A stretch of 64,000 bases of DNA, from positions 2,024,001 through 2,088,000 of the forward strand of contig NZ_CP080524.1 of the NCBI RefSeq assembly GCF_024746795.1, read 5' to 3'. This document shows positions 1 to 64,000 of the stretch, in pieces. Under the pieces are notes generated by a model, which was given only the letters and a program-made list of their open reading frames with translations, ran no database searches and had not been told where the DNA came from. How positions within the stretch are numbered: position 1 is the stretch's first letter; each line of letters starts with the position of its first letter. Source of the stretch: Mesorhizobium sp. AR10 (GTDB lineage: Bacteria; Pseudomonadota; Alphaproteobacteria; Rhizobiales; Rhizobiaceae). A program made the position numbers and the translations under genes.

Positions 1-1
1 T

Positions 2-55
2 GCCAAGCTCGACCTGATGGGCTGGGGCGAAGAGGATATCTTCGCTCACAGCTGA
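2..55 (+). CDS. C-terminal end of an unidentified protein (partial)
   Basis: The first 18 codons of this frame read AKLDLMGWGEEDIFAHS and then a TGA stop. The start lies outside the window. The fragment is acidic and too short to assign to a family. The frame is inferred only because it is open from the window edge and ends shortly before a gene with its own ribosome binding site. Confidence 0.4.
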   Translation, partial: AKLDLMGWGEEDIFAHS

Positions 56-177
56 TGGCCTTAGCCCGGAACCAGGGCGCTATCCGTTGCGTTCTGTCGG
101 ATCAAATACTTGTTTTTTGCGCAATTCCGGACGGAAAACCGCTCACACTTTTCCTGGAATTGCTCAAGAGGGATGAC

Positions 178-381
178 ATGGCAGACCGCAAACCAATCTC
201 TACCGCGCCAACGGATGGCTCCAAGATCACTGTCCAATGGAAAGACAGTGACGGCGTCGTGAACGAATCCATCGCACAACATCGCGACGACGGTTGGTGG
301 GTCTATGTCGACAGCCATACGCAGAAGAAGGTCGAGCCGACCAGTTGGCGACCTGCCACCAGCGATGATGACGACGAATGA
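178..381 (+). CDS. Small hypothetical protein, 67 aa
   Basis: I chose the ATG at 178 because an AAGAGGGA ribosome binding site lies just upstream; the same frame is open further upstream but that part does not look coding. The protein starts MADRKPISTAPTDG, has tryptophan-rich middle parts (VQWKDSD, DGWWVY) and ends in a run of Asp/Glu. It has no signal peptide or membrane segment, so it is probably a small soluble protein. The start resembles the KPISTAP-type opening of small uncharacterised proteins seen in rhizobia. Function unknown. Confidence 0.6.
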   Translation: MADRKPISTAPTDGSKITVQWKDSDGVVNESIAQHRDDGWWVYVDSHTQKKVEPTSWRPATSDDDDE

Positions 382-491
382 TGCCGCCGCTGGCGGGACC
401 GATTGCTTTCGAATAGCCTGAAGCCGTTGAAATCGAGGCTGATTCGGGGTTTGCAGCTCCGCTGTTCGCCTCTTGCTCGGAGGAATGCTCT

Positions 492-746
492 ATGGGTATC
501 GAAAGCCTTCTGGTCTTCATCATCATCGGTGCCATTGCCGGCTGGCTCGCCGGCCTCATCGTCTCGGGCTTCGGCTTTGGCCTGATCGGCAACATAGTCG
601 TCGGCATCATTGGTGCGTTAATCGCCGGCTGGCTTTTCCCAAGGCTCGGATTCGCCATCGGCGGCGGTATTCTCGCCGCCATCATCAACGCCACGATTGG
701 CGCCGTCATCCTTTTGGTGCTGGTCAAGGTGATGAAGCGAGCTTGA
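492..746 (+). CDS. GlsB/YeaQ/YmgE-family stress-response membrane protein
   Basis: This is an 84-residue, very hydrophobic, glycine-rich protein with three predicted membrane segments (about residues 3-24, 28-48 and 55-80) carrying the GAIAGWLAG and GNIVVGIIGALIAGW pattern of the transglycosylase-associated family (PF04226). Length and composition fit the family. A CTCGGAGGA ribosome binding site precedes the ATG. Members are small inner-membrane proteins linked to general or acid stress; the molecular role is not known. It is followed on the same strand by another small membrane protein at 772, so the two may be cotranscribed. Confidence 0.85.
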   Translation: MGIESLLVFIIIGAIAGWLAGLIVSGFGFGLIGNIVVGIIGALIAGWLFPRLGFAIGGGILAAIINATIGAVILLVLVKVMKRA

Positions 747-771
747 GGCTCGACAAGAAAAAGGGCGCGCC

Positions 772-918
772 ATGAAACAGAACACCCTCTATGTCGTCAT
801 CGGCGCGCTCGTGGTCGTGGTCATTGCACTTGGCATCTACGTCTATCGCGAGCAGACCAAGCCGAAGGGCGTGGAACTCAAGATCGACGACAAGGGCATT
901 TCGATCCAGCAGAACTGA
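772..918 (+). CDS. Small membrane-anchored protein, 48 aa
   Basis: The frame encodes MKQNTLYVVIGALVVVVI, a single N-terminal membrane segment (about residues 6-24), then a short charged tail containing VELKIDDKGISIQQ. The start is 25 bases after the GlsB-type gene. A weak ribosome binding site (GACAAGAAAAAGGG) lies upstream. The layout, one membrane anchor plus a small hydrophilic domain outside or inside the membrane, matches small uncharacterised rhizobial envelope proteins. Function unknown. Codon use is normal for the region, which supports it being real despite the small size. Confidence 0.65.
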   Translation: MKQNTLYVVIGALVVVVIALGIYVYREQTKPKGVELKIDDKGISIQQN

Positions 919-989
919 ACATCTCAGGCACGGCGCTCCCAACGCGCCGGTGCCCACCCTTCATTCGACTCTTCAGGTCAGACCTTCAA

Positions 990-1985
990 GTGATACCTCG
1001 GATCGAGTTCAAGGCCAGCGAGGCTGTCCGAGCCGCGCTCTCAGCCATCGGGCGCACAGAAGATCTGCGCTTTTCTCCGGACAACCGACTGCTGGCAATT
1101 GCCGGATTTGCGCGAAAGCGCTGCCTGATCCTGAAGGTTGAGGTCGAGCCAGCGCCTGATGATCCCCAGGTCACCATCCATGATTTCATGGAGCTGACTT
1201 CGGAAGGCATTGGGGAGATCCATGGCCTCGATTTCATCGATGACCAAACCCTGGTTGTCGCCAATCGCGACGGGATGATTGCGATATTTTCTCTGCCGGG
1301 GGGAGAGCCGGCCGGCCGCAGCCGCGAAATTGCACCCATTCGCCAGATAAAGGGCGGTCTGTTCTGCAAGCTCAAGACACCGGGTTCGGTCGTCGCCAGA
1401 CAGGATCAGCGTGGCCGGGTCAGCCTGCTGGTCTGCAACAATTACAGGAACCAGGTCACCCGGCATGTGGTCGACCGGCGATGGGGCTATCGCGCGCGAA
1501 AGAACCACCTCCTTCTCAAACATGGTCTCGATATTCCGGACGGCATCGCCCTCAGCCATGACGGCCAATGGGTCGCCGTCAGCAGCCATGGCACCAACGA
1601 CGTGAAGATCTACAGCATGTCCGCGGCGCTCGGACCGGACACCGAGCCCGCTGGAATCCTCGAAAACGCCAATTATCCGCATGGCCTTCGCTTCACGGGC
1701 GATGGCCGGCATATCCTTGTCGCCGACGCTGGCAGTCCAATGCTGCACATCTATGACAGCGATACAGGCTGGAATGGGCGCCATACGCCTTCCCGATCTG
1801 TTGCCGTTCTCGACGATGAAACCTTCAAGCGCGGCAGGGCCAGTCTCGAGGAAGGCGGCCCGAAAGGCCTCGACATCGACCGATCCGGCCATGTTGTGGC
1901 GGTAACCTGCCAGGAGCAGACGCTGGCCTTCTTTCCGCTGGCATCGATGGCCGGTCAGCCACTGGAGCTTCTGCGCCAGACTTAA
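990..1985 (+). CDS. Beta-propeller (YncE/WD40-like) protein
   Basis: The 331-residue protein contains several blade-like repeats: LRFSPDNRLLAIAGF, GIALSHDGQWVAVSSHGTNDVKIY, LRFTGDGRHILVADAG and LDIDRSGHVVAVTC. These resemble WD40/NHL/YncE blades, which form ligand-binding or scaffold propellers. No signal peptide is visible, so it is probably cytosolic. The predicted start is GTG at 990 with only a weak upstream binding site, so the start is uncertain. The TAA stop sits inside a TTAA-N7-TTAA motif. The gene faces a convergent methyltransferase gene. No specific substrate or partner can be assigned. Confidence 0.7.
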   Translation: MIPRIEFKASEAVRAALSAIGRTEDLRFSPDNRLLAIAGFARKRCLILKVEVEPAPDDPQVTIHDFMELTSEGIGEIHGLDFIDDQTLVVANRDGMIAIFSLPGGEPAGRSREIAPIRQIKGGLFCKLKTPGSVVARQDQRGRVSLLVCNNYRNQVTRHVVDRRWGYRARKNHLLLKHGLDIPDGIALSHDGQWVAVSSHGTNDVKIYSMSAALGPDTEPAGILENANYPHGLRFTGDGRHILVADAGSPMLHIYDSDTGWNGRHTPSRSVAVLDDETFKRGRASLEEGGPKGLDIDRSGHVVAVTCQEQTLAFFPLASMAGQPLELLRQT

Positions 1986-1996
1986 CGCACCTTTAA
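1982..1996. promoter_or_regulatory. CtrA-like box TTAACGCACCTTTAA
   Basis: This is a perfect TTAA-N7-TTAA sequence, the full-site consensus of the cell-cycle regulator CtrA in alphaproteobacteria. It overlaps the stop codon of the preceding gene and lies between convergent genes, so a direct promoter role is doubtful. It differs by one base from a second copy at 2992-3006. Confidence 0.4.
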
Positions 1997-2054
1997 CACT
2001 AAGCCATTGTTTTCGTTGGAAGGCGTTACCGCAGTCCCGAAGATTCAGCGGCGT

Positions 2055-2702
2055 CTAGCGCTCTGGCCAGTGCGCCGTCTTTCTGACTATCAGTTGATTG
2101 CCCCGGTGCTGTTCAGTCATGCAGCCCTTAAAGACGCGGGCGAATAGCTCGATCGCCGGGCCGGGCCTGGCCTGATCCGCTACTTTTTTGGTAATCCCCC
2201 ATCGCAGATCGTCCCAGATCATCGTGCCGCCGATCTTTAACAATGACCAGGCGAGGGCGGTTTGTGGAAATACATCATCACGTCGCTTGCCCGCGTCGAG
2301 ATAGATCACGTCGAATCGAGCGGCTTCGGTCGCCAAGGTTTCCATTACGGCAAGGGCTGACCCTTTGATCTTTCGGCAACGATCCAGATAGGAACTGGTG
2401 TTTAGATCAAAACGGCGTTCAACCTCCGGTGCGGCAAATATGTCGACGCATGTCACATGGCCCAAGGGAAACATTTCGAGCAGGGCGACGGCTGACCGGC
2501 CTTCGTAAGAACCAAGCTCCAGAACGGCGACCTTCTCAGACCGCATATGGCGCAACGGGGCAAACCAAAACGGCAATTTCTTGCTCAACCAGTCGCTCGT
2601 GAAGTCCTTACCCTCGAACCACGACGCGCATTCTGGCGGTAGTATGCTGTTCTGATTTGGCGGGGGCGCCTTTTTGAGCCCAAGAAACGTTTTCAAGCCC
2701 AT
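2055..2702 (-). CDS. Class I SAM-dependent methyltransferase (Methyltransf_24 type)
   Basis: The 215-residue protein has a motif I sequence VLELGSYEGRSA (about residues 60-71), an acidic strand-2 end CVDIF, DVIYLDAGKRRDD as the motif II/Asp loop and IGGTMIWDDLRW as motif III. This is the arrangement of class I methyltransferases in the family related to rhamnosyl O-methyltransferase and cephalosporin hydroxylase-like proteins. The start at 2702 is the only in-frame ATG near the N-terminus. By eye its base composition is less GC-biased than its neighbours, and it sits alone between unrelated genes, which may indicate acquisition. Substrate unknown. Confidence 0.75.
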   Translation of the reverse strand: MGLKTFLGLKKAPPPNQNSILPPECASWFEGKDFTSDWLSKKLPFWFAPLRHMRSEKVAVLELGSYEGRSAVALLEMFPLGHVTCVDIFAAPEVERRFDLNTSSYLDRCRKIKGSALAVMETLATEAARFDVIYLDAGKRRDDVFPQTALAWSLLKIGGTMIWDDLRWGITKKVADQARPGPAIELFARVFKGCMTEQHRGNQLIVRKTAHWPER

Positions 2703-3065
2703 CGTTTCTGTCTCCCGATCATGGCGGGCCTCCTAGCATGTAACTCGAAAAGTCGCCAGCTATGACCGGGCAACCCTCCACACGGATGGACTGTCTTCCG
2801 CCCAGTTTGCCGGCGATCGCCTCGATTGCGCCGACGCCGGTGGGTACTGTGGCTGCCATGGGTCAGTGCAAAATCGGCGCCTTCCGAGAGATACCCAGTC
2901 GATGGCCACGCACATCAATCTGGGGCGTCCACGCCGCGGCAACGCGGAAGAGACAAGCGATTGATTAGAAAGCGCTTTAATTTTTTCCGACTTAACGCGC
3001 CTTTAAACCGCCGCATCTACTCTTCAACCCGAGCGCCATAGGCATCGGGACAGACAGCGCAACGC
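2703..3065. other. 363-bp intergenic region upstream of the PBP gene
   Basis: No convincing gene is visible. Short frames on both strands lack ribosome binding sites and coding bias. The right end is AT-richer and carries the CtrA-like box at 2992-3006, so the last 100 bases are probably the promoter region of the penicillin-binding protein gene. Confidence 0.5.
2992..3006 (+). promoter_or_regulatory. CtrA-like box TTAACGCGCCTTTAA upstream of PBP1A gene
   Basis: This is a perfect TTAA-N7-TTAA site ending 59 bases before the start codon of a class A penicillin-binding protein. CtrA controls cell-cycle and envelope genes in alphaproteobacteria, so control of this peptidoglycan synthase is plausible. 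It is a near copy (14 of 15 bases) of the site at 1982. Confidence 0.5.
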
Positions 3066-5315
3066 ATGGCGAACCGCAGAGACAGTCGCATCGAGCCCAG
3101 CTTCGAGGGATCGCCACGGGCGAAATCCCCGGCCGGTCTTTCGGTGAGCGAGGAGGATCGCGTCGTGCCTGGCAACCGCAAGTCCTCCGCAAAGCGCAAA
3201 TCATCCAAGGCAAGATCGTCGCGTGGCGGGCGCGGCCGAAGCCGGCGCGGCCTGTTCGGTGTGCTCGGCCGGTTGTTCTACTGGTGCTTCGTGCTGGCCA
3301 TCTGGGGCGGCATCGCCACTGCCGGCATCGTCGTCTACTACGGCGCGAAAATGCCGGCGGCCACGACCTGGGCCATTCCCGACCGCGCCCCCAACATCAA
3401 GATCGTCTCGGTCGATGGCAAGCTGCTGGCCAATCGCGGCATGAGCGGCGGCGAGGCCGTCGGCCTGCACGAAATGTCGCCCTACATCCCGGAGGCCGTC
3501 ATCGCCATCGAGGACCGCCGCTTCTATTCGCATTTCGGCATCGACCCGATCGGCCTTTCCCGCGCCATGGTGACCAATGTTCTGGGCGGGCGTTTTTCGC
3601 AAGGCGGCTCGACGCTGACCCAGCAGCTGGCCAAGAACCTGTTCCTGACACCCGACCGCACGCTGGAACGCAAGGTGCAGGAAGTGCTGCTGGCGCTGTG
3701 GCTGGAGCACAAGCACACCAAGGACCAGATCCTCGAAATGTACCTCAACCGGGTCTATTTCGGCTCCGGCGCCTATGGCGTCGAAGCGGCTTCGCGCCGC
3801 TATTTCGGCAAGAGCGCGCGCGATGTCACCCTGTCCGAGGCGGCCCTACTGGCCGGCCTTTTAAAAGCGCCGTCGCGGCTGTCGCCGGCACGCGACCCCA
3901 AGGCGGCCGAGGAGCGCGCGCAGCTGGTGCTTGCCGCCATGCGCGACGAAGGCAAGATCAGCGCCAAGGAGCAGACCATGGCGATGAGCGCGCCGGCGAC
4001 GCGCGCGCCGTCCTACTGGACCGGTTCGGAAAACTATGTCGCCGACACCATCATGGAAGAATTGCCCGATCTGATCGGCGACGTGCGCGGCGACATCGTC
4101 GTCGACACCACCGTTGACCTGACGCTGCAGAAGCTCGCCGAACAGTCGATCCGCCGTCTGATCGACGAGAGCGGCAAGAAGCTCAATGTCAGCCAGGGCG
4201 TGCTGGTGTCGATCGACAATTCCGGCGCCGTGCGCGCCATGGTCGGCGGCTACGACTATTCGACCAGCCAGTTCGACCGCGCCTCGGAAGCCCGCCGGCA
4301 GCCGGGCTCGGCGTTCAAGCCGTTCGTTTATATGGCGGCCCTGGAAGCCGGACGCACGCCCGACAGCGTGCGCAACGACGCGCCGATCAAGATCGGTAAA
4401 TGGACGCCGGACAATTACGGCGGCAAATATTTCGGCAAGGTGACGCTGGCTACCGCCCTGGCGAAATCGTTGAACTCGGTCGCCGCACAGCTGACCATGG
4501 AAGTCGGACCTGACGCGGTGGTCGAGGCGGCGCACCGGATGGGCATCCAGTCCGACCTGATAGCAAACACCTCGATCGCGCTCGGTACCTCGGAAGTGAC
4601 GCCGCTGGAATTGACCTCGGCCTATGTTCCCTTCGCCAACGGCGGCTACAAGCCGGACATCCACTTCATTCGCCGGGTGACGACAACCGAAGGCAAGGTG
4701 CTCTACGACAACAATGGCGGCAGCGCGCCGCGCGTCGTCAAGGCCGAGATCGTCGGCATGATGAATTCGATGATGACCGGCACGGTCGAGATCGGCACGG
4801 CCAAGAAGGCGGCATTCGCCTGGCCGTCGGCCGGCAAGACCGGCACCAGCCAGAATTCGCGCGACGCCTGGTTCGTCGGCTATACCGCCAATCTCACCAC
4901 CGGCGTCTGGTTCGGCAATGACGACGGCAGCCCGATGAAGAAGGTCACCGGCGGCGCGCTGCCGGCGCAGGCCTGGCATGAGTTCATGGTCGCAGCACAC
5001 GAAGGCGTGCCGGTGCGGCCATTGCCGGGAACCTGGAAGTCGACGCCGGCCGACACCATCGTTCAGGACGAAATTCCGTCCGACACACCGGCGCCGGTGC
5101 CGGCTGCGTCTGTTGGTCGATCAGCACCGCCTTCCAAGCCGCCTGCGCCGGCCCGTGCCGCGCGAGCGGCCGAAACGGTCGATGCGGAGGGCTTTGACAT
5201 GCCGGGCGATGGCGGCGCCACCGCATCGATCAAGCACCCGGTGCCGCCCGGCAATGTCGGCGGCCCGGTCAAGAAGCGGCAGACTTCGATCCTCGACATT
5301 CTCACCGGCGGTTAA
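3066..5315 (+). CDS. Class A penicillin-binding protein (PBP1A family)
   Basis: This bifunctional peptidoglycan synthase has 749 residues. An Arg/Ser/Lys-rich cytoplasmic tail is followed by one membrane segment at about 68-92. The GT51 glycosyltransferase domain shows EDRRFYSHFGIDPIG (near 148) and GGSTLTQQLAKNLFL. The transpeptidase domain has the catalytic SxxK in QPGSAFKPF (near 413), SLN in AKSLNSVAAQL, and KTG in GKTGTSQNSRDAWFVGYT (near 589). The last 100 residues are Pro/Ala-rich and low complexity. It polymerises and cross-links glycan strands at the outer face of the inner membrane. An upstream CtrA-like box suggests cell-cycle control. The long basic N-terminus is typical of rhizobial members. 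Confidence 0.93.
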   Translation: MANRRDSRIEPSFEGSPRAKSPAGLSVSEEDRVVPGNRKSSAKRKSSKARSSRGGRGRSRRGLFGVLGRLFYWCFVLAIWGGIATAGIVVYYGAKMPAATTWAIPDRAPNIKIVSVDGKLLANRGMSGGEAVGLHEMSPYIPEAVIAIEDRRFYSHFGIDPIGLSRAMVTNVLGGRFSQGGSTLTQQLAKNLFLTPDRTLERKVQEVLLALWLEHKHTKDQILEMYLNRVYFGSGAYGVEAASRRYFGKSARDVTLSEAALLAGLLKAPSRLSPARDPKAAEERAQLVLAAMRDEGKISAKEQTMAMSAPATRAPSYWTGSENYVADTIMEELPDLIGDVRGDIVVDTTVDLTLQKLAEQSIRRLIDESGKKLNVSQGVLVSIDNSGAVRAMVGGYDYSTSQFDRASEARRQPGSAFKPFVYMAALEAGRTPDSVRNDAPIKIGKWTPDNYGGKYFGKVTLATALAKSLNSVAAQLTMEVGPDAVVEAAHRMGIQSDLIANTSIALGTSEVTPLELTSAYVPFANGGYKPDIHFIRRVTTTEGKVLYDNNGGSAPRVVKAEIVGMMNSMMTGTVEIGTAKKAAFAWPSAGKTGTSQNSRDAWFVGYTANLTTGVWFGNDDGSPMKKVTGGALPAQAWHEFMVAAHEGVPVRPLPGTWKSTPADTIVQDEIPSDTPAPVPAASVGRSAPPSKPPAPARAARAAETVDAEGFDMPGDGGATASIKHPVPPGNVGGPVKKRQTSILDILTGG

Positions 5316-5367
5316 CCCCTCGCCACCGCAGCCGGCTTCCGCTACATGTCCCGCTGGAGACCGCGAC

Positions 5368-6120
5368 ATGGCTGAAACCGATAGCAGAAAAACGATCGTG
5401 CTGACCGGCGCCAGCCGCGGCATCGGCCACGCCACGGTCAAACGCTTTTCGCGCGAGGGCTGGCGCGTCATCACCTGCTCGCGCCAGGCTTTTGCTGAGG
5501 ACTGTCCATGGCCGGCCGGCCCGGAAGACCATATCAAGGTCGATCTTGCCGATCAGGAAGATGTCGGCATCGCCATTTCGGAAATCCGCCATCGGCTGGA
5601 AGCGCATGGCGGCCAGTTGCATGCGCTTGTCAACAATGCCGGCATTTCGCCCAAGCTCAAGGACGGCAACAGCCGCATGAACTCGATCGACACGCCGATG
5701 CATGTCTGGCGCGACGTGTTCCAGGTCAATTTCTTCGCGCCGATCATGCTGGCCAGAGGCCTGTTCAAGGAATTGGCGGCGGCGAAGGGCTCGATCGTCA
5801 ACGTCACCTCTATCGCCGGCAGCCGCGTGCATCCTTTTGCCGGCACCGCTTACGCGACATCGAAGGCGGCGCTCGGCTCCCTGACACGCGAGATGGCGCA
5901 TGATTTCGGCCCGCACGGCATCCGCGTCAATGCGATCGCACCCGGCGAGATCGACACCGCGATCCTGTCGCCGGGCACGGCCAAGATCGTCGAGACGATC
6001 CCGCTGCGGCGGTTAGGCACCACGGCCGAAGTCGCCGACATCATCTTCTTCCTGTGCTCGCAGCAGGCGTCCTATGTGACGGGCTCGGAAATCCATATCA
6101 ATGGCGGCCAGCACGTGTGA
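5368..6120 (+). CDS. SDR-family oxidoreductase
   Basis: The 250-residue protein is a classical short-chain dehydrogenase/reductase. It has the nucleotide-binding motif TGASRGIG at residues 12-19, the NNAG structural motif in LVNNAGIS, the catalytic YxxxK in AYATSKAAL with an upstream Ser in VNVTSIAGS, and the C-terminal YVTGSEIHINGGQHV typical of family ends. The substrate cannot be inferred. The ATG at 5368 is preceded by TGGAG; the frame is open upstream but that part overlaps the PBP gene. A degraded copy of the 3' end of an SDR gene lies 3.3 kb downstream at 9404-9454. Confidence 0.88.
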   Translation: MAETDSRKTIVLTGASRGIGHATVKRFSREGWRVITCSRQAFAEDCPWPAGPEDHIKVDLADQEDVGIAISEIRHRLEAHGGQLHALVNNAGISPKLKDGNSRMNSIDTPMHVWRDVFQVNFFAPIMLARGLFKELAAAKGSIVNVTSIAGSRVHPFAGTAYATSKAALGSLTREMAHDFGPHGIRVNAIAPGEIDTAILSPGTAKIVETIPLRRLGTTAEVADIIFFLCSQQASYVTGSEIHINGGQHV

Positions 6121-6137
6121 GCGGCTGACGCATTCGG

Positions 6138-7322
6138 TCAGATCGTTTTTGCCCGTCCCGCCAGGCTTCCCAGGACTGCCATCAGCAAGGTGGCGATGGC
6201 GCAGGCGGCCAGAGCAAAGCTCCAAGTTCCGGTCGCGTCATGGGTGAGACCGGCTAGCGGCGGGCCCGCGGCGGCCAGCGAATAGCCCAGGCATTGCGCC
6301 ATTCCCGACAGCGCCGCCGCTTCCTGGCTATTCGAGGCCTTCAAGCTGACGAACGAAAGGCCAAGCACGAAGGCGGCACCCGCGCCGAAGCCAAAGAGCG
6401 CTACCCAAAGTGCTGCAAGGGCCGGAAGCTGCCACAGGCCCAGCAGCGAAAGGCAGGTGGTCAGCGACACGCCCACGGCGAGCGCCCGCTGGTCCTTCAT
6501 ACGCTTGACGGCGGCACCGAGGAGCAGGCCGGGGATCGCGATTGCCAGTTGAGACAGCCCATGCAGCGAGCCTGCGGTAGCCACCGGGTAGCCGGCCTCT
6601 GCCAGGATCGAGGGCAACCATCCGACGATCACGTAGAAGACCAGTGAAGTGAGGCCCAGAAATCCGGTCACTTGCCACGCAAGGGCCGAGCGCCAGATGC
6701 GTCCGCGGTCATGCGTGGAGGATGCCTCTCGCTCCGGGGCGGAAGACAGCTGAAGCTGGGGAGCCCAGACGATCAAGGCTGCGACTGGAAAGATCAGCGT
6801 GCAGGCAAGCGAGAGGTGCCAACTCGATCCGGGCAATTGAGCAAGCGGGATCGCCGCTGTCGATGCGAGTGCCTGCGCAAGCCCGGACGCGATAGCATAG
6901 GCGCCGGTCAGGCCGGCGACCCGGTTGGGAAAATCCCGCTTCAGCAGGCTTGGGAGCAGGACGTTAGCGACGGCAATCCCGGCGCCAAGCGTGCCGGTTC
7001 CAAGGAACAGCGCCCAGATGGGGCCCGTCGAGCGCAGGGCAATACCGGCCGCAACAACAAGCAGCGCGCCGAACAAGGACTTCTCGATGCCGTATCGGCG
7101 CGCCAGGCCGGCCGCGAAGGGTGAGATCGCCGCGAACGCCAGCAAGGGAAGGGTCGTCAGCACACCTGCTTCGGCTGCGCTGATGCCGCTGTTTTCGCGG
7201 ATCATGCCCAGCATCGGCGCCACACTGGTGATGGGCGTGCGGAGCGTCGATGCGATCAGCAGGATGCCAAAAACGAGAAGCCCCTGGCCGCTGGATGTTC
7301 TGACAACCTCTCTTACCGTCAT
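6138..7322 (-). CDS. MFS transporter, CynX/NimT-like
   Basis: The 394-residue protein is almost entirely hydrophobic with about 12 membrane segments. The opening STLRTPITSVAPMLGMI and the loop AGLARRYGIEKSL match the CynX/NimT (cyanate or nitroimidazole transporter) branch of the major facilitator superfamily. It probably exports or imports a small polar compound across the inner membrane. A good AGGAG ribosome binding site precedes the ATG. It reads toward the SDR gene and ends 17 bases from it. The transported compound is unknown; the neighbouring quinone oxidoreductase and AraC regulator may belong to the same stress-response set. Confidence 0.82.
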   Translation of the reverse strand: MTVREVVRTSSGQGLLVFGILLIASTLRTPITSVAPMLGMIRENSGISAAEAGVLTTLPLLAFAAISPFAAGLARRYGIEKSLFGALLVVAAGIALRSTGPIWALFLGTGTLGAGIAVANVLLPSLLKRDFPNRVAGLTGAYAIASGLAQALASTAAIPLAQLPGSSWHLSLACTLIFPVAALIVWAPQLQLSSAPEREASSTHDRGRIWRSALAWQVTGFLGLTSLVFYVIVGWLPSILAEAGYPVATAGSLHGLSQLAIAIPGLLLGAAVKRMKDQRALAVGVSLTTCLSLLGLWQLPALAALWVALFGFGAGAAFVLGLSFVSLKASNSQEAAALSGMAQCLGYSLAAAGPPLAGLTHDATGTWSFALAACAIATLLMAVLGSLAGRAKTI

Positions 7323-7469
7323 TGCAGGCTCCTGACCTTGTTGTTAAGCGCGACGCAGTCCTTCTGTCCTCGTGCGCTTTGGTTTGCGTGTTACGGAAAA
7401 CGATCGCCAAATACCGTCAATCATCTCCAGCCCGCGCCAAGCGCAGGGCCATTGACCGAAATGGCCGGC

Positions 7470-8390
7470 TCATCCGGCCATGGTGAGAACAGCCTTGCCG
7501 CTGAAGCTGCGCTGTCGCAGTGCCTCAAGGGCTTGGGCGATGTCTGTCCACGGCACGGTTAGGGACACGCGGGTATCCAGCCGGCCAGCCGTGACCTTAG
7601 TGAGCAGCGAGGCGATGTCCGCGCCAATGCCTGAGCCGGAAGTGTAGTAAGCGAACGTCTGAAGCCTCGCGCCCTCGTGACCCGGAACGAACTGGCGAAA
7701 TCCAATGGGCGTCAGTTCGCCACTGCTCGAACCGAACATGACGATGGTCCCGCCAGGCGAGACACGTCCGATCGCGTGTGCCAGGCTTTCGCCACCGACC
7801 GACTCGGTGATCAGTGAGAACGGCCCACTGGCCAACTCGATCGACTCGACGACCTGCTCGGCTCCAAGGCCGCGGAGATCCTCGGCATGCCGGGCGGCGG
7901 CGATTGCGGTCACCGAGGCGCCTTGCTCGCGGGCGATCTGGATCTGGAAACGCCCGACCGCACCGCTTGCACCTGTGATCAGGACCTGCTGGCCGGCCAG
8001 GTCACCGCCATGGCGCAAGGTCCTTAGCGCCGTCGTGCCCGCGACCGGAAGCGTGGCGGCGGAAACGAAGCTGACGTCATCCGGCAGGACGGCGAGACGG
8101 TCGGTTGGAACGGCGACACGTTCGGCCCAGCCGGCCTCGTCGACCAAAGCCACAACCCGGGTGCCAACGGCCGGCCCGGAACCATCGGCTGCTGCCTGTT
8201 CGACAACCCCAACGATGTCCTGGCCAGGTATCCAGCCGTCCGGACGTATGGTGAGCAGGCGCAGTTCGCCGCGGTTCAACGAGGTTGCGTGCACCGAGAC
8301 GAGCGCCTCATTCGCGAAGGGCTGAGGGTCCTCGACCTCGGCGAGCCTCAGCCTAGTGGTGCTGTCGGGAGACATGACGAGGGCGAGCAT
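7470..8390 (-). CDS. Zinc-type alcohol dehydrogenase-like / quinone oxidoreductase (MDR family)
   Basis: The 306-residue protein starts MLALVMSPDSTTRLRL. I chose the ATG at 8390 because AGGAAAG lies at the correct distance upstream; a longer frame is open but its extra 51 residues do not resemble the family. The GroES-like N-terminal part contains NRGELRLL and GQDIVGVVEQAA, and the Rossmann part contains ITGASGAVGRFQIQIAREQGA for NADPH. No structural zinc cysteine cluster is seen, as in quinone oxidoreductases. It is divergent from the AraC regulator at 8588, which probably controls it. The likely role is NADPH-dependent reduction of quinones or enals. Confidence 0.82.
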   Translation of the reverse strand: MLALVMSPDSTTRLRLAEVEDPQPFANEALVSVHATSLNRGELRLLTIRPDGWIPGQDIVGVVEQAAADGSGPAVGTRVVALVDEAGWAERVAVPTDRLAVLPDDVSFVSAATLPVAGTTALRTLRHGGDLAGQQVLITGASGAVGRFQIQIAREQGASVTAIAAARHAEDLRGLGAEQVVESIELASGPFSLITESVGGESLAHAIGRVSPGGTIVMFGSSSGELTPIGFRQFVPGHEGARLQTFAYYTSGSGIGADIASLLTKVTAGRLDTRVSLTVPWTDIAQALEALRQRSFSGKAVLTMAG

Positions 8391-8587
8391 GGGTCGTACT
8401 TTCCTGCCGGTTGCGGATGCCTGCCTAGCCGTGCAAAGCACGGCAAGCTGGCCCAGTACCCATCGAGATGGCGGTCGGCGATGGGCGCGCGGGATCAACG
8501 GGATCACTATGCGCAACCGAAACCTATCGACTTCCCCGGGCAAAGAATTTAGCTACCATGGCGTTTAGTCGCTAAAAGTCGTCAATC

Positions 8588-9394
8588 ATGAGACAGCCTC
8601 TTCGCTACCCGTGGCTCAATTTCGATGTAGATGATGTACTCGCACCGGCGATTGCGGTGCGCGTCGACGTCACCGACACCAGGGCGGAGGTGCCCGCCCA
8701 TCAGCACCGCAAGGGACAACTCGTCTTCGCACTTGGAGGCGGCGTCACATGCCGCGTCCCAAGCGGCCTGTGGATGGTTCCGCCTCATTGCGGGGTGTGG
8801 ATTCCCGGCGATATGGAACACAGCAATATCGCGACCGCCAATGCCCGGATCTTCTTCGTATACATTGAGCCGGGAGCTGCCGATCTGCCGGACCGGTGCT
8901 GCACGCTTTCGATCTCGCCACTGCTGCGCGAACTGATCACCGAGCTGTCGGATTGTGCGCCGGAGGAGCCAAGAGGCGATCTCCTGGCAGGGATACTGCT
9001 CGCCGAACTGCCGCGCATGCCTGTGCAGCAATTGCATCTGCCGATCTCGGCTGAGCCACGCTTGCGGCGGATCGCCGAAGCGCTGGCGCAAGATCCTGCC
9101 GACCGCAGCACCTTGGCGGAGTGGGCCGACCGCGTCGCGCTCAGCGAGAGCAGTCTCGCCCGTCTCGTCGTGAAGGAGACAGGGTTGAGCTTTGGCCGCT
9201 GGCGCCAGCAATTGCACTTGATCGTCGCAATACGAGAGCTGGCCTCCGGTGCGAGCGTGCAGCAAGTTTCGGGCGATCTCGGTTACGACTCCGTCACGGC
9301 CTTCATCACCATGTTCAAGAAGGCGCTTGGGAAACCCCCGGCAAAGTATCTCAGCAGTGTCGCGCAGAATGGCGGCTCTGCATTCGTCGCTTGA
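8588..9394 (+). CDS. AraC-family transcriptional regulator
   Basis: The 268-residue protein has an N-terminal cupin sensor domain (VPAHQHRKGQLVFALGGG) and a C-terminal double helix-turn-helix (LSESSLARLVVKETGLSFGRW, then VQQVSGDLGYDSVTAFITMFKKALGKPPAKYL), the standard AraC arrangement. It is transcribed away from the quinone oxidoreductase gene across a 197-bp gap, so it most likely regulates that gene. The upstream region includes a short inverted element in TAGTCGCTAAAAGTCGTC, too weak to call as an operator. Inducer unknown. Confidence 0.87.
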   Translation: MRQPLRYPWLNFDVDDVLAPAIAVRVDVTDTRAEVPAHQHRKGQLVFALGGGVTCRVPSGLWMVPPHCGVWIPGDMEHSNIATANARIFFVYIEPGAADLPDRCCTLSISPLLRELITELSDCAPEEPRGDLLAGILLAELPRMPVQQLHLPISAEPRLRRIAEALAQDPADRSTLAEWADRVALSESSLARLVVKETGLSFGRWRQQLHLIVAIRELASGASVQQVSGDLGYDSVTAFITMFKKALGKPPAKYLSSVAQNGGSAFVA

Positions 9395-9403
9395 TTGACC
9401 TTC

Positions 9404-9454
9404 ATCCTATGTGACCGGTCCGGAAATCGACATCAATGGCGGCAGGCACGTGTA
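9404..9454 (+). pseudogene. Remnant of the 3' end of an SDR oxidoreductase gene
   Basis: The sequence translates to SYVTGPEIDINGGRHV, nearly the same as the C-terminus of the intact SDR protein encoded at 5368-6120 (SYVTGSEIHINGGQHV). About 43 of 50 bases match 6070-6119. There is no upstream SDR body: the AraC gene ends 10 bases before it, and the expected stop codon has become TAC. It is therefore a fragment of a second SDR gene, or of a duplicated one, left next to the 6.1-9.4 kb block. Confidence 0.75.
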
Positions 9455-9505
9455 CCGAGCCGCCTTCTCGCTACACCAAGGGGCAGAAGCAGGGATTTTC
9501 GGGCG

Positions 9506-10648
9506 TCACATCCCGAACCAGCGGGCGCGGCGGCTGGAGCCGAAAATCTCCTTGTCCGCCCGCAGGGCGACCGATGGCTCGTGATAGGTTCCGGTCGGCT
9601 TTGGACCAGAGAAGAAATCCACTTCGACCTTGCCGATGCGCCCGCCGCCGAATTCGATATAGCAGGTGCCGAAACCGTTGTACTCCGTCGCCTTGCCGCT
9701 GTTGCGCAGTCTGGCGATCAAGTCGCTGGCGACGGCGCGTGCAGCGCCTTCGGCGAACACGCCGGCCTTCGGCGTGCCGGTGTTGGCGCCGTCACCCACT
9801 GCGTAGACACCGGGATATCTGGTTTCCAATGTCCGCGGATTGACCGGAATCCAGCCGCCCTCTGCCATGCCGCTGCCTATGACCACGTCGGGCACGCGAT
9901 GCTTGGGGACGCCAAGGAACAGATCGAAGGGCATTTCGGCTCCGTCATCGAGCGTTGCGACCTTGCGGGTGTTGTCGATCGAGGCGATGCGGCGGCCCGG
10001 AATGAATGTGATGCTGCGCTCGGCGAAGGCGGCCTCCAGCGCGCGCGAGGTTTCCGGGGAAGGCGGCACCGGGCTGGACAGCGGCAGCACGAAACTGATC
10101 TCGCAGGCTTCGCGGACACCGCGATTGACCAGATAGTCGTGCAGCATCAAGGCGCATTCGCTGGGCGCCGGCGGGCATTTGTATGGCGCGCCGCAGACCC
10201 CGACCAGCGCCTTTCCCCCGGTGAAGGTGGGCAGCACATCGCGCAGGCGCTCAGCCCCGGTCACCGTGTAGAATTCGTTGGCCTCGGCCAGCCCCGGCGT
10301 GGCGTCAAAATCATAGTCGGCGCCAAGAGCCACGATCAGGAAATCGGCCTCGTAGGCGCCACCATCGGTGGCGACGCGCCGCCTTTCGGGATCGATCGCG
10401 GTGATCGTCTGCCTGACAAGGCGCACGCCCGATTTCGCGAAGTTGCGGTATGGCATGCGCACTGCGTCGAGCGTGGTGTGGCCGAACATCACGTCGAGCT
10501 TGGAAAAGCCGAAGACGAAGGCATCGCTTTTGTCGATCAAGGTCACATCGACGCCGTCGCCGAACGTCTCGGACAACAAGGTGCTGAGTTCAAGGCCACC
10601 AAAGCCCGCCCCCAGGACGAGCACGCGCGGCTTGCTGATCGTGTTCAT
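9506..10648 (-). CDS. NAD(P)/FAD-dependent oxidoreductase (sulfide:quinone reductase / NDH-2 like)
   Basis: The 380-residue protein begins with the FAD-binding motif VLVLGAGFGGLELS (residues 9-22). It has a second FAD contact in YAVGDGANTGTPKAGVFAEGAA and a middle VGVCGAPYKCPPAPSECAL loop with conserved cysteines, as in sulfide:quinone oxidoreductase and flavocytochrome c relatives. A GAGGGGG ribosome binding site precedes the ATG. It probably moves electrons from NADH or a sulfur compound to quinones at the membrane. Whether it acts on sulfide depends on the cysteines, which cannot be settled here. It is a single-gene unit. Confidence 0.8.
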   Translation of the reverse strand: MNTISKPRVLVLGAGFGGLELSTLLSETFGDGVDVTLIDKSDAFVFGFSKLDVMFGHTTLDAVRMPYRNFAKSGVRLVRQTITAIDPERRRVATDGGAYEADFLIVALGADYDFDATPGLAEANEFYTVTGAERLRDVLPTFTGGKALVGVCGAPYKCPPAPSECALMLHDYLVNRGVREACEISFVLPLSSPVPPSPETSRALEAAFAERSITFIPGRRIASIDNTRKVATLDDGAEMPFDLFLGVPKHRVPDVVIGSGMAEGGWIPVNPRTLETRYPGVYAVGDGANTGTPKAGVFAEGAARAVASDLIARLRNSGKATEYNGFGTCYIEFGGGRIGKVEVDFFSGPKPTGTYHEPSVALRADKEIFGSSRRARWFGM

Positions 10649-10841
10649 GGAACCCCCTCATTGTGCAGCGCGCGTGTGCGGCCGTCCAGGCGTTACGGCG
10701 CGCCCGGTTGGGACCAATGCCGCAGCGTAGCAGTGTCCTTGGCAAAGATCACGCTGAGAACTCGTCGACCAGATTGAGGTATCGCCGGAATTCACCCCGC
10801 AAGACCCGAGCGAAGCGGAGACCGGAGAGCACTTCGGCTCT

Positions 10842-12617
10842 TCAGTCGCCTTTGCCACCAGCGCTGGAGCCGCTCCCCATCACCTCTTCGACGATGCCGC
10901 GGGCGATCTCGCGCTCGCCCATGATGACGGTGTCGGCGCCAAGCCCCCTGAGGTGTTCGACCTCGGCATCGGAATGGGCGCGGGCGATGACGTTGATCCC
11001 AGGATTGGCGGCGCGAGCGCGCAGCACGATCTGCCCCGCCTCGAAGGCGTTTGGAATGGCAAGGATCAGCCGGCTCGCGCCCTCGGGATTGGCGGCAGCA
11101 AACACGTCGCCATTCGCCGCGTTGCCGGACACGGTTTCGACGCCGTCGGCCCTGAGCCTTGCCAGCGTCTTGTCGGCGTCCTCGATGACGATGAAGGGAA
11201 GTGCGGCCTGTTTCAGCGCAGCGCCAACCAGGCTTCCGACCCGACCGTAGCCGATCAGGATGGCATGACCGGAAAGGCTTGTCCGGGGTGGCGGGCCATC
11301 CTCCTTAGCCACGGCAGCAACCGAAGCCACCTGGCCGGGTTCCGTCGCCGGACCGATCGGCCTTGACTCAGCTGAGGGTCCAGCCTTGGCGGCTCGCGCC
11401 TCCAGCCATGGCTTCATCCAGTCGAGAGCCAGGAACATCAGGGGATTGAGGACGATCGACAGGATGGCGCCGGCGAGGATGAGGTCGCGGCCCTGTTCGG
11501 GCAGCAGCTTCAGTCCGACGCCGAGTTCGGCCAGGATGAAGGAGAATTCGCCGATCTGGGCGAGGCTGGCCGAAATCATCAGTGCCGTAGCGAGCGGATA
11601 ACGGAAGGCGACGACGATGACGAACGCCGCCAGCGATTTGCCGATAACGATGATGGCCAGCGTCGCCAGGATCGGCCAGCCATTGTTGACCAGGCTGAAC
11701 GGGTCGAACAGCATACCGACCGAGACGAAGAACAGCACCGAGAAGGCATCGCGCAGCGGCAGCGATTCCTCGGCCGCGCGATGGCTAAGCTCGGATTCGC
11801 TCATGATCATGCCGGCGAAGAAGGCGCCCAGCGCCAGCGACACGCCGAACAGCTTGGCCGCACCGAAGGCAACGCCGAGCGCGATGGCAAGCACCGCCAG
11901 CCTGAACAGTTCGCGCGAACCGGTATGGGCGACATAGTGCAGGATCCACGGAATGACCCGGCGGCCGACCACCAGCATGACGACGACGAAGGCGGCGACC
12001 TTGGCCAGCGTGATGCCGACGACGCCCCATATGCCGTAGCTGGCCGGTAAGGACAGCAAGCTGCTATGCGTGTCCGCCGGCTCCTGGCCGCCGAGCACGC
12101 CGGCAAGTGCCGGCAGCAGCACCAGCGCCAGCACCATGGCCAGGTCCTCGACGATCAGCCAACCGACGGCGATGCGGCCACGTTCGGTCTCGATCAGCCG
12201 CCGCTCCTGCAAGGCGCGCAACAACACCACGGTCGAGGCGACGGAAAGTGCCAGGCCAAAGACAAGCCCGGCGCCCATCGACCAGCCGAGCATCCAGGAC
12301 AGCCCGGCACCCAACGCCGTGGCAAAGCCGATCTGCACTATGGCGCCGGGCACGGCGATGGCGCGGACGGACAACAGGTCCTTCAGCGAGAAATGCAGGC
12401 CGACGCCGAACATCAGCAGGATGACGCCGATCTCGGCTAATTCATTGGCGAGGCCGGCATCGGCGACGAAGCCGGGCGTGTTCGGTCCGACCAGCACGCC
12501 GGCGACGAGGTAGCCGACCAGCGGCGGGATGCGGAAGCGGTTGGCGAGGGCGCCGAAGACGAAAGCCAGCCCCAGACCGGCGACGATGGTGGCGATAAGG
12601 GGCGTGTCATGCGGCAT
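10842..12617 (-). CDS. Kef/YbaL-type monovalent cation:proton antiporter with RCK domain
   Basis: The 591-residue protein has about 12-13 membrane segments over residues 1-390 (CPA2 Na/H exchanger domain, with IPPLVGYLVAGVLVGP and LLMFGVGLHFSL) and a cytosolic TrkA-N/RCK domain from about 445 starting ILIGYGRVGSLVGAAL, the NAD-binding Rossmann motif. The order matches YbaL/KefB-like K+ efflux systems gated by nucleotide. A linker at 400-440 is Pro/Ala-rich. It probably exports K+ in exchange for H+ during pH or electrophile stress. It ends with a short Ser/Gly-rich tail. Single-gene unit on the minus strand. Confidence 0.87.
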   Translation of the reverse strand: MPHDTPLIATIVAGLGLAFVFGALANRFRIPPLVGYLVAGVLVGPNTPGFVADAGLANELAEIGVILLMFGVGLHFSLKDLLSVRAIAVPGAIVQIGFATALGAGLSWMLGWSMGAGLVFGLALSVASTVVLLRALQERRLIETERGRIAVGWLIVEDLAMVLALVLLPALAGVLGGQEPADTHSSLLSLPASYGIWGVVGITLAKVAAFVVVMLVVGRRVIPWILHYVAHTGSRELFRLAVLAIALGVAFGAAKLFGVSLALGAFFAGMIMSESELSHRAAEESLPLRDAFSVLFFVSVGMLFDPFSLVNNGWPILATLAIIVIGKSLAAFVIVVAFRYPLATALMISASLAQIGEFSFILAELGVGLKLLPEQGRDLILAGAILSIVLNPLMFLALDWMKPWLEARAAKAGPSAESRPIGPATEPGQVASVAAVAKEDGPPPRTSLSGHAILIGYGRVGSLVGAALKQAALPFIVIEDADKTLARLRADGVETVSGNAANGDVFAAANPEGASRLILAIPNAFEAGQIVLRARAANPGINVIARAHSDAEVEHLRGLGADTVIMGEREIARGIVEEVMGSGSSAGGKGD

Positions 12618-12758
12618 TGTCTATGGAGCGCCTTTCAAGAACCGTGATGTCGGATGCACGCGGCCCGAAGCCGCCACCTTTGCAATATGGTGGAGGGGAC
12701 GTCGGCGACGCAACCCGCAATGGCGGAAATTGGTAGCGAAAGGCGCTGAAAGACGAAA

Positions 12759-12788
12759 GGCGCGCGCAGTACAATCGCTGCGCGCGCC
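12759..12788 (-). terminator. GC-rich hairpin terminator after the host-attachment gene
   Basis: A perfect 11-bp inverted repeat (GGCGCGCGCAG / CTGCGCGCGCC) with an 8-base loop lies 36 bases downstream of the host-attachment stop codon. On the minus strand it is followed by TTTCGTCTTTC, a partial U-run, so it fits a terminator for that gene. Confidence 0.6.
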
Positions 12789-12824
12789 GAATGGTGTATG
12801 CCGGATTGTCGGCTGAACTTTATT

Positions 12825-13274
12825 TCAAGCCGCCTGCAGCATGGTCTCGATGTCGATCACGGCATGGTTGGTCAAGGTCTTGGGAATTTCGGCCTGCACC
12901 TTGTCGCTGACTTCCTTGTGCAGCTTCTTGCGCATGGTGCCGAGCATCGAGGGTGGCGCGATCAGTACGATCTCGTCAAAGATGCCGTGGTGGGCGAGCT
13001 TGTAGAGCCGGTCGGCTACCTCGTCGGCGAAGCGTTCCTTGCCCAGCCGGTGCCAGTCGGTGTCCTCGCCCGCGCTGCGATGAGCCGAAGGGCCATCATT
13101 GTGACGGCCGGGGCTGTCACTGCCCTGCTCGCGCGTGGCCGGATTGTCCTGCTTCATCTCCTGCACCAGCTGAAGGTTCGGATAGAGGCCATCGCCCTCA
13201 TTCTTGAGGAACAGCGCTTTTTCGCCATCGGCCACCATGATCCAGAGGCCATTTTTCAGGTTGATTTTGCTCAT
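12825..13274 (-). CDS. Host attachment family protein
   Basis: The 149-residue soluble protein begins MSKINLKNGLWIMVADGEKALFLKNEGDG and contains DWHRLGKERFADEVADRLYK and FDEIVLIAPPSMLGTMRKKLHKEV. This matches the family annotated as required for attachment to host cells (PF10116), first named from Agrobacterium; the biochemical function is not established, although the fold resembles the release-factor-like/Host_attach group. The middle (residues 45-65) is polar and low complexity. An AAGGAA ribosome binding site precedes the ATG. Monocistronic, with its own terminator. Confidence 0.85.
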   Translation of the reverse strand: MSKINLKNGLWIMVADGEKALFLKNEGDGLYPNLQLVQEMKQDNPATREQGSDSPGRHNDGPSAHRSAGEDTDWHRLGKERFADEVADRLYKLAHHGIFDEIVLIAPPSMLGTMRKKLHKEVSDKVQAEIPKTLTNHAVIDIETMLQAA

Positions 13275-13690
13275 CGCGCGTTCCTTTTCGAGAGTTAAAA
13301 TCCCGCCGAAGATTGTTTGTTGCGGTAAGGCCCAACGCGTGGCTAAGCAGGTATGTTCCCCCCGATCTTCTGAAGCGCCAGCAGCCTCTCCCAGGACGAT
13401 TTGACTGCGCTCGTATGTGGCGGCAGGGTGGGCGACTTTAATCTACTAAATTGGTAGAATTTAGAAAAAACTGTTTTGTGAGGCGGCGCGCTTGTCGCTA
13501 GAAGAGCCGCAGAACAAGGTCTGCGACAGCGGCTTGAATCCGCTCCATGAGCGGATGAGGAATATTTTTCTCTTGGCCGGGAGGCTTGCAGAAAAGCGAT
13601 TGCCTCCCATCAAATGATGCGCGAGTGGGTTCCTTCAGGTTTTTCGCGCCCGCGCGTAAAACTGCCGAATTGTTCAGGAATCTGCTCGTC
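13275..13690. other. 416-bp regulatory region upstream of the sulfur operon
   Basis: No gene is supported here. Small frames on both strands lack coding bias. An AT-rich patch at 13436-13475 contains the palindrome described at 13442-13458, which is the most likely promoter/operator zone for cysG and the genes that follow. The last 190 bases before cysG would then be a leader; no recognised riboswitch structure was found in it. Confidence 0.45.
13442..13458. promoter_or_regulatory. Palindrome TCTACTAAATTGGTAGA, candidate sulfur-operon operator
   Basis: Perfect 5-bp outer arms (TCTAC/GTAGA) surround a near-symmetric AT-rich centre, so 14 of 17 bases obey dyad symmetry if the central base is ignored. 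It sits in the only AT-rich patch upstream of cysG. The form resembles sites of Rrf2-type regulators, but no regulator is identified in the window. Confidence 0.4.
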
Positions 13691-15142
13691 ATGCCGCAGG
13701 CCAATCCCAAGCTCAACGCCTTCCCCGTCTTCATGCGGGTCGAGGGCGAAGCCGTGGCCATCGTCGGCGGCGGCGAAGAGGCGCTGGCCAAGGCGCGGCT
13801 GCTCGGCCAGTCGAGCGCCGTGCTGCGGATCATCGCGGAAAGCGCCGAGCCGGATCTTCTGACATTCATCGCCCAAAGCGGCGCCACCCACATTGCTGCT
13901 GCCTACGATGCCGGGCATCTCGACGGCGCCGTCATGGTGTTCGCAGCCAGCGGCAACGAGGCGCTCGACCGTCGCGTTGCCGGGGACGCCCGCCGGCTGG
14001 GCATCCCGGTCAACGCCGTCGACCGGCCGGAACTGTGTGATTTCTTTACCCCGGCGCTGGTCAACCGCGCACCGGTCGCGATCGCCATCGGTACGGAAGG
14101 CGCCGGTCCGGTGCTGGCGCAGATGCTGCGCAGCCGTATCGACCGCATGCTGTCGCCCTCGCTCGGCCCGCTGGCAACGCTTGCCGCCTCGTTCCGCGCT
14201 GCTGCCGAGAAGCTGCTGCCGAAAGGCAATGTTCGCCGTCGCTTCTGGAGCGACTTCTTCGGCGGTGCTCCGGCCCGCGCCGTGGAGGCCGGTGAGCTTT
14301 CGCAAGCGCATGATGCCGCTGTGGGCCTGCTGCTTTCGAGCGCACCAGCTGCGGGCCACATTGCGTTGGTTGGCGCCGGTCCCGGCGCCGAGGATTTGCT
14401 GACGCTGCGCGCCCACCGCTTGCTGCTGGAAGCCGACGTCATCGTCTATGACGCGCTGGTGCCGGAGGCGATCGTCGCCATGGGCCGCCGCGACGCCGAG
14501 CGGCTGCCGGTCGGCAAGCGCAAGGGTTGCCACTCCAAGAGCCAGGCCGAGATCAATGAACTGCTGGTCGAGCTCGGCAGGCAGGGCAAGCGCGTCGTGC
14601 GGCTGAAGTCGGGCGATCCGCTGGTGTTCGGCCGCGCCGGCGAGGAAATGGCCGCGCTGCGCGATGCCGGCATCGCCTATGATGTCGTCCCGGGGGTCAC
14701 CGCGGCCTTCGCCGCCGCCGCCGATTTCGAACTGCCGCTGACGCTGCGCGGCGTTTCGTCGTCGATGGTGTTCACCACCGGCCACGACCTCAAGGGCAAT
14801 TCGCTGCCCGACTGGGCCAAGCTCGCCATCTCCGGCGCCACGGTCGCCGTCTATATGGGCCGCTCGGTCGCAGCAGAGGTTGCCGGCCGGCTGATCGAGG
14901 CCGGCCTGTCGCCGGATACGGCGGTAGCCGTGGTCGAGAACGCCAGCCTCGCCAACCGCCGCCGCTTCCACGGCACGCTCGCCGATCTGCCGTCGCTGGA
15001 GGCGCGCGCCGACCTGACCGGCCCGGTGATGACCATCATCGGGGATGCGGTTGCCGGCGCCAATTTTGAACGTTCAGAGCCGCTCGCGACACACAGGTTT
15101 GAAAGCGCGACCGTTGCGGCCACCGAAGGAGTCGAACAATGA
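13691..15142 (+). CDS. cysG: Siroheme synthase (multifunctional CysG)
   Basis: The 483-residue protein makes siroheme for sulfite reductase. Residues 1-215 are the precorrin-2 dehydrogenase/ferrochelatase part with NAD-binding VAIVGGGEEALAKARLL. From about 222 comes the uroporphyrinogen III C-methyltransferase part with VGAGPGAEDLLTLRAHRLL, RLKSGDPLVFGRAGEE and VPGVTAAFAAAADFELPLT. I chose the ATG at 13691, where family similarity starts; the frame is open 35 codons further upstream but that part is unrelated. Its stop overlaps the next start (ATGA at 15139). It is the first gene of the sulfate assimilation operon. Confidence 0.93.
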   Translation: MPQANPKLNAFPVFMRVEGEAVAIVGGGEEALAKARLLGQSSAVLRIIAESAEPDLLTFIAQSGATHIAAAYDAGHLDGAVMVFAASGNEALDRRVAGDARRLGIPVNAVDRPELCDFFTPALVNRAPVAIAIGTEGAGPVLAQMLRSRIDRMLSPSLGPLATLAASFRAAAEKLLPKGNVRRRFWSDFFGGAPARAVEAGELSQAHDAAVGLLLSSAPAAGHIALVGAGPGAEDLLTLRAHRLLLEADVIVYDALVPEAIVAMGRRDAERLPVGKRKGCHSKSQAEINELLVELGRQGKRVVRLKSGDPLVFGRAGEEMAALRDAGIAYDVVPGVTAAFAAAADFELPLTLRGVSSSMVFTTGHDLKGNSLPDWAKLAISGATVAVYMGRSVAAEVAGRLIEAGLSPDTAVAVVENASLANRRRFHGTLADLPSLEARADLTGPVMTIIGDAVAGANFERSEPLATHRFESATVAATEGVEQ

Positions 15143-15444
15143 AAGTGCTGACCGCGAACAGGCTCACCGACGGCATCGCCGTCTGGTACGCCGATGGCGG
15201 CTGGGCCGAGACGATCGGCAATGCCGAGATCGCCCATGACAAGGCGGCCGAGGACCGCCTGGAGGCGATCGGCGCCAAGGCCTACGCCGACAATGAGGTT
15301 GTCGACGTCAATCTGATCGACGTGACCTTGGTCGACGGCGTGGTCGAGGCGGTGCGGCTGCGCGAAAAGATCCGTGCCGCCGGCCCGACCATCCGCTGCG
15401 ATCTCGGCAAACAGGCCCGTCCGGAAGCTGTCCGGGCGGCATAG
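15139..15444 (+). CDS. DUF2849 domain-containing protein
   Basis: This 101-residue protein (MKVLTANRLTDGIAVWYADGGWAE) matches the DUF2849 family, small proteins found between cysG and cysI in Rhizobiales. It is translationally coupled to cysG through an ATGA overlap. No signal or membrane segment is present. Its location strongly suggests a part in sulfite reduction, perhaps in electron supply or assembly, but that is inference from position only. Confidence 0.82.
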   Translation: MKVLTANRLTDGIAVWYADGGWAETIGNAEIAHDKAAEDRLEAIGAKAYADNEVVDVNLIDVTLVDGVVEAVRLREKIRAAGPTIRCDLGKQARPEAVRAA

Positions 15445-15490
15445 ATACGACTTTGATTTAAGCGGGCGGACGCGCCCTGAAAGACGAAGC

Positions 15491-17161
15491 ATGTACCGTT
15501 ACGATGAGTTCGATCACGATTTTGTCCAAGCCCGCGTCGCCGAGTTCAGCGATCAGGTCGCGCGGCGGCTTGCCGGTGAGATCACCGAGGACCAGTTCCG
15601 GCCGCTGCGGCTGATGAACGGCGTCTATCTGCAGCTCCACGCCTACATGCTGCGCATCGCGGTGCCCTACGGCACGCTGAACGGCAAGCAGTTGCGTATG
15701 CTCGGCCACATCGCCCGCAAATACGACAAGGGCTACGGCCATTTCACCACGCGCCAGAACATCCAGTTCAATTGGCCGGCGCTGTCGGACATTCCGGCGA
15801 TCCTGGCCGACCTGGCAAGCGTCGAGATGCATGCCATCCAGACCAGCGGCAACTGCATCCGCAATGTCACCGCCGACCATTTTGCCGGTGCTGCCGCCGA
15901 CGAGGTCGCCGATCCGCGCCCCTACGCGGAAATCCTGCGCCAGTGGTCGTCGGTGCATCCGGAATTCTCGTTCCTGCCACGGAAATTCAAGATCGCGGTG
16001 ACTGGCGCCGAGCGCGACCGTGCAGCCATCCAGACGCATGATATCGGCCTGCATTTGAAGAAGAACGCGGCCGGCCAGCTGGGTTTCGCCGTCTATGTCG
16101 GCGGCGGCCAGGGCCGCACGCCGATGGTTGCCAAGAAGATCCGCGACTTTCTGCCCGAGGCCGACCTTCTGTCCTACTGCACGGCGATCCTGCGCGTTTA
16201 CAACCTCCATGGCCGCCGCGACAACAAGTACAAGGCGCGCATCAAGATCCTCGTCCACGAGACCGGCGTCGAGGAGATCACCCGCCAGATCGAGGCCGAG
16301 TGGCAGGAGTTGAAGGACGCCGAGCTGAAGCTGCCGGAAGCCGACATCCGCGCCATCGATGCCTATTTCGCGCCACCTCAACTGGCTGAGCGGCCGGAGG
16401 GCGATGCGGCGGTGAAGCTGGCACGGCTCGATTCCAAGAGTTTTTCGGAATGGCTCGACCAGAACGTGGTGACCCACCGCCATCCCGACTACGCGGCGGT
16501 GACGATCTCGCTGAAGGGCATTGGCGAGGTGCCGGGCGACGCTTCCGACAGCCAGATGGAAGCGGTCGCCGAGATCGCCGAAAAATACGCCTTCGACGAG
16601 CTGCGGGTCAGCCATGAGCAGAACCTGATCCTGCCGCATGTCGCGCGCTCCGACCTCAAGGCGGTCTACGACGCGCTGGTCGACATCGGGCTGGCGACGG
16701 CCAATTCCAACCTGATCACGGACATCATTTCGTGCCCGGGCCTCGACTATTGCGCGCTGGCCACGGCGCGCTCCATTCCCGTTGCGCAGGAGATCTCGCT
16801 CCGCTTCGCCTCGCTGGAACGGCAGCGCGACATCGGCGAACTGAAGCTGAAGATTTCCGGCTGCATCAATGCCTGCGGCCACCATCATGTCGGCCATATC
16901 GGTATCTTGGGCGTCGAGAAGAAGGGCGCCGAACTCTATCAGGTGACGCTTGGCGGCTCCGCCGACGAGAACACCTCGGTCGGCGAGATCATCGGCCGCG
17001 GCTTCAGCTCGGAAGAAATCACCGACGCCATCGAGCAGATCGTCGAAACCTATCTCGGCCTTCGGCTCGACCGGTCGGAAAAATTCATCGACGCCTACCG
17101 CCGTGTCGGTCCCGCGCCGTTCAAGGAGGCGCTCTATGCTGGCGAAACCAAGGCCGCTTGA
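15491..17161 (+). CDS. cysI: Assimilatory sulfite reductase hemoprotein (CysI-like nitrite/sulfite reductase)
   Basis: The 556-residue protein reduces sulfite to sulfide using siroheme and a [4Fe-4S] cluster. The cluster ligands are visible as C415-x5-C421 (SCPGLDYC) and C458-x3-C462 (GCINACG). The siroheme-binding arginine-rich patches (TRQNIQFNW, TSGNCIRNVTADHF) are also present. I chose the ATG at 15491 because family similarity (MYRYDEFDHDF) begins there; an open extension upstream overlaps the DUF2849 gene. No flavoprotein subunit (CysJ) gene is nearby, so electrons probably come from ferredoxin or another donor. The 3' end overlaps cysH by 26 bases. Confidence 0.93.
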   Translation: MYRYDEFDHDFVQARVAEFSDQVARRLAGEITEDQFRPLRLMNGVYLQLHAYMLRIAVPYGTLNGKQLRMLGHIARKYDKGYGHFTTRQNIQFNWPALSDIPAILADLASVEMHAIQTSGNCIRNVTADHFAGAAADEVADPRPYAEILRQWSSVHPEFSFLPRKFKIAVTGAERDRAAIQTHDIGLHLKKNAAGQLGFAVYVGGGQGRTPMVAKKIRDFLPEADLLSYCTAILRVYNLHGRRDNKYKARIKILVHETGVEEITRQIEAEWQELKDAELKLPEADIRAIDAYFAPPQLAERPEGDAAVKLARLDSKSFSEWLDQNVVTHRHPDYAAVTISLKGIGEVPGDASDSQMEAVAEIAEKYAFDELRVSHEQNLILPHVARSDLKAVYDALVDIGLATANSNLITDIISCPGLDYCALATARSIPVAQEISLRFASLERQRDIGELKLKISGCINACGHHHVGHIGILGVEKKGAELYQVTLGGSADENTSVGEIIGRGFSSEEITDAIEQIVETYLGLRLDRSEKFIDAYRRVGPAPFKEALYAGETKAA

Positions 17162-17900
17162 CCGGATCGTCGACGTCGAAGCCGGCATCGCTGCGCAAGC
17201 AGCGGGGCTCGACGCGCTTTATGGTCATCTGAACCCACTCGAGATCATCGAGCGCTCGGCCAGAGAACTTTTTCACGGCGAGATCGCCGCCGTTTCGTCA
17301 TTCGGTGCCGATTCAGCTGTGCTGCTGCACATGATCGCCGAGATCGACCGGTCGCTGCCGGTCATCTTCCTCGACACCGGCAAGCATTTCGGGGAGACGC
17401 TCGGCTATCGTGACGCGCTCGTCGCCGATTTCGGGCTAACCGACATCCGGGTGATCACGCCCGACGAGGCAGCACTTTCGCGTATCGACCCGACCGGCAA
17501 TCTGAACGAGACCAACACCGACGCCTGCTGCGATGTCCGCAAGGTCGAGCCCCTGGCGCGGGGCGTCGAGCCGTTCCGCGCCTGGTTCACCGGTCGCAAG
17601 CGCTTCCAGGCGGCGACACGGGCAGCTCTTCCCATCTTCGAGGCGGTCGGCTCGCGGATCCGCATCAACCCGCTGGCACGCTGGACGACCGCCGACCAGG
17701 CCGACTACATGCGCGCGCATGCGCTGCGCGAAAACCCGCTGGTCGCCTATGGCTATCTGTCGATCGGCTGCTTCCCCTGCACGCAACCGGTGCAGCCGGG
17801 CGAGGATGCGCGCAGCGGCCGTTGGGCGGGGCACGCCAAGACCGAGTGCGGCATCCATTTGTCGGGGCTGGAGAAGTCGCTGACCGACGCATCGCTTTAG
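17136..17900 (+). CDS. cysH: Adenylyl-sulfate (APS) reductase, thioredoxin-dependent
   Basis: The 254-residue protein reduces activated sulfate to sulfite. It has the PP-loop-like VSSFGADSAVLLH (residues 52-64), two cysteine pairs that bind a [4Fe-4S] cluster (C131-C132 in DACCDVRK, and C212/C215 in GCFPCT), and the catalytic C238 in ECGIH. The cluster pairs point to APS rather than PAPS as substrate. The ATG at 17136 follows a perfect AAGGAGG and lies inside cysI, so translation is coupled. The TAG stop falls within the terminal repeat of the element at 17899. Confidence 0.92.
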   Translation: MLAKPRPLDRIVDVEAGIAAQAAGLDALYGHLNPLEIIERSARELFHGEIAAVSSFGADSAVLLHMIAEIDRSLPVIFLDTGKHFGETLGYRDALVADFGLTDIRVITPDEAALSRIDPTGNLNETNTDACCDVRKVEPLARGVEPFRAWFTGRKRFQAATRAALPIFEAVGSRIRINPLARWTTADQADYMRAHALRENPLVAYGYLSIGCFPCTQPVQPGEDARSGRWAGHAKTECGIHLSGLEKSLTDASL

Positions 17901-18067
17901 GGTATGTTGATATTCAGGTGATGCCGGCCTGCAAACGGCGGGGTCCTGCGCTTCCGGTGCTCACGTACTTCAAGTACGCTCCGCTCCGGTTCTCGGAAAC
18001 CACCCAGTTTGGTCGCTTCGCGCCGTCTCGACTCCGGCTCGGCCTGAGCTGAGTTTCAACACACCCT
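17899..18067. repeat. MITE-like palindromic element between cysH and the DUF934 gene
   Basis: The ends are inverted repeats: 17899-17917 (AGGGTATGTTGATATTCAG) matches the reverse complement of 18049-18067 at 16 of 19 positions. Inside is a perfect hairpin CGTACTT-C-AAGTACG (17964-17978). The element has no gene, begins at the cysH stop codon and ends 27 bases before the next gene. Size and structure fit small non-coding palindromic elements of rhizobia (RIME-like or MITE), though I cannot confirm other genomic copies. Confidence 0.6.
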
Positions 18068-18094
18068 GGATTCATTTGGGCTTAGGAATTTTTG

Positions 18095-18628
18095 ATGACT
18101 GAACAGACGACACCGGAGACACGCCTCTGGACCCCGCAGGGTTTCCGCGAGGACGAGTGGGCTCATGCCGAAACTGCCGATGCGCTGTCCGGCAACGGTC
18201 GCTTCATCCTGCCGCTGCAGGCGTTTCTCGGCCTTGATCCGGAGGTGCGCCTGTCGGCGAAGGAGCGCATCGGCGTTGCGCTTCAACCAGGCGACCAGCT
18301 GGAAAAGATCGCCGACCTGCTCGACCAGCTGTCGCTTGTGGCGCTGGTCTTCCCGGCTTTCAGCGACGGTCGCTCGTTCTCCAAGGGAGAGTTGCTGCGC
18401 AGCCGCTACCATTTCGAGGGTGCGGTGCGCGCCACCGGCCAGGTTCTCGTCGACCAGCTGCCGCACATGCTGCGCCTTGGCTTCGACGAGTTCGAAGTGT
18501 CGCATCCCGTGCTTTTGAAGCGGCTCGAGGAAGGGCACTCCGGCGGGCTGCCGCTCTATTATCAGCCGACCTCCAAGCCGGAGCCGAAAGGCCAGAAATA
18601 CTCCTGGCGGCGCGCACGCACCGGCTGA
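18095..18628 (+). CDS. DUF934 domain-containing protein (sulfur assimilation)
   Basis: The 177-residue soluble protein carries the DUF934 pattern: LPLQAFL, FPAFSDGRSFSKGELLRSRYHFEGAVRATGQVLVDQLPHMLRLGFDEFEV. DUF934 genes almost always sit beside cysI/cysH in proteobacteria that lack CysJ, and the protein is thought to help sulfite reductase, possibly as an electron-transfer partner. The ATG at 18095 has a TAGGAA site upstream; a TTG one codon earlier is also possible. It is separated from cysH by the 169-bp element, which may weaken or end cotranscription. Confidence 0.87.
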   Translation: MTEQTTPETRLWTPQGFREDEWAHAETADALSGNGRFILPLQAFLGLDPEVRLSAKERIGVALQPGDQLEKIADLLDQLSLVALVFPAFSDGRSFSKGELLRSRYHFEGAVRATGQVLVDQLPHMLRLGFDEFEVSHPVLLKRLEEGHSGGLPLYYQPTSKPEPKGQKYSWRRARTG

Positions 18629-18699
18629 CGCGGCGGCAACGCGCTGCATCTTTACAATGGCTGCGATCGAGCTTCTCCTAGCACAGCTGGGAGGAGATC

Positions 18700-20307
18700 A
18701 TGCGCTACGACTATGTCATCGCCGGCGGCGGCTCGGCCGGCTGCACGCTGGCCGCGCGGCTCTCCGAAGACCCGTCGAAGAAGGTCTGCCTGATCGAGGC
18801 CGGTGGGACGGGAAAGGATCTGCTCATCCGCGCGCCGGCGGGCATCATCGCACTGCTGCCGGGCCGGCCGAGGATCAACAACTGGGCATTCCAGACGGTG
18901 CCGCAGGAAGGGCTTGGCGGGCGCAAGGGCTTCCAGCCGCGCGGCAAGGCGCTGGGCGGCTCCAGCGCCATCAATGCCATGCTCTACACGCGTGGGCACC
19001 GCGGCGACTATGACGAATGGGCCGGCCTCGGTTGCGATGGCTGGTCATGGGACGAGGTGCTGCCGTATTTTCGGCGTGCCGAAGGCAATCAGCGCGGCGC
19101 CGACGTCCTGCATGGCGGCGACGGACCGTTGCGGGTCGCCGAACAGCAGGAGCCACGCCCGATCGCCAGGGCCTTTGTCGAGGCCTGCGGCGAAAGCCAG
19201 ATCCGGCGCAACGACGATTTCAACGGGCCGGAGCAGGAAGGGGCAGGGCTCTACCAGGTCACGCAGTTCTGGGGCGAGGCTCGCAACGGCGAGCGCTGTT
19301 CGGCCGCCGCCGCCTATCTGCATCCGGCCATGAGCCGACCGAACCTCACTGTCATCACCGGGGCGCATGCCACCGGCATCGTCCTTGACGGCAAGCGCGC
19401 CACCGGCGTGCGCTATCGCACAGGGAAATGCGAAGCCGTGGCGGAAGCCAAGCGCGAGGTCATCCTTTGTGGCGGCGCCTTCGGATCGCCGCAACTTCTG
19501 CTTTTGTCCGGCATCGGTCCGGCGGTCGAACTTGCCGCGCATGGCATTCCGGTCGTCCATGAGTTGCCCGGCGTCGGGCAGAACCTGCAGGATCACCTCG
19601 ATTTTGTCATGGCCTGGACGTCGAGGGATGCCGACATGATGGGCATAGGTTTGCGCGGCACACCTGGCCTGCTGCGGCATATGCTGCGCTGGCGCAAGGA
19701 TGGTAGCGGCATGATCGCCACGCCTTATGCGGAGGGCGGCGCCTTCCTCAAATCCGATCCGGCGATCGACCGCCCCGACCTGCAGTTGCACTTCTGCGTC
19801 GCGATTGTCGATGATCATGGCCGCAAGCTGCATATGGGGTATGGCTTTTCCTGCCACGTCTGCGTGCTCAGGCCGCATTCGCGCGGCGCGGTCGGGCTTT
19901 CGACAACCGACCCATTGGCGCCGCCACGCATCGACCCGCGTTTTCTCTCCGACGAACGCGATGCCGTCCTGCTGCTCAAGGGGGTCAGGATGATGCGCGG
20001 CATCCTGGAAGCGCCGGCGCTGGCGAAATATCGCAATAGGGAAATCTACACCGCAGGCGTCTCCAGCGACGCTGAACTGATGGCTCATATAAGGGCTCGC
20101 GCCGACACGATCTATCACCCGGCTGGCACCTGCAAGATGGGCATCGACGACATGGCCGTGGTCGACCCGCAGCTCAGGGCACGCGGGCTGCAGGCCCTGC
20201 GCGTCGTCGATGCTTCGGTGATGCCGACACTGATTGGCGGCAACACCAATGCGCCGACGATAATGATCGCTGAAAAGGCGGCGGACATGATCCGGGCCGC
20301 TGCCTGA
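18700..20307 (+). CDS. GMC-family FAD-dependent oxidoreductase (choline/alcohol dehydrogenase-like)
   Basis: The 535-residue protein has the N-terminal FAD motif YVIAGGGSAGCTLAARLSED (residues 5-24), GMC signature 1 around GGSSAINAMLYTRG, and signature 2 in GAFGSPQLLLLSGIGP. The catalytic pair lies in YHPAGTCKMG (His) and GGNTNAPTIMIAEKAADMI (Asn). It oxidises an alcohol to an aldehyde; choline dehydrogenase-like annotation is common but the BetA context (betB, betI) is absent, so the substrate is open. GGGAGGAG precedes the ATG. Two FadR-type palindromes lie just downstream. Confidence 0.88.
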   Translation: MRYDYVIAGGGSAGCTLAARLSEDPSKKVCLIEAGGTGKDLLIRAPAGIIALLPGRPRINNWAFQTVPQEGLGGRKGFQPRGKALGGSSAINAMLYTRGHRGDYDEWAGLGCDGWSWDEVLPYFRRAEGNQRGADVLHGGDGPLRVAEQQEPRPIARAFVEACGESQIRRNDDFNGPEQEGAGLYQVTQFWGEARNGERCSAAAAYLHPAMSRPNLTVITGAHATGIVLDGKRATGVRYRTGKCEAVAEAKREVILCGGAFGSPQLLLLSGIGPAVELAAHGIPVVHELPGVGQNLQDHLDFVMAWTSRDADMMGIGLRGTPGLLRHMLRWRKDGSGMIATPYAEGGAFLKSDPAIDRPDLQLHFCVAIVDDHGRKLHMGYGFSCHVCVLRPHSRGAVGLSTTDPLAPPRIDPRFLSDERDAVLLLKGVRMMRGILEAPALAKYRNREIYTAGVSSDAELMAHIRARADTIYHPAGTCKMGIDDMAVVDPQLRARGLQALRVVDASVMPTLIGGNTNAPTIMIAEKAADMIRAAA

Positions 20308-20313
20308 CCGCTG

Positions 20314-20400
20314 TTGGTCGGACCAAGGCTGGCCGCGTTCGCCTCAGGAGCAGGCGCTGGGTCGACCCGCTATGGCAGACAAATCAATCTGGTCCGACCA
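20314..20400. promoter_or_regulatory. Paired FadR/GntR-type palindromes
   Basis: TTGGTC-G-GACCAA (20314-20326) and TGGTC-C-GACCA (20390-20400) are perfect inverted repeats with the same core, TGGTCnGACCA, 75 bases apart centre to centre. This core is typical of operators of FadR-subfamily GntR regulators. They lie between the GMC gene and the PfpI gene. No GntR regulator is encoded in the window. Confidence 0.5.
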
Positions 20401-20452
20401 ATTGTGCGATTCACGCTTTTCCTTTCGCCGTCTTGCCCTTAGGATAGGCCCA

Positions 20453-20473
20453 TTATTTCGTGATCCGAAATAA
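20453..20473. promoter_or_regulatory. Palindrome TTATTTCG-N5-CGAAATAA before the PfpI gene
   Basis: This is a perfect 8-bp inverted repeat with a 5-base centre, ending 23 bases before the start codon. It could be an operator or an mRNA hairpin near the ribosome binding site (GGGAGGAA). Confidence 0.4.
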
Positions 20474-20496
20474 ATAAGCCACGGGAGGAACCGGGA

Positions 20497-21114
20497 ATGG
20501 CAGGCAAGAAGATATTAATGCTCGTTGGCGAGTTCAGCGAGGAATACGAGATTTTCGTCTTTGAACAGGCCATGCATGCGGTTGGCCACACGGTCCATGT
20601 CGTCTGCCCCGACAAGAAGGCGGGTGACATATTGAAGACGTCGCTGCACGACTTCGAAGGCCACCAGACCTATACGGAAAAGCTCGGCCACGACTACATC
20701 CTCAACAAGACGTTTTCCGAGGTGAAGCCGGCCGAATACGATGCCGTCTACGCCGCCGGCGGGCGCGGGCCGGAATACATACGCATCGACAAGCGCGTGC
20801 AGGCGCTGGTCCGGCATTTCCACGAAACCGGCAAGCCGATCTTCACCATTTGCCACGGCGTGCAGATCCTGATTGCGGTCGATGGCGTGGTGCGCGGCCG
20901 CGAAGTCGCGGCGCTCCAGTATTGCGAGCCGGAAGTCACGCTGGCGGGTGGCATCTATATCGATGTCGCGCCGACCGGCGCCCATGTCGACGGCAATCTG
21001 GTGTCGGCCAAGGGCTGGCCGGGCCTCGCTGCCTTCATGCGCGAATGCCTGAAGGTGCTTGGCACCGAGATCCGCCATGGCGAAATCCTGCGCGACGAGC
21101 GCAAGGCAGCTTGA
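20497..21114 (+). CDS. DJ-1/PfpI-family protein
   Basis: The 205-residue protein has the class I amidotransferase-like fold. The nucleophile elbow is ICHGVQIL, with Cys at about residue 128, and the start is KKILMLVGEFSEEYE, which carries the conserved Glu seen in this family. Members include deglycase, chaperone and protease-like proteins; which applies here is not clear. A strong GGGAGGAACCGGGA site precedes the ATG. The two FadR-type palindromes and the TTATTTCG palindrome upstream suggest dedicated regulation. A shared terminator hairpin follows. Confidence 0.83.
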   Translation: MAGKKILMLVGEFSEEYEIFVFEQAMHAVGHTVHVVCPDKKAGDILKTSLHDFEGHQTYTEKLGHDYILNKTFSEVKPAEYDAVYAAGGRGPEYIRIDKRVQALVRHFHETGKPIFTICHGVQILIAVDGVVRGREVAALQYCEPEVTLAGGIYIDVAPTGAHVDGNLVSAKGWPGLAAFMRECLKVLGTEIRHGEILRDERKAA

Positions 21115-21130
21115 ACGGTTTTTGGGAAAC

Positions 21131-21153
21131 CCGCCGCACCTCTGGTGCGGCGG
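21131..21153. terminator. Terminator hairpin between convergent genes
   Basis: CCGCCGCACC-TCT-GGTGCGGCGG is a perfect 10-bp stem with a 3-base loop, lying between the stops of the PfpI gene (plus) and the desaturase gene (minus). It has only weak U-runs on either side, so it may serve both genes as a stability hairpin or terminator. Confidence 0.6.
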
Positions 21154-21158
21154 TGCGT

Positions 21159-22181
21159 CTACGCGGCCATCCGCGCTTCGCGGAATGAAATCAGCTTCCT
21201 GCGGTTCTCGTCCCATAGCGCCAGCTTGACGCAGCGCAGGCTGTCGAGAAGCGTGACGCGGCCGATGTCGCGCAGTTCCGGATAGTCCCTCAGCACTTCC
21301 GGCAGCCGGTAGCACGGCACCTTGGCGGAGAGATGGTGGACGTGGTGGACGCCGATATTGCCGGTGAACCAGTTCAGCACCGGCGGCAGGTCATAGTAGG
21401 ACGATCCATGCAGCGCGGCATGCTGGAATTCCCATTCGGAATCCTTCGCCCATTCCGTCTCCTCGAACTGGTGCTGTACATAGAACAGCCAGACGCCGGC
21501 CGAACCGGCGAGGATGACGATGGGCAGATGGACGATCAGAAAGGCGCCCGGGCCGACGAACCAGATGAGGATCGCCGCAGCCAGCGCAATGGCGACATTC
21601 GTGGCCATGGACGACACCCAAGGCGTCAGACCTCCCCGCATCATGCCGACCGGCAGCCTCTGCTCAAAAATGAAAAGCCATATTGGCCCAAGGCCGAACA
21701 TCACCAGCGGATGGCGATAGAGACGATAGCCAAGGCGGCCTCGCCAGGACATCTGCCGGTATTCGGCGACGGTCAGCGTCTTGATGTCGCCCATGCCGCG
21801 CTCGTCGAGATTGCCGGCGCTGGCGTGATGGGTGGCGTGGGCACGGCGCCAGCAATCGTAGGGCGTCAGTGTCAGCACACCCAGACTGCGGCCGATCCAG
21901 TCGTCGGCATAGCGATTGGCGAAGAAGGAGCCATGACCGCAATCGTGCTGGATCATGAAAATCCGCACCAGAAAGCCGGCCGCCGGGACGATCAGGATCA
22001 AACCCCACCAGTGACCGTAGGCATAGGCGGCCGAGGAGAGCGCCCAGAGCGTGGCGAAGGGGATCAGGGTGATGGCGAGTTCGACGGCACTGCGCCGCCT
22101 GTCAGGCTTCTTGTAGCGCGCCAGAATTTTCAGCCAGGCGCGCTTGCTGTTGGCGACAGTCTCAGGGGAAATCATGTTCAT
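21159..22181 (-). CDS. Membrane fatty acid desaturase
   Basis: The 340-residue membrane protein has the three histidine boxes of the di-iron desaturases: HDCGHGSF (about residues 78-85), HATHH (near 114) and HHVHHL (near 273), plus four hydrophobic stretches. This family introduces a double bond into acyl-lipids, using oxygen and ferredoxin or cytochrome electrons. The N-terminus MNMISPETVANSKRAW is basic after residue 10. Two candidate starts, 22181 and 22175, lack a good ribosome binding site. The gene may help adjust membrane fluidity; the exact lipid is not known. Confidence 0.86.
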   Translation of the reverse strand: MNMISPETVANSKRAWLKILARYKKPDRRRSAVELAITLIPFATLWALSSAAYAYGHWWGLILIVPAAGFLVRIFMIQHDCGHGSFFANRYADDWIGRSLGVLTLTPYDCWRRAHATHHASAGNLDERGMGDIKTLTVAEYRQMSWRGRLGYRLYRHPLVMFGLGPIWLFIFEQRLPVGMMRGGLTPWVSSMATNVAIALAAAILIWFVGPGAFLIVHLPIVILAGSAGVWLFYVQHQFEETEWAKDSEWEFQHAALHGSSYYDLPPVLNWFTGNIGVHHVHHLSAKVPCYRLPEVLRDYPELRDIGRVTLLDSLRCVKLALWDENRRKLISFREARMAA

Positions 22182-22275
22182 CAGGATTCATAGACGGACC
22201 GCCCCATCGCCGCAAGGCGGAGCTCACGCTAAATTACTGTGGGTAATTGTCGCGCGATGCGACGCGTGTCCGTTG

Positions 22276-22479
22276 CTACTGCTGGTGTTTGCCGCCCGCC
22301 AAACTGCCTTCGACACCGTCCAGTCTGTCGAGCAGCTCCCTGAAATGGTCGGGAATGTCGGCCTCGGTACGGAATGCCGGCAAGGTGCGCAGGAAGCGCG
22401 CTGTTGCCTCGGTGCTGAACTGGCGTTTGATGTCGGCAGCAAGACTTTCGCGCCTGTCGCCATTGTTGCGGGTCATCAT
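22276..22479 (-). CDS. Small hypothetical protein, 67 aa
   Basis: The frame gives MMTRNNGDRRESLAADIKRQ, followed by a helical, charged sequence with FRTEADIPDHFRELLDRLDG. An AGGAT site lies about 8 bases upstream of the ATG at 22479, and third codon positions are GC-rich, as in neighbouring genes. It is likely a real small soluble protein, but I do not recognise a family. Confidence 0.5.
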   Translation of the reverse strand: MMTRNNGDRRESLAADIKRQFSTEATARFLRTLPAFRTEADIPDHFRELLDRLDGVEGSLAGGKHQQ

Positions 22480-22646
22480 TTCAAAATCCTGTGTCGGCTT
22501 CGAAACTCCTCCGGCCTTGGAATGGTTCCCACATCATGGTCTGTTGGCAAGCAAAGCCAGAGAATACGGTAAAATTTGAATTAATGTCGAAGGTCTTCGC
22601 AACGCACCGTCAAAGCTCGACCGGCAGCCTTCAGTATCGCTTGCCC

Positions 22647-22675
22647 CTTGATTTTTGGCTGCCAAACCTCGATAT
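22647..22675 (+). promoter_or_regulatory. Candidate RpoH (heat-shock) promoter of grpE
   Basis: CTTGAT - 17 bases - CGATAT closely resembles the rhizobial sigma-32 promoter consensus (CTTGAA-N16/17-CCATAT) and ends 42 bases before the grpE start. No CIRCE inverted repeat and no hrcA gene are present upstream. Confidence 0.4.
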
Positions 22676-22717
22676 CGGGCGCAAATCCAAACCATTCGAA
22701 AATGACGGGAAACGGCG

Positions 22718-23347
22718 ATGAGCGACCAGACAAAAGACGAACGCGCGCCCGAGGATATCGAAACGGCCGAGACCGAGCGCACGGAAGGCAGCGTCGACGG
22801 CGACTATGAAGCGCTGGTTCGGCTGCTGAAGGAAAACGACGAACTGAAGGACCGCGCGCTGCGCGTTGCGGCCGAGATGGAAAATCTGCGGCGCCGCACC
22901 GCCCGCGACGTGCATGACGCGCGCGCCTATGCGGTGGCCAATTTCGCCCGCGACATGCTGTCGGTGTCGGACAATCTGCGCCGAGCACTCGATGCCATCC
23001 CGGCCGAGGCCAAGGCATCGGGCGACGCCGGGTTCAAAGCGCTGATCGACGGCGTCGAGATCACCGAGCGCGCCATGCTGTCGGCGCTTGAGCGGCACGG
23101 GGTAAAGAAGCTTGAGCCGGAAGGCGAGAAATTCGACCCGAATTTCCATCAGGCGATGTTCGAGGTGCCAAATCCGGAGGTGCCGGCCAACACCGTCGTC
23201 CAGGTGGTGCAGCCGGGCTATTCGATCGGTGAGCGCGTGCTGCGGCCGGCCATGGTCGGCGTCGCCAAGGGCGGACCCAAGCATGTGGCGAGCGAAACAC
23301 CTGTCGAACCCGGCCCGGTCAACGACGAGGCCGAAAGGGACGCTTGA
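22718..23347 (+). CDS. grpE: Nucleotide exchange factor GrpE
   Basis: The 209-residue protein is the co-chaperone that releases ADP from DnaK. An acidic disordered N-terminus (about 1-35) is followed by the long dimerisation helix ([21 protein letters not shown]) and the beta-wing ([40 protein letters not shown]). Length is normal. hrcA, often the upstream neighbour, is absent. The candidate heat-shock promoter upstream fits stress control. Confidence 0.95.
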
Positions 23348-23354
23348 GAGTTAG

Positions 23355-23453
23355 GGGAACAAGGGAGTAGGGCAGTAGGAAAATAGAGCAGCCGTACCAA
23401 TTGTACGGCTTCGTGCTATTCATATCTCCCTACTGCCCTATTCCCTTACTCCC
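23355..23453. repeat. Palindromic intergenic repeat after grpE
   Basis: The 25-base outer arms 23355-23379 and 23429-23453 are inverted repeats matching at 22 of 25 positions, with a perfect 12-bp core TAGGGCAGTAGG / CCTACTGCCCTA. A second small palindrome CCGTAC-CAATT-GTACGG lies at the centre. The element separates grpE from the next gene and may act as a terminator; a related sequence lies at 31448. Confidence 0.6.
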
Positions 23454-23464
23454 GCCATAGCCCC

Positions 23465-24097
23465 ATGAATCCGATCGACCTTCTCGACTACGCCGGCGTC
23501 GCGGTCTTCGCCGCGACCGGTGCGCTTGCCGCCTCGCGCAAGCAGCTCGACATTATCGGCTTCCTGTTCCTGGCCAGCGTCACCGGCATCGGTGGCGGCA
23601 CGTTTCGCGACGTCATCCTCAACCTGCCGGTTTTCTGGGTCGCCAACTCCGGCTATGTGCTGATCTGCGCGGTGGTTGCGGTGGTGGTGTTCTTCAGCGC
23701 GCACCGCGTCGAATCCCGCTGGAAATGGCTGCTCTGGCTCGATGCCATCGGGCTCGCCGCCTTTTCGGTGATGGGCGCGGCCAAGGGGCTGGCCATCACC
23801 GGCTCTCCGGTCGTGTCGGTCATCACCGGCGTGCTCACAGCTACATTCGGCGGCATTCTGCGCGATCTCCTGGCCGGGGAGCCATCGGTGCTGCTCAGGC
23901 CGGAAATCTATGTCACCGCCGCGCTTGCAGGTGCGGCCCTCTACACAACAGGCGATCTCGCAGGGCTGCCGCCGCTCGCATCTGGCCTGGTCGGCTTCGC
24001 AGCGGCTTTTCTGGTACGCGGCGGCGCGCTCAAATTCGGCTGGTCGTTTCCATCCTACAAGAGCCGGCCCGGCCGGCGGCCGGAAGACATTCCCTAA
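23465..24097 (+). CDS. Trimeric intracellular cation (TRIC) channel family protein
   Basis: The 210-residue membrane protein is an internal repeat of three segments plus a seventh. The two family motifs are GIGGGTFRDVILNLPVFW (first half) and FGGILRDLLAGEPSVLLR (second half), characteristic of the TRIC/UPF0126 (YicG-like) family. It forms homotrimeric K+-permeable channels in bacteria. The start at 23465 follows the palindromic repeat directly. It ends 4 bases before the convergent YjbR-like gene. Confidence 0.88.
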   Translation: MNPIDLLDYAGVAVFAATGALAASRKQLDIIGFLFLASVTGIGGGTFRDVILNLPVFWVANSGYVLICAVVAVVVFFSAHRVESRWKWLLWLDAIGLAAFSVMGAAKGLAITGSPVVSVITGVLTATFGGILRDLLAGEPSVLLRPEIYVTAALAGAALYTTGDLAGLPPLASGLVGFAAAFLVRGGALKFGWSFPSYKSRPGRRPEDIP

Positions 24098-24101
24098 GAA
24101 A

Positions 24102-24503
24102 TCATCTTCCCGAGCGAGCAGCTTGCCAGGCTTTGAGCAGCGTCTTCGGTGCCTGCGCCACAAAGGTGCGCTCAAGCCGGTGGCGCAGTTCGTCGGGCGC
24201 GATCACATGCACCCTGACGAGGATAGCCGGCCAACCCTTGTAGTGGTCGGTCTCGAAATAGATGTCGGGTGCCGCCTCGAGCAGCATCTCCTTCTCGTCG
24301 AGCGGGCACATCAAGACGATGGTGTCGGCATCCTTGACCCTGGTCAGCAGCTTCTTGCCGACCTTCAGCGCCGGCGTGCCATAGGACGTGGTTTCGACGA
24401 CGTCCGGCAGGCCGCGTGCCGCAAGCTGCAATTTTTGGAAAGCGCCGGAAAGGTCGTCGTTCACCACAGGATCAGGCGGCGAAGCGCTGGGCTTCCCCGC
24501 CAT
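24102..24503 (-). CDS. MmcQ/YjbR-family protein
   Basis: The 133-residue protein shows the YjbR fold pattern: ARGLPDVVETTSYGTPALKVGKKLLTRV, LDEKEMLLEAAPDIYFETDHYKGWPAILVRV, and RLERTFVAQAPK. Members are often labelled DNA-binding because of a cleft in the fold, but the function is unproven. It starts 32 bases inside the 3' end of olsB, on the same strand in a different frame, so the two are probably translationally coupled. Confidence 0.83.
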   Translation of the reverse strand: MAGKPSASPPDPVVNDDLSGAFQKLQLAARGLPDVVETTSYGTPALKVGKKLLTRVKDADTIVLMCPLDEKEMLLEAAPDIYFETDHYKGWPAILVRVHVIAPDELRHRLERTFVAQAPKTLLKAWQAARSGR

Positions 24504-25359
24504 AGTAGTTGACGTAGCGCGCGCCGATCTCCTTGACCGGCATCACCACGAACACGTCGACGGTCGAGAATTCGCGGTCGATGACGCAGCCGTCACCGAT
24601 GCGGGCGCCGACGCGCAGGTAACCCTTGACCAGCGGCGGCATCGCAGCGATGGCCGCCTTGGCGTTGACCGCCTCGATAGGCATCAAATCCATCGAGCAA
24701 TAACGCCCGCTGACCGCCCGCACATCCCAGGCCGAGTTGGTCCGGCAATGGTGGGCAAGATATGTGAGCGCCTCGGCATGTGCAGCCGGCACGGTGCCGG
24801 GGAACGAGGCACAGCCGGTCATCACACCGATCTCGTAGTGTTTGATATAGGCCCATATGCCTTGCCACAGCGCCTCGATGGTACGCTTCGAGCGGTATTC
24901 CGGCAAAACACAGGAGCGGCCGAGTTCGAGGAAGCGCTGGCCGGGATGGCGGGCAATGAGCTTGGTCAGCTCGAATTCACCCTCGGAATAGAACCCGCCT
25001 GCCGTCGCCGCGATTTCCTGCCGCAGAAGGCGGTAGGTGCCGACGATGCGGCGGTGTTCGGGGCCGGAAAGCGAAGTATCGAAGACAAGCAGATGGTCGC
25101 AGAGCGGATCGAACCGGTCGGCGTCACGGCGGTCCTGCGCCTGGAACAGACCTTTCCTGGCGCCAAGCTCGTCATAAAAGACCCGGTAGCGCACTTCCTG
25201 CGCGGCCGCGATCTCGGCCTCGTTGCGGGCGAGCCGCACCTCGAGGTTGCCGATACGGCCGAGCGATGCGCCTTTTATGACGGAATCGACAGTGCGCCCG
25301 GCGAGCAGTGCGCCGCTGGCGTTCGGCCGAGTGTCACATTCCGGCATAACTGTATGCAC
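24472..25359 (-). CDS. olsB: L-ornithine N(alpha)-acyltransferase OlsB
   Basis: The 295-residue GNAT-fold enzyme makes lyso-ornithine lipid from 3-hydroxyacyl-ACP and ornithine, the first step of phosphate-free membrane lipid synthesis. The pattern VRLARNEAEIAAAQEVRYRVFYDELGA, DRFDPLCDHLLV and ELGRSCVLPEYRS is characteristic. The start is GTG at 25359, supported by AAGGAG 8 bases upstream; the ATG four codons later has none. A candidate Pho box lies about 52 bases upstream. The partner OlsA is not in the window. Confidence 0.9.
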   Translation of the reverse strand: MHTVMPECDTRPNASGALLAGRTVDSVIKGASLGRIGNLEVRLARNEAEIAAAQEVRYRVFYDELGARKGLFQAQDRRDADRFDPLCDHLLVFDTSLSGPEHRRIVGTYRLLRQEIAATAGGFYSEGEFELTKLIARHPGQRFLELGRSCVLPEYRSKRTIEALWQGIWAYIKHYEIGVMTGCASFPGTVPAAHAEALTYLAHHCRTNSAWDVRAVSGRYCSMDLMPIEAVNAKAAIAAMPPLVKGYLRVGARIGDGCVIDREFSTVDVFVVMPVKEIGARYVNYYGGEAQRFAA

Positions 25360-25410
25360 GAGTGATTCTCCTTCGAGCCATCCCTCTTGGCACGGGGATA
25401 CGGTGTAGGT

Positions 25411-25428
25411 GCAACAGGATTGTGACAG
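25411..25428 (-). promoter_or_regulatory. Candidate Pho box upstream of olsB
   Basis: On the minus strand this reads CTGTCACAATCCTGTTGC, compared with the PhoB consensus of two CTGTCAT repeats 11 bases apart. The first repeat matches 6 of 7 bases and the second 4 of 7. It lies 52 bases before the olsB start, and OlsB makes a lipid known to increase under phosphate limitation in rhizobia. Confidence 0.5.
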
Positions 25429-25520
25429 TACCGTGATACGGTCCGGCGGGCAATACTTCGTCGGCTGGGTATTGCCGTCAACCGGCTACGCTACTGTGTG
25501 GAGATGGTACCTGTACAGGC

Positions 25521-27809
25521 TCAGGCGGCCACCTGGGCCTCGACCGCATGGACCAGCGCGTCGGGGTCGAGCGGCTTGGTGACGAAGCCGCTGGCGCCAT
25601 GGGCGAGCACCGTATGACGGGTCTTTTCCTGGCTGTCGGCTGAAAGCACCATGATCGGAACCGGCGGCACTGCCATTTCCTCCTCGTGGCGGCGGATGGC
25701 GGCAATCGCATCCAGACCGTCCATGACCGGCATATGCAGGTCCATCAGCACCACGTCGAAACGGTGCTTGAGCCCGGCCTCGGTCACGGCCTCGACCGCG
25801 GCTTTGCCGTTGCCGACCACTTTCACGCGGTGCCCGGCCTTCACAAGCGTGGCACGGGCGAGCATGGCGTTGATGTCGTTGTCTTCGGCGATCAGCACAG
25901 ACAGGCCCTGTTGACGGCGGCCAAGGGAACGAAGGGACGGGAGGCCATGTTTTTCCGGCTTTGGCTGGGCGAGGACGGGGGCATGGCTGGTCAAAAGCAC
26001 GCGCAGCAGCGTTTCGCCGCGCACCGGCCTGGCCAGGAAGGTGGCGTAGCCGCTGGCGCGGAATTCGCCAAGCATGCCGCGGTCGGTCGGCGCGATCAGC
26101 GTGATGGCCTCGCAATCGGCAAAGCCGCTCTGGCGCAGGCGCTTGAGCAGCCTTCCATCAGCGTCTTCCATGGCTGCATCGACCAGAAGCACGTCGCAGC
26201 CCGTGGCGAAAGGCGCTGCCTGGGCCGGGGTTGCAGCCAGGTCGACGACGCCGCCATGGGTGCGGACGGTGCGGGCGATGGCCTCGGCCTCGATGACGTT
26301 TTTCGACAGGATCACCGCGCGGCGGCCCGATAGAACGTTCTGGCGGTTTTGCGGTGCCTCGGTGGCTGCTATGGCCGGGATTTCGAAGACGAATTCAGAT
26401 CCCTCGCCAAGCCGGCTCGACACCGAAATGGTGCCGCCCATGGCGGTCACCAGGCGTCTGGAGATGGCAAGACCGAGACCGGCGCCGCCATGCACCCGGG
26501 TCGACGTGCCGTCGGACTGTTCGAATTCCTCGAAGATGCGCTCCATGTCGTCCTCGCGCAGGCCGGGACCGGTGTCGGCAACAGTGAAGCATATGCGGTC
26601 GATGGTCTCGGTGCGCGCCCGCGCGACGCTCACCAGCACGCCACCGGTGTCGGTGAACTTGATGGCGTTGCCGATGAGGTTGAGCAGCACCTGCCTTACC
26701 CGACCCGGGTCGGCGGTGATCATCTGCGGCACGTCGGGTTCGACATGGCAGCCAAGGCCGATGTTCTTGGCGAAAGCGCGAGCCGCCATGAGTTCGATGA
26801 TGTTGTCGGCGATCTCGCGCAGCGATGTCGGCTGCGGTTCCGGGTCGAACCGGCCTGCCTCGATTTTGGAATAATCGAGCAGATCCTCGATCAAGGCGAG
26901 CAGTGCGCTGGCCGAGGTCGAGACGGCGCCGACATAGGTCCGCTGTTCAGGCGAAAGATTGGTGTCGGCCAAAAGCTTGGCCATGCCCATGATGCCGTTC
27001 ATCGGCGTGCGGATCTCATGGCTGACGGTGGCGAGGAAGCGCGATTTGGCCTGGCTTGCATATTCGGCTCGCTCGCGGGCGGTGATCAGTGACGATTCGG
27101 CGCGCTTGCGAGCCGTGATGTCACGGGCGATCGCGCGATGCGAAACGGCGCCGCTGTCCTTGTCGCGCACCGACAGTTCGATCCATGAAAACCAGCGCGG
27201 GCCGCTCGGCGTGCGGATGGCGACGTCAGTGGAACTCAGGCATTCGTGATCCGAAAAAGCCGCATCGGGGACGATGCCGACGTCGATGCCAAGGTCGGCC
27301 AGGGTCTTGCCGGCAAGGTCGCGCTGATCAGTTTCGACAAGGCCAGCGAAAACCTTGTTGGCATAGACGATGTGGCCGTCGCGGTCGCGATGGACGACGA
27401 GGTCGCCCAGCGCATCGATCAGCCCGCGGAAGCGCTCTTCGCTCTCCTGCATCTCCCACATGCGGTCGGCCAGCGTCTCGATTTCGGCGCGGCTGCGGGC
27501 CGCGGTTTCGTCGAGCAGGGCCACTGTCCGGCGCTCGGTGCGCTTGGCGCGCAGATGCATGACGAGGCCGGCCAGGCCGGTCGCCAGCAAGCCGACGGTG
27601 ATGAAGATCGGCGCTCCGGTGAGATTGGACAGTCCCGCCAGAACGATACTGGCGACGACCGTCAGGAAGGGGAGACCTTCGGCATTGCCAGCCGGCAGTT
27701 CGGGCGCCAGCGGCGGCGCGACGACAAGCTGCCGTTTCGGCATCTCGGGCCTCGGCCCGTCGACGCTTTCGGCATGGTTCTTCTCTCTGCTGCCGGATTC
27801 CGCGATCAT
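25521..27809 (-). CDS. Hybrid sensor histidine kinase / response regulator with PAS domain
   Basis: The 762-residue membrane protein has two N-terminal membrane segments (about 40-85), a PAS domain (about 125-245), HisKA with the phospho-acceptor in [14 protein letters not shown] (near 261), HATPase_c with [17 protein letters not shown] and [10 protein letters not shown], then a degenerate receiver-like part (about 510-620) and a true C-terminal receiver with ILIAEDND-type acidic pair (LIAEDNDIN) and the acceptor Asp in [10 protein letters not shown] (near 688). The middle receiver-like part lacks the acidic pair and conserved lysine. Signal and output unknown. AGGGAT precedes the ATG. Confidence 0.9.
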
Positions 27810-27895
27810 GCGAAATCCCTATCAGACAGAGATTATGGAAGACTGCGGGGGATCGTTCGAATTTTAGCGATCGCGCTGCTTTACCCCCTAGGGCC

Positions 27896-28885
27896 CTACA
27901 TATCCACCACCACGCGGCCCCTGATCTTGCCGTCGACGATGTCATGCGCGGCAGCGATGATGCCGTCGAAGCCGATGGTCGTGGACAGGCTGGCAAGCTT
28001 GTGATGATCGAGATCGGTGCCGATGCGGCGCCACGCCTCGATGCGGACGGCCTTGGGCGCCATCACCGAATCGATGCCGAGCAATGAGACGCCGCGCAGG
28101 ATGAACGGGGCGACGCTCGACGGCAGATCCATGCCGCCGGCTAGGCCGCAGGCGGCGACCGCGCCGCCATAGGAGGTCATCGACAGCACGTTGGCCAGCG
28201 TATGGCTGCCGACCGCATCGACGCCGCCGGCCCAGCGCTCCTTGGCGAGCGGCTTTGCCGGCTGGGCAAGCTCGTCGCGCGAAATCACTTCCGCAGCCCC
28301 CAGGTCGATCAGATAGGGGCTTTCGGCATTGCGGCCGGTGGAGGCGATGACATGAAAGCCGAGGCTGGACAGGATCGAGACCGCGACCGACCCGACGCCA
28401 CCGGCGGCACCCGTCACCACAACCGGGCCGCGATCGGGCACAATGCCGTGCCGCTCCAGCGCGATGACGCAAAGCATGGCCGTGTAGCCGGCCGTGCCGA
28501 CCGCCATGGCGTCATGCGCGCTCATGCCATCCGGCAGCGGCACCAGCCAGTCGCCTTTGACGCGGGCGCGCCCGGCATAGGCGCCAAAATGCGTTTCGCC
28601 GACGCCCCAGCCGTTCAATATGACCTTGTCACCCTTGCGCCAATCGGTATGGGAAGACGAGATCACAGTGCCGGCGAAATCGATGCCGGGCACCAGCGGC
28701 CAGCGTCGGATCACCGGCGCCTTGCCTGATATGGCCAGCCCATCCTTGTAGTTGATGGTCGTCGCCTCGATGGCGACGGTGACGTCGCCCTCCATCAGGT
28801 CGGCTTCGGTGAGGTCGGTCACGGCAACCGACTGCTTTTTCTCGGCGTCGCGTGAAACGAGGATGGCTTTGAAGGTTTCGGTCAC
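27896..28885 (-). CDS. acuI: Acrylyl-CoA reductase-like MDR oxidoreductase (AcuI/YhdH family)
   Basis: The 329-residue NADPH-dependent MDR enzyme resembles AcuI: DLTEADLMEGDVTVAIEATTINYKDGLAI, VPGIDFAGTVISS, and the Rossmann motif VTGAAGGVGSVAVSIL. AcuI reduces acryloyl-CoA to propionyl-CoA; related enzymes are general quinone oxidoreductases, so the symbol is tentative. The start is GTG at 28885 with GAGGAG upstream. It is a single-gene unit reading the same way as the kinase gene. Confidence 0.8.
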   Translation of the reverse strand: MTETFKAILVSRDAEKKQSVAVTDLTEADLMEGDVTVAIEATTINYKDGLAISGKAPVIRRWPLVPGIDFAGTVISSSHTDWRKGDKVILNGWGVGETHFGAYAGRARVKGDWLVPLPDGMSAHDAMAVGTAGYTAMLCVIALERHGIVPDRGPVVVTGAAGGVGSVAVSILSSLGFHVIASTGRNAESPYLIDLGAAEVISRDELAQPAKPLAKERWAGGVDAVGSHTLANVLSMTSYGGAVAACGLAGGMDLPSSVAPFILRGVSLLGIDSVMAPKAVRIEAWRRIGTDLDHHKLASLSTTIGFDGIIAAAHDIVDGKIRGRVVVDM

Positions 28886-28964
28886 TTTTTTCTCCTCGGT
28901 CTGGCAGTGCGCGGACTGTGCGGCGACAGCCCGGCGTGGTCAATCGTTCAAGAGAATTGGGCGT

Positions 28965-29453
28965 TCAAGCGTCAGGACCTTGCGGCTTCGCCTCGCGCCG
29001 CCAGCCGATGAGCTCGTCGAAGACGACCAGCACGGCGCCGACCGAGATGAAGGCGTCGGCGAGGTTGAAGACGGCGAAGGACCACACCGGCGTGTGGAAC
29101 AATATGTAGTCGATGACGTGGCCATAGGCAGCGCGGTCGATCAGATTGCCGAGCGCGCCGCCGATGATCAGCGCAAAGCCGGTGCGGGCAAGCACGTGGC
29201 CGGGCGGCGTGCGGGTCGCGAGATAGAGCACGAAAGCGACGACGAGGACCGCGATGACCACCAGGCCGGTGTCGCCGAAGGACGAAAACATCGAGAAGGC
29301 AATGCCGGTGTTGTAGGTGCGAAACAGCGCCAGGAACGGCACCAGGTCGAGTTTTTCCTGAAAGGCGAGGCTGGTCTCGACCAGATGTTTTATCCACTGG
29401 TCGAGCGCAATTGCCGCCACAGTCAGCAGGACGTAGGGAGGCCATGATTTCAT
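28965..29453 (-). CDS. lspA: Lipoprotein signal peptidase (signal peptidase II)
   Basis: The 162-residue inner-membrane aspartic protease has four membrane segments and the two catalytic aspartates in GGALGNLIDRAAYGHVIDYI and FAVFNLADAFISVG. It cleaves prolipoprotein signal peptides after lipidation. Its ATG overlaps the stop codon of the upstream RNA methyltransferase gene by 4 bases (29450-29453), indicating an operon with the two methyltransferases. Confidence 0.95.
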   Translation of the reverse strand: MKSWPPYVLLTVAAIALDQWIKHLVETSLAFQEKLDLVPFLALFRTYNTGIAFSMFSSFGDTGLVVIAVLVVAFVLYLATRTPPGHVLARTGFALIIGGALGNLIDRAAYGHVIDYILFHTPVWSFAVFNLADAFISVGAVLVVFDELIGWRREAKPQGPDA

Positions 29454-30301
29454 GGCTTGGCGTCCTCCAGCTTCAGCGCGCCGCGCCGGATCTCGAACAG
29501 CATGACGCCGGTGGCCACGGCGAGGTTGAGCGAATCGGCGCGGCCTGCCTGCGGAATGCGCAGCAGCCTGTCGCAGCTCTCGGCCAGGTTGTCGGGCAGG
29601 CCCTGCTGCTCGTTGCCCATCATCAACAGCACCGGGCCTCTGGAGAAATCGACCGAGCGGTAGTCGACCGCACCCTTCAGATGTGTTCCGGCGACGAGAC
29701 CTGAGAAGCTGTTTCGCCAGGCGAGGAAGGCTTCCGGCGTGGCCTTGGTCACCGGCACGGCGAATATCGAACCCATGGTGGCGCGCACGGTCTCGACGGA
29801 AAAAGGGTCGGTGGTCTCGCCGATCAGAATGACACCCTTGGCGCCGACGGCGTCGACGGTGCGGATGACGGTGCCGAGATTGCCGGGATCACGCACCCGG
29901 TCGAGCGCCACCCAGACATCGCCATCGTTGGCGCGGATCTCCTTCAGCGGCAGGAGCCTCTGCGAAAACACGCCGACCACCATTTGCGGGTTGTCGCGCC
30001 GGGTGATGGCGACCAGTACCTTTTCCGAAACTTCGAGCACAGTGCCGCCGGCAGCAACCGTGCGTGCCGCCACCTTTTCGACCGCCGCATTGCCGCGCCC
30101 GGCCTTGGCGAAGACCAGTGTCTTGATCGACCAGCCGAGGTCGAGCGCGTCGATGACCAGCTTCAGCCCCTCGGCCATGAAGGCATTCTGCTGGTCGCGG
30201 AATTTCTTCAGCGCCAGCGCCTTGATGTCCTTGATCAGCGGGTTGGCGAGGCTGGTGACTTCCTTCACCTGCCCCGGCGCACCGGCGTGCCGCTCGTTCA
30301 T
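29450..30301 (-). CDS. TrmH/SpoU-family RNA 2'-O-methyltransferase
   Basis: The 283-residue protein has the SpoU knot motifs: DRVRDPGNLGTVIRT (motif 1), LMMGNEQQGLPDNL (motif 2) and IPQAGRADSLNLAVATGVMLFE (motif 3). An N-terminal RNA-binding part begins near TSLANPLIKDIKALALKKFRDQ. It methylates a ribose in rRNA or tRNA, probably 23S rRNA as in RlmB-like enzymes. The ATG at 30301 directly adjoins the TGA of the upstream gene and the 3' end overlaps lspA, so three genes form one transcription unit. Confidence 0.88.
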   Translation of the reverse strand: MNERHAGAPGQVKEVTSLANPLIKDIKALALKKFRDQQNAFMAEGLKLVIDALDLGWSIKTLVFAKAGRGNAAVEKVAARTVAAGGTVLEVSEKVLVAITRRDNPQMVVGVFSQRLLPLKEIRANDGDVWVALDRVRDPGNLGTVIRTVDAVGAKGVILIGETTDPFSVETVRATMGSIFAVPVTKATPEAFLAWRNSFSGLVAGTHLKGAVDYRSVDFSRGPVLLMMGNEQQGLPDNLAESCDRLLRIPQAGRADSLNLAVATGVMLFEIRRGALKLEDAKP

Positions 30302-31363
30302 TCAGGCCACCCAGCGCGAAAACAGGGATGTGGAGAGTGCCCGCCCGGCGGATTTCTCGCGGATGATCAGTTCACCCGATTCAACCGTGCCGCCCATGCC
30401 GGCAAAGGTGTCGCGCAGCAAGGCATGGATGGCGAAGAAGGAAGCGCGGATCGAATAGGCGGTCAGCACCACGGCGAGTGGTTTCGGCGTCAGGATCGCG
30501 CGGCAGAGGTCGGTCAGATCAGGCAGGTCCTCGAACAACTGCCAGACTTCGCCCTTGGGGCCGCGGCCATAGGCCGGCGGATCGAACAGGATGATGTCGT
30601 AGCGGCTGCCGCGACGCTCCTCGCGCTCGACGAATTTCATGGCGTCGTCGACGATCCAGCGGATCGGCTTGCTGCCCAGCCCGGCCATCTCCTGGTTTTC
30701 GCGGGCCCAGCCGATTGCCTTCTTGGACGCATCGACATGGGTGACCTCGGCGCCTGCGCGGGCCGCCACCAGCGAGGCAAGGCCGGTGTAGCCGAACAGG
30801 TTCAGTACCTTGACCGGCCGCTTCGCCGCCGCGATCAGCCCGGCCATGTGATCCCAGTGCGAGGCCTGTTCGGGGAAGACGCCGACATGGCGAAACGAGG
30901 TGAAGCGGCCGAGATAATCGATGCCGTCATGCTTCATTGGCCAGGTTTCGCCGAGCGGCGTCTTCGGGAAACGCCAACGGCCGATGCCTTCCTCGTCGGT
31001 GTCGCCGGTGAAAATCGCATCGGCGCGTTCCCAGTCCTTTGCCGGCAAGGCCTTTTGCCAGATCGCCTGGCCCTCCGGCCGGACGATGCGATAGGGGCCG
31101 TATTGTTCGAGCTTCTCTCCGGCCCCGCTGTCGAGCAGCGCATAGTCTTGATTAGGCGCCACTTCGAGGATCAGCGGAAGGCGCTCAGTGGGCAGGGCGC
31201 CGTCGCGGCGCGAAAGGGTGCGCGGCACGGCTTTCGGTTCGGACCGGTCGTCCGGCTTCGACCTTGCCGTCTGGCCGGTCTCGCCTGGCCGCGCCTGTTC
31301 AGCCCGACCTTTGGCGGGTTGATGCGGGCGGTTGTCGCGGTTTCGATCGCGAAAGGATTTCAA
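30302..31363 (-). CDS. Class I SAM-dependent rRNA methyltransferase (RlmI/RlmK-like)
   Basis: The 353-residue enzyme shows the SAM-binding motif VLNLFGYTGLASLVAARAGA followed by VTHVDASKKAIGWARENQE, and the catalytic loop ILFDPPAYGRGPKGEVWQL. These are typical of RNA cytosine or guanine methyltransferases of the RlmI/RlmK class; the PUA domain is absent. I placed the start at a TTG at 31363, which has GGAG 6 bases upstream. A longer frame would begin inside the palindromic repeat at 31448 with no binding site. The basic N-terminal 60 residues look disordered. First gene of the operon with the SpoU enzyme and lspA. Confidence 0.8.
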   Translation of the reverse strand: MKSFRDRNRDNRPHQPAKGRAEQARPGETGQTARSKPDDRSEPKAVPRTLSRRDGALPTERLPLILEVAPNQDYALLDSGAGEKLEQYGPYRIVRPEGQAIWQKALPAKDWERADAIFTGDTDEEGIGRWRFPKTPLGETWPMKHDGIDYLGRFTSFRHVGVFPEQASHWDHMAGLIAAAKRPVKVLNLFGYTGLASLVAARAGAEVTHVDASKKAIGWARENQEMAGLGSKPIRWIVDDAMKFVEREERRGSRYDIILFDPPAYGRGPKGEVWQLFEDLPDLTDLCRAILTPKPLAVVLTAYSIRASFFAIHALLRDTFAGMGGTVESGELIIREKSAGRALSTSLFSRWVA

Positions 31364-31447
31364 GAAAATCTCCGCAGCGGGTGGCCGCTTTTGGCATAGG
31401 GGCACCGATGGCGCAACACAGTGCTCCGGTCGAGGCGGCCGCCGGTT

Positions 31448-31503
31448 TAGGGCAGTAGGCTCCAATGCGAAGTCAGGCGAGCCCTATTCCCCTACAGCCT
31501 ACC
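31448..31503. repeat. Second copy of the TAGGGCAGTAGG repeat family
   Basis: TAGGGCAGTAGG at 31448-31459 is identical to the core of the element at 23355, and the opposite side (31482-31503) contains CCCTATTCCCCTAC, related to its other arm. The copy is shorter and more divergent. Its right side overlaps the 3' end of the ornithine-cyclodeaminase-like gene. Confidence 0.45.
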
Positions 31504-32464
31504 GCTTGAGTGCTTTGTAGACGGCAATGCCGGCGGCAAGGTCCTCGAGGGCGGCGCCAACCGACTTGAACAGCGTGATCTCATCGGGGCTCTGACGGCC
31601 CTCTTTCTGGCCACGCGCGAGTTCATGCAAGTCGGCGACGATGGCTTCCGCCTTCAGCACGCCGGAGGCCAGCGGCTGGACGATATCGCCCGCCTCTTTG
31701 GTGGCGCCGGCGCGGGTGTCGACATAGACGCGGGCCCGCGCAATCGCATCGTCGTCGCTTTCGCGCATCGTCGGCGTGAAGCCGCCAACCAGATCGACAT
31801 GGGTTCCCGGATGCAAAAATGCGCCCCTGATCAGCGGTGCAGTGGTGATGGTCGCCGACGAGACGATGTCGGCCTGACCAAGTTCGGCGTCGAGATCGCT
31901 TGCGGCTTCTGCAGCAAAGCCTTCGGCGCGCAATTCCGCCGCAACCTTTTCGGCATTGGCCGGCGTGCGGTTCCAGATGCGGATGGATTTGATCGGTCGC
32001 ACAGCCGAATGCGCCTTGGCGAGGAACGGCGACAGCGCGCCGGCGCCAACCACAAGGAGCCGCGAGGCGTCCTTGCGGGCCAGATAGGAGGCGGCCAGCG
32101 CCGAGGCGCAGGCGGTGCGCCACTGCGTCAGCCGCTGGCCGTCGATCAAGGCCTCAGGCTCGCCGGTGGCGCCGTCGAGCAAGAGGTAGAGCCCCATGAC
32201 CGCGGGTTTGCCGATAGCGTTGTTGTCGGGCGACACGGTGACGATCTTGACGCCTATATGGCCGCCGGCAGAGGTGCCGGCGGCATTGAAGTCGGTCCAG
32301 GCCGGCATCAAAAGCAGCGTCGAGGCAGCACCGTCGGGCCGTTCGACCGCATGATGATGCCGCACAGGCTGCACGGCGCCGTCGCGAAAGGCTGCGCGCA
32401 AGGTTTCGACCAGTCCGGGAAAGGTCAGCGCATGGTCGACCTCGGCGGCCGAAATGGTCAGCAT
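31499..32464 (-). CDS. Ornithine cyclodeaminase / mu-crystallin family protein
   Basis: The 321-residue NAD-binding protein shows LLVVGAGALSPFLAKAHSA as the Rossmann glycine loop, KIVTVSPDNNAIGKPAVMG and GRPDVIDGQRLTQWRTACASALAA-type substrate-site patterns. Family members are ornithine cyclodeaminase, alanine dehydrogenase or delta1-pyrroline-2-carboxylate reductase; the conserved residues seen here do not decide among them. The 3' end overlaps a repeat arm. Gene order next to lapA and ihfB suggests no clear link to those genes. Confidence 0.83.
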   Translation of the reverse strand: MLTISAAEVDHALTFPGLVETLRAAFRDGAVQPVRHHHAVERPDGAASTLLLMPAWTDFNAAGTSAGGHIGVKIVTVSPDNNAIGKPAVMGLYLLLDGATGEPEALIDGQRLTQWRTACASALAASYLARKDASRLLVVGAGALSPFLAKAHSAVRPIKSIRIWNRTPANAEKVAAELRAEGFAAEAASDLDAELGQADIVSSATITTAPLIRGAFLHPGTHVDLVGGFTPTMRESDDDAIARARVYVDTRAGATKEAGDIVQPLASGVLKAEAIVADLHELARGQKEGRQSPDEITLFKSVGAALEDLAAGIAVYKALKR

Positions 32465-32501
32465 GAAAAACTCCGTGGAGAGAAAAACGCCGACCGGCGG
32501 T

Positions 32502-32858
32502 TCAACTGGTCGGCTTCGGCAAGGCCGATCCTTGGGCCGACCCTTGGGACGGGCCTTGCGGCGCGGCGGGCGCGCGGCTGACCGCCTGCCGCAGGTTCTC
32601 GGCCTCGACGCCGCGCTGGCGCGCCAGCTTGCGGTAGCGGCCCTGCTTGACCCAGGTCGCCAGGCTGCCGACGATCATGCCGATGGCGAGCGCCAGGAAC
32701 AGGAAGATGAAAAGCGGCAGGTTCAGCGTCAGCGCCGGGTTGCCGGGATTGAACGGGTCGAGCGTGAAGGCAACCAGTTCGCGGTTGGCAACGGCAAGCG
32801 CAACCAGGATGATGGCCAGCGGCACGAAGACCACGACGAGCATGAAGCGATTGAACAT
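32502..32858 (-). CDS. lapA: LapA-family inner-membrane protein (DUF1049)
   Basis: The 118-residue protein has two membrane segments (about 5-27 and 45-68) with the LapA pattern MLVVVFVPLAIILVALAVANRELVAFTLDPF, and a cytosolic tail. In other bacteria LapA works with LapB in controlling LPS synthesis. AGGAAA precedes the ATG. The tail ends in an Ala/Pro/Ser-rich, probably disordered stretch. It follows ihfB on the same strand. Confidence 0.8.
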   Translation of the reverse strand: MFNRFMLVVVFVPLAIILVALAVANRELVAFTLDPFNPGNPALTLNLPLFIFLFLALAIGMIVGSLATWVKQGRYRKLARQRGVEAENLRQAVSRAPAAPQGPSQGSAQGSALPKPTS

Positions 32859-32903
32859 AAGGTTTCCTGTCGAAAGGCCAGTGGGCGCCTGCGCCCGCGG
32901 CGC

Positions 32904-33188
32904 CTATTTGCCGCCGTTCAGCCTTTCACGCAACTCCTTACCGGTCTTGAAGAACGGCACCCATTTCTCCTCGACCTCGACGGATTCGCCGGTGCGCGGA
33001 TTGCGCCCGGTGCGGGCGGGGCGGTTTTTCACCGAAAAAGCGCCAAAGCCACGCAATTCGACCCGGTTGCCTTCGGCAAGGGCGTCGGTGATCTCGTCGA
33101 AAATGGCGCCGACGATGTTTTCGACGTCGCGCAGGAAAAGATGCGGGTTGCGCGTGGCAATGATCTGCACAAGTTCGGATTTGATCAT
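32904..33188 (-). CDS. ihfB: Integration host factor beta subunit
   Basis: The 94-residue DNA-bending protein begins [19 protein letters not shown] and carries the HU/IHF signature RNPRTGE in [19 protein letters not shown] chose the ATG at 33188, where similarity starts; 11 further codons are open upstream but lack a match. It pairs with IHF alpha to bend DNA in transcription, replication and recombination. It lies between sppA and lapA on the same strand. Confidence 0.93.
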
Positions 33189-33269
33189 GAGAAAGGTTCC
33201 CCGTGAAAGCACTGCAGTCAAATTATGAGGATGATTTTATTTGCTTTTTTAATCGTCCCATACGACCCA

Positions 33270-34226
33270 TCAAGGGTGCCAGACGGAAACGAGACCGTCA
33301 AGAAACAAGCGGTCGGCGCCAAGTTCGTGAATGACGTCGCCACCGGCGTCCGGCAGGCCGAGCGCACTGCCGATGCTCTGCGCCATCGCCTTCGAGAACA
33401 GGAAGCCGCCGCGTTTTTCGGTGTCTTTCCACTCCACCACCTTGAGCTTGGCATCGACGCCCTTGGTTGCCAGCCAGTCGATCGCTTCAGTCTCGCCGCC
33501 GACAGCGTCGATCAGCCGGTTGGTGAGCGCCTGCCGGCCGGTGAAGATCGAACCGTCGGCGAGCGCCAGCGCCTGTGCCTGAGTCATCTTGCGGCGCTCG
33601 GCGACGATGCCGACGAACCAGTCGTAGCTGTCGAGAATGAGCTTGCGGACCATGGCGCGCTCGTCGTCGTTGGTCGGCTTGAAGGGTGAGGGCGAAGCTT
33701 TCAGCGGCGAGGATTTCACTTCCTCGAGCTTGATGCCGAGCTTGTCCATGAGGCCGCTGACATCGGGATACTGGATAAGCACGCCGATCGAGCCGACGAT
33801 CGAGGATTTGCGGGCGACGATATGGTCGGTAGCACTTGCGATCATGTAGCCCGCCGATGCGGCGAGCGTGCCGACCTGCGCCACCACCGGCTTGTCGGCG
33901 GCGAGCTTGCGCACCTCCTCGTAGATAGATTCGCCACCGACCGTGGTGCCACCGGGCGAATCGATAGACAGGATCACGCCTTTCACCGTCGAGGACTGGC
34001 GGATGGTTTCCAGCCGTTTGATCAGTTCCTCGTCTTCGGTGATGGTGCCTTCGATCCTGACCTTGGCGATGTGGTCGACGCCTGCGCCTGCGAAGTCGTC
34101 ACCGTAGACCCATGCCGAAAGGGCGATCAGCCCTGCTGCTACGATAGCGAATGCAGCAACACGCCAGAATGTCAGCTTGCGTCGCAAACGGCGGCGGTCG
34201 ATCAGGTCGTCGGCTCTCAGTGCCAT
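33270..34226 (-). CDS. sppA: Signal peptide peptidase SppA (36K type)
   Basis: The 318-residue inner-membrane serine protease digests released signal peptides. A membrane anchor at about 20-42 is followed by the ClpP-like domain with SIDSPGGTTVGGESIYEEV, the nucleophile Ser in GTLAASAGYMIASATDHIVA and the general-base Lys region RKSSIVGSIGV. I chose ATG 34226 because TGAGG lies 7 bases upstream; longer frames add an unrelated N-terminus. The gene precedes ihfB, and the pair are divergent from lptC. Confidence 0.9.
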   Translation of the reverse strand: MALRADDLIDRRRLRRKLTFWRVAAFAIVAAGLIALSAWVYGDDFAGAGVDHIAKVRIEGTITEDEELIKRLETIRQSSTVKGVILSIDSPGGTTVGGESIYEEVRKLAADKPVVAQVGTLAASAGYMIASATDHIVARKSSIVGSIGVLIQYPDVSGLMDKLGIKLEEVKSSPLKASPSPFKPTNDDERAMVRKLILDSYDWFVGIVAERRKMTQAQALALADGSIFTGRQALTNRLIDAVGGETEAIDWLATKGVDAKLKVVEWKDTEKRGGFLFSKAMAQSIGSALGLPDAGGDVIHELGADRLFLDGLVSVWHP

Positions 34227-34527
34227 AGTCAGCCTCATAGTCGGTGGGAGAGATGCTTTTAAAGCAACCATCTGCGCCCGGCTACCGTTTCCTGACAGGC
34301 TTGCCCCAAACAACGGGCGGCCAACGCCTGCAACGGGCGTTTCATGAAAAATTAACGCCGCCCGCCCGTATCTGGTATGAAGTGCGGACAGTTGTGTTGA
34401 CTTCAATTTCGCTTGTACAACAGAAGCCGTCACATTTTTGCGGTTTTCCTCCGCTTGTGCTTGCTTGCGGGGGCCGGCATCCCACCTATAGGCGGTGTCT
34501 GGCGGCTAGGGTTTATAGAAAGCAGTC
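34227..34527. other. 301-bp divergent promoter region between sppA and lptC
   Basis: No gene is seen. Because the two flanking genes are divergent, both promoters should lie here. A TTGTGT-N18-TACAAC pair at about 34392-34421 is a possible sigma-70 type promoter toward lptC. No strong palindromes are present. Confidence 0.4.
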
Positions 34528-35241
34528 ATGTTAGCGCGACCGATCGAACCGACCAATACCGAGGCGGTGTTGGCTCCTGCGGTGCCAGGCGCCGCGCGGC
34601 TCGACGCCTTCGGGCTTGCGCAGCGCCATTCGCGCCGTGTCCGCATCTTGAAGTTTGCGGTGCCGCTGGCGGCTGCCCTGGTCGCCGTTGCCTTTCCGGT
34701 CTACTCCTACCTTGCCGCACCTGTTTCCATCGCGGTGCAGGCCGATGGCAGCGCCTTTTCCGACGGCAAGCTGGTGATGGCCAACCCCAAGCTCAACGGA
34801 TTCACCAAGCAGAAGCTGCCCTACTCGCTGACAGCCTTGCGCGCCATACAGGACGTCGGCAAGCAAGGCATCATCGATTTGGAGGGCATCAATGCCAAAT
34901 TGCCGCTGGCGCCCGACAATGTGGCGTCCGTCAACGCCAAGCGCGGCATCTACAACCGCGATGGCAACACGATGAACCTGACCAGCGATGTCACCGTGAC
35001 GACCACCGACGGCTTAGAGGCGAAGTTCAAATCGATCTTTCTCGACATGGGCAAAGGCACTATGAAGACGGATGATCCCGTCGATGTCAGCCGTGGCGGG
35101 TCGCGAATCACGGCGGATTCGATGTCGGTCCAGGACAATGGCAAGGTCCTGGTTTTCGAGAACAGAGTGCGCGTCAACATCGATCCCGCCAGCTTGAAGG
35201 CGGCAGAGGCAAAGAGCGGAGAATCGAATGCGTCCCAGTAG
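34528..35241 (+). CDS. lptC: LPS export protein LptC
   Basis: The 237-residue bitopic inner-membrane protein has one N-terminal membrane segment (about 38-58, [20 protein letters not shown]) and a periplasmic beta-jellyroll region with [32 protein letters not shown] and [18 protein letters not shown]. It links the LptB2FG motor to the LptA bridge in LPS transport. GAAAG precedes the ATG. It overlaps lptA by 14 bases, so the genes are coupled. Confidence 0.9.
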
Positions 35242-35810
35242 TTCGACACGGCTTGTCGTAGCCGCTTCGGCCTTGCTGTTGCTGGGCCTGGCTCCGTCCT
35301 GGGCGCAATCCAGCGCGACCAGCCAGTCCGGGCTCCAATTGTCTGGCGACAAGCCCATCCAGATCGAAAGCGACAAGCTCGAGGTCCGCCAGGCGGACAG
35401 TGTCGCCGTATTCACCGGCAACGTCACGGTCGTACAGGGGCCAACGGTGCTCAAGGCCGGCAAGATGACGGTCTACTATGTCAAGGACCCCGAAGCCGCG
35501 GCCAAGGGCTCAGCCGCCAACGCATCGGCGATGACCGGCTCGGCCAACATCGACCACCTTGAGGTCGACAACAAGGTCTATATCAAATCGGACGACCAGA
35601 TCGCCACAGGCGATCGCGGTACCTTCGACATGAAAACGGAAGTGCTCGTCCTATCCGGCAAGGAGGTGGTGCTGTCGCAAGGCGTCAACGTCCTTAAGGG
35701 TTGCAAGCTCACCGTGCAGATGAAAAGCGGCCTGGCTCAGGTCGACGGCTGTGGCGGGCGCGTCGTCATGTCGATGGACGCCGCCGAAGTCCGGAGCGCC
35801 GAAGCAGTAA
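35228..35810 (+). CDS. lptA: LPS export periplasmic bridge protein LptA; frame runs on into lptB
   Basis: A Sec signal peptide ([19 protein letters not shown]) is followed by the OstA/LptA jellyroll: [42 protein letters not shown] and [19 protein letters not shown]. It carries LPS across the periplasm. No stop codon occurs before lptB, so the frame fuses the two. If one G in GACGCCGCCG near 35780 is removed, LptA ends [11 protein letters not shown] with TAA at 35808-35810, overlapping the lptB ATG. The end given is this restored stop. A natural fusion is unlikely, because LptA is periplasmic and LptB cytosolic. Confidence 0.75.
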
Positions 35811-36628
35811 TGGCTGGCATATCGTCGCTGATGGCGGGTCTTCCAGGGCGGGCCGCCAGCAAACCAGCGGCACCGGGCACGGTCACCGTCGATCAGGCAA
35901 AGTTCAAGGGCACCTTGATCGCCAAGGGCCTGACCAAGAGCTACAAGGGCCGCAAGGTCGTCAGCGGCGTGACCATCGGCGTGCGCGCCGGCGAAGCGGT
36001 CGGGCTGCTTGGCCCCAATGGCGCCGGCAAGACGACCTGTTTCTATATGGTCACTGGTCTGGTGCCGGTCGACGAAGGCACGATCGAGATCGACGGTTTC
36101 GACGTCACCTCGATGCCGATGTATCGCCGCGCGCGCCTCGGCATTGGTTATCTGCCGCAGGAAGCCTCGATTTTTCGCGGCCTCAATGTCGAGCAGAACA
36201 TCCGCGCCGTGCTGGAAGTGGTCGAAAAGGACCGCAAGGTACGCGAGCGCAGCCTCGACGAACTGCTGGAAGAATTCCACATCAGCCATCTGCGCAAATC
36301 GCCATCGATGTCGCTTTCCGGTGGTGAGCGGCGACGGCTCGAGATCGCGCGCGCGCTGGCGACGCGGCCGGCCTACATGCTGCTCGACGAGCCTTTCGCC
36401 GGCATTGATCCGATCGCCGTTGCCGACATCCAGCAACTTGTGCGCCACCTGACCGCGCGCGGCATTGGCGTGCTCATCACCGATCATAATGTCCGCGAAA
36501 CGCTCGGCCTCATCGACCGCGCCTACATCATCCATGCCGGCCAGGTGCTTACCCATGGCCGGGCAGATGAAGTGGTCGCCAATGCCGACGTGCGCAGACT
36601 TTATCTCGGCGAAGGATTCACGCTCTGA
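35810..36628 (+). CDS. lptB: LPS export ABC transporter ATP-binding protein LptB
   Basis: The 272-residue cytosolic ATPase of the LptB2FG motor has Walker [14 protein letters not shown]-loop [10 protein letters not shown], signature [15 protein letters not shown], Walker [13 protein letters not shown] and H-loop [10 protein letters not shown]. The ATG at 35810 overlaps the restored lptA stop (TAATG). The N-terminal 40 residues ([15 protein letters not shown] and a Pro/Ala linker) look like the normal extension of rhizobial LptB proteins, supporting an independent start. A typical upstream binding site is only weak (GAAGC), as expected for coupling to lptA. Confidence 0.9.
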
Positions 36629-36826
36629 GCGTAAAATCCATGTTGCGGCATGATTTTCATGCAATTCTCGATTGTTTTAAGCGAATTTTCCCTGAGATAA
36701 CGCTCCGGTAAGCGGCTTTTGCTAGTCTTCGCCTTGACAAGCAAAAGCCGGGCCAGTTTCTATGGCCGGCTGGGAAAGTTCCTCCCGGCAGTGCTGATGC
36801 GTAGACGAGGCGTTTGAAACCGAACC

Positions 36827-38353
36827 ATGGCCCTGGCGGCGAGATTACAGCTACGACAATCCCAGTCGCTGGTGATGACGCCGCAACTGATGCAGTCGAT
36901 TCGGCTGCTGCAACTCACCCATATCGAGCTCGAACACTTCATCGACGATGAGATCGAGCGCAATCCGCTTCTGGAGCGCGCCGAACCCCAGGACGACGCC
37001 GCGAGCGATCAGGCGCAGAAGACTGACGCTTCACCTGAAGCCGCCGTCGAGGGCGACTGGTTCGAGGCTGAGACAGAATGGAGCGCCGAGGCGATCTCGG
37101 ACAAGCTCGATTCTTCGCTGGAAAACCTGTTTCCCGACGATCCCGGGACGAGCGAGCGGCTCGGTCCCGACCTGACGGCGCAATGGAAATCTGCTTCCGG
37201 CAACAGTTCAGCGTCCTCGTCCGACGGCTTCGACGTTGGCGACATGGCCGCCGCCGCCATCACGCTGCGCGAGCATGTCGGCGAGCAGATTGCGCTTGCC
37301 TTTGCCGATCCGGCGGAGCGCCTGATTGCTGGCGAACTGGCCGATGGCCTCGACGAGGCCGGCTATATGCGCGCCGATACGGGGGAGATCGCGATCCGTC
37401 TCGGCACCGACGCAACCACGGTGGCTAAGGTGCTGGCGGTCTGTCAGACATTCGAGCCTGTCGGCCTTTTTGCTCGCGACCTCGCCGAATGCCTGTTGTT
37501 GCAGCTTGTGGCGCGCGATCGGTTCGATCCGGCCATGAAGGCGCTGATCGCCAACCTTGAACTCCTGGCGCGGCGCGATTTCCAGACGCTGAAACGGATT
37601 TGCGGAGTCGACGAGGAGGATCTTCTCGACATGCTGGCCGAAATCCGGGCGCTCGATCCGCGACCGGGGACGGCGTTTTCGGGCGGCACCAGCGACTCGA
37701 TCGTCGCCGATGTCGAAGTGCGGGCGGCAAACGATGGCAGCTGGACGGTCGAGCTCAATGCCGAAACGCTGCCGCGCGTGCTGGTCGACCATATCTATTT
37801 CGCCCAGGTTTCGCCCCAGGCGAAAAACCAGACGGAAAGGGATTTTCTGGCTGAATGCCTGCAAAATGCTAACTGGCTGACGCGCAGCCTCGACCAGCGG
37901 GCGAAGACCATCCTCAAGGTTGCCTCGGAAATCGTGCGCCAGCAGGATGCTTTTCTCGTCCATGGCGTGCGTCAGCTCAGGCCGCTCAACCTGCGCACGG
38001 TGGCCGATGCCATCGGCATGCACGAATCGACCGTCAGCCGGGTCACGGCGAACAAATACATGCTGACGCCGCGCGGTGTGTTCGAACTGCGCTATTTCTT
38101 CACCGCCTCGATCGCTTCGTCGGGCGGTGGCGATGCGCATTCGTCGGAAGCGGTACGCGACCGGATCAAGCAGTTGATCGACGAGGAAAAACCCGTCGAC
38201 GTGCTTTCCGACGACGCGATCGTGGATATGTTGCGGGAAAATGGTGTCGACATCGCCCGGCGAACGGTCGCCAAGTACCGGGAGGGCATGAACATTCCCT
38301 CGTCGGTGCAGCGGCGGCGCGAAAAACGTGCTCTGGCCAGCGCCGGGCGCTGA
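36827..38353 (+). CDS. rpoN: RNA polymerase sigma-54 factor RpoN
   Basis: The 508-residue factor has the Gln-rich activator-interacting region I (LQLRQSQSLVMTPQLMQSIRLLQL), an acidic region II (about 45-130), the core-binding region, a helix-turn-helix (VADAIGMHESTVSRV) and the RpoN box ARRTVAKYREGMNIP near the C-terminus. It directs nitrogen fixation, nitrogen and other gene sets from -24/-12 promoters with enhancer-binding activators. The lptB-rpoN-hpf-ptsN order is the standard proteobacterial arrangement. 198 bases separate it from lptB. Confidence 0.96.
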   Translation: MALAARLQLRQSQSLVMTPQLMQSIRLLQLTHIELEHFIDDEIERNPLLERAEPQDDAASDQAQKTDASPEAAVEGDWFEAETEWSAEAISDKLDSSLENLFPDDPGTSERLGPDLTAQWKSASGNSSASSSDGFDVGDMAAAAITLREHVGEQIALAFADPAERLIAGELADGLDEAGYMRADTGEIAIRLGTDATTVAKVLAVCQTFEPVGLFARDLAECLLLQLVARDRFDPAMKALIANLELLARRDFQTLKRICGVDEEDLLDMLAEIRALDPRPGTAFSGGTSDSIVADVEVRAANDGSWTVELNAETLPRVLVDHIYFAQVSPQAKNQTERDFLAECLQNANWLTRSLDQRAKTILKVASEIVRQQDAFLVHGVRQLRPLNLRTVADAIGMHESTVSRVTANKYMLTPRGVFELRYFFTASIASSGGGDAHSSEAVRDRIKQLIDEEKPVDVLSDDAIVDMLRENGVDIARRTVAKYREGMNIPSSVQRRREKRALASAGR

Positions 38354-38620
38354 ACCGCAGCCGAATTTCCACAGCTGGCGAGCTTCATTGACAAGCCGCA
38401 ATGAAGTGGCTAGAAGCCCGCCCGCATGAGACGCACTAGATTGTCCGCATGCGGATGGTCCGTCACGATAGGCCACGGGACGGCCAAGAAGGCGGCTTGT
38501 GATCAACCGGAAAGTTCGGATTTAAAATCGGCGCGAGTGACGCCGCAAAGCTTGTGCGCACGGACCACGAGTATAAACTCTGGCCAGTTTGAAGCCTGAG
38601 CAAGGAAGGTCAGTTTTCAG

Positions 38621-39205
38621 ATGAAACTGCGCATATCGGGAAAACATATGGATATCGGCGATGCGTTCCGTACGCGCATCACCGATCGTGTCGGCGAGGC
38701 GATCGGAAAATATTTCGATCGGGGCTTTTCGGGGCATGTCACGGTCATCAAATCGGGGTCGCGCTATTCGGCCGATTGCATGATCCGGCTCGATTCCGGT
38801 GCTTCGCTGCAAGCAACCGGCGACGCCCAGGATCCGACGCTGGCCTTCGAGGCCGCGGCCGACCGTCTCGAAACCCGGCTTCGACGCTACAAGCGACGTC
38901 TGAAATCACACAATTCGGGCAACACCAACGGCGAACCCACCGACATCGCCTATACGGTGATGGCGCCGCTAGCCGACGACGACGAGGACATACCGGAGAA
39001 TTTCGCGCCGGCCATCGTCGCCGAATCGACCATGACGCTAAAGACCATGTCGGTCGCGTCAGCCGTTATCGAGCTCGACACCAAGGACAGCCCGGTTTTC
39101 GTTTTCCGCAATGCCGGAAACGAACATCTCAACATCGTCTATCGCCGGCCGGACGGAAACATCGGCTGGATCGATCCGTCCACGACCAAAGTCGCACAGG
39201 GATAA
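38621..39205 (+). CDS. hpf: Ribosome hibernation-promoting factor, long form
   Basis: The 194-residue protein has the S30AE/YfiA domain (residues 1-100, MKLRISGKHMDIGDAFRTRI) and a C-terminal dimerisation domain (MTLKTMSVASAVIELDTKDSPVFVFRNAGN, then VYRRPDGNIGWIDP). The long form pairs 70S ribosomes into inactive 100S dimers in stationary or stress conditions. AGGAAGG precedes the ATG. It sits between rpoN and ptsN as usual. Confidence 0.93.
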   Translation: MKLRISGKHMDIGDAFRTRITDRVGEAIGKYFDRGFSGHVTVIKSGSRYSADCMIRLDSGASLQATGDAQDPTLAFEAAADRLETRLRRYKRRLKSHNSGNTNGEPTDIAYTVMAPLADDDEDIPENFAPAIVAESTMTLKTMSVASAVIELDTKDSPVFVFRNAGNEHLNIVYRRPDGNIGWIDPSTTKVAQG

Positions 39206-39265
39206 GGAGCCGGCCGCGCGAGGGGCGAGGACTGGCGACGGCAGGCGAACAAGGGATTTTCAAGC

Positions 39266-39730
39266 ATGGATCTGAGCGATCTTATCAACGTTCCGGCGAT
39301 CATGCCGGCGTTGAAGGCGAACTCGAAGAAGCAGCTGCTGCAATTGCTGTCCGAAAGGGCGGCGGCAATTTCAGGCATTCCGGAGCGGGAGGTGTTCGAC
39401 ACCATCCTGCAGCGCGAACGGCTGGGCTCTACCGGCGTCGGCAACGGCATCGCCATTCCGCACGGCAAGCTGGCCGGGGTGAAGCGTATTGCCGGGGTGT
39501 TTGCCCGGCTGGAGACGCCGGTCGATTTCGAGGCGCTGGACGATCAGCCGGTCGATCTGGTGTTCCTGCTGCTGGCCCCGGAAGGTGCCGGTGCCGATCA
39601 CCTCAAGGCATTGTCGCGCATCGCGCGGGTGCTGCGCGATGCCGACATGGTGGCCAAGATCAGGGGTACGCGCGATGCCGTGGCAATCCACGCGCTGTTG
39701 TCGGACACGCAGGCCTCGCACGCGGCCTGA
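39266..39730 (+). CDS. ptsN: PTS IIA-like nitrogen-regulatory protein PtsN (EIIA-Ntr)
   Basis: The 154-residue protein is the phosphoacceptor of the nitrogen PTS relay. The active His is H66 in GNGIAIPHGKLAGV, and the C-terminal part SRIARVLRDADMVAKIRGTRDA fits the EIIA fold. It regulates K+ transporters and sensor kinases according to phosphorylation by PtsP/PtsO. AAGGGA precedes the ATG. A GC-rich hairpin downstream closes the operon. Confidence 0.94.
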   Translation: MDLSDLINVPAIMPALKANSKKQLLQLLSERAAAISGIPEREVFDTILQRERLGSTGVGNGIAIPHGKLAGVKRIAGVFARLETPVDFEALDDQPVDLVFLLLAPEGAGADHLKALSRIARVLRDADMVAKIRGTRDAVAIHALLSDTQASHAA

Positions 39731-39768
39731 AGTTTTTTCGATTGAGATCACATTTTGACAGGACTTCC

Positions 39769-39789
39769 AGGGCCGCGGTGAGCGGCCCT
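39769..39789 (+). terminator. Terminator after ptsN
   Basis: AGGGCCGC-GGTGA-GCGGCCCT is a perfect 8-bp stem with a 5-base loop, followed by ATCCTTTTC. It fits a terminator for the lpt-rpoN-hpf-ptsN unit. Confidence 0.65.
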
Positions 39790-39824
39790 ATCCTTTTCAA
39801 CCGGACAGCCGTCGTTCTTGTTTG

Positions 39825-39871
39825 ACCATGATCTACTCCGAAAACCGGGTCCCACTTTTCGGGATCATGGT
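39825..39871. repeat. Nested palindromic intergenic repeat
   Basis: Outer arms ACCATGATC / GATCATGGT (9 bp, perfect) enclose inner arms CCGAAAA / TTTTCGG. Sequences with this CCGAAAAnCGGnnCCCACTTTTCGG form are found in many intergenic places of Mesorhizobium-type genomes, from general knowledge. It lies directly next to the 3' end of the DUF1150 gene. Confidence 0.6.
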
Positions 39872-40129
39872 TTAGTGGATAGCGACAGTGGTCAGGTCGT
39901 TTTCCATCGCACCGGCCAATGCGCGGTCGCGAGCATCGGAAAGCAGGATCGGCTGGCCGTTGGCGGCAAACAATGCCCACAACTCCATGCCGGGTTCGAT
40001 TTCACCGAGGCCGGGGAAGCGCCCGCGCAGATCGTCGCTCGACACTTTCCGGAGATAGGCGACCGAGCCTTCGCCGAGATGGGCGAATTCGCCGCTGGTC
40101 ATGGCGAGATTTTCGTCAGTTCTGGTCAT
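39872..40129 (-). CDS. DUF1150 family protein
   Basis: The 85-residue soluble protein has the DUF1150 pattern HLGEGSVAYLRKVSSDDLRGRFPG and LWALFAANGQPILLSDARDRALAGA. In Rhizobiales this family is found beside Hsp20 genes, as here, which suggests a stress-linked role, but the function is unknown. AAGGAGG precedes the ATG. The stop codon adjoins the palindromic repeat at 39871. Confidence 0.87.
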   Translation of the reverse strand: MTRTDENLAMTSGEFAHLGEGSVAYLRKVSSDDLRGRFPGLGEIEPGMELWALFAANGQPILLSDARDRALAGAMENDLTTVAIH

Positions 40130-40191
40130 TCAAGCCTCCTTGGCGCGAGACGCCGCTCAAGGCCATCCCGCATGAGAGCCATCGGTAAAGA

Positions 40192-40617
40192 TCAGTCTTT
40201 CACCGATATGTTTATTTTCCGTACCAGCCGTTCCGACTCCGGCCGATCGAGATCGATCGACAGAAGGCCGTTCTTCAGCTCCGCCGCGATCACCCGCATG
40301 CCGTCGGCCAGCACGAAACAGCGCTGGAACTGGCGCGCGGCGATGCCGCGGTGAAGGAATTCGCGCTCGGTGTCGTCGTTTTGACGGCCGCGCACGACCA
40401 ACTGGTTTTCCTCCGTGGTGACATCGAGATCGTTTTCCGCGAACCCGGCAACAGCGAGCGTGATGCGCAGCCTTTCGGCCTTGCCGTCGGCACCGCTGAG
40501 GCGCTCGATGTTGTAGGGAGGATAGCTGTCACCGGTCTTCGCCAGACGCTCAAGGGTCTTTTCCATAGCGTCGAAACCCAGAAGAAGCGGGCTGGAAAAG
40601 GGCGTCATTCGGCTCAT
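40192..40617 (-). CDS. Hsp20/alpha-crystallin small heat-shock protein
   Basis: The 141-residue chaperone has the alpha-crystallin domain: PPYNIERLSG, LRITLAVAGFAENDLDVTTEENQLVVRG, and the end region FVLADGMRVIAAELKNGLLSIDL. It holds unfolding proteins during heat stress. I placed the start at the ATG at 40617 because GAGAGGAC lies upstream; longer frames give an unrelated N-terminus. It is upstream of DUF1150 on the same strand with a 62-bp gap. Confidence 0.88.
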   Translation of the reverse strand: MSRMTPFSSPLLLGFDAMEKTLERLAKTGDSYPPYNIERLSGADGKAERLRITLAVAGFAENDLDVTTEENQLVVRGRQNDDTEREFLHRGIAARQFQRCFVLADGMRVIAAELKNGLLSIDLDRPESERLVRKINISVKD

Positions 40618-40761
40618 GTTACACTGTCCTCTCGAGAGCGACATAAAGTGGAAAGACCCGCATGGCATCTTTCCCGGTGGTCTTGATATGGTCCGCCCCG
40701 CGGCCAAGTTCAAGCCGTCAAAAAAACCCGCCCAAAAAGACTCCCCAGACAAGGAATTGAA

Positions 40762-41703
40762 ATGCCTCAACCACTAAAGATCATCATCGACACGGATCCC
40801 GGCCAGGACGATGCCGTCGCCATATTGCTGGCGCTCGGCAGTGCCGAACTGGAGATCGTCGGCATATCAGCTGTTGCCGGCAACGTGCCGTTGAAGCTCA
40901 CCGAAAAGAACGCACGCAAGATCTGCGAACTTGCCGGCCGGCCCGATATCAAGGTCTATGCCGGCGCCCTCCGACCGCTGGCGCGTCAACTCGTCACCGC
41001 CGAGGAAGTGCATGGCAAGACCGGCCTCAACGGACCGCAACTGGCCGAACCGACGATGCCGTTGCAGGATCAGTACGCGGTCGATTTCATCGTCGAAACG
41101 CTGATGAATGAGCCGAGCGGCACGATCACGCTCTGCGCGCTAGGGCCGCTCACCAACATTGCCTTGGCGCTGATCCGCGAGCCGAAGATCGCGTCGCGTA
41201 TCAAGGAAATCGTGCTGATGGGCGGCGGCTTCTTCGAAGGCGGCAATGTTACGCCGACCGCCGAGTTCAACATCTATGTCGACCCGCATGCCGCCGATGT
41301 CGTGTTCAAATCCGACATCCCCATCGTCATGATGCCGCTCGACGTCACCCACAAGGCGCTGACCACGGCCAAGCGCACGCAGACCTTTCGCCAGCTCGGC
41401 ACCAAAGTGGGCACGGCCACCGCCGACATGCTCGAATTCTTCGAGCGTTTCGACGAAGAGAAATACGGCACGGACGGCGGGCCGCTACACGACCCTTGCG
41501 TCATCGCCTATCTGTTGAAGCCGGAGCTGTTCAAGGGCCGCAACTGCAACGTCAGCGTGGAGACCGCCTCCGAGCTTACCATGGGTATGACCGTCATCGA
41601 CTGGTGGGGCGTGACCAAGCGGCCGAAGAACGCCATGGTGATGCGCGACATCGACCATGATGCGTTTTTCGCATTGCTGGTTGAGAGGCTTGGGCGGCTT
41701 TAG
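40762..41703 (+). CDS. Nucleoside hydrolase (inosine/uridine-preferring type)
   Basis: The 313-residue enzyme cleaves ribonucleosides to ribose and base. The calcium-binding motif DTDPGQDDA lies at residues 9-17 and the active-site His is in GGPLHDPCVIAYLL. AAGGAA precedes the ATG. A ribokinase gene occurs 3.3 kb away, on the opposite strand, which could use the ribose released. Substrate preference cannot be read from the sequence. Confidence 0.92.
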   Translation: MPQPLKIIIDTDPGQDDAVAILLALGSAELEIVGISAVAGNVPLKLTEKNARKICELAGRPDIKVYAGALRPLARQLVTAEEVHGKTGLNGPQLAEPTMPLQDQYAVDFIVETLMNEPSGTITLCALGPLTNIALALIREPKIASRIKEIVLMGGGFFEGGNVTPTAEFNIYVDPHAADVVFKSDIPIVMMPLDVTHKALTTAKRTQTFRQLGTKVGTATADMLEFFERFDEEKYGTDGGPLHDPCVIAYLLKPELFKGRNCNVSVETASELTMGMTVIDWWGVTKRPKNAMVMRDIDHDAFFALLVERLGRL

Positions 41704-41712
41704 GGCCTCTTC

Positions 41713-41736
41713 CTTCTCCCCGTTTGCGGGGAGAAG
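41713..41736. repeat. Palindromic repeat in the 165-bp gap after the nucleoside hydrolase gene
   Basis: CTTCTCCCCG-TTTG-CGGGGAGAAG is a perfect 10-bp hairpin between convergent genes. The following bases to 41868 also look repetitive (GGATGAGCGGC, GGGGCGAG blocks) and hold no gene. The hairpin probably doubles as a terminator for both flanking genes. Confidence 0.6.
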
Positions 41737-41868
41737 ATCCCGGCAGGGGATGAGCGGCGGCGGAGCTGCCCCTCACGCGGTCGCTGCGTGACCATCCGTG
41801 CCGGGGCGAGCCACTCGTTTCGCCCGTCCTTCGGACCGCCGTAAACGGGGGCGAGGGAAGGGGCGCTC

Positions 41869-42483
41869 TCATTTCGCCTTTGAAAATGCCAGCCACAGGC
41901 CGCCACCCACCAGGAAGCTGCCGCTGATCCGCGACAACAGCTTGACGCGGCTGGCCGACAGCAGGCGTCCGGCGCGGGCGGAGGCGAGCGCGTAGGTCGA
42001 ATCCGACACGGCGGCAAAGACCATCGCGGTGAGGCCCATGACCACGATCTGCAGAGCGTAGTTGCCTTCCGCGGAAATGAATTGCGGGAAGAAGGCGCCG
42101 AAGAACACCAGCGTCTTCGGGTTGCTCAGCGCCACCAGCAGGCCCTGTAGGAAGAAGCCGCCGCGCGGCTTCCTCGCCGTTCCGTCGGCGTTCAGCGTGC
42201 CTTTCGAGCGGAACATCTGCACGCCCATCCAGATCAGATAGGCGGCGCCGATCAGCCTCACCCATTCGAACCAGTGCCCCATGCCCGCGATCAGCGACGT
42301 CAGGCCGATGCCGACAATGGCGATCATGATGGCGAGCCCGGCCTGGGTGCCGGCGACATTGGCAAGGCCGGCGCGCGAGCCGTGGCGGATGCTGTTGGCG
42401 ATGATCAGCGTCACCGTCGGTCCGGGCACCAGGATGATGACGAGGCAAGCGACAAGATAGGCGGCGTAGAATTCCAGCGACAT
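41869..42483 (-). CDS. LysE-family amino acid exporter
   Basis: The 204-residue inner-membrane protein has six predicted membrane segments and the LysE/RhtB pattern LVPGPTVTLIIANSIRHGSRAGLANVAGTQAGLA. It probably exports an amino acid or derivative. AGGGAA precedes the ATG. The gene is isolated, with its end facing the nucleoside hydrolase gene. Confidence 0.9.
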   Translation of the reverse strand: MSLEFYAAYLVACLVIILVPGPTVTLIIANSIRHGSRAGLANVAGTQAGLAIMIAIVGIGLTSLIAGMGHWFEWVRLIGAAYLIWMGVQMFRSKGTLNADGTARKPRGGFFLQGLLVALSNPKTLVFFGAFFPQFISAEGNYALQIVVMGLTAMVFAAVSDSTYALASARAGRLLSASRVKLLSRISGSFLVGGGLWLAFSKAK

Positions 42484-42592
42484 GGGAGTTCCCTCGACTG
42501 AATGCGCTTATTCGGCGCGGGCGAACCGCGATCATGCATGACGGCGACGCCGGTGCAAGCCGCAGGAAACGTCGCTGACAATGCCAGCCTGT

Positions 42593-44043
42593 TCAGGCAC
42601 CGGCCTGCCACGGCAGCATCGCTTCATAGGCGGCGGCCGCTTTCAGCACGGCAAGGTCGCCGCGCGGCGGCCCGATCAATTGCATGCCCATCGGCCTGCC
42701 CTTGGCGTCGAAGCCGACCGGCACGTTGACCGCCGGACAGCCGCCCAGCGTGGCGAAGGCAGAGACCTGCATCCAGCGGTGGTAGCTGTCCATGGTCCGG
42801 CCGGCGACCTCCTGCGGCCAGTGGGTCGCGACATCGAAGGGAAAGACCTGCGCGCTCGGCAGCGCGATGAGGTCGAAGCGGTCGAACAGCGACAGCAGCG
42901 TTCGATGCCAGGATGAGCGTCGAACGGTGGCGGCGTAAACCTGCGGTGCCGTCAGCTGCTGCGCCTGTTCCACTTCCCACAACGCCTCCGGCTTCAGAAG
43001 CCTGCGCTTTGCGGGATCGTCGTAGTGAGCTCTCAGCGCGCAGCCGCTGGTCGCCTGGCGCAGCGTCACGAAGGCCTGCCACAGCGCTTCGAAGTCGACA
43101 TCCGGCACCAGCGGCTTCGCGACGAACGATGCGTCCGCGAGCCGGGCCAGCGCGGCCTCACACAGCTGCAAAATGCCGGGTTCGATGGGCAGATGGCCGC
43201 CGAGATCGCCGAACCAGGCGATGCGGCCGCCAGCCGCAGCCGTTTCCAGCCCTTCGAGGAACGAACCTTGCTTGTAATGCGACAGCGGTGCGCGGGGGTG
43301 GTGACCGGCCTGCTGGTCAAGCAGCAGCGCCATGTCGCGAACGCTCCGGCCCATCGGCCCATCGACGCCCATCTGCGCATGGAAGACATCTAGGTCAGGG
43401 CCGCCGGGAACAAGTCCCTGGGATGGGCGAAAGCCATAGATATTGTTGTAGGCGGCCGGATTGCGCAGCGAGCCGCCAAAGTCGCTGCCGTCAGCGATGG
43501 GAACCATGTCGAGCGCGAGTGCAACGGCCGCTCCACCGCTCGAGCCGCGCCGGCGGTCACGGCCGGATCGAAAGCGTTGAGCGTCGGGCCGAACACGGTG
43601 TTGTAGGTGTTGGAGCCAAGTCCGAATTCGGGAACGTTGGTCTTGCCGATAACGATGGCTCCGGCCTTGCGGACGCGTTCGACGAAGAAATCATCTTCTT
43701 GCGGGACGAAATCGGCAAAGATCGGCGAGCCGAACGTGGTCGTGAGGCCCTTGGTCAGAGCCAGGTCCTTGATGGCGATCGGCAGGCCAAACAGCGGCCC
43801 GGCATGCCCCGCCTGCGCCAGATGGACGTCTGCCGTGTCGGCCTCGTCCAGGATGTCGCTACGCTCGTGCAGCGAGACGATGGCGTTGACCAGCGGGTTC
43901 ACCGCTTCAATCCGGTCGAGGAATGCCACCATCACCTCGCGCACGGACAGGTGACGGCGCCTGATCGCGTCGGCAAGGTCCACGGCGGACAGGCGGCAGA
44001 TATCGCCGGCGGGGGGCACGGCATGTTTGGTTACAGGACGCAT
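42593..44043 (-). pseudogene. Amidase gene interrupted by a frameshift
   Basis: The N-terminal frame (MRPVTKHAVPPAGDICRLS, from 44043) has the catalytic Lys region LFGLPIAIKDLALTKG and continues to VFGPTLNAFDPAVTAG. There the frame changes: the amidase signature GGSSGGAAVALALD and MVPIADGSDFGGSLRNPAA continue in another frame to 42593. Compared with the expected sequence, two extra bases (GC) lie at about 43545-43551, inside the codons of the signature serine. Without a correction the enzyme is inactive; a sequencing or assembly error is equally possible. It starts 8 bases after rbsK, so they are probably cotranscribed. Confidence 0.8.
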
Positions 44044-44051
44044 GGCTTCTT

Positions 44052-44960
44052 CTAGTCGGCGGGTTTCTGCAAAGCAGCATCGACATCGCGCGCCAGCGGG
44101 ATCGACGGCTGGGCGCCCGGCTTCAGGCAGGCGAGCGAACCGGCGGCGGCGGCGCGAGTGAGCGCCTGCTCGAGCGGCAGGCCGGATGACAGACCGGCGG
44201 CGAAATAGCCGCAAAACGTATCGCCGGCGCCGACCGTGTCGACCGGGGTGATCTTCAGCGCCGGAATGGTCAGGAAATCGTCCGGTGTCGCGGCCAGCAC
44301 GCCATCGCCGCCGAGCGTGACGACGATGGTGCGGCCGGTCTTGCCGGCAAAATCGCGCATCCGTGCCGGGCGGTCCCGACCCTTCAGCGACATTGCTTCG
44401 CCGTAGAGGTCGAATTCGGTTTCGTTGGCGACGACATAGTCGGCCTTGGCGAGGAGGGCGGCGGCCTCGCCGCGGAACGGGGCGGTGTTGAGCACGGTGA
44501 TCGCGCCTGCAGCGCGTGCGGCGTCGAGCGCGGCATCGATGGTCTGCAGCGGGATTTCGTGCTGCAGCAGCACGACATCGCCTTTCCCCGGGAAAGCCTT
44601 GGAAAGATCGCCCGGCAGAACCGAGTCGTTGGCGCCAGGCACCACAGCGATCACGTTCTCGCCGTCGGCGCCGACCATGATCAGCGCCGTGCCGGTCGAG
44701 GCGAAGCTTTCGCCGACGCCGGACAGATCGATCTTGCCGTCTCGCAGCAGCGCCAGCGCCTCGGTGGCGAAGTTATCCTTGCCGACCGCGCCGACCATGC
44801 GCACCTTGGCGCCGGCACGGGCGGCCGCCAGCGCCTGGTTGGCGCCCTTGCCGCCGGGCGCGGTGGTGAAACCGGAGCCGCGCACCGTCTCGCCGGGTGC
44901 GGGCAAACGGTCGACATTGGCGATAAGGTCGAGGTTGATCGAGCCGACAACGATAATCAA
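44052..44960 (-). CDS. rbsK: Ribokinase
   Basis: The 302-residue PfkB-family sugar kinase opens VVGSINLDLIANVDRLPAPGET, with GGKGANQALAAARAGA for the sugar site and the anion-hole/catalytic motif DTVGAGDTFCGYFAAGL. It phosphorylates ribose at O-5. The start is TTG at 44960 with AGGAGG just upstream. The amidase pseudogene follows after 8 bases. The nucleoside hydrolase nearby could feed it. Confidence 0.9.
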   Translation of the reverse strand: MIIVVGSINLDLIANVDRLPAPGETVRGSGFTTAPGGKGANQALAAARAGAKVRMVGAVGKDNFATEALALLRDGKIDLSGVGESFASTGTALIMVGADGENVIAVVPGANDSVLPGDLSKAFPGKGDVVLLQHEIPLQTIDAALDAARAAGAITVLNTAPFRGEAAALLAKADYVVANETEFDLYGEAMSLKGRDRPARMRDFAGKTGRTIVVTLGGDGVLAATPDDFLTIPALKITPVDTVGAGDTFCGYFAAGLSSGLPLEQALTRAAAAGSLACLKPGAQPSIPLARDVDAALQKPAD

Positions 44961-45099
44961 GGAATGCCTCCTGCTGAATACGCGGGAAGCTACCCTGTAA
45001 GACCGCTGCTTTCCAGAGCATGCTGATGCGGCAGGCGCTCTGTCATTTCGCCATTCGCTCAGGTCAGCAAGGTGATGTCATTTTCGGCATGAAATGAAA

Positions 45100-45128
45100 A
45101 ACACCGGCGAAAGGTTTTCGCCGGTGTT
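45100..45128 (-). terminator. Rho-independent terminator of the ogt/ada-like gene
   Basis: A perfect 13-bp stem (AACACCGGCGAAA / TTTCGCCGGTGTT) with a 3-base loop lies 17 bases after the stop codon of the gene at 45146. On the minus strand it is followed by TTTTTCATTTC, a U-run, which makes it a textbook terminator. Confidence 0.85.
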
Positions 45129-45145
45129 GCTCCATGTCAACCATT

Positions 45146-46051
45146 TCAGGACGTGATCTGCCCCGCTTCCCAGCCGAGGATGGCGCGCTTGCGCGTCAAG
45201 CCCCAGTGGTAGCCGGTGAGAGCGCCGGATTTGCCGAGAGCCCGATGACACGGCACGACGAAGGACATCGGATTGGCGCCGACTGCGGCACCCACCGCGC
45301 GGCTTGCTGACGGCGCGCCGATGCGGGCGGCGATCGAAGAATAGGTGCAGGCCTTGCCCATTGGGATGCGCAGCAGAGCTTCCCAGACACGGAGCTGGAA
45401 GTCGGTGCCGATCATGACGACGCGCAGCGGCTGATCGGCACGCCACAGCGTCGGATCGAAGATACGAGCGGCATAGGGTGCGGTGGCGGACATGTCCTCG
45501 ACATAGGTTGCGTTCGGCCAGCGGCCCGACATGTCGGCGAAGGCTGCGCGCTCGCCGCCGGCGTCGTTGAAGGCAAGGCCGGCCAGTCCGCGGTCGGTGA
45601 CCATAATCAGGGCGATACCGAACGGCGAGATATGATAGCCGTAGCGGATGGTCAGGCCGGCGCCGCGCGTCTTGTAGTCGCCCGGCGACATCGCCTCGTG
45701 GGTGACGAAGAGATCGTGCAGCCGGCCGGGGCCGGACATGCCAACCTCGAACGAAGCCTCGAGCAGCGGCATGCCGGAATCGAGCAGTTTGCGCGCATGA
45801 TCGAGCGTAACAGCCTGCAAGAAGCCCTTGGGCGATAAGCCAGCCCAACGGGTGAACAGTTTCTGCAGGCCGGTCGGCGTCTCGCCGACTTCCTCGGCCA
45901 ATGTCTCAAGCGAGGGTTGGTCGCGATAGTCCAGGCTGATCTTCTCGATCGCGCGACGCACGACTTCGTAGTCGCTGCCTTCGGGCGTGATGTCGTTCTG
46001 AAGGATGGCTGACGGTTTCATCTGGGCATTCATGGTCATCTGGGCGTTCAT
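45146..46051 (-). CDS. Methylated-DNA-protein-cysteine methyltransferase with AraC-type HTH (Ada-like)
   Basis: The 301-residue protein has an AraC helix-turn-helix region at about 35-130 (AEEVGETPTGLQKLFTRWAGLSPKGFL) and a C-terminal MGMT/Ogt domain with the acceptor Cys in FVVPCHRALGKSGAL. It repairs O6-alkylguanine. Unlike E. coli Ada it has no N-terminal zinc/phosphotriester domain. I chose ATG 46051 because AAGGAG precedes it. The N-terminus contains a duplicated MNAQM. A strong terminator follows. Confidence 0.87.
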   Translation of the reverse strand: MNAQMTMNAQMKPSAILQNDITPEGSDYEVVRRAIEKISLDYRDQPSLETLAEEVGETPTGLQKLFTRWAGLSPKGFLQAVTLDHARKLLDSGMPLLEASFEVGMSGPGRLHDLFVTHEAMSPGDYKTRGAGLTIRYGYHISPFGIALIMVTDRGLAGLAFNDAGGERAAFADMSGRWPNATYVEDMSATAPYAARIFDPTLWRADQPLRVVMIGTDFQLRVWEALLRIPMGKACTYSSIAARIGAPSASRAVGAAVGANPMSFVVPCHRALGKSGALTGYHWGLTRKRAILGWEAGQITS

Positions 46052-46178
46052 GGCAATATCTCCTTGACTGCAAATATCGTTCTTCCCGCCCTTTGCCACC
46101 ACCCGAAACTTGCCTTGTTGCCGCCGGCAACCAGATAGACACTGGCCCACACAGACACAGGCCAAGCAGGGGATGCCG

Positions 46179-46994
46179 ATGGCCGGCGAAAAGGTGAACC
46201 TGACCGGGGCAAGGGAGACCTTGCTGATGACGCTCTACGGCAAGGCGCTGGAGAGTCGGCTGCCGCATTCGCTGCTCGGGGATCGCTTCGCCGATGAGGC
46301 GGTGCGCGCCATCGACTATGATTTCTCACGGCTCAAGGTCGACACCAATCTCGGCATCGGCCTGGCGATCCGGGCCAAGACGTTCGACGTGCGTGTTCAA
46401 GATTTCATCGCCAGGAATCCCGGCGCCATCGTGCTGCATCTCGGCTGCGGGCTCGATACGCGCATCTTCCGCGTCGATCCGCCCGAAGGCGTAGAGTGGT
46501 TCGATATCGACTATCCGGATGTCATCGAACTCAGGCGCAAGCTTTATACTTCGCGGGACCATTATCACCTGGTCGCATCATCGGTAACCGAACCGGATTG
46601 GCTGGCCGAGGTGCCGCACAACCGACCTGCCGTTGTGGTGATGGAAGGACTGACGCCCTATCTTCCGGCCGAGGAGGGGCCACGCCTGTTGTCGCGCCTT
46701 GTTTCGCATCTTGCCAGCGGCGAACTGATGTTCGACGCTTACAGCCGCTTCGGCCTGAAGCTGCTGCGCCTCAACCCGACTATCAGGGCGACGGGCGCCG
46801 AGGTCCACTGGGCGATCGACGACCCGCACGACCTGGAGCGCGTCGTTCCGAAGTTGCGGTTTGTCGATGACATCTCGGCCTACAGCGCTGAACGCACAGC
46901 TCACATGGGCTGGTCCGCGAAATTGTTCATCGGGCTTTGGAGACACATTCCCGCATTGCGCAAAGTCGGCAGGATCTTGCGCTTCCGGTTTTGA
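46179..46994 (+). CDS. Class I SAM-dependent methyltransferase (LCM/PPM-like)
   Basis: The 271-residue protein shows LHLGCGLDTRIFRVDPPEGV (SAM loop), FDIDYPDVIELRRKL and VVMEGLTPYLPAEE, the pattern of the leucine carboxyl methyltransferase-like family, which is common in actinobacterial and rhizobial genomes and methylates small carboxylic acids or polyketides. The ATG at 46179 has AGGGG about 6 bases upstream; the earlier ATG at 46173 overlaps that site. Substrate unknown. Divergent from the Ada-like gene. Confidence 0.82.
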   Translation: MAGEKVNLTGARETLLMTLYGKALESRLPHSLLGDRFADEAVRAIDYDFSRLKVDTNLGIGLAIRAKTFDVRVQDFIARNPGAIVLHLGCGLDTRIFRVDPPEGVEWFDIDYPDVIELRRKLYTSRDHYHLVASSVTEPDWLAEVPHNRPAVVVMEGLTPYLPAEEGPRLLSRLVSHLASGELMFDAYSRFGLKLLRLNPTIRATGAEVHWAIDDPHDLERVVPKLRFVDDISAYSAERTAHMGWSAKLFIGLWRHIPALRKVGRILRFRF

Positions 46995-47004
46995 AGTGAC
47001 GGGT

Positions 47005-47499
47005 CTAACGCGTTCTGGCGGTCGCCAGTGCCCTCGAAAAGGCGGTGGCGAAACTTTCGCGCGAGTCCGGGTCCAGGAAAGACCCGATCGGCACATTCTG
47101 CCCTTGGGCTTCCACTGCCATTCTGGTGATGCCGATCTCGGCGTGGCGGGCGATCGAAAAGCGCGCCCAGAACGGATTGAAGCGATGCGCTTCCGATTTG
47201 CCTGACGGAGCCGTCTTGCGGATGTCGAGGCTGGTGCGCGAGACCGATACCTCCTCGCGGGCGCGGGCGGCACGATAGTTGGCGCGGAAGGCGATGTAGA
47301 CAGCAATCACGTCGAGGCCGAAGAAACCGAACACCGGCCAGGCGCCGCGCGACAGGAAAAACGCGCCGGTCACCACCCAGCCGAACAACAGCGTCCCCAT
47401 CAGGATGGCAAAGCCGGTTTTGCCCAGCGACCGATGCGGTGTCAGCAGCGCATGGAAGAATGGTTCGTCGGCCTGAAATGAGGCGTTTGTGTCGCTCAT
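47005..47499 (-). CDS. DUF2244 domain-containing membrane protein
   Basis: The 164-residue protein begins MSDTNASFQADEPFFHALLTPHRSLGKTGF, has two close membrane segments (about 30-75) and then a soluble part VSRTSLDIRK, matching DUF2244. Function unknown. It starts 22 bases from the divergent nth gene and ends 10 bases after the methyltransferase gene, so it is tightly packed. The start lacks a strong binding site. Confidence 0.82.
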   Translation of the reverse strand: MSDTNASFQADEPFFHALLTPHRSLGKTGFAILMGTLLFGWVVTGAFFLSRGAWPVFGFFGLDVIAVYIAFRANYRAARAREEVSVSRTSLDIRKTAPSGKSEAHRFNPFWARFSIARHAEIGITRMAVEAQGQNVPIGSFLDPDSRESFATAFSRALATARTR

Positions 47500-47521
47500 G
47501 GTGGGATATTATAGGAAGGGA

Positions 47522-48346
47522 ATGACGAGCCCCAAGTCCAAAAATTGCCCCACCCAAGAAATTGAGTTGCCGCCCGGTCGCCGCGACGGCTCGAATGCCA
47601 AGCCGCGCCCCAGGCCGGTGCGGCCCGGGTCGCTCTACAGCCCGGCCGAAGTGCACGAGATCTTCCGGCGGTTTTCCGTTCAGCGGCCGGAGCCGAAGGG
47701 TGAGCTCGAACATGTCAACGCCTTCACGTTGCTGGTGGCGGTGGTGCTTTCGGCGCAGGCGACCGATGCCGGCGTCAACAAGGCGACACGGGCGCTGTTC
47801 CAGGTTGCCGATACGCCGCAAAAGATGTTGGCGCTGGGCGAGGTCAAGGTTGGCGACTACATCAGAACCATCGGGCTCTGGCGCAACAAGGCAAAGAACG
47901 CCATTGCGCTGTCCGAAGTGCTGATCCGCGACCATGGCGGCGAGGTGCCTGACGACAGGGATCAACTGGTCAAGCTGCCGGGTGTCGGTCGCAAGACCGC
48001 CAATGTCGTGCTCAACATGGCCTTCGGCCAGCACACGATGGCGGTCGACACCCATATCTTGCGCATCGGCAACCGGCTGAGCCTGGCGCCCGGCAAGACG
48101 CCGGAGCAGGTCGAGCAAGGGCTGTTGAGGATCATCCCGGACGAGTTCATGCGCCACGCGCATCACTGGCTGATCCTGCATGGCCGCTATGTCTGCAAGG
48201 CGCGCAAGCCGGATTGTCCGGCCTGCGTCATTGCCGACATCTGCAAGGCTCAGGAGAAGACGACCGATGTGCCGGCGCCGCTGGTCGAACTCGCGCCGCT
48301 CGATTCTAATCCTCCTCCACAAACACCTCTTCGCGCTTCTTCTTGA
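47522..48346 (+). CDS. nth: Endonuclease III (DNA glycosylase/AP lyase)
   Basis: The 274-residue enzyme removes oxidised pyrimidines. It has the helix-hairpin-helix LPGVGRKTANVVLN, the catalytic Asp in VDTHILRIGNRL, the Lys region of the same hairpin, and a [4Fe-4S] cluster motif C-x6-C-x2-C-x5-C in CKARKPDCPACVIADIC. The ATG at 47522 has AGGAAGGG close by. A Pro-rich N-terminal extension is present. The 3' end overlaps the convergent tctA gene by about 41 bases. Confidence 0.94.
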   Translation: MTSPKSKNCPTQEIELPPGRRDGSNAKPRPRPVRPGSLYSPAEVHEIFRRFSVQRPEPKGELEHVNAFTLLVAVVLSAQATDAGVNKATRALFQVADTPQKMLALGEVKVGDYIRTIGLWRNKAKNAIALSEVLIRDHGGEVPDDRDQLVKLPGVGRKTANVVLNMAFGQHTMAVDTHILRIGNRLSLAPGKTPEQVEQGLLRIIPDEFMRHAHHWLILHGRYVCKARKPDCPACVIADICKAQEKTTDVPAPLVELAPLDSNPPPQTPLRASS

Positions 48347-49814
48347 CCGCCGGCAGGAAGACGACGACGAGCACGGCGAGCGCGACGAAGAGCAGGCCGG
48401 CGCTGATCGGTCTCGTCACGAAGGTGGTCGGGTCGCCGCGCGAGAGAATCATGGCGCGGCGCAGGTTTTCCTCCAGCAACGGGCCGAGCACGAAGCCGAG
48501 CAGCAGCGGCGCGGGTTCGCAGCGCAGCTTGGTCAGGAGGTAGCCGAGGATGCCGAAGAAGGCGACGGCGTAGAGGTCGTAGACGTTGGTGTTGACGCTG
48601 TACACGCCGATCGAGCAGAACGCCATGATGATCGGGAAGAGCACGTAATAGGGGATCGTCAGGAGCTTCACCCAAAGCCCGATCAGCGGCAGGTTCAGGA
48701 CGATCAGCATCAGATTGCCGATCCACATCGAGGCGATGATGCCCCAAAACAGCGCTGGCTGTTCGGTCGCGACATTGGGGCCGGGCACGATGCCCTGGAT
48801 GATCATCGCGCCGATCATCAGCGCCATTACCGGGTTGGCCGGAATGCCGAGCGTCAGCATCGGGATGAAGGAGGTCTGCGCGCCGGCATTGTTGGCTGAT
48901 TCCGGTCCAGCGACGCCTTCGATGGCGCCCTTGCCGAATTCCTCCGGGTGTTTCGATACGCGCTTTTCGACCGTGTAGGAGGCAAAGGCTGCAAGGATCG
49001 CGCCGCCTCCCGGCAGGATGCCGAGCGCCGAACCGATGATCGTTCCGCGCACGATGGGCGCCGCCATGCGCCGAAAGTCCTCGCGGGTCGGCATAAGGCC
49101 GGAGACCTTGCTGATCAGTACCGAGCGCTCGTGCTCGTTTTCGAGGTTGCGCAGGATCTCGGCGACGCCAAAGACGCCGACCGCCACCGCGACGAAATTC
49201 AGCCCGTCGGCATATTCGCGAATGCCGAGCGTGAAGCGCGGCGTGCCGGTGTAGATGTCGGTGCCGACAATGCCGAGCAGCAGGCCGAGCACGACCATCG
49301 CCAGCGCCTTGACGATCGAGCCGTGGGCGAGCGCGATGGACGAGACGAGGCCGACGATCATCAGCGAAAAATACTCGGCCGCGCCGAATTCCAGCGCTAT
49401 CGCCGTCAGCGGGGGGGCAAAGACGGCGACGAGGAAGGTCGACACCGTGCCGGCAAAGAACGAGCCTATTGCCGCGATCGCGAGTGCTGCCCCGGCGCGG
49501 CCGTTCTTGGCCATCTGGTAGCCGTCGATTGCGGTGACGGCCGACGAGGATTCGCCAGGCATGTTGATCAGAATGGCGGTGGTCGAGCCGCCATATTGCG
49601 CGCCATAGTAGATGCCGGCGAGCATGATGAGCGAGGAAACCGGGTCGCCGATCTGGAAGGTGATCGGTAACAGCATGGCGATGGTTGCGGTGGCGCCGAT
49701 GCCTGGCAGGACGCCGATCAGTGTGCCGAGAAGGACGCCGATCAGGCAGAAACCGAGATTTGCCGGCGTTGTAGCCGTCGAGAAGCCGAGCGCCAAATTA
49801 CTGAGGAGTTCCAT
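48306..49814 (-). CDS. tctA: Tripartite tricarboxylate transporter large permease TctA
   Basis: The 502-residue permease has about 12 membrane segments with the TctA motifs GVLLGTLIGVLPGIGATATIAMLLP, AGIYYGAQYGGSTTAILINMPGESSS and ILPGGGAILAAFASYTVEKR. It forms the Na+/H+-coupled channel of the TTT. I chose ATG 49814 because GAGGAG lies 6 bases upstream; an ATG two codons earlier lies on top of that site. It is the third gene of the unit reading tctC, tctB, tctA on the minus strand. Confidence 0.92.
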   Translation of the reverse strand: MELLSNLALGFSTATTPANLGFCLIGVLLGTLIGVLPGIGATATIAMLLPITFQIGDPVSSLIMLAGIYYGAQYGGSTTAILINMPGESSSAVTAIDGYQMAKNGRAGAALAIAAIGSFFAGTVSTFLVAVFAPPLTAIALEFGAAEYFSLMIVGLVSSIALAHGSIVKALAMVVLGLLLGIVGTDIYTGTPRFTLGIREYADGLNFVAVAVGVFGVAEILRNLENEHERSVLISKVSGLMPTREDFRRMAAPIVRGTIIGSALGILPGGGAILAAFASYTVEKRVSKHPEEFGKGAIEGVAGPESANNAGAQTSFIPMLTLGIPANPVMALMIGAMIIQGIVPGPNVATEQPALFWGIIASMWIGNLMLIVLNLPLIGLWVKLLTIPYYVLFPIIMAFCSIGVYSVNTNVYDLYAVAFFGILGYLLTKLRCEPAPLLLGFVLGPLLEENLRRAMILSRGDPTTFVTRPISAGLLFVALAVLVVVFLPAVKKKREEVFVEED

Positions 49815-49824
49815 GGTCATCTCC

Positions 49825-50286
49825 TCACAATGGCAGCCAAGGGCCGAAGCGCTGGAACGGCAGGCCGAGTGCGTAGCTGAAGACGAGGAACGCAAACAGC
49901 GTCAGGCCGGCCGATAGCACGAGCGCGGTCAGCGGCTTCATGCGGGCGCTGGCAAATGATGCGATCAGCGCCGTCAGGAAGATCGACGGGATGAAGCCGA
50001 GGCCGCGCACCGTCAGGCCGAAGAAGATCGGAGCGGGAAGGATGAACAGCATGCCGCGCCACGCAATGTGGCCGATCGGCTCGCTCTCGAAGCGCACTGC
50101 CTGGACGAGGATGACGACGCCAAGCGCGATCAGGACGATCGCCAGGACCAGCGGGAAATAGCCCGGCCCCATGCGGAAGGCGGTGCCGATTTCGAGGCCG
50201 AGCGACTGCAGCGCGAAAAATGCGCCAAAAAAGATGAACAGCGCGGCGCATATGCCGTTGGTCCTGTCGATTGCAAAAGGCTTCAT
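49825..50286 (-). CDS. tctB: Tripartite tricarboxylate transporter small subunit TctB
   Basis: The 153-residue membrane protein has four predicted segments and the TctB pattern GTAFRMGPGYFPLVLAIVLIALGVVIL. It is the small membrane subunit that pairs with TctA. I chose the ATG at 50286, with GGAGGA upstream; a longer open frame begins in the intercistronic region. Its stop lies 10 bases from the tctA start. Confidence 0.9.
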   Translation of the reverse strand: MKPFAIDRTNGICAALFIFFGAFFALQSLGLEIGTAFRMGPGYFPLVLAIVLIALGVVILVQAVRFESEPIGHIAWRGMLFILPAPIFFGLTVRGLGFIPSIFLTALIASFASARMKPLTALVLSAGLTLFAFLVFSYALGLPFQRFGPWLPL

Positions 50287-50351
50287 GATTTTCCTCCCAG
50301 ACCCGCGCCGCGGGCGCGACGTTGCAATGCGAAAACGGGGGCCGAAGCGAA

Positions 50352-50376
50352 AACGGGGCGCTGGTGGCGCCCCGTT
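50352..50376 (-). terminator. Hairpin between tctC and tctB
   Basis: AACGGGGCGC-TGGTG-GCGCCCCGTT is a perfect 10-bp stem 7 bases after the tctC stop, followed on the minus strand by TTTCGC. It is likely a partial terminator or mRNA 3'-end stabiliser that gives more binding protein than permease. Confidence 0.7.
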
Positions 50377-50383
50377 CAAATCC

Positions 50384-51361
50384 TCAGTCGGCGTACTGGC
50401 CAGCGGCTTCGATGATTGGCTTCCAGCGCGCGATCTCGCTTTCCAGCTTGGCCTTCAGCGCGGCCGGCGTCGCGTCGGCCTCGGGCGACGGCTTGGTGCC
50501 GAGTTCGGCGAAGCGGGCGGCGACGTTCTGGTCCTTCAGCGCGACCTGCAGCGATTTCGACAGGCGTTCGGTGATTTCGGCCGGCGTGCCCTTGGGGGCG
50601 TAGAGGGCGTGCCAGATGCCGACCTGCACCTCGGGAAGGCCGCCTTCCGTCGCCGTCGGGACGTCCGGCAACACATCAAGGCGTTCCGGCGAGGTGACAG
50701 CGTAGGCCTTGATCGTGCCGCCCTGGATCTGCTTGGTGGTGTTGGTCGTCTGGTCGCACATGATGTCGACCTGGCCGCCGAGAAGATCGGTCATGGCCGG
50801 GCCGGTGCCCTTGTAGGGGACGGTGACCAGCGGCGTCTTGATGGCGCTCATGAACAGCATGCCGCATAGGTGCGAGGCCGCACCTATGCCGGCATTGGCG
50901 ACCGTGACCGTATCCTTATTGGCCTTGGCGTACTCGACCAGCCCCTTCAGATCGGTCGGCTCAAGGTCCTTGCGGGCGACGATGGCCATCGGCACCTCGG
51001 TGACGAGGCCGACATATTCGAAGGCGTTCAGCGTGTCGTATGCAAGCTTTCTGTAGAGCGTCGCGCTGGTCGCCATGCCGATATGATGGAGGAGCAGCGT
51101 ATAACCGTCCGGCTCGGCGTTGGCGACGCGGCCCGCGCCCAGCGTGCCGCCGGCGCCGCCGACATTCTCGACGATGACCTGTTGGCCGAGATCCTTCGAC
51201 ATGGCTTCCGCGACGAGGCGCGTGACCGTGTCGGTCGGGCCGCCGGCCGAAAACGGCACCACAACGGTGATGGTTCGTTCGGGATAGGTTTGGGCGTCCG
51301 CGGCGAACGGATAAAGGGTGACGGCAGCGGCGGCAGCGAGTGCATTAACGAACTTTCTCAT
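50384..51361 (-). CDS. tctC: Tripartite tricarboxylate transporter substrate-binding protein TctC
   Basis: The 325-residue secreted protein has a Sec signal peptide (MRKFVNALAAAAAVTLYPFAADA) and the TctC fold: FSAGGPTDTVTRLVAEAMSKDLGQQ, VENVGGAGGTLGA, and YKGTGPAMTDLLGGQVD. GGAGGAG precedes the ATG at 51361. It captures a carboxylic acid in the periplasm for the TctBA permease encoded downstream. Family members bind citrate and other di- or tricarboxylates; substrate not predictable here. Confidence 0.9.
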   Translation of the reverse strand: MRKFVNALAAAAAVTLYPFAADAQTYPERTITVVVPFSAGGPTDTVTRLVAEAMSKDLGQQVIVENVGGAGGTLGAGRVANAEPDGYTLLLHHIGMATSATLYRKLAYDTLNAFEYVGLVTEVPMAIVARKDLEPTDLKGLVEYAKANKDTVTVANAGIGAASHLCGMLFMSAIKTPLVTVPYKGTGPAMTDLLGGQVDIMCDQTTNTTKQIQGGTIKAYAVTSPERLDVLPDVPTATEGGLPEVQVGIWHALYAPKGTPAEITERLSKSLQVALKDQNVAARFAELGTKPSPEADATPAALKAKLESEIARWKPIIEAAGQYAD

Positions 51362-51622
51362 CGTGTTCTCCTCCCAGGATATGAACGCCAACCACTACGC
51401 CGACTTCCTCTCACACCGGCTGTGGATGGAGCAACTATTGTTACAAGCTAGCAGATTGCAATCGGACTCAAACGGCAAACTGCATTTATCCGCAATTGAC
51501 CGCGATCGATGGGTGGAAAGATGTTTGGGGCCTGGGTGGACGCGGATGCGCATGGTGGAAATCTGCGGCTGTGCGTTGGCGAATGCCGGCTGCGGACCCC
51601 TCTGCCCTTCCTTCGATCTATT

Positions 51623-52078
51623 CTAGTAGCCGTAGCCGCGCGCCATCGCCGCCGCAAACACCGGGATTAGCAGGAAGATGAACGCTTCGGCGCGTACATA
51701 GCTGCGTACGGATGCAAGTTCCGCCGCCGGCACCTGGAAGCCGGGGCTGGCGGCGGCCTGCCTGTTCCAGGAGATGAAGCGGATGGTCGGGATGATCGAC
51801 AACAGGCCGACAATGGCGAAGGCTGCCATCTTTGCCCAGAACATCCAGTTGTAGACGTAGAACTCCCAGCCCTTCAGGCCATAGAAGACGCGGCCGATGC
51901 CGACGACGATGATCAGCGTGGCGATGATGCCGTAGTGACGATCAATGCCGGCAAGCCGCTTGAGCGTCGCGGCAGGCAATTCGCTGCGGATCAGGACAAA
52001 CTCGGCGCCTATGATGCCTGCCAGTGAAAATACCAGCAGATGATGGACGATCGCCAGCACAAGATCGGTGGTGTCCAT
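51623..52078 (-). CDS. DUF2214 family membrane protein
   Basis: The 151-residue protein has four membrane segments and the DUF2214 pattern (DLVLAIVHHLLVFSLAGIIGAEFV, YGLKGWEFYVYNWMFWAKMAAF). It is probably an inner-membrane protein of unknown function. A GGGAG/AAAGAG region precedes the ATG. It stands alone between tctC and the small gene at 52245. Confidence 0.85.
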   Translation of the reverse strand: MDTTDLVLAIVHHLLVFSLAGIIGAEFVLIRSELPAATLKRLAGIDRHYGIIATLIIVVGIGRVFYGLKGWEFYVYNWMFWAKMAAFAIVGLLSIIPTIRFISWNRQAAASPGFQVPAAELASVRSYVRAEAFIFLLIPVFAAAMARGYGY

Positions 52079-52244
52079 GCTCTTTTTCTCCCGTCGGACG
52101 GCCAGTGTCGAACCCGAGCGTTTGAATCGGCCCCGCTGAATCGGTCAGTTGCGAAAGGTAGCATCGTTCGACGAGATTCCCATACCGGAACTCCCGGCAA
52201 TCGGCGCCATTGACGCCAGATCCTGACAGCTTAGGTTTTTGCGC

Positions 52245-52475
52245 ATGACCAGGCTGAAACGCGCCCTCAATCCGATGCCCGACGATATCCGAACCGCTCT
52301 TGCAGAGCGGGGATTAATGTTGGCCTATGAGGCTCGGCCGGATTATCAGAAGAACGATTACCTAGGCTGGATTGCCCGCGCCAAACGCCCTGAAACCAAG
52401 CAGAAGCGGCTCGACCAGATGCTCGATGAGCTGCAACGCAGCGGCATTTACATGAACATGGTTTGGCACGGCTGA
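52245..52475 (+). CDS. YdeI/OmpD-associated family protein (short)
   Basis: The 76-residue protein LKRALNPMPDDIRTALAERGLML... YLGWIARAKRPETKQKRLDQMLDEL matches the YdeI/OmpD-associated (PF13376) family, specifically the C-terminal helical part. It is shorter than two-domain family members, so it may be a single-domain paralogue. The ATG at 52245 was chosen over a TTG two codons earlier. Function unclear. Confidence 0.72.
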   Translation: MTRLKRALNPMPDDIRTALAERGLMLAYEARPDYQKNDYLGWIARAKRPETKQKRLDQMLDELQRSGIYMNMVWHG

Positions 52476-52575
52476 ACCATCGCCGTGCCGGTCGATGGGC
52501 AGGCGATATCGCCTTGCTGGCCCTTGCCTCCTTTTGGCGGTTCGCTAACGCCAGACATCGCAAACGAGGCACTTC

Positions 52576-53115
52576 ATGAATGCTTTTCAAACCAGGTCGG
52601 CTCCGGTCATCGAGACGCCGCGAACCATCCTGCGACCGCACCAACTGGACGATTTCGACGCTTATGTCGTGATGTGGGCCGATCCCTTGGTCACCCGCTT
52701 CATCGGCGGCAAGCCGCGGACGCGAGAGGAAAGCTGGATGCGCTTCCTGCGTCATTCCGGCCTGTGGTCGCTGCTGGGCTACGGCTTCTGGGCAATCGAG
52801 GAAAAGGCGAGCGGCCGCTTCATCGGCGAGGCCGGTTTTCACGATCTGAAGCGTGACATGGAGCCGTCGATCGAAGGCATTCCGGAAGCAGGCTGGGCGC
52901 TGGCTTCGCACGCACACGGTCGGGGGCTCGCCAGCGAAGTCGTCGGACGGGTTCTCGCCTGGGGTGACGAGACGTTCGAGCGCGCAAGAACCGTCTGCAT
53001 CATCGATCCGGAAAACACCGGCTCGCTGAAAGTCGCGGCAAAGTGCGGCTACAGGGAATTGCTGCGGACTACCTATCACGACGCAGCGACGATCCTGCTG
53101 GAACGGCGGGTGTGA
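52576..53115 (+). CDS. GNAT-family N-acetyltransferase
   Basis: The 179-residue protein shows ETPRTILRPHQLDDFDAYVVMW at the start, GYGFWAIEEKASGRFIGEAGFHD for the beta-strand core and GWALASHAHGRGLASEVVGRVLAW as the acetyl-CoA binding P-loop-like motif. The IIDPENTGSLKVAAKCGY region is typical of RimJ/RimL-like acyltransferases. GAGG precedes the ATG. The substrate is unknown. Confidence 0.87.
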   Translation: MNAFQTRSAPVIETPRTILRPHQLDDFDAYVVMWADPLVTRFIGGKPRTREESWMRFLRHSGLWSLLGYGFWAIEEKASGRFIGEAGFHDLKRDMEPSIEGIPEAGWALASHAHGRGLASEVVGRVLAWGDETFERARTVCIIDPENTGSLKVAAKCGYRELLRTTYHDAATILLERRV

Positions 53116-53182
53116 AGTGCTTCATCGACTGAATTTGCCTGTTCTGCTAGCGTCGAGCATCACGCGAGGGAGGAACAAGACG

Positions 53183-54283
53183 ATGCAGGCAATCACTGCG
53201 ACAATTGCAAAGCTTTTCTGGGCGGGACTTGTGCTCACGCTGACGCTGCGGTTAGCGGCAGCCGACGCGACGGTGCCGACCGCCGATATCGAGGGTGCCG
53301 CCGACAACCATCTGGCCAAGCGTTACGAAGGCTCCTTCATCGTCTCCTACGAGAAATTTGCCTACACCGACTTCAGCGTGCCGCTGTCGCCGCTGAAGCC
53401 AAGTGCCGATGCGGATGCGCGTGACACGATGAACAACCGTGTGTTCGCGCCGGACAAGAAGGCCGAAATCGAAGGCGCCTTGACCCGGATCGCCTATGTG
53501 CTGCCGGCCGAGCGCTCGCCGCTCGAAGTGCTGCGCAACTACCAGGATGTGGTCGAGGCGGCCGGCGGTGAAATCCTGTTCGAATGCAAGAAGGAAGAGT
53601 GCGGTGGTGCCGGCGACCGTTCGTCGAGCGGCGGCGGCGGCGACATGAGCCTGATGATGTATTTCTTCCACGAAAGCGACATCAAGGACGCGAGCTTTTC
53701 CAACGGCGCTTGTGCGTTGACCTCGGGCATCAACGATCAGCGCTTTTTCGCCGCCAAGGTGCCGCAGGACGGCGGCGATGCCTATGTCACCGTGCAGGCC
53801 TATTCGATGATCGACGACGGCTATTGCAAGGAACTCAACGGCCGCACCGCTGCCGTGGTCCAGGTGCTGGAACCCAAGGCGCGCGACAAGAAGATGGTGG
53901 TGGTCGAGGCAGCCAAGATGGCGGATTCGCTGACTGCCACAGGCAGCATCTCGCTGTACGGCATCTTCTTCGACACCGACAAGGCGGATATCAAGCCGGA
54001 ATCGGAACCGACGCTGAAGGAGATTTCGACGCTTCTGGCGAACGAACCGAAGATGGCGGTGATCGTTGTCGGCCACACCGACAATCAAGGCGCCTTCGAC
54101 TATAATCTCGACCTGTCGTCGCGGCGGGCGCAATCGGTCAAGGCGGCGCTGGTGTCGAAATATGGCATCGACGATGCGCGATTGACCGCGGCCGGCGCCG
54201 GCATGATGGCGCCCGTTGCCAGCAACGACGATGAAACGGGCCGCGCCAAGAACCGCCGCGTGGTTCTGGTCAAGCTGAACTGA
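53183..54283 (+). CDS. OmpA-family outer-membrane-associated protein
   Basis: The 366-residue protein has a signal peptide (residues 1-29, ending LAAADA) and a C-terminal OmpA domain (about 255-366) with the peptidoglycan-binding pattern GHTDNQGAFDYNLDLSSRRAQSV and AGMMAPVASNDDETGRAKNRRVVL. The middle (about 55-245) contains a KVPQDGG-type beta region and a Gly/Ser-rich loop; it is not a beta-barrel. It probably anchors the outer envelope to peptidoglycan, and the N-terminal part may bind a partner. GGGAGGAA precedes the ATG. Confidence 0.85.
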   Translation: MQAITATIAKLFWAGLVLTLTLRLAAADATVPTADIEGAADNHLAKRYEGSFIVSYEKFAYTDFSVPLSPLKPSADADARDTMNNRVFAPDKKAEIEGALTRIAYVLPAERSPLEVLRNYQDVVEAAGGEILFECKKEECGGAGDRSSSGGGGDMSLMMYFFHESDIKDASFSNGACALTSGINDQRFFAAKVPQDGGDAYVTVQAYSMIDDGYCKELNGRTAAVVQVLEPKARDKKMVVVEAAKMADSLTATGSISLYGIFFDTDKADIKPESEPTLKEISTLLANEPKMAVIVVGHTDNQGAFDYNLDLSSRRAQSVKAALVSKYGIDDARLTAAGAGMMAPVASNDDETGRAKNRRVVLVKLN

Positions 54284-54302
54284 CGAAGTCGGGCTTCTCT
54301 AG

Positions 54303-56783
54303 TCATCCGGCCTTGCGCAGCTTGCGCGCAAGGCCGCTCCACAGATCGCCGTCCCCACCGGGTGGTGTTGGGCCTGGATTCAACAACCTCGTCGAAGCAT
54401 CGAAGGGTTGCGGCCGGGCGATCGCATAGCCCTGGGCATAGTCGACGCCGATTTCCTTCAACGCAGCGACAATGCCTTCGCTTTCGACGAATTCGGCGAT
54501 GGTGCGCTTGCCCATCACCTTGCCGATATGATGGATCATCTCGACCATGGCACGGTCGATGCGATCCTCCAGCATGTCCTTGACGAAGCTGCCGTCTATC
54601 TTGAGGTAGTCGACAGGTAGGTGCTTCAGGTAGGCAAAGGACGACATGCCGCAACCGAAGTCGTCGAGGGCGAAGCGACAACCCAGTTCGCGTAGGTCCG
54701 CAATGAAGCGGATGGCGTTGGCGAGGTCGGCTATGGCGCTGGTCTCGGTGATTTCCAGGCAGATCATTTTCGGTGGAATGCCGTAGGCGAGAAACTGTTC
54801 GCGCAGAAAACCGAGGAACGTCTCGTCGCCAAAGCTCGCTCCGGAAAGATTGATGGCGCAGGTAGCGATTGGGGCGGTTCGCGGATCGGCAAGGCGTGCA
54901 GCCAGAACGCCGAAGGTGTTGCGCACCACCCAACGGTCGATCAAAGGCATCAGGCCGTAGCGCTCGGCTGCCGGAATGAAACTGGCTGGCGAAACGATGA
55001 GGCCGTCCTCGTCCGTCAGCCGCAACAGGATCTCGATATGGGCGCCGGTTTCCGCAGCCGCGTCGTTCAATGGCCAGATTTCCTGGGCATGAAGCTTGAA
55101 GCGGTTTTCTTCCAGCGCTGCGTGCAGACGCTGAACCCAGGCCATCTCGCTGAAGCGCTCCCGCAAGGCCGTATCGCCGTCGCTGTGCAGTTGGACCCGG
55201 TTGCGGCCTTTTTCCTTGGCCATGTAGCATGCGACATCGGCGGCTTGCAGGGTCTCCTCGATCGTGATTTTGCCGTTGGTGATCTGGACCATGCCGATGC
55301 TGACGGTGATGTTGAACGGCCGACCGACCCAAGCAAAATGCAGATCCTGCACGGTCGCACGCAGCCGTTCGGCGATGTCGGCGGCGAGATCCGGTTTGCA
55401 ATCGAGGAGCAGAACACCGAATTCGTCGCCGCCCAATCGGGCCAGGATGTCGCCGGGTCGCAGCGGGTTGCCGAGCAACACGGAAATCTGCCGCAACAAC
55501 TGATCGCCGGCGGCATGACCACAGGTATCGTTGACAAGCTTGAACTGGTCGAGATCCAGATACATCAACGCATGCTGGCGGGATTGCAATTCCGCAATTG
55601 CCCTTTCCAGGTGGCTTTCGAAGTCGCGGCGGTTGACAAGCCCGGTCAACGCGTCGTGCGACGCCTGCCATGAAAGCCGCTCGATGTAATCCTGTTCGCG
55701 CGTCATGTCGTGGAAAGCGAGGACCGCGCCGACAACATGGCCGGAAACCAGCAGTGGCGCACCGGTCAATGCGACGGGAACAAATGAGCCGTCAGCGCGC
55801 CGCAGCAGTTGCGGGCGGGCGTTGGCGCCGTACGGTTCGCCGGCCAGCAGGCGCTCCATCAACCGGGGTTCTTCGACGCCGGTGTCCTTGTCCACAAGCC
55901 GGAACAGCGACGCGACCGGTTTGCCCCTGGCTGCACTGAACGGGCATGCCATCAGACATTCCGCGACGGCGTTCATATAGTCCAGGCGTCCGTCTGCTCC
56001 GGTGCTGATGACGGCCTGGCCGATAGAGGCCAGGGTGATCTGGGCCCGCTCACGTTCGGCGTTGAGAGCATTCTGAAAAGCCCGACGCTGCGCCAGGAGT
56101 TTGCGTGTGCGCCATACGGCAAGCAGGATGAGCAAAGCGGCGGTAGCGAGATTGGCCATCATGAGCGCCATCATGATGAAGCGGGATCCCTCGCCGAGAC
56201 TGTCGGAAAAAGCTTTGGAGAAGTGGCTGATTTGATGGTCGAGCTGACGAATCTCTTCCTTCCAGGCGCTGATTTGCGCCGGCGACGCCGGCCCCTTCCT
56301 GAACGCCTGGTGTATCGAGGTGCCGAGCCGGTCGATCGCGAGGATCATGCTGTCGGCGTCGGTCCAATGCCGGATGGCCATGTCGAGGTAGCTCACCCCA
56401 CGGAAATTCTGGAACAGCCAGATCATCCCCGTCACGTCATCGGGGTGGTTTCCGCCCAGCAGAAAGCCGATGCGCGCCGCATTCGTATCGGGCTCCGCCT
56501 GTTCAAGCGCAAGCCGTGCCGAATGATCGGCGAGCGGAACGGCGATGCCCGCGCGATACTCGCCGAAAAAATCGTCGTTGCCGGTATCGGCATAAAGACT
56601 AAGAAAATAGATGGCGTGTTTCTGCCCCTTCGACCAATGGCTCTCGCCACCCACATAGGCGCGAACCGCCGACAGGGTGTAAAGGCTGCCGCTGGCGACC
56701 AGGGCCTGGACAAGAACGACAATGATGAATGGCCAGACGAGCCCGAGAAGGCGGGGGCTGGTGTCTGTCGGTGAAAGCTTCAT
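54303..56783 (-). CDS. Membrane-bound PAS-GGDEF-EAL cyclic-di-GMP protein
   Basis: The 826-residue protein has two membrane segments (about 10-38 and 197-222) framing a periplasmic sensor part, a PAS domain (about 250-370), a diguanylate cyclase domain with an intact GGDEF motif (near 454) and an EAL-type phosphodiesterase domain with EIL in place of EAL (near 583), plus INLSGASF, LEITET, LDDFGCGMSSFAYL and LKIDGSF. Cyclase and phosphodiesterase residues mostly look intact, so it could have both or one activity. GGAAG precedes the ATG at 56783. Confidence 0.9.
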   Translation of the reverse strand: MKLSPTDTSPRLLGLVWPFIIVVLVQALVASGSLYTLSAVRAYVGGESHWSKGQKHAIYFLSLYADTGNDDFFGEYRAGIAVPLADHSARLALEQAEPDTNAARIGFLLGGNHPDDVTGMIWLFQNFRGVSYLDMAIRHWTDADSMILAIDRLGTSIHQAFRKGPASPAQISAWKEEIRQLDHQISHFSKAFSDSLGEGSRFIMMALMMANLATAALLILLAVWRTRKLLAQRRAFQNALNAERERAQITLASIGQAVISTGADGRLDYMNAVAECLMACPFSAARGKPVASLFRLVDKDTGVEEPRLMERLLAGEPYGANARPQLLRRADGSFVPVALTGAPLLVSGHVVGAVLAFHDMTREQDYIERLSWQASHDALTGLVNRRDFESHLERAIAELQSRQHALMYLDLDQFKLVNDTCGHAAGDQLLRQISVLLGNPLRPGDILARLGGDEFGVLLLDCKPDLAADIAERLRATVQDLHFAWVGRPFNITVSIGMVQITNGKITIEETLQAADVACYMAKEKGRNRVQLHSDGDTALRERFSEMAWVQRLHAALEENRFKLHAQEIWPLNDAAAETGAHIEILLRLTDEDGLIVSPASFIPAAERYGLMPLIDRWVVRNTFGVLAARLADPRTAPIATCAINLSGASFGDETFLGFLREQFLAYGIPPKMICLEITETSAIADLANAIRFIADLRELGCRFALDDFGCGMSSFAYLKHLPVDYLKIDGSFVKDMLEDRIDRAMVEMIHHIGKVMGKRTIAEFVESEGIVAALKEIGVDYAQGYAIARPQPFDASTRLLNPGPTPPGGDGDLWSGLARKLRKAG

Positions 56784-57099
56784 TGAGCTTCCATGGAAAT
56801 TGCCATGATCCCCGTGACTGGCCTGCCGACGGATACAGATGTCGGCCAAGGCGATGCCTTTACCTCGTGTTGCTCTGTAAACAGCAACAGCAAACCGACT
56901 AGCACGTTGGTCTTAACGCCCACTAAATTCTTCAAATATTTTGTTTCTGAAATTATTATTTCTCTGAGAATGAATATTACGCAGCGTCTGAAAGATAATC
57001 TTTAGATAAAATCTTATGCATTTTATTGCTTTTGCAACGCACTCACTTCGTGACGTCTGCAATATGGCATGGCGGGTGAGCCGGCTACGCCACATTCCT
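56784..57099. other. 316-bp AT-rich intergenic region
   Basis: No gene is seen. Bases 56920-57050 are unusually AT-rich for the window and contain a short inverted repeat GAAAT-TATT-ATTTC (56949-56962) and a near-CtrA sequence TTAACGCCCACTAAA (56913-56927). This is likely promoter DNA for the PAS-GGDEF-EAL gene and the trailing region of the IclR gene. Confidence 0.45.
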
Positions 57100-57852
57100 C
57101 TACGAGCTTGTATCTGTCTTCAGGCTCGCAAGTTCCAGCGCTGAAGCATCTTCGCCGAAAGCGCGGGTGGCGCGGGCAGCCGCTTCCAGCAAGGGTCGCG
57201 TCATGCGTTGGAGAAAGGCCGCGTCGACACGGGTGCTCGGGCCAGCAAGCGTCAATGCCCCGAGCAAGGTGCGCCCCGGTCCGAACACCGGCGCCGATAC
57301 GCCCGCTGTCTCGGGGTCGCGGTCACCCAGCGACAGAAAGTGGTAGGTTGCGCGGATGGTGTCGTATGGCTCACCTTGCTGACCGGAAAACGCCGCCAGC
57401 ACGCGGCCACCCGAACCGGAAAACAATGGCAGCACATCGCCTTCCCGGATGGTGTAGCGGATGGGGTGCTTCGACTCGACACGATAGAGACAGGTGCGGA
57501 CATCGCCGGAGCGGACATAGAAAGCAACGCTTTCCCAGCTTCGATCAGCGAGGTCGCGCATGATCGGCAGCAGGATGTCTGCCGCCACCACCGAACGTTG
57601 GTAAAGCGCGCCAAGCCTGAAGGTGGCCGGGCCGACACGGTAGCGGCCGTCGTCGAGACGTTCCAGCAACTGGCCGCGCAGCAGCGAGTTCGCCAGCCTC
57701 AGAATCGTGCTCTTGTAAAGACCGGTTCGCGCTGCGATTTCAGCAAGGCTGAGCGACCGGTCGGCGGTGGCGAAGGCATCCAGAATGGCGATTGCGCGAT
57801 CGAGCGCGGCAACGCCTTCGGTCGATGCAAGCTTGGTTGGCGCTTCAGTCAT
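57100..57852 (-). CDS. IclR-family transcriptional regulator
   Basis: The 250-residue regulator has an N-terminal winged HTH (VAALDRAIAILDAFATADRSLSLAEIAARTGLYKSTILRLANSLL) and a C-terminal effector domain (VRSGDVRTCLYRVESKHPIRYTIREGDVLPLFSGSGGRVLAAF). It is divergent from the TTT-CoA transferase cluster and almost certainly controls it. The start at 57852 gives the usual length; an ATG at 57915 is also possible, but it lies 8 bases from the putative operator. Inducer unknown. Confidence 0.85.
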   Translation of the reverse strand: MTEAPTKLASTEGVAALDRAIAILDAFATADRSLSLAEIAARTGLYKSTILRLANSLLRGQLLERLDDGRYRVGPATFRLGALYQRSVVAADILLPIMRDLADRSWESVAFYVRSGDVRTCLYRVESKHPIRYTIREGDVLPLFSGSGGRVLAAFSGQQGEPYDTIRATYHFLSLGDRDPETAGVSAPVFGPGRTLLGALTLAGPSTRVDAAFLQRMTRPLLEAAARATRAFGEDASALELASLKTDTSS

Positions 57853-57922
57853 CTGCTTGACGATTTCATTTCGATTCCCAGCCGGGCGGAGCTGAGTGAA
57901 AGGATTGTGCCGCATGTAACCT

Positions 57923-57959
57923 GTTCTGTCTAGAAGAACGCCGTTCCTGTTGACAGAAC
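57923..57959. promoter_or_regulatory. 37-bp palindromic operator candidate for IclR
   Basis: The sequence is GTTCTGTC-tagaa-GAAC-gcc-GTTC-ctgtt-GACAGAAC: perfect 8-bp outer and 4-bp inner inverted repeats, fully symmetric in spacing around a 3-base centre. It lies between the IclR gene and the start of the tctC-like gene (58056), where an IclR operator would be expected. Confidence 0.65.
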
Positions 57960-58055
57960 GACGTGAAATCGGCATGAATTTTTGTCGAGCGGGTCTGAAT
58001 TCAGGCTACGTTACTGGCAGGCACCGGAGGAGGTGTCGTGATTTGGAGGAATCCC

Positions 58056-59042
58056 ATGCTGAACAGACGCAAATTCTTCAAATTCTTAATGAGCACCGCG
58101 GCGGCCGGCGCCGCCGGTTTTGCGGCGTTGCATCTCACACCGGCATTCGCGCAGGACGCGCCGCAGATCCAGATCTTCGTACCGGCGGCGCCCGGCGGCG
58201 GCTGGGACCAGACAGGGCGCACCATAGACCAGGTGCTGCGCAGTGAAAAACTGATCTCAGGCTCGCAGATCACCAATGTCGGCGGCGCCGGCGGTACGGT
58301 CGGTCTGCCGCAATTCATCAGCCAGTGGAACGGCAAGGGCAATTCGTTGATGGTTGCCGGCATGGTCATGGTTGGCGCCATCATTGCCAACAAATCCGCC
58401 AACAACCTCTCGGAAGTCACGCCGATCGCCCGCCTCACCGGCGAGTTCGAGGCGTTGGTGGTGCCGGCAGACTCGCCGTTCAAGACGGCCGCCGATTTCG
58501 TTGCGGCCCTCAAGGCCGATCCGACCAAGGTTCCGGTGGCCGGCGGCTCGGCCGGCGGCTCGGACCACATCCTGTTCGGCCTGATCGCAAAGACGGTCGG
58601 TGTTCCGGCAACCAACCTTTCCTATGTCCCGTTCGCGGGCGGTGGCGAGGCGCTGTCGGCGCTTCTCGGCAACCAGGTCGCGGCCGGCATCTCGGGCTTC
58701 GGCGAATTCTCCGAGCAAGTCAAGGCGGGCGCGCTTCGCCTGCTGGCCATTTCCGCGGACAAGCGCCAGGACGGCATCGACGCACCGACGCTGAAGGAAG
58801 CCGGCATCGATGTCGAGCTGTTCAATTGGCGCGGCGTCTTCGCACCGCCGGGTGTTTCCGACGCCGACAAGGCAGCAATGGTCACGCTGATCGAGACCAT
58901 GGCCAAGAGCGAGGCCTGGGCCACCGAATGCAAGAACCGCAACTGGACGCAAATCCTGCTCACCGGTGACGACTATGCCAAATTCCTTGCCGACGACACC
59001 GCCCGCATCGGGGCCATCCTCAAGGATCTCGGCCTCGCCTGA
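58056..59042 (+). CDS. Tripartite tricarboxylate transporter substrate-binding protein TctC (second system)
   Basis: The 328-residue protein has a twin-arginine-like signal (NRRKFFKFLMSTAAAGAAGF, residues 3-22, cleavage after AFA) and the TctC fold with PAAPGGGWDQTGRTIDQVL, ITNVGGAGGTVGL and YVPFAGGGEALSALLGNQV. I chose ATG 58056 with GGAGGAA upstream; a GTG at 58038 also has GGAGGAGG. It heads an apparent operon of five genes and is presumably the periplasmic sensor/capture protein for the acid used by the pathway below. A hairpin follows its stop. Confidence 0.88.
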   Translation: MLNRRKFFKFLMSTAAAGAAGFAALHLTPAFAQDAPQIQIFVPAAPGGGWDQTGRTIDQVLRSEKLISGSQITNVGGAGGTVGLPQFISQWNGKGNSLMVAGMVMVGAIIANKSANNLSEVTPIARLTGEFEALVVPADSPFKTAADFVAALKADPTKVPVAGGSAGGSDHILFGLIAKTVGVPATNLSYVPFAGGGEALSALLGNQVAAGISGFGEFSEQVKAGALRLLAISADKRQDGIDAPTLKEAGIDVELFNWRGVFAPPGVSDADKAAMVTLIETMAKSEAWATECKNRNWTQILLTGDDYAKFLADDTARIGAILKDLGLA

Positions 59043-59049
59043 TGTCTTG

Positions 59050-59076
59050 AAGGGGCGGCCAGCGCCACCCCTTTTT
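59050..59076 (+). terminator. Hairpin after the second tctC-like gene
   Basis: AAGGGG(C)GGC-CAGC-GCC(A)CCCCTT has one internal mismatch and is followed by TTTTT. It matches the position of the hairpin after the first tctC gene and probably lets only part of the transcription continue into tctB. Confidence 0.65.
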
Positions 59077-59168
59077 AGACTTTCACCTCCGCATGGACAT
59101 ATGATCCATCGGGGGTGAAACTACGTTGAGGTCGGCCGTGGGATGCCGGCCGTCTTGGGAGGACGATC

Positions 59169-59705
59169 ATGAGCACCAGCGACCAGCAGGCGGCGCCGTC
59201 GCGCCTTGCCATGCCCGAATTGTTGATCGGCATCGGGCTTCTGGCCTGCGCCGGAGCGGTAGCCTGGCAGACCCTGGCGATCCCGGTGTCGCCGCTCTAC
59301 TCCAAGGTTGGCCCGACTGTCTTCCCCTACCTCACCATGGTAGGCATGGTGGTTCTTTCCCTGCTTCTCATCGTCGCCGCAATACGCGGTGGCTGGCAGC
59401 CCGAGGAAGAAAAGGAAACGCCGACCGACTGGAAGGCGATGGGCTTCGTCGTCGCCGGCCTGATCGCAAACCTGGTGCTGATCCAGCCGCTCGGCTTCAC
59501 CGCGGCTTCCGTGATCATGTTCGTTCTCATCTGCTACGGCTTTGGCAGCCGGCACACGCTGCGTGACGCGCTGACCGGCCTGATCCTGGCACTTGCGGCC
59601 TATTTCGGCTTTGCACGGGCGCTTGGCGTCAACATCGGCGCCGGCTTCATCGAGAACCAGCTGAATACGGCCATCGATTCGATCATCAGCATGTTGAGGG
59701 GCTGA
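59169..59705 (+). CDS. Tripartite tricarboxylate transporter small subunit TctB (second system)
   Basis: The 178-residue membrane protein has four segments ([80 protein letters not shown]). It shows little sequence match with the TctB at 49825 beyond topology, as usual in this family. GGGAGGA precedes the ATG. It lies 4 bases before tctA. Confidence 0.85.
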
Positions 59706-59709
59706 CGCC

Positions 59710-61233
59710 ATGGAAACGCTCAGCCATCTTGCACACGGATTTTCGGTCGCTTTCACGCCAGTCAATCTCATGTGGTGCCTGCTTGGCACCACGCTCGGCA
59801 CCGCAATCGGCGTGCTGCCCGGCCTCGGGCCGGCGCTGACCATCGCCCTGCTCTTGCCGATCACCTACCAGGTGGCGCCGGAGGCGTCCTTCATTCTGTT
59901 TGCCGGCATCTACTACGGCGCCATGTATGGCGGCTCGACGACATCGATCCTGCTCAACACACCGGGCGAAAGCGCCACCATCGTCACCGCGCTCGAGGGC
60001 AACAAGATGGCCCGTTCCGGCCGCGGTGGCGCGGCATTGGCTACTTCGGCAATCGGCTCCTTCGTTGCCGGTACCATCGGCACGCTGGGTGTCGCCTTCC
60101 TGGCGCCGGTCGTGGTGAAGTTCGCGCTGGCTTTCGGCCCGGCTGAATATTTTTCGCTGATGGTGCTGGCCTTCATCACGGTTTCGGCGGTGCTCGGCTC
60201 GTCGTCGGTGCGCGGCCTGACCAGCCTGTTCATCGGCTTTGTCATCGGCATGATCGGCGTCGACCTGCAGACCGGGCAGCCGCGCTTCACCTTCGGCATG
60301 AACCAATTGCTCGATGGTGTCGACGTCATCATCGCCGCCGTCGGCCTCTTCGCCGTCGGCGAAACGCTGTACATGGCTTCACGCCGCTATGCCGGCAAGG
60401 ACGAGATCGTGCCGCTCAAAGGGTCGCTCTACATGACCGCCGCCGAGTGGGGGCGTTCGTGGAAGGCATGGCTGCGGGGTGCTGCGATCGGCTTCCCGAT
60501 CGGCGCCATGCCGGCCGGCGGCGCCGAAATCCCGACCTTCCTGTCCTATGCGATCGAGAAAAAGCTCTCCAGGCACAAGGAGGAGTTCGGCACGGTCGGC
60601 GCCATCGAAGGCGTTGCCGGTCCGGAAGCCGCCAACAATGCGTCGGCCGCAGGCGTGCTGGTGCCGATGCTGACGCTGGGATTGCCGACCTCGGCGACGG
60701 CGGCGATCATGCTTTCCGCCTTCCAGAGCTACGGCATCAATCCGGGGCCACTGCTGCTGACAACACAGGCCGATCTCGTCTGGGGTCTTATCGCCAGCCT
60801 GTTCATCGCCAACGTCATCCTCGTCATTCTCAACCTGCCGCTGATCGGACTGTGGGTACGGCTGTTGAAGATCCCGGCGCCGCAGCTCTATGCCGGCATC
60901 CTGGTGTTCGCGACGGTCGGCACCTACGGCATCTCGCAATCGCCGATCGATCTCGTCATCCTCTATCTGCTGGGTGCTGCCGGCTTCCTCATGCGCCGCT
61001 TCGATTTCCCGACAGCGCCTGTCATCATCGGCATGATCCTCGGACCACTCGCCGAGACGCAGTTCCGCCGCGCGATGACCATTTCGAATGGCGACTGGTC
61101 GGTGTTCTACACCCACAAGCTGTCGCTGGCGCTGCTGACGCTGGCTTTGATCGGCCTGGCTGGGCCGCACATCTGGGCCTACATCCAGCACAGGCGCTTG
61201 CGCGGACCGGAGCACGTGCCTGGCGATGCCTGA
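59710..61233 (+). CDS. Tripartite tricarboxylate transporter large permease TctA (second system)
   Basis: The 507-residue permease has the TctA pattern: [55 protein letters not shown] and [21 protein letters not shown]. It is a true paralogue of the TctA at 48306 with a different repertoire of loops. It probably imports, with a cation, the compound captured by the TctC protein at 58056. It starts 4 bases after TctB. Confidence 0.92.
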
Positions 61234-61248
61234 TCTGCTTGTGACGTC

Positions 61249-62427
61249 ATGACCGATCTGCTTTCCGGCATTCGCGTCCTCGACCTGACCAATGTTCTGG
61301 CCGGCCCTTACTGCGCCTACCAGCTGGCGTTACTTGGTGCCGATGTGATCAAGGTCGAGGCGCCGCAAGGTGGCGATCTGGCGCGCCAGCTCGGCGCCTC
61401 GCCGGAGCTCAACAAAGCCGCCATGGGCGCTTCGTTCCTGGCGCAGAACGCCGGCAAGCGATCGGTGATGCTCGATCTCAAGAAGGACGCCGATCGCGAG
61501 CGTTTCCTCGATCTGGTCGCCTCTGCCGACGCGTTGGTCGAGAATTTCCGCCCTGGCGTGATGGACCGGCTGGGTCTCGGCTATGAGACGCTTAAAGAGG
61601 TCCGGCCCGGCCTCGTCTATTGCGCAATATCGGGCTTCGGACAAACCGGACCGATGCGCGACAATCCGGCATACGACCAGATCATCCAGGGACTTTCGGG
61701 CATCATGAGCATCACCGGCACACCGGAGACCGCGCCGCTGCGGGTCGGTTATCCTGTCGCCGATACGCTGGGTGGGCTGGTCGGGGCTTTTGCCATCGCC
61801 GCCGCGCTGGTGAAGCAGAAGACGAGCGGCGAGGGCGCTTTCCTCGACGTGTCGATGCTCGAATGCACGCTCTCCGCACTTGGCTGGCCGGTCTCCAACT
61901 ATCTGACCGCCGGCGTCGATCCGCAGCCGATGGGCAACGAGAACATGACCGCAGCACCTTCCGGAGCGTTTCACACCGGCGACGGCCTGCTCAACATCGC
62001 CGCCAACAAGCAGGAGCAATTCGTGATGCTCTGCCAGTTGATCGGGCGGCCGGAACTGGCGCAGGATTCGCGCTTTGCCGAGCGCGAGACGCGCAAGCGC
62101 AACCGCGCCGCCTTAAAGGTGCTGATCGAGGCTGCCCTGGCGAGCGCCTCGGCAGCCAGCTGGGAAGAAAAGCTCAATCGCGCCGGCGTGCCGGCGGGCC
62201 GGGTGCTGACGATCCCGCAGGTGCTGAAGGAACGCCAAGTGATCGAGCGCGGCATGACGGCTCGTTTCCAGGGTGTGCCCGGCATGGACCGGCCGCTGAC
62301 CGTCGTGCGCGGCGGGTTCATGGTCGATGGCGCAGCACCATTGCCGACCTTGCCGCCGCCGGCGTTGGGCGAACATATGGACGAGGTCTTTGCCAGCCTG
62401 CCGCCGCGCGCAAGGGTACAGGCATGA
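61249..62427 (+). CDS. CaiB/BaiF CoA-transferase family protein
   Basis: The 392-residue protein is a class III CoA-transferase. It starts LLSGIRVLDLTNVLAGPYCAYQLALLGADVIKVEAPQGGD, has LDLKKDADRERFLDLV, and the catalytic Asp in RDNPAYDQIIQGLSGIMSITG, as in formyl-CoA transferase. It moves CoA between carboxylic acids without a covalent acyl-enzyme ester of class I type. Next to a TTT and a citryl-CoA-lyase-like gene, it likely activates the imported acid. Its stop overlaps the lyase start (ATGA at 62424). Confidence 0.9.
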   Translation: MTDLLSGIRVLDLTNVLAGPYCAYQLALLGADVIKVEAPQGGDLARQLGASPELNKAAMGASFLAQNAGKRSVMLDLKKDADRERFLDLVASADALVENFRPGVMDRLGLGYETLKEVRPGLVYCAISGFGQTGPMRDNPAYDQIIQGLSGIMSITGTPETAPLRVGYPVADTLGGLVGAFAIAAALVKQKTSGEGAFLDVSMLECTLSALGWPVSNYLTAGVDPQPMGNENMTAAPSGAFHTGDGLLNIAANKQEQFVMLCQLIGRPELAQDSRFAERETRKRNRAALKVLIEAALASASAASWEEKLNRAGVPAGRVLTIPQVLKERQVIERGMTARFQGVPGMDRPLTVVRGGFMVDGAAPLPTLPPPALGEHMDEVFASLPPRARVQA

Positions 62428-63275
62428 GTGGCGGGGAGAAAAAGACAGGCCGCGAGCGTGGTGAAGAATGGTGGCAGACCGATATCATCGAGATGCGTCC
62501 CGGCGTCATCCGGCTGCGCGGCTACGAAATCCAGGATCTGATCGGCCGCGTCAGCTTTCCGGCTGTCATCTGGCTGATGCTGCGTGGCGAATTGCCAAGC
62601 GAAGATCAGGCGGCGCTGCTCGGCATCGCGCTTGGTGCTGCCGTCGACCACGGGCCGCAGGCGCCGTCGATCGCCATTGCCCGCATGGCCATCACGTGTG
62701 GCGTCGGCATCAACAGCGCCATGGCCTCGGCCGTCAATGTGCTGGGCGACGTGCATGGCGGCGCCGGCGAACAGGCGCTGTCTTTCTATGGCGACATCGC
62801 CGTGGCGCTCGATCGGGGCGCGACGCTGGGCGATGCCGTATCGATGCGGCTCGACCGCTTCTTCGCCGAGGAAAAAGGCTATGTGCCGGGATTTGGCCAC
62901 CGCTTCCATCCCGTCGATCCGCGCGCGCCGCGGCTGATCGAGGTGACCCGCGACTTTGCCGCGCGCGGCATCGTCAACGGGCGTTTCGCCGACATCGCCG
63001 AGGCGATCGAGGCCGAGGTCGCGCGACGCAAAGGCAAGAAGATCCCGCTCAACATCGACGGCGCCACCGCCGTCATATATGGCGAGCTCGGCTTTCCGCC
63101 GCCGCTGACGCGCGGCCTTTTTGTCCTGTCGCGCTCGGTCGGCATCTTGGCGCATGCGTGGGAACAATCGCAGCAAACCGACCGCAACAAGGGACCGCTG
63201 CCGCGCGAATGGCTGTGGGCCTATACCGGTACCCCGGTGCGACCTTTTCCAGAACCCGACCATGAAAGCGGGTGA
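62424..63275 (+). CDS. Citryl-CoA-lyase-like citrate synthase family protein
   Basis: The 283-residue protein is a short citrate-synthase-like enzyme. The catalytic residues of citrate synthase are visible as H111 (LGDVHGGAGEQAL), H159 (GFGHRFHPVDPRAPRL) and D212 (NIDGATAVIYGELGF), and DHGPQAPS is at 75-82. It lacks the N-terminal part of full citrate synthases, like the lyase halves of citryl-CoA lyase and ATP-citrate lyase. It probably cleaves a 3-hydroxy-acyl-CoA into acetyl-CoA or a homologue and a keto acid. Coupled to the CoA-transferase by ATGA. The precise substrate is not known. Confidence 0.85.
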   Translation: MSGGEKKTGRERGEEWWQTDIIEMRPGVIRLRGYEIQDLIGRVSFPAVIWLMLRGELPSEDQAALLGIALGAAVDHGPQAPSIAIARMAITCGVGINSAMASAVNVLGDVHGGAGEQALSFYGDIAVALDRGATLGDAVSMRLDRFFAEEKGYVPGFGHRFHPVDPRAPRLIEVTRDFAARGIVNGRFADIAEAIEAEVARRKGKKIPLNIDGATAVIYGELGFPPPLTRGLFVLSRSVGILAHAWEQSQQTDRNKGPLPREWLWAYTGTPVRPFPEPDHESG

Positions 63276-63284
63276 GGCGTTGCC

Positions 63285-63761
63285 TCAAATCAAATCGTCC
63301 GGTGCAGGTTGCGGCCGCTTCAAGGTTTTCAAAAGCGTTGAAAGATCCGGTTCATCGATGAGCAGTGCCGCATCGATCGGCGTCAGCCATGCCCGCTCCC
63401 GTTTCTTGGCTTCCGGCCAGTTGGCCAGTTCCTCCGTCACCTCAAGCAGGAAGACGATGACATCGACGCGAACAAAGCGGTTCTCCAGCCGTTTCCAGTA
63501 GGAATAGGTCCCGGCTGGCTCCTTCATTATCTTGCCGAGGACGCCAGCCTCTTCCTGCGCCTCGATCATGGCCGCCTTGCGCCCGCTCTTGCCCTTCATC
63601 GGCCAACCCTTGGGCACGATGAACCGCCTGGTCGTGCGTGACGTGACCAGCATCACCTCGATATCGCCATGCTCGCTCAGCCGAAAGGGAATAGCCGCGA
63701 CCTGGCGGATCCTTTCGCCCTTCTTTGCCTTGCGTACCGCTTTCTTCTTGGTTGCTGCCAT
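63285..63761 (-). CDS. NUDIX hydrolase
   Basis: The 158-residue protein has an N-terminal Lys-rich tract and a NUDIX fold with RRFIVPKGWPMKGKSGRKAA followed by MIEAQEEAGVLG. The Nudix box lacks the first Glu (Lys) and has Ile for the canonical Arg, but keeps the EE pair; such degenerate forms are common in alphaproteobacterial members that act on diphosphoinositol or dinucleotide polyphosphates. It starts at 63761 (MAATKKKAV); an open frame upstream adds no match. It is convergent with the lyase gene. Confidence 0.82.
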   Translation of the reverse strand: MAATKKKAVRKAKKGERIRQVAAIPFRLSEHGDIEVMLVTSRTTRRFIVPKGWPMKGKSGRKAAMIEAQEEAGVLGKIMKEPAGTYSYWKRLENRFVRVDVIVFLLEVTEELANWPEAKKRERAWLTPIDAALLIDEPDLSTLLKTLKRPQPAPDDLI

Positions 63762-63870
63762 TCGTGAAAACCCAGTCGTAACAGTGCCATAACGCGAAGC
63801 GCACTGTTGCAAAACCCAAAACTGTCTTTGATGCCGAGCGGCATCCCAAGCAGATAAGTCGGCTAAATAA

Positions 63871-64000
63871 ATGGAAAACGCCGGCTTGTCAGCGGCAAAC
63901 GGTCACAAAACCGTTGCCCGAAGGCTGCAGCTGGCAGCTTCGCATACGCGGTACCACCAGTGGCTGCGGGGTTACGATTTCGCGATCCTGGGCACGGAAT
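63871..64000 (+). CDS. N-terminal part of an unidentified protein (partial)
   Basis: The frame opens with MENAGLSAANGHKTVARRLQ and runs to the window edge with no stop (43 codons so far). The upstream binding site is weak (AAGTCGGCTAAATAA). The start is Ala/Arg-rich and then HTRYHQWLRGYDFAILG. The fragment is too short to assign a family; it could also be a random open frame. Confidence 0.4.
   Translation, partial: MENAGLSAANGHKTVARRLQLAASHTRYHQWLRGYDFAILGTE

Follow-up and report, generated by a model that had tools for sequence, protein, structure and literature searches.

Which acid would this locus import, and by what chemistry would it be broken down? The six genes lie at 57.1–63.3 kb of the window (the whole 64,000-nucleotide stretch of Mesorhizobium sp. 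AR10 DNA that was analyzed), where a divergent IclR-family gene on the minus strand precedes a same-strand run of tctC, tctB, tctA, a CoA-transferase gene, and a lyase gene. The initial annotation had described this layout, and the gene coordinates agree with it—i.e. gaps of 126 bases (tctC–tctB), 4 bases (tctB–tctA), and 15 bases (tctA–transferase), then a transferase/lyase overlap of 4 bases (ATGA, 62424–62427). All six proteins carry the expected domain (Pfam), and no plausible further gene is present among the open reading frames between the IclR and NUDIX genes. The features are as follows.

57100..57852, minus strand: IclR-family regulator, 250 aa if read from M42; PF09339 and PF01614 (Pfam)
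57923..57959, no strand: predicted twin operator; conserved block in aligned upstream regions
57950..57955, plus strand: TTGACA within operator site 2, possible -35 box; read from sequence
58056..59042, plus strand: TctC binding protein; PF03401, 107 bits; signal motif read from sequence
59169..59705, plus strand: TctB, small membrane subunit, 178 aa; PF07331, 75 bits
59710..61233, plus strand: TctA, large membrane subunit, 507 aa; PF01970, 508 bits
61249..62427, plus strand: class III (CaiB/Frc) CoA-transferase, 392 aa; PF02515, 397 bits; Asp172
62424..63275, plus strand: predicted citryl-CoA-lyase-type enzyme, 283 aa; NF004864, 424.7 bits; 6hxp; predicted fold

Conservation and predicted control of the locus

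The same five-gene order is found in 67 of the 80 loci fetched, as the initial annotation had proposed to check, with a divergent IclR gene in 61; this shared order is more than chance would give. In a set of 67 loci examined for gene calling, the lyase was recovered in every one. The proteins for part of the neighborhood comparison were picked from clusters of an earlier gene caller. Within the genus Mesorhizobium, a full-length or nearly full-length lyase match is present in 91 of 146 genomes. The operon has also been lost in place, with remnants of the lyase, the transferase, or the IclR gene lying beside the same flanking genes in several relatives (L187, L188, and L198–L201). The lyase is scattered unevenly across the Pseudomonadota (24 of 398 genomes at E ≤ 1e-60, including the decayed copies in G136 and G537), and a protein search returned at least 8000 homologues, a figure that counts homologues at large and not lyases of this kind. 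Of 62 lyase loci, 50 have a CoA-transferase gene no more than two genes away, and 9 have none within seven genes.

The IclR reading frame probably starts at M42 (57852) and not at 57975, i.e. 41 codons inside the longest open reading frame, because five orthologous genes are called at 248–261 aa (their starts being picked by codon score) and because the longer reading would take in the conserved operator. That predicted operator is a twin palindrome in the IclR–tctC gap, GTTCT-N7-AGAAC (57923–57939) followed by GTTCC-N7-AGAAC (57943–57959), which stands out as conserved when 62 upstream regions are aligned; two exact GTTC-N8-AGAA sites are kept in 31 of these. When up to three mismatches are allowed, the 37-base pattern occurs at one place in the genome, and its reversed control at none. 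A promoter scan placed a minus-strand promoter-like site (57932–57904) over operator site 1, one of 2 in the region against 1.1 expected, and listed no plus-strand promoter at TTGACA (57950–57955). IclR probably acts as a repressor that binds the twin palindrome over divergent promoters.

Transporter, transferase, and lyase

TctC, TctB, and TctA all score above their Pfam cut-offs and thus form a complete tripartite tricarboxylate transporter (TTT) set. The tctC start is 58056, an ATG behind GGAGG, which corrects an earlier reading, and its sequence carries what reads as a signal motif. The next protein belongs to the class III CoA-transferases by its CoA_transf_3 domain (397 bits) and by Asp172, which aligns with an Asp in both YfdE (4hl6) and SUGCT (9br7) and is presumably catalytic. 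It remains under the cut-off of all seven NCBIfam transferase models that it matches, including those for succinate-glutarate (299 bits against 750), CoA:oxalate (283 against 522), mesaconate (266 against 700), and formyl-CoA (202 against 442) transferases. Among its top hits to models and to structures are transferases named after glutarate, mesaconate, and hydroxymethylglutarate.

The lyase reaches 424.7 bits with the citryl-CoA lyase model NF004864 (cut-off 261), a family whose name rests on annotation, and matches 6hxp at E 3.6e-42, which is also its nearest relative by profile. Could it be an ordinary citrate synthase paralogue with unrelated neighbors? Pfam assigns it to Citrate_synt only, and the genome holds three further citrate-synthase-family matches. 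Against this, none of the 15 citrate synthase models that it matches reaches its cut-off (22–85 bits against 332–594; the best are 84.9 against 590 and 84.4 against 421.3), about 115 internal GltA residues have no counterpart in the alignment—i.e. the citrate synthase insertion is absent—and in the fold search citryl-CoA lyase (CCL) modules hold ranks 1–16, with the first citrate synthase at rank 17. The structure model behind this search is weak (mean pLDDT 70; whole-chain rmsd to 6hxp of 13.9 A). Together with the conserved gene order, these results largely refute the paralogue reading, which we regard as very improbable. By sequence and predicted fold, then, the enzyme is assigned to the citryl-CoA-lyase type, distinct from citrate synthase; the short, lyase-like form reported in the initial annotation is borne out, and its concern over an ordinary paralogue is not.

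The catalytic residues named there (H111, H159, and D212) are indeed present, and all 77 distinct homologues share them. Specifically, GltA H229, H264, H305, R314, D362, and R387 (literature numbering, which leaves out the first Met) align with lyase H76, H111, H159, R167, D212, and R237, each of them invariant in the same 77 homologues. GltA R407, the second-subunit anchor of the distal carboxylate, aligns with the nonconserved L259, and a distal carboxylate on the substrate is therefore not assured. In this subfamily the distal substrate Arg is replaced by an invariant R-x-K-G-P-x-P segment (R254 and K256).

Proposed pathway and candidate substrates

We consider it likely that the locus is an IclR-controlled catabolic operon for import, CoA transfer, and retro-Claisen cleavage. 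The TTT system, with TctC as binding protein and TctB/TctA as membrane part, would import a citrate-type 2-hydroxy acid, in which a CH2-COOH arm stands beside a C(OH)(COOH) center. The class III transferase would load CoA onto that arm, with succinyl-CoA or acetyl-CoA as the most likely donor. The citrate-synthase-fold lyase would then run the Claisen reaction in reverse, and its two products, acetyl-CoA and a 2-oxo acid, would pass into central metabolism. This logic of uptake, CoA loading, and cleavage was already part of the initial annotation and gains from the gene-order conservation, the loss in place, and the type of the lyase. The substrates that it lists (citrate, citramalate, or a related hydroxy-acid) are reasonable candidates.

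Among the candidates we favor, at somewhat less than an even chance, a citrate analogue with no direct entry into the TCA cycle, such as homocitrate or a hydroxy- or alkyl-citrate. Legumes are reported to supply homocitrate to some rhizobia. The AR10 genome carries a NifV-like gene that scores over its cut-off, and the strain may therefore make homocitrate itself. In the genus, nifH is present in 73 of 91 genomes with the lyase and in 26 of 55 without it, but on the rpoB tree the link is not significant in an underpowered pairs test. When nifH is the leading trait, an average of 2.6 of 12 independent pairs show the lyase changing in parallel, and 1.0 show it changing in the opposite direction (median p 0.63); for the lyase as leading trait, the averages are 2.3 and 1.3 of 10 pairs (median p 1). 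The nifH pattern thus gives no niche evidence for a plant-derived acid, and a symbiosis link through homocitrate was dropped as support.

That the acid is citrate itself appears rather unlikely. The operon would then work as a two-enzyme citrate lyase, in which acetyl-CoA and citrate give citryl-CoA and acetate, and citryl-CoA gives acetyl-CoA and oxaloacetate; CoA would turn over, and the net reaction would be that of the CitDEF citrate lyase without an acyl carrier protein. The family name and the nearest solved relatives of the lyase, all citryl-CoA lyases, fit such a scheme, and at a locus on a Ruegeria plasmid the adjoining genes are annotated as acetate kinase and phosphate acetyltransferase. 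Yet an aerobe with a TCA cycle can generally use citrate directly, the aconitase or PrpF found beside some relatives would feed citrate to the cycle without CoA activation, and the counterpart of GltA R407 is not conserved. In favor of citrate, the Salmonella protein after which TctC is named binds it (PMC2864759). The absence of CitDEF, reported earlier for the window, extends to the whole genome, in which CitF has 0 matches (3 of 14 control genomes match, E. coli among them), and this speaks for a two-enzyme route. CitDEF, an ACP-bound complex, would share its net chemistry with the operon if the acid were citrate and the donor acetyl-CoA.

Citramalate is a still less probable substrate. Its (R)- or (S)-form would be imported, activated from succinyl-CoA, and split into pyruvate and acetyl-CoA, much as in the Chloroflexus and itaconate routes, but here by a lyase of citrate-synthase fold. 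The names of the best transferase matches agree with this, and the nonconserved R407 position would suit a methyl group. By contrast, R237 (GltA R387) and the invariant R254 and K256 suggest that a second carboxylate is bound, and in Pectobacterium the lyase operon is followed by a gene for 2-oxoglutarate dehydrogenase E1, not for a pyruvate enzyme. In Chloroflexus, the (R)-citramalate transferase and lyase genes serve assimilation, and the lyase is of another family. The same two-step logic of a transferase with a lyase partner exists in succinyl-CoA:(R)-citramalate CoA-transferase and (R)-citramalyl-CoA lyase (EC 2.8.3.20 and 4.1.3.46; PMC8307300). Any other acid we regard as improbable.

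Known systems and related neighborhoods

The nearest solved sequence and fold are those of Ccl from Hydrogenobacter thermophilus (6hxp) and the CCL module of ATP-citrate lyase, which are likewise short citrate-synthase-fold lyases with aligned active-site motifs. In the reductive TCA cycle, Ccl follows a citryl-CoA synthetase that depends on ATP; the operon lyase differs in sitting with an importer and a CoA-transferase and in carrying the subfamily R-x-K-G-P-x-P segment. The lyase of the itaconate cluster is from another fold family, CitE-like, whereas the operon lyase is predicted to have the citrate synthase fold, and between the IclR and NUDIX genes there is neither an itaconate-type hydratase nor a CitE-type lyase. 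CoA transfer followed by ester cleavage is shared with that cluster (Ict, Ich, and (S)-citramalyl-CoA lyase), and near the C. necator cluster there is a gene for a TTT binding protein whose function is unknown (PMC12290011). In mainly open, partly accessible literature on citryl-CoA lyases, TTT systems, CoA-transferases, and citramalate, we found no published description of this operon.

Importers at the 62 lyase loci include TTT, TRAP, ABC, and DASS types. Beside the lyase/transferase pair, other genomes have aconitase, PrpF, SMP-30 (lactonase-type), or 4-hydroxybutyrate-dehydrogenase-like genes; TcuA-like genes also adjoin the same lyase in some loci, and loci of one clade that lack the transferase carry an acylating aldehyde dehydrogenase. 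The pattern would fit a convergence of different acids on a citrate-like CoA ester. We tentatively suggest, as one possible reading, a modular and so far undescribed bacterial route with this lyase family as its core, in which citrate-like acids would be broken down as free CoA esters. Its front ends would combine TTT, TRAP, ABC, or DASS import with lactonase, aconitase, PrpF, tricarballylate-dehydrogenase-like, or alcohol/aldehyde dehydrogenase steps. To make the ester, the route would use the class III transferase; operons of the quinate/cyclitol type would instead use the acylating aldehyde dehydrogenase, following a TPP-dependent ring opening or decarboxylation. The Mesorhizobium operon would be the simplest version of the route, with a citrate analogue (e.g. 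homocitrate) as its substrate.

If so, many genes of heterotrophs annotated as citryl-CoA lyase or citrate synthase would belong to a catabolic module for acids of unknown breakdown, distinct from citrate lyase, ATP-citrate lyase, and the itaconate route. Many TTT transporters would also gain a class of substrates, and the module may explain the use of citrate analogues by soil and root bacteria.

Gene content and proposed regulation of the operon

The six-gene cluster described in the initial annotation was borne out when its coordinates were re-read, and the expected Pfam domain is found in each of its proteins. The overlap claimed for the transferase and lyase genes is also present, with ATGA as the shared bases. 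The genome consists of 2 contigs, and the operon is flanked by genes for a GGDEF-EAL protein and a NUDIX hydrolase, both named by reading translations rather than by family search.

Genes (each with its Pfam domain) and predicted operator sites (each within the conserved block of the alignment)
IclR regulator gene, minus strand, divergent from tctC
57923-57939, predicted operator site 1
57943-57959, predicted operator site 2
58056-59042, plus strand, tctC
59169-59705, plus strand, tctB
59710-61233, plus strand, tctA
61249-62427, plus strand, CaiB/Frc-type CoA-transferase
62424-63275, plus strand, citrate-synthase-family protein (lyase), 283 aa

Alignment of 62 IclR-tctC intergenic regions (the window and 61 other loci) reveals a conserved block with a twin motif, approximately GTTC(T/C)-N7-AGAA(C/T), whose starts are 20 bases apart. 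Two perfect GTTC-N8-AGAA sites are retained in 31 of these regions, and the 37-base twin pattern occurs at one place in the genome at up to 3 mismatches (reversed control: zero). TTGACA lies within site 2, and a promoter-like site on the minus strand overlaps site 1, in a promoter scan whose site numbers are close to chance. We infer that IclR is a repressor of the operon.

The lyase, the transferase, and their candidate substrate

NCBIfam assigns the lyase to NF004864, "citryl-CoA lyase" (424.7 bits vs a cut-off of 261). The protein is by sequence not an ordinary citrate synthase paralogue, a possibility raised in the initial annotation, as the citrate synthase models matched gave 22-85 bits against cut-offs of 332-594. 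Among solved structures, its closest match is 6hxp, the citryl-CoA lyase of Hydrogenobacter. A fold search with the predicted structure (mean pLDDT 70, i.e. low-to-medium confidence) placed 6hxp together with CCL modules of ATP-citrate lyase in ranks 1-16, ahead of the first citrate synthase (rank 17). The model fits 6hxp with a TM score of about 0.65-0.7, but the rmsd of 13.9 A across the chain leaves the placing of its domains unsure. Sequence and predicted fold thus both put the protein in the citryl-CoA lyase family, as a putative enzyme of that activity.

The short, lyase-like form is also confirmed, as about 115 internal residues of Escherichia coli GltA have no counterpart in the alignment. 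GltA H229, H264, H305, R314, D362, and R387 (literature numbering) align with H76, H111, H159, R167, D212, and R237 of the lyase. The catalytic H111, H159, and D212, said earlier to be kept, are invariant in 77/77 distinct homologues (141 loci minus near-identical and short ones), as are H76, R167, and R237. GltA R407 aligns with the variable L259, and R254, K256, G257, P258, and P260 are invariant instead. On these alignments, the lyase retains the catalytic and alpha-carboxylate machinery and has a remodelled distal site.

In the lyase tree, the window's type is represented by the lyase of locus L035 (93% identical), whose clade (100/99) includes Agaricicola, Phyllobacterium, Bosea, and genome G287, and adjoins 2 TRAP and SMP-30 loci (L105 and L107). 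A lyase 63.6% identical is encoded in Cupriavidus metallidurans CH34 (NC_007974.2:718644-719426, hit H6), in contrast to a passage of that strain's genome paper stating that the citryl-CoA synthetase and citryl-CoA lyase route is absent (PMC2864759).

The transferase is a class III enzyme whose catalytic-position Asp172 is matched, in alignments with YfdE and SUGCT, by an Asp in the equivalent segment of each. It is about equally close to several characterized transferases and passed no specific family cut-off among the NCBIfam models matched; its sequence points to no particular CoA donor or acceptor.

The encoded proteins would import an acid, transfer CoA onto it, and carry out a retro-Claisen cleavage to acetyl-CoA and a 2-oxo acid. 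As substrate we favor a citrate analogue. Citrate itself is less attractive because its activation serves no obvious need in an aerobe, and citramalate because R237, together with the invariant R254 and K256, suggests that a second carboxylate is bound. The itaconate (PMC12290011) and citramalate (PMC8307300) routes share the logic of transfer followed by cleavage, but the operon is a member of neither, nor is it the CitDEF system. A literature search, mostly at the level of titles and abstract openings, found no published description of the operon; passages of PMC11005374 and PMC2864759 deal with other subjects.

Other genomic contexts of the lyase

Genes were called by script in 67 lyase loci, and 62 were used after dropping L106 and L115 (duplicates), L187 and L188 (decayed), and L170. 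Neighbors within seven genes of the lyase were classed by BLAST clusters, with family searches covering chosen members. A transferase is present in 53/62 loci (in 50 no more than two genes away), TTT genes in 26, ABC-ATPase-cluster genes in 19, a TRAP permease in 11, IclR in 29, and an AcnA-type aconitase gene in 5. In Pectobacterium aroidearum (L113:10944-15271 and following genes), the lyase operon has a DASS transporter and, downstream, a 2-oxoglutarate dehydrogenase E1 gene; two more of its genes (389 and 472 aa) match E2 and E3 by size alone. These 2-oxoglutarate dehydrogenase-type genes could make succinyl-CoA for the transferase. Another locus (L132:12115-15524 and neighbors) has in one row TTT genes, PrpF, a transferase that shares 32% identity with the one in the window, a gene of the AcnA cluster, and the lyase, and its input may be an aconitate-like acid. 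L141 has annotated ALDH and AcnA genes and a TcuA-like dehydrogenase (350.5 bits vs a cut-off of 369), and L133 has 4-hydroxybutyrate-dehydrogenase-like (430 of 500) and SSADH-like (483 of 646) genes. Several TTT-transferase-lyase loci (L171-L173, L131, L136, L180, and L190) carry a sensor-kinase-cluster gene, mostly beside a response-regulator-sized neighbor (annotated in L136); some have a solute-binding protein gene, and L171-L173 also IclR.

No transferase was found within seven genes of the lyase in 9/62 loci, and 6 of these 9 have a gene of the acylating-aldehyde-dehydrogenase cluster, whose L177 member is SauS-like (430 bits vs a cut-off of 600); L179, L184, and L185 have neither gene in that range. 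Both genes co-occur in 0/62 loci (Fisher P = 1.4e-6, ignoring kinship). Five of the six aldehyde-dehydrogenase loci form an eight-member lyase clade with L179, L184, and L185 (the sixth is L117), and because they share one clade these loci are not independent events. Varying sets of QuiC-like (in L177, 452 bits vs a cut-off of 1200), shikimate/quinate-dehydrogenase, sugar-isomerase-fold, Gfo/Idh/MocA, and TPP-enzyme genes, as well as a TRAP importer, neighbor the lyase in L125 (which has TTT genes), L134, L177, L179, L182, and L183; the neighbors of L184 and L185 differ from the rest of the clade. These pathway-type neighbors suggest that a cyclitol acid is broken down in such operons, ending in the same cleavage. 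The loci with pathway-gene sets, acylating aldehyde dehydrogenase, and lyase, and with no transferase found within seven genes (L177, 1095-13199; L182, L183, L125, L134, and L117), possibly represent an undescribed cyclitol-acid (quinate-type) pathway to a citrate-like acyl-CoA.

Conservation and loss

Sought in related genomes, as the initial annotation had proposed, the five-gene order and strand are kept in 67 of the best 80 of 400 loci from a scan of genome contigs (five genes on the same strand, within 6 kb, >55% identity), and the divergent IclR is present in 61 of those 67. The 13 exceptions are short contigs (L057 and L094), ten more distant loci (L105-L114), and L096, where transferase and lyase are present and no TTT match was found. 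Across the phylum the lyase is patchy (24/398 genomes at E <= 1e-60, 2 of them decayed), and in an order-level search 31/297 genomes pass the NF004864 cut-off.

In Mesorhizobium, 95/146 genomes have a lyase match at E <= 1e-40, and 91, from a table read by eye, match all or nearly all of its length, including 4 with one stop each within the aligned stretch (G669, G723, G726, and G761). Among these 91, nifH occurs in 73, vs 26 of the 55 without a whole lyase (P = 5e-5, a raw association ignoring kinship). On the rpoB tree this association, which would have pointed to a link of the lyase with symbiotic nitrogen fixation, is not significant. The genome's other contig, C1, carries a NifV-like homocitrate synthase gene and nifH (G000:C1:484720-485811 and 668797-669621); the former scores above its cut-off (474 vs 462.9), in contrast to the abstract of PMC6934396, which states that Mesorhizobium loti lacks nifV.

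The lyase is broken or fragmentary in G136, G537, G671, and G763. We searched for the GGDEF-EAL flank gene in 19 genomes of the genus (17 of the 51 lyase-negative ones, G671, and G763) and found it at E <= 1e-200 in 10, of which 8 are lyase-negative. Lyase or IclR remnants adjoin it in 3 of these 8 (L198, L200, and L201); 3 have the flanking NUDIX gene nearby and no remnant found (L195, L197, and L202), and in 2 neither was found within the 1.5-kb flank (L203 and L204). Pieces of transferase and lyase are left in G763 (L199), and lyase and IclR pieces lie between the same flanks in G136 (L187, with transferase pieces too) and G537 (L188). The rpoB tree, which covers 87 of 90 genomes sampled at random from the genus, requires at least 16 changes in whole-lyase presence. 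Given these changes and the remnants between the same flanks, the operon appears to be an accessory trait with frequent loss in situ.
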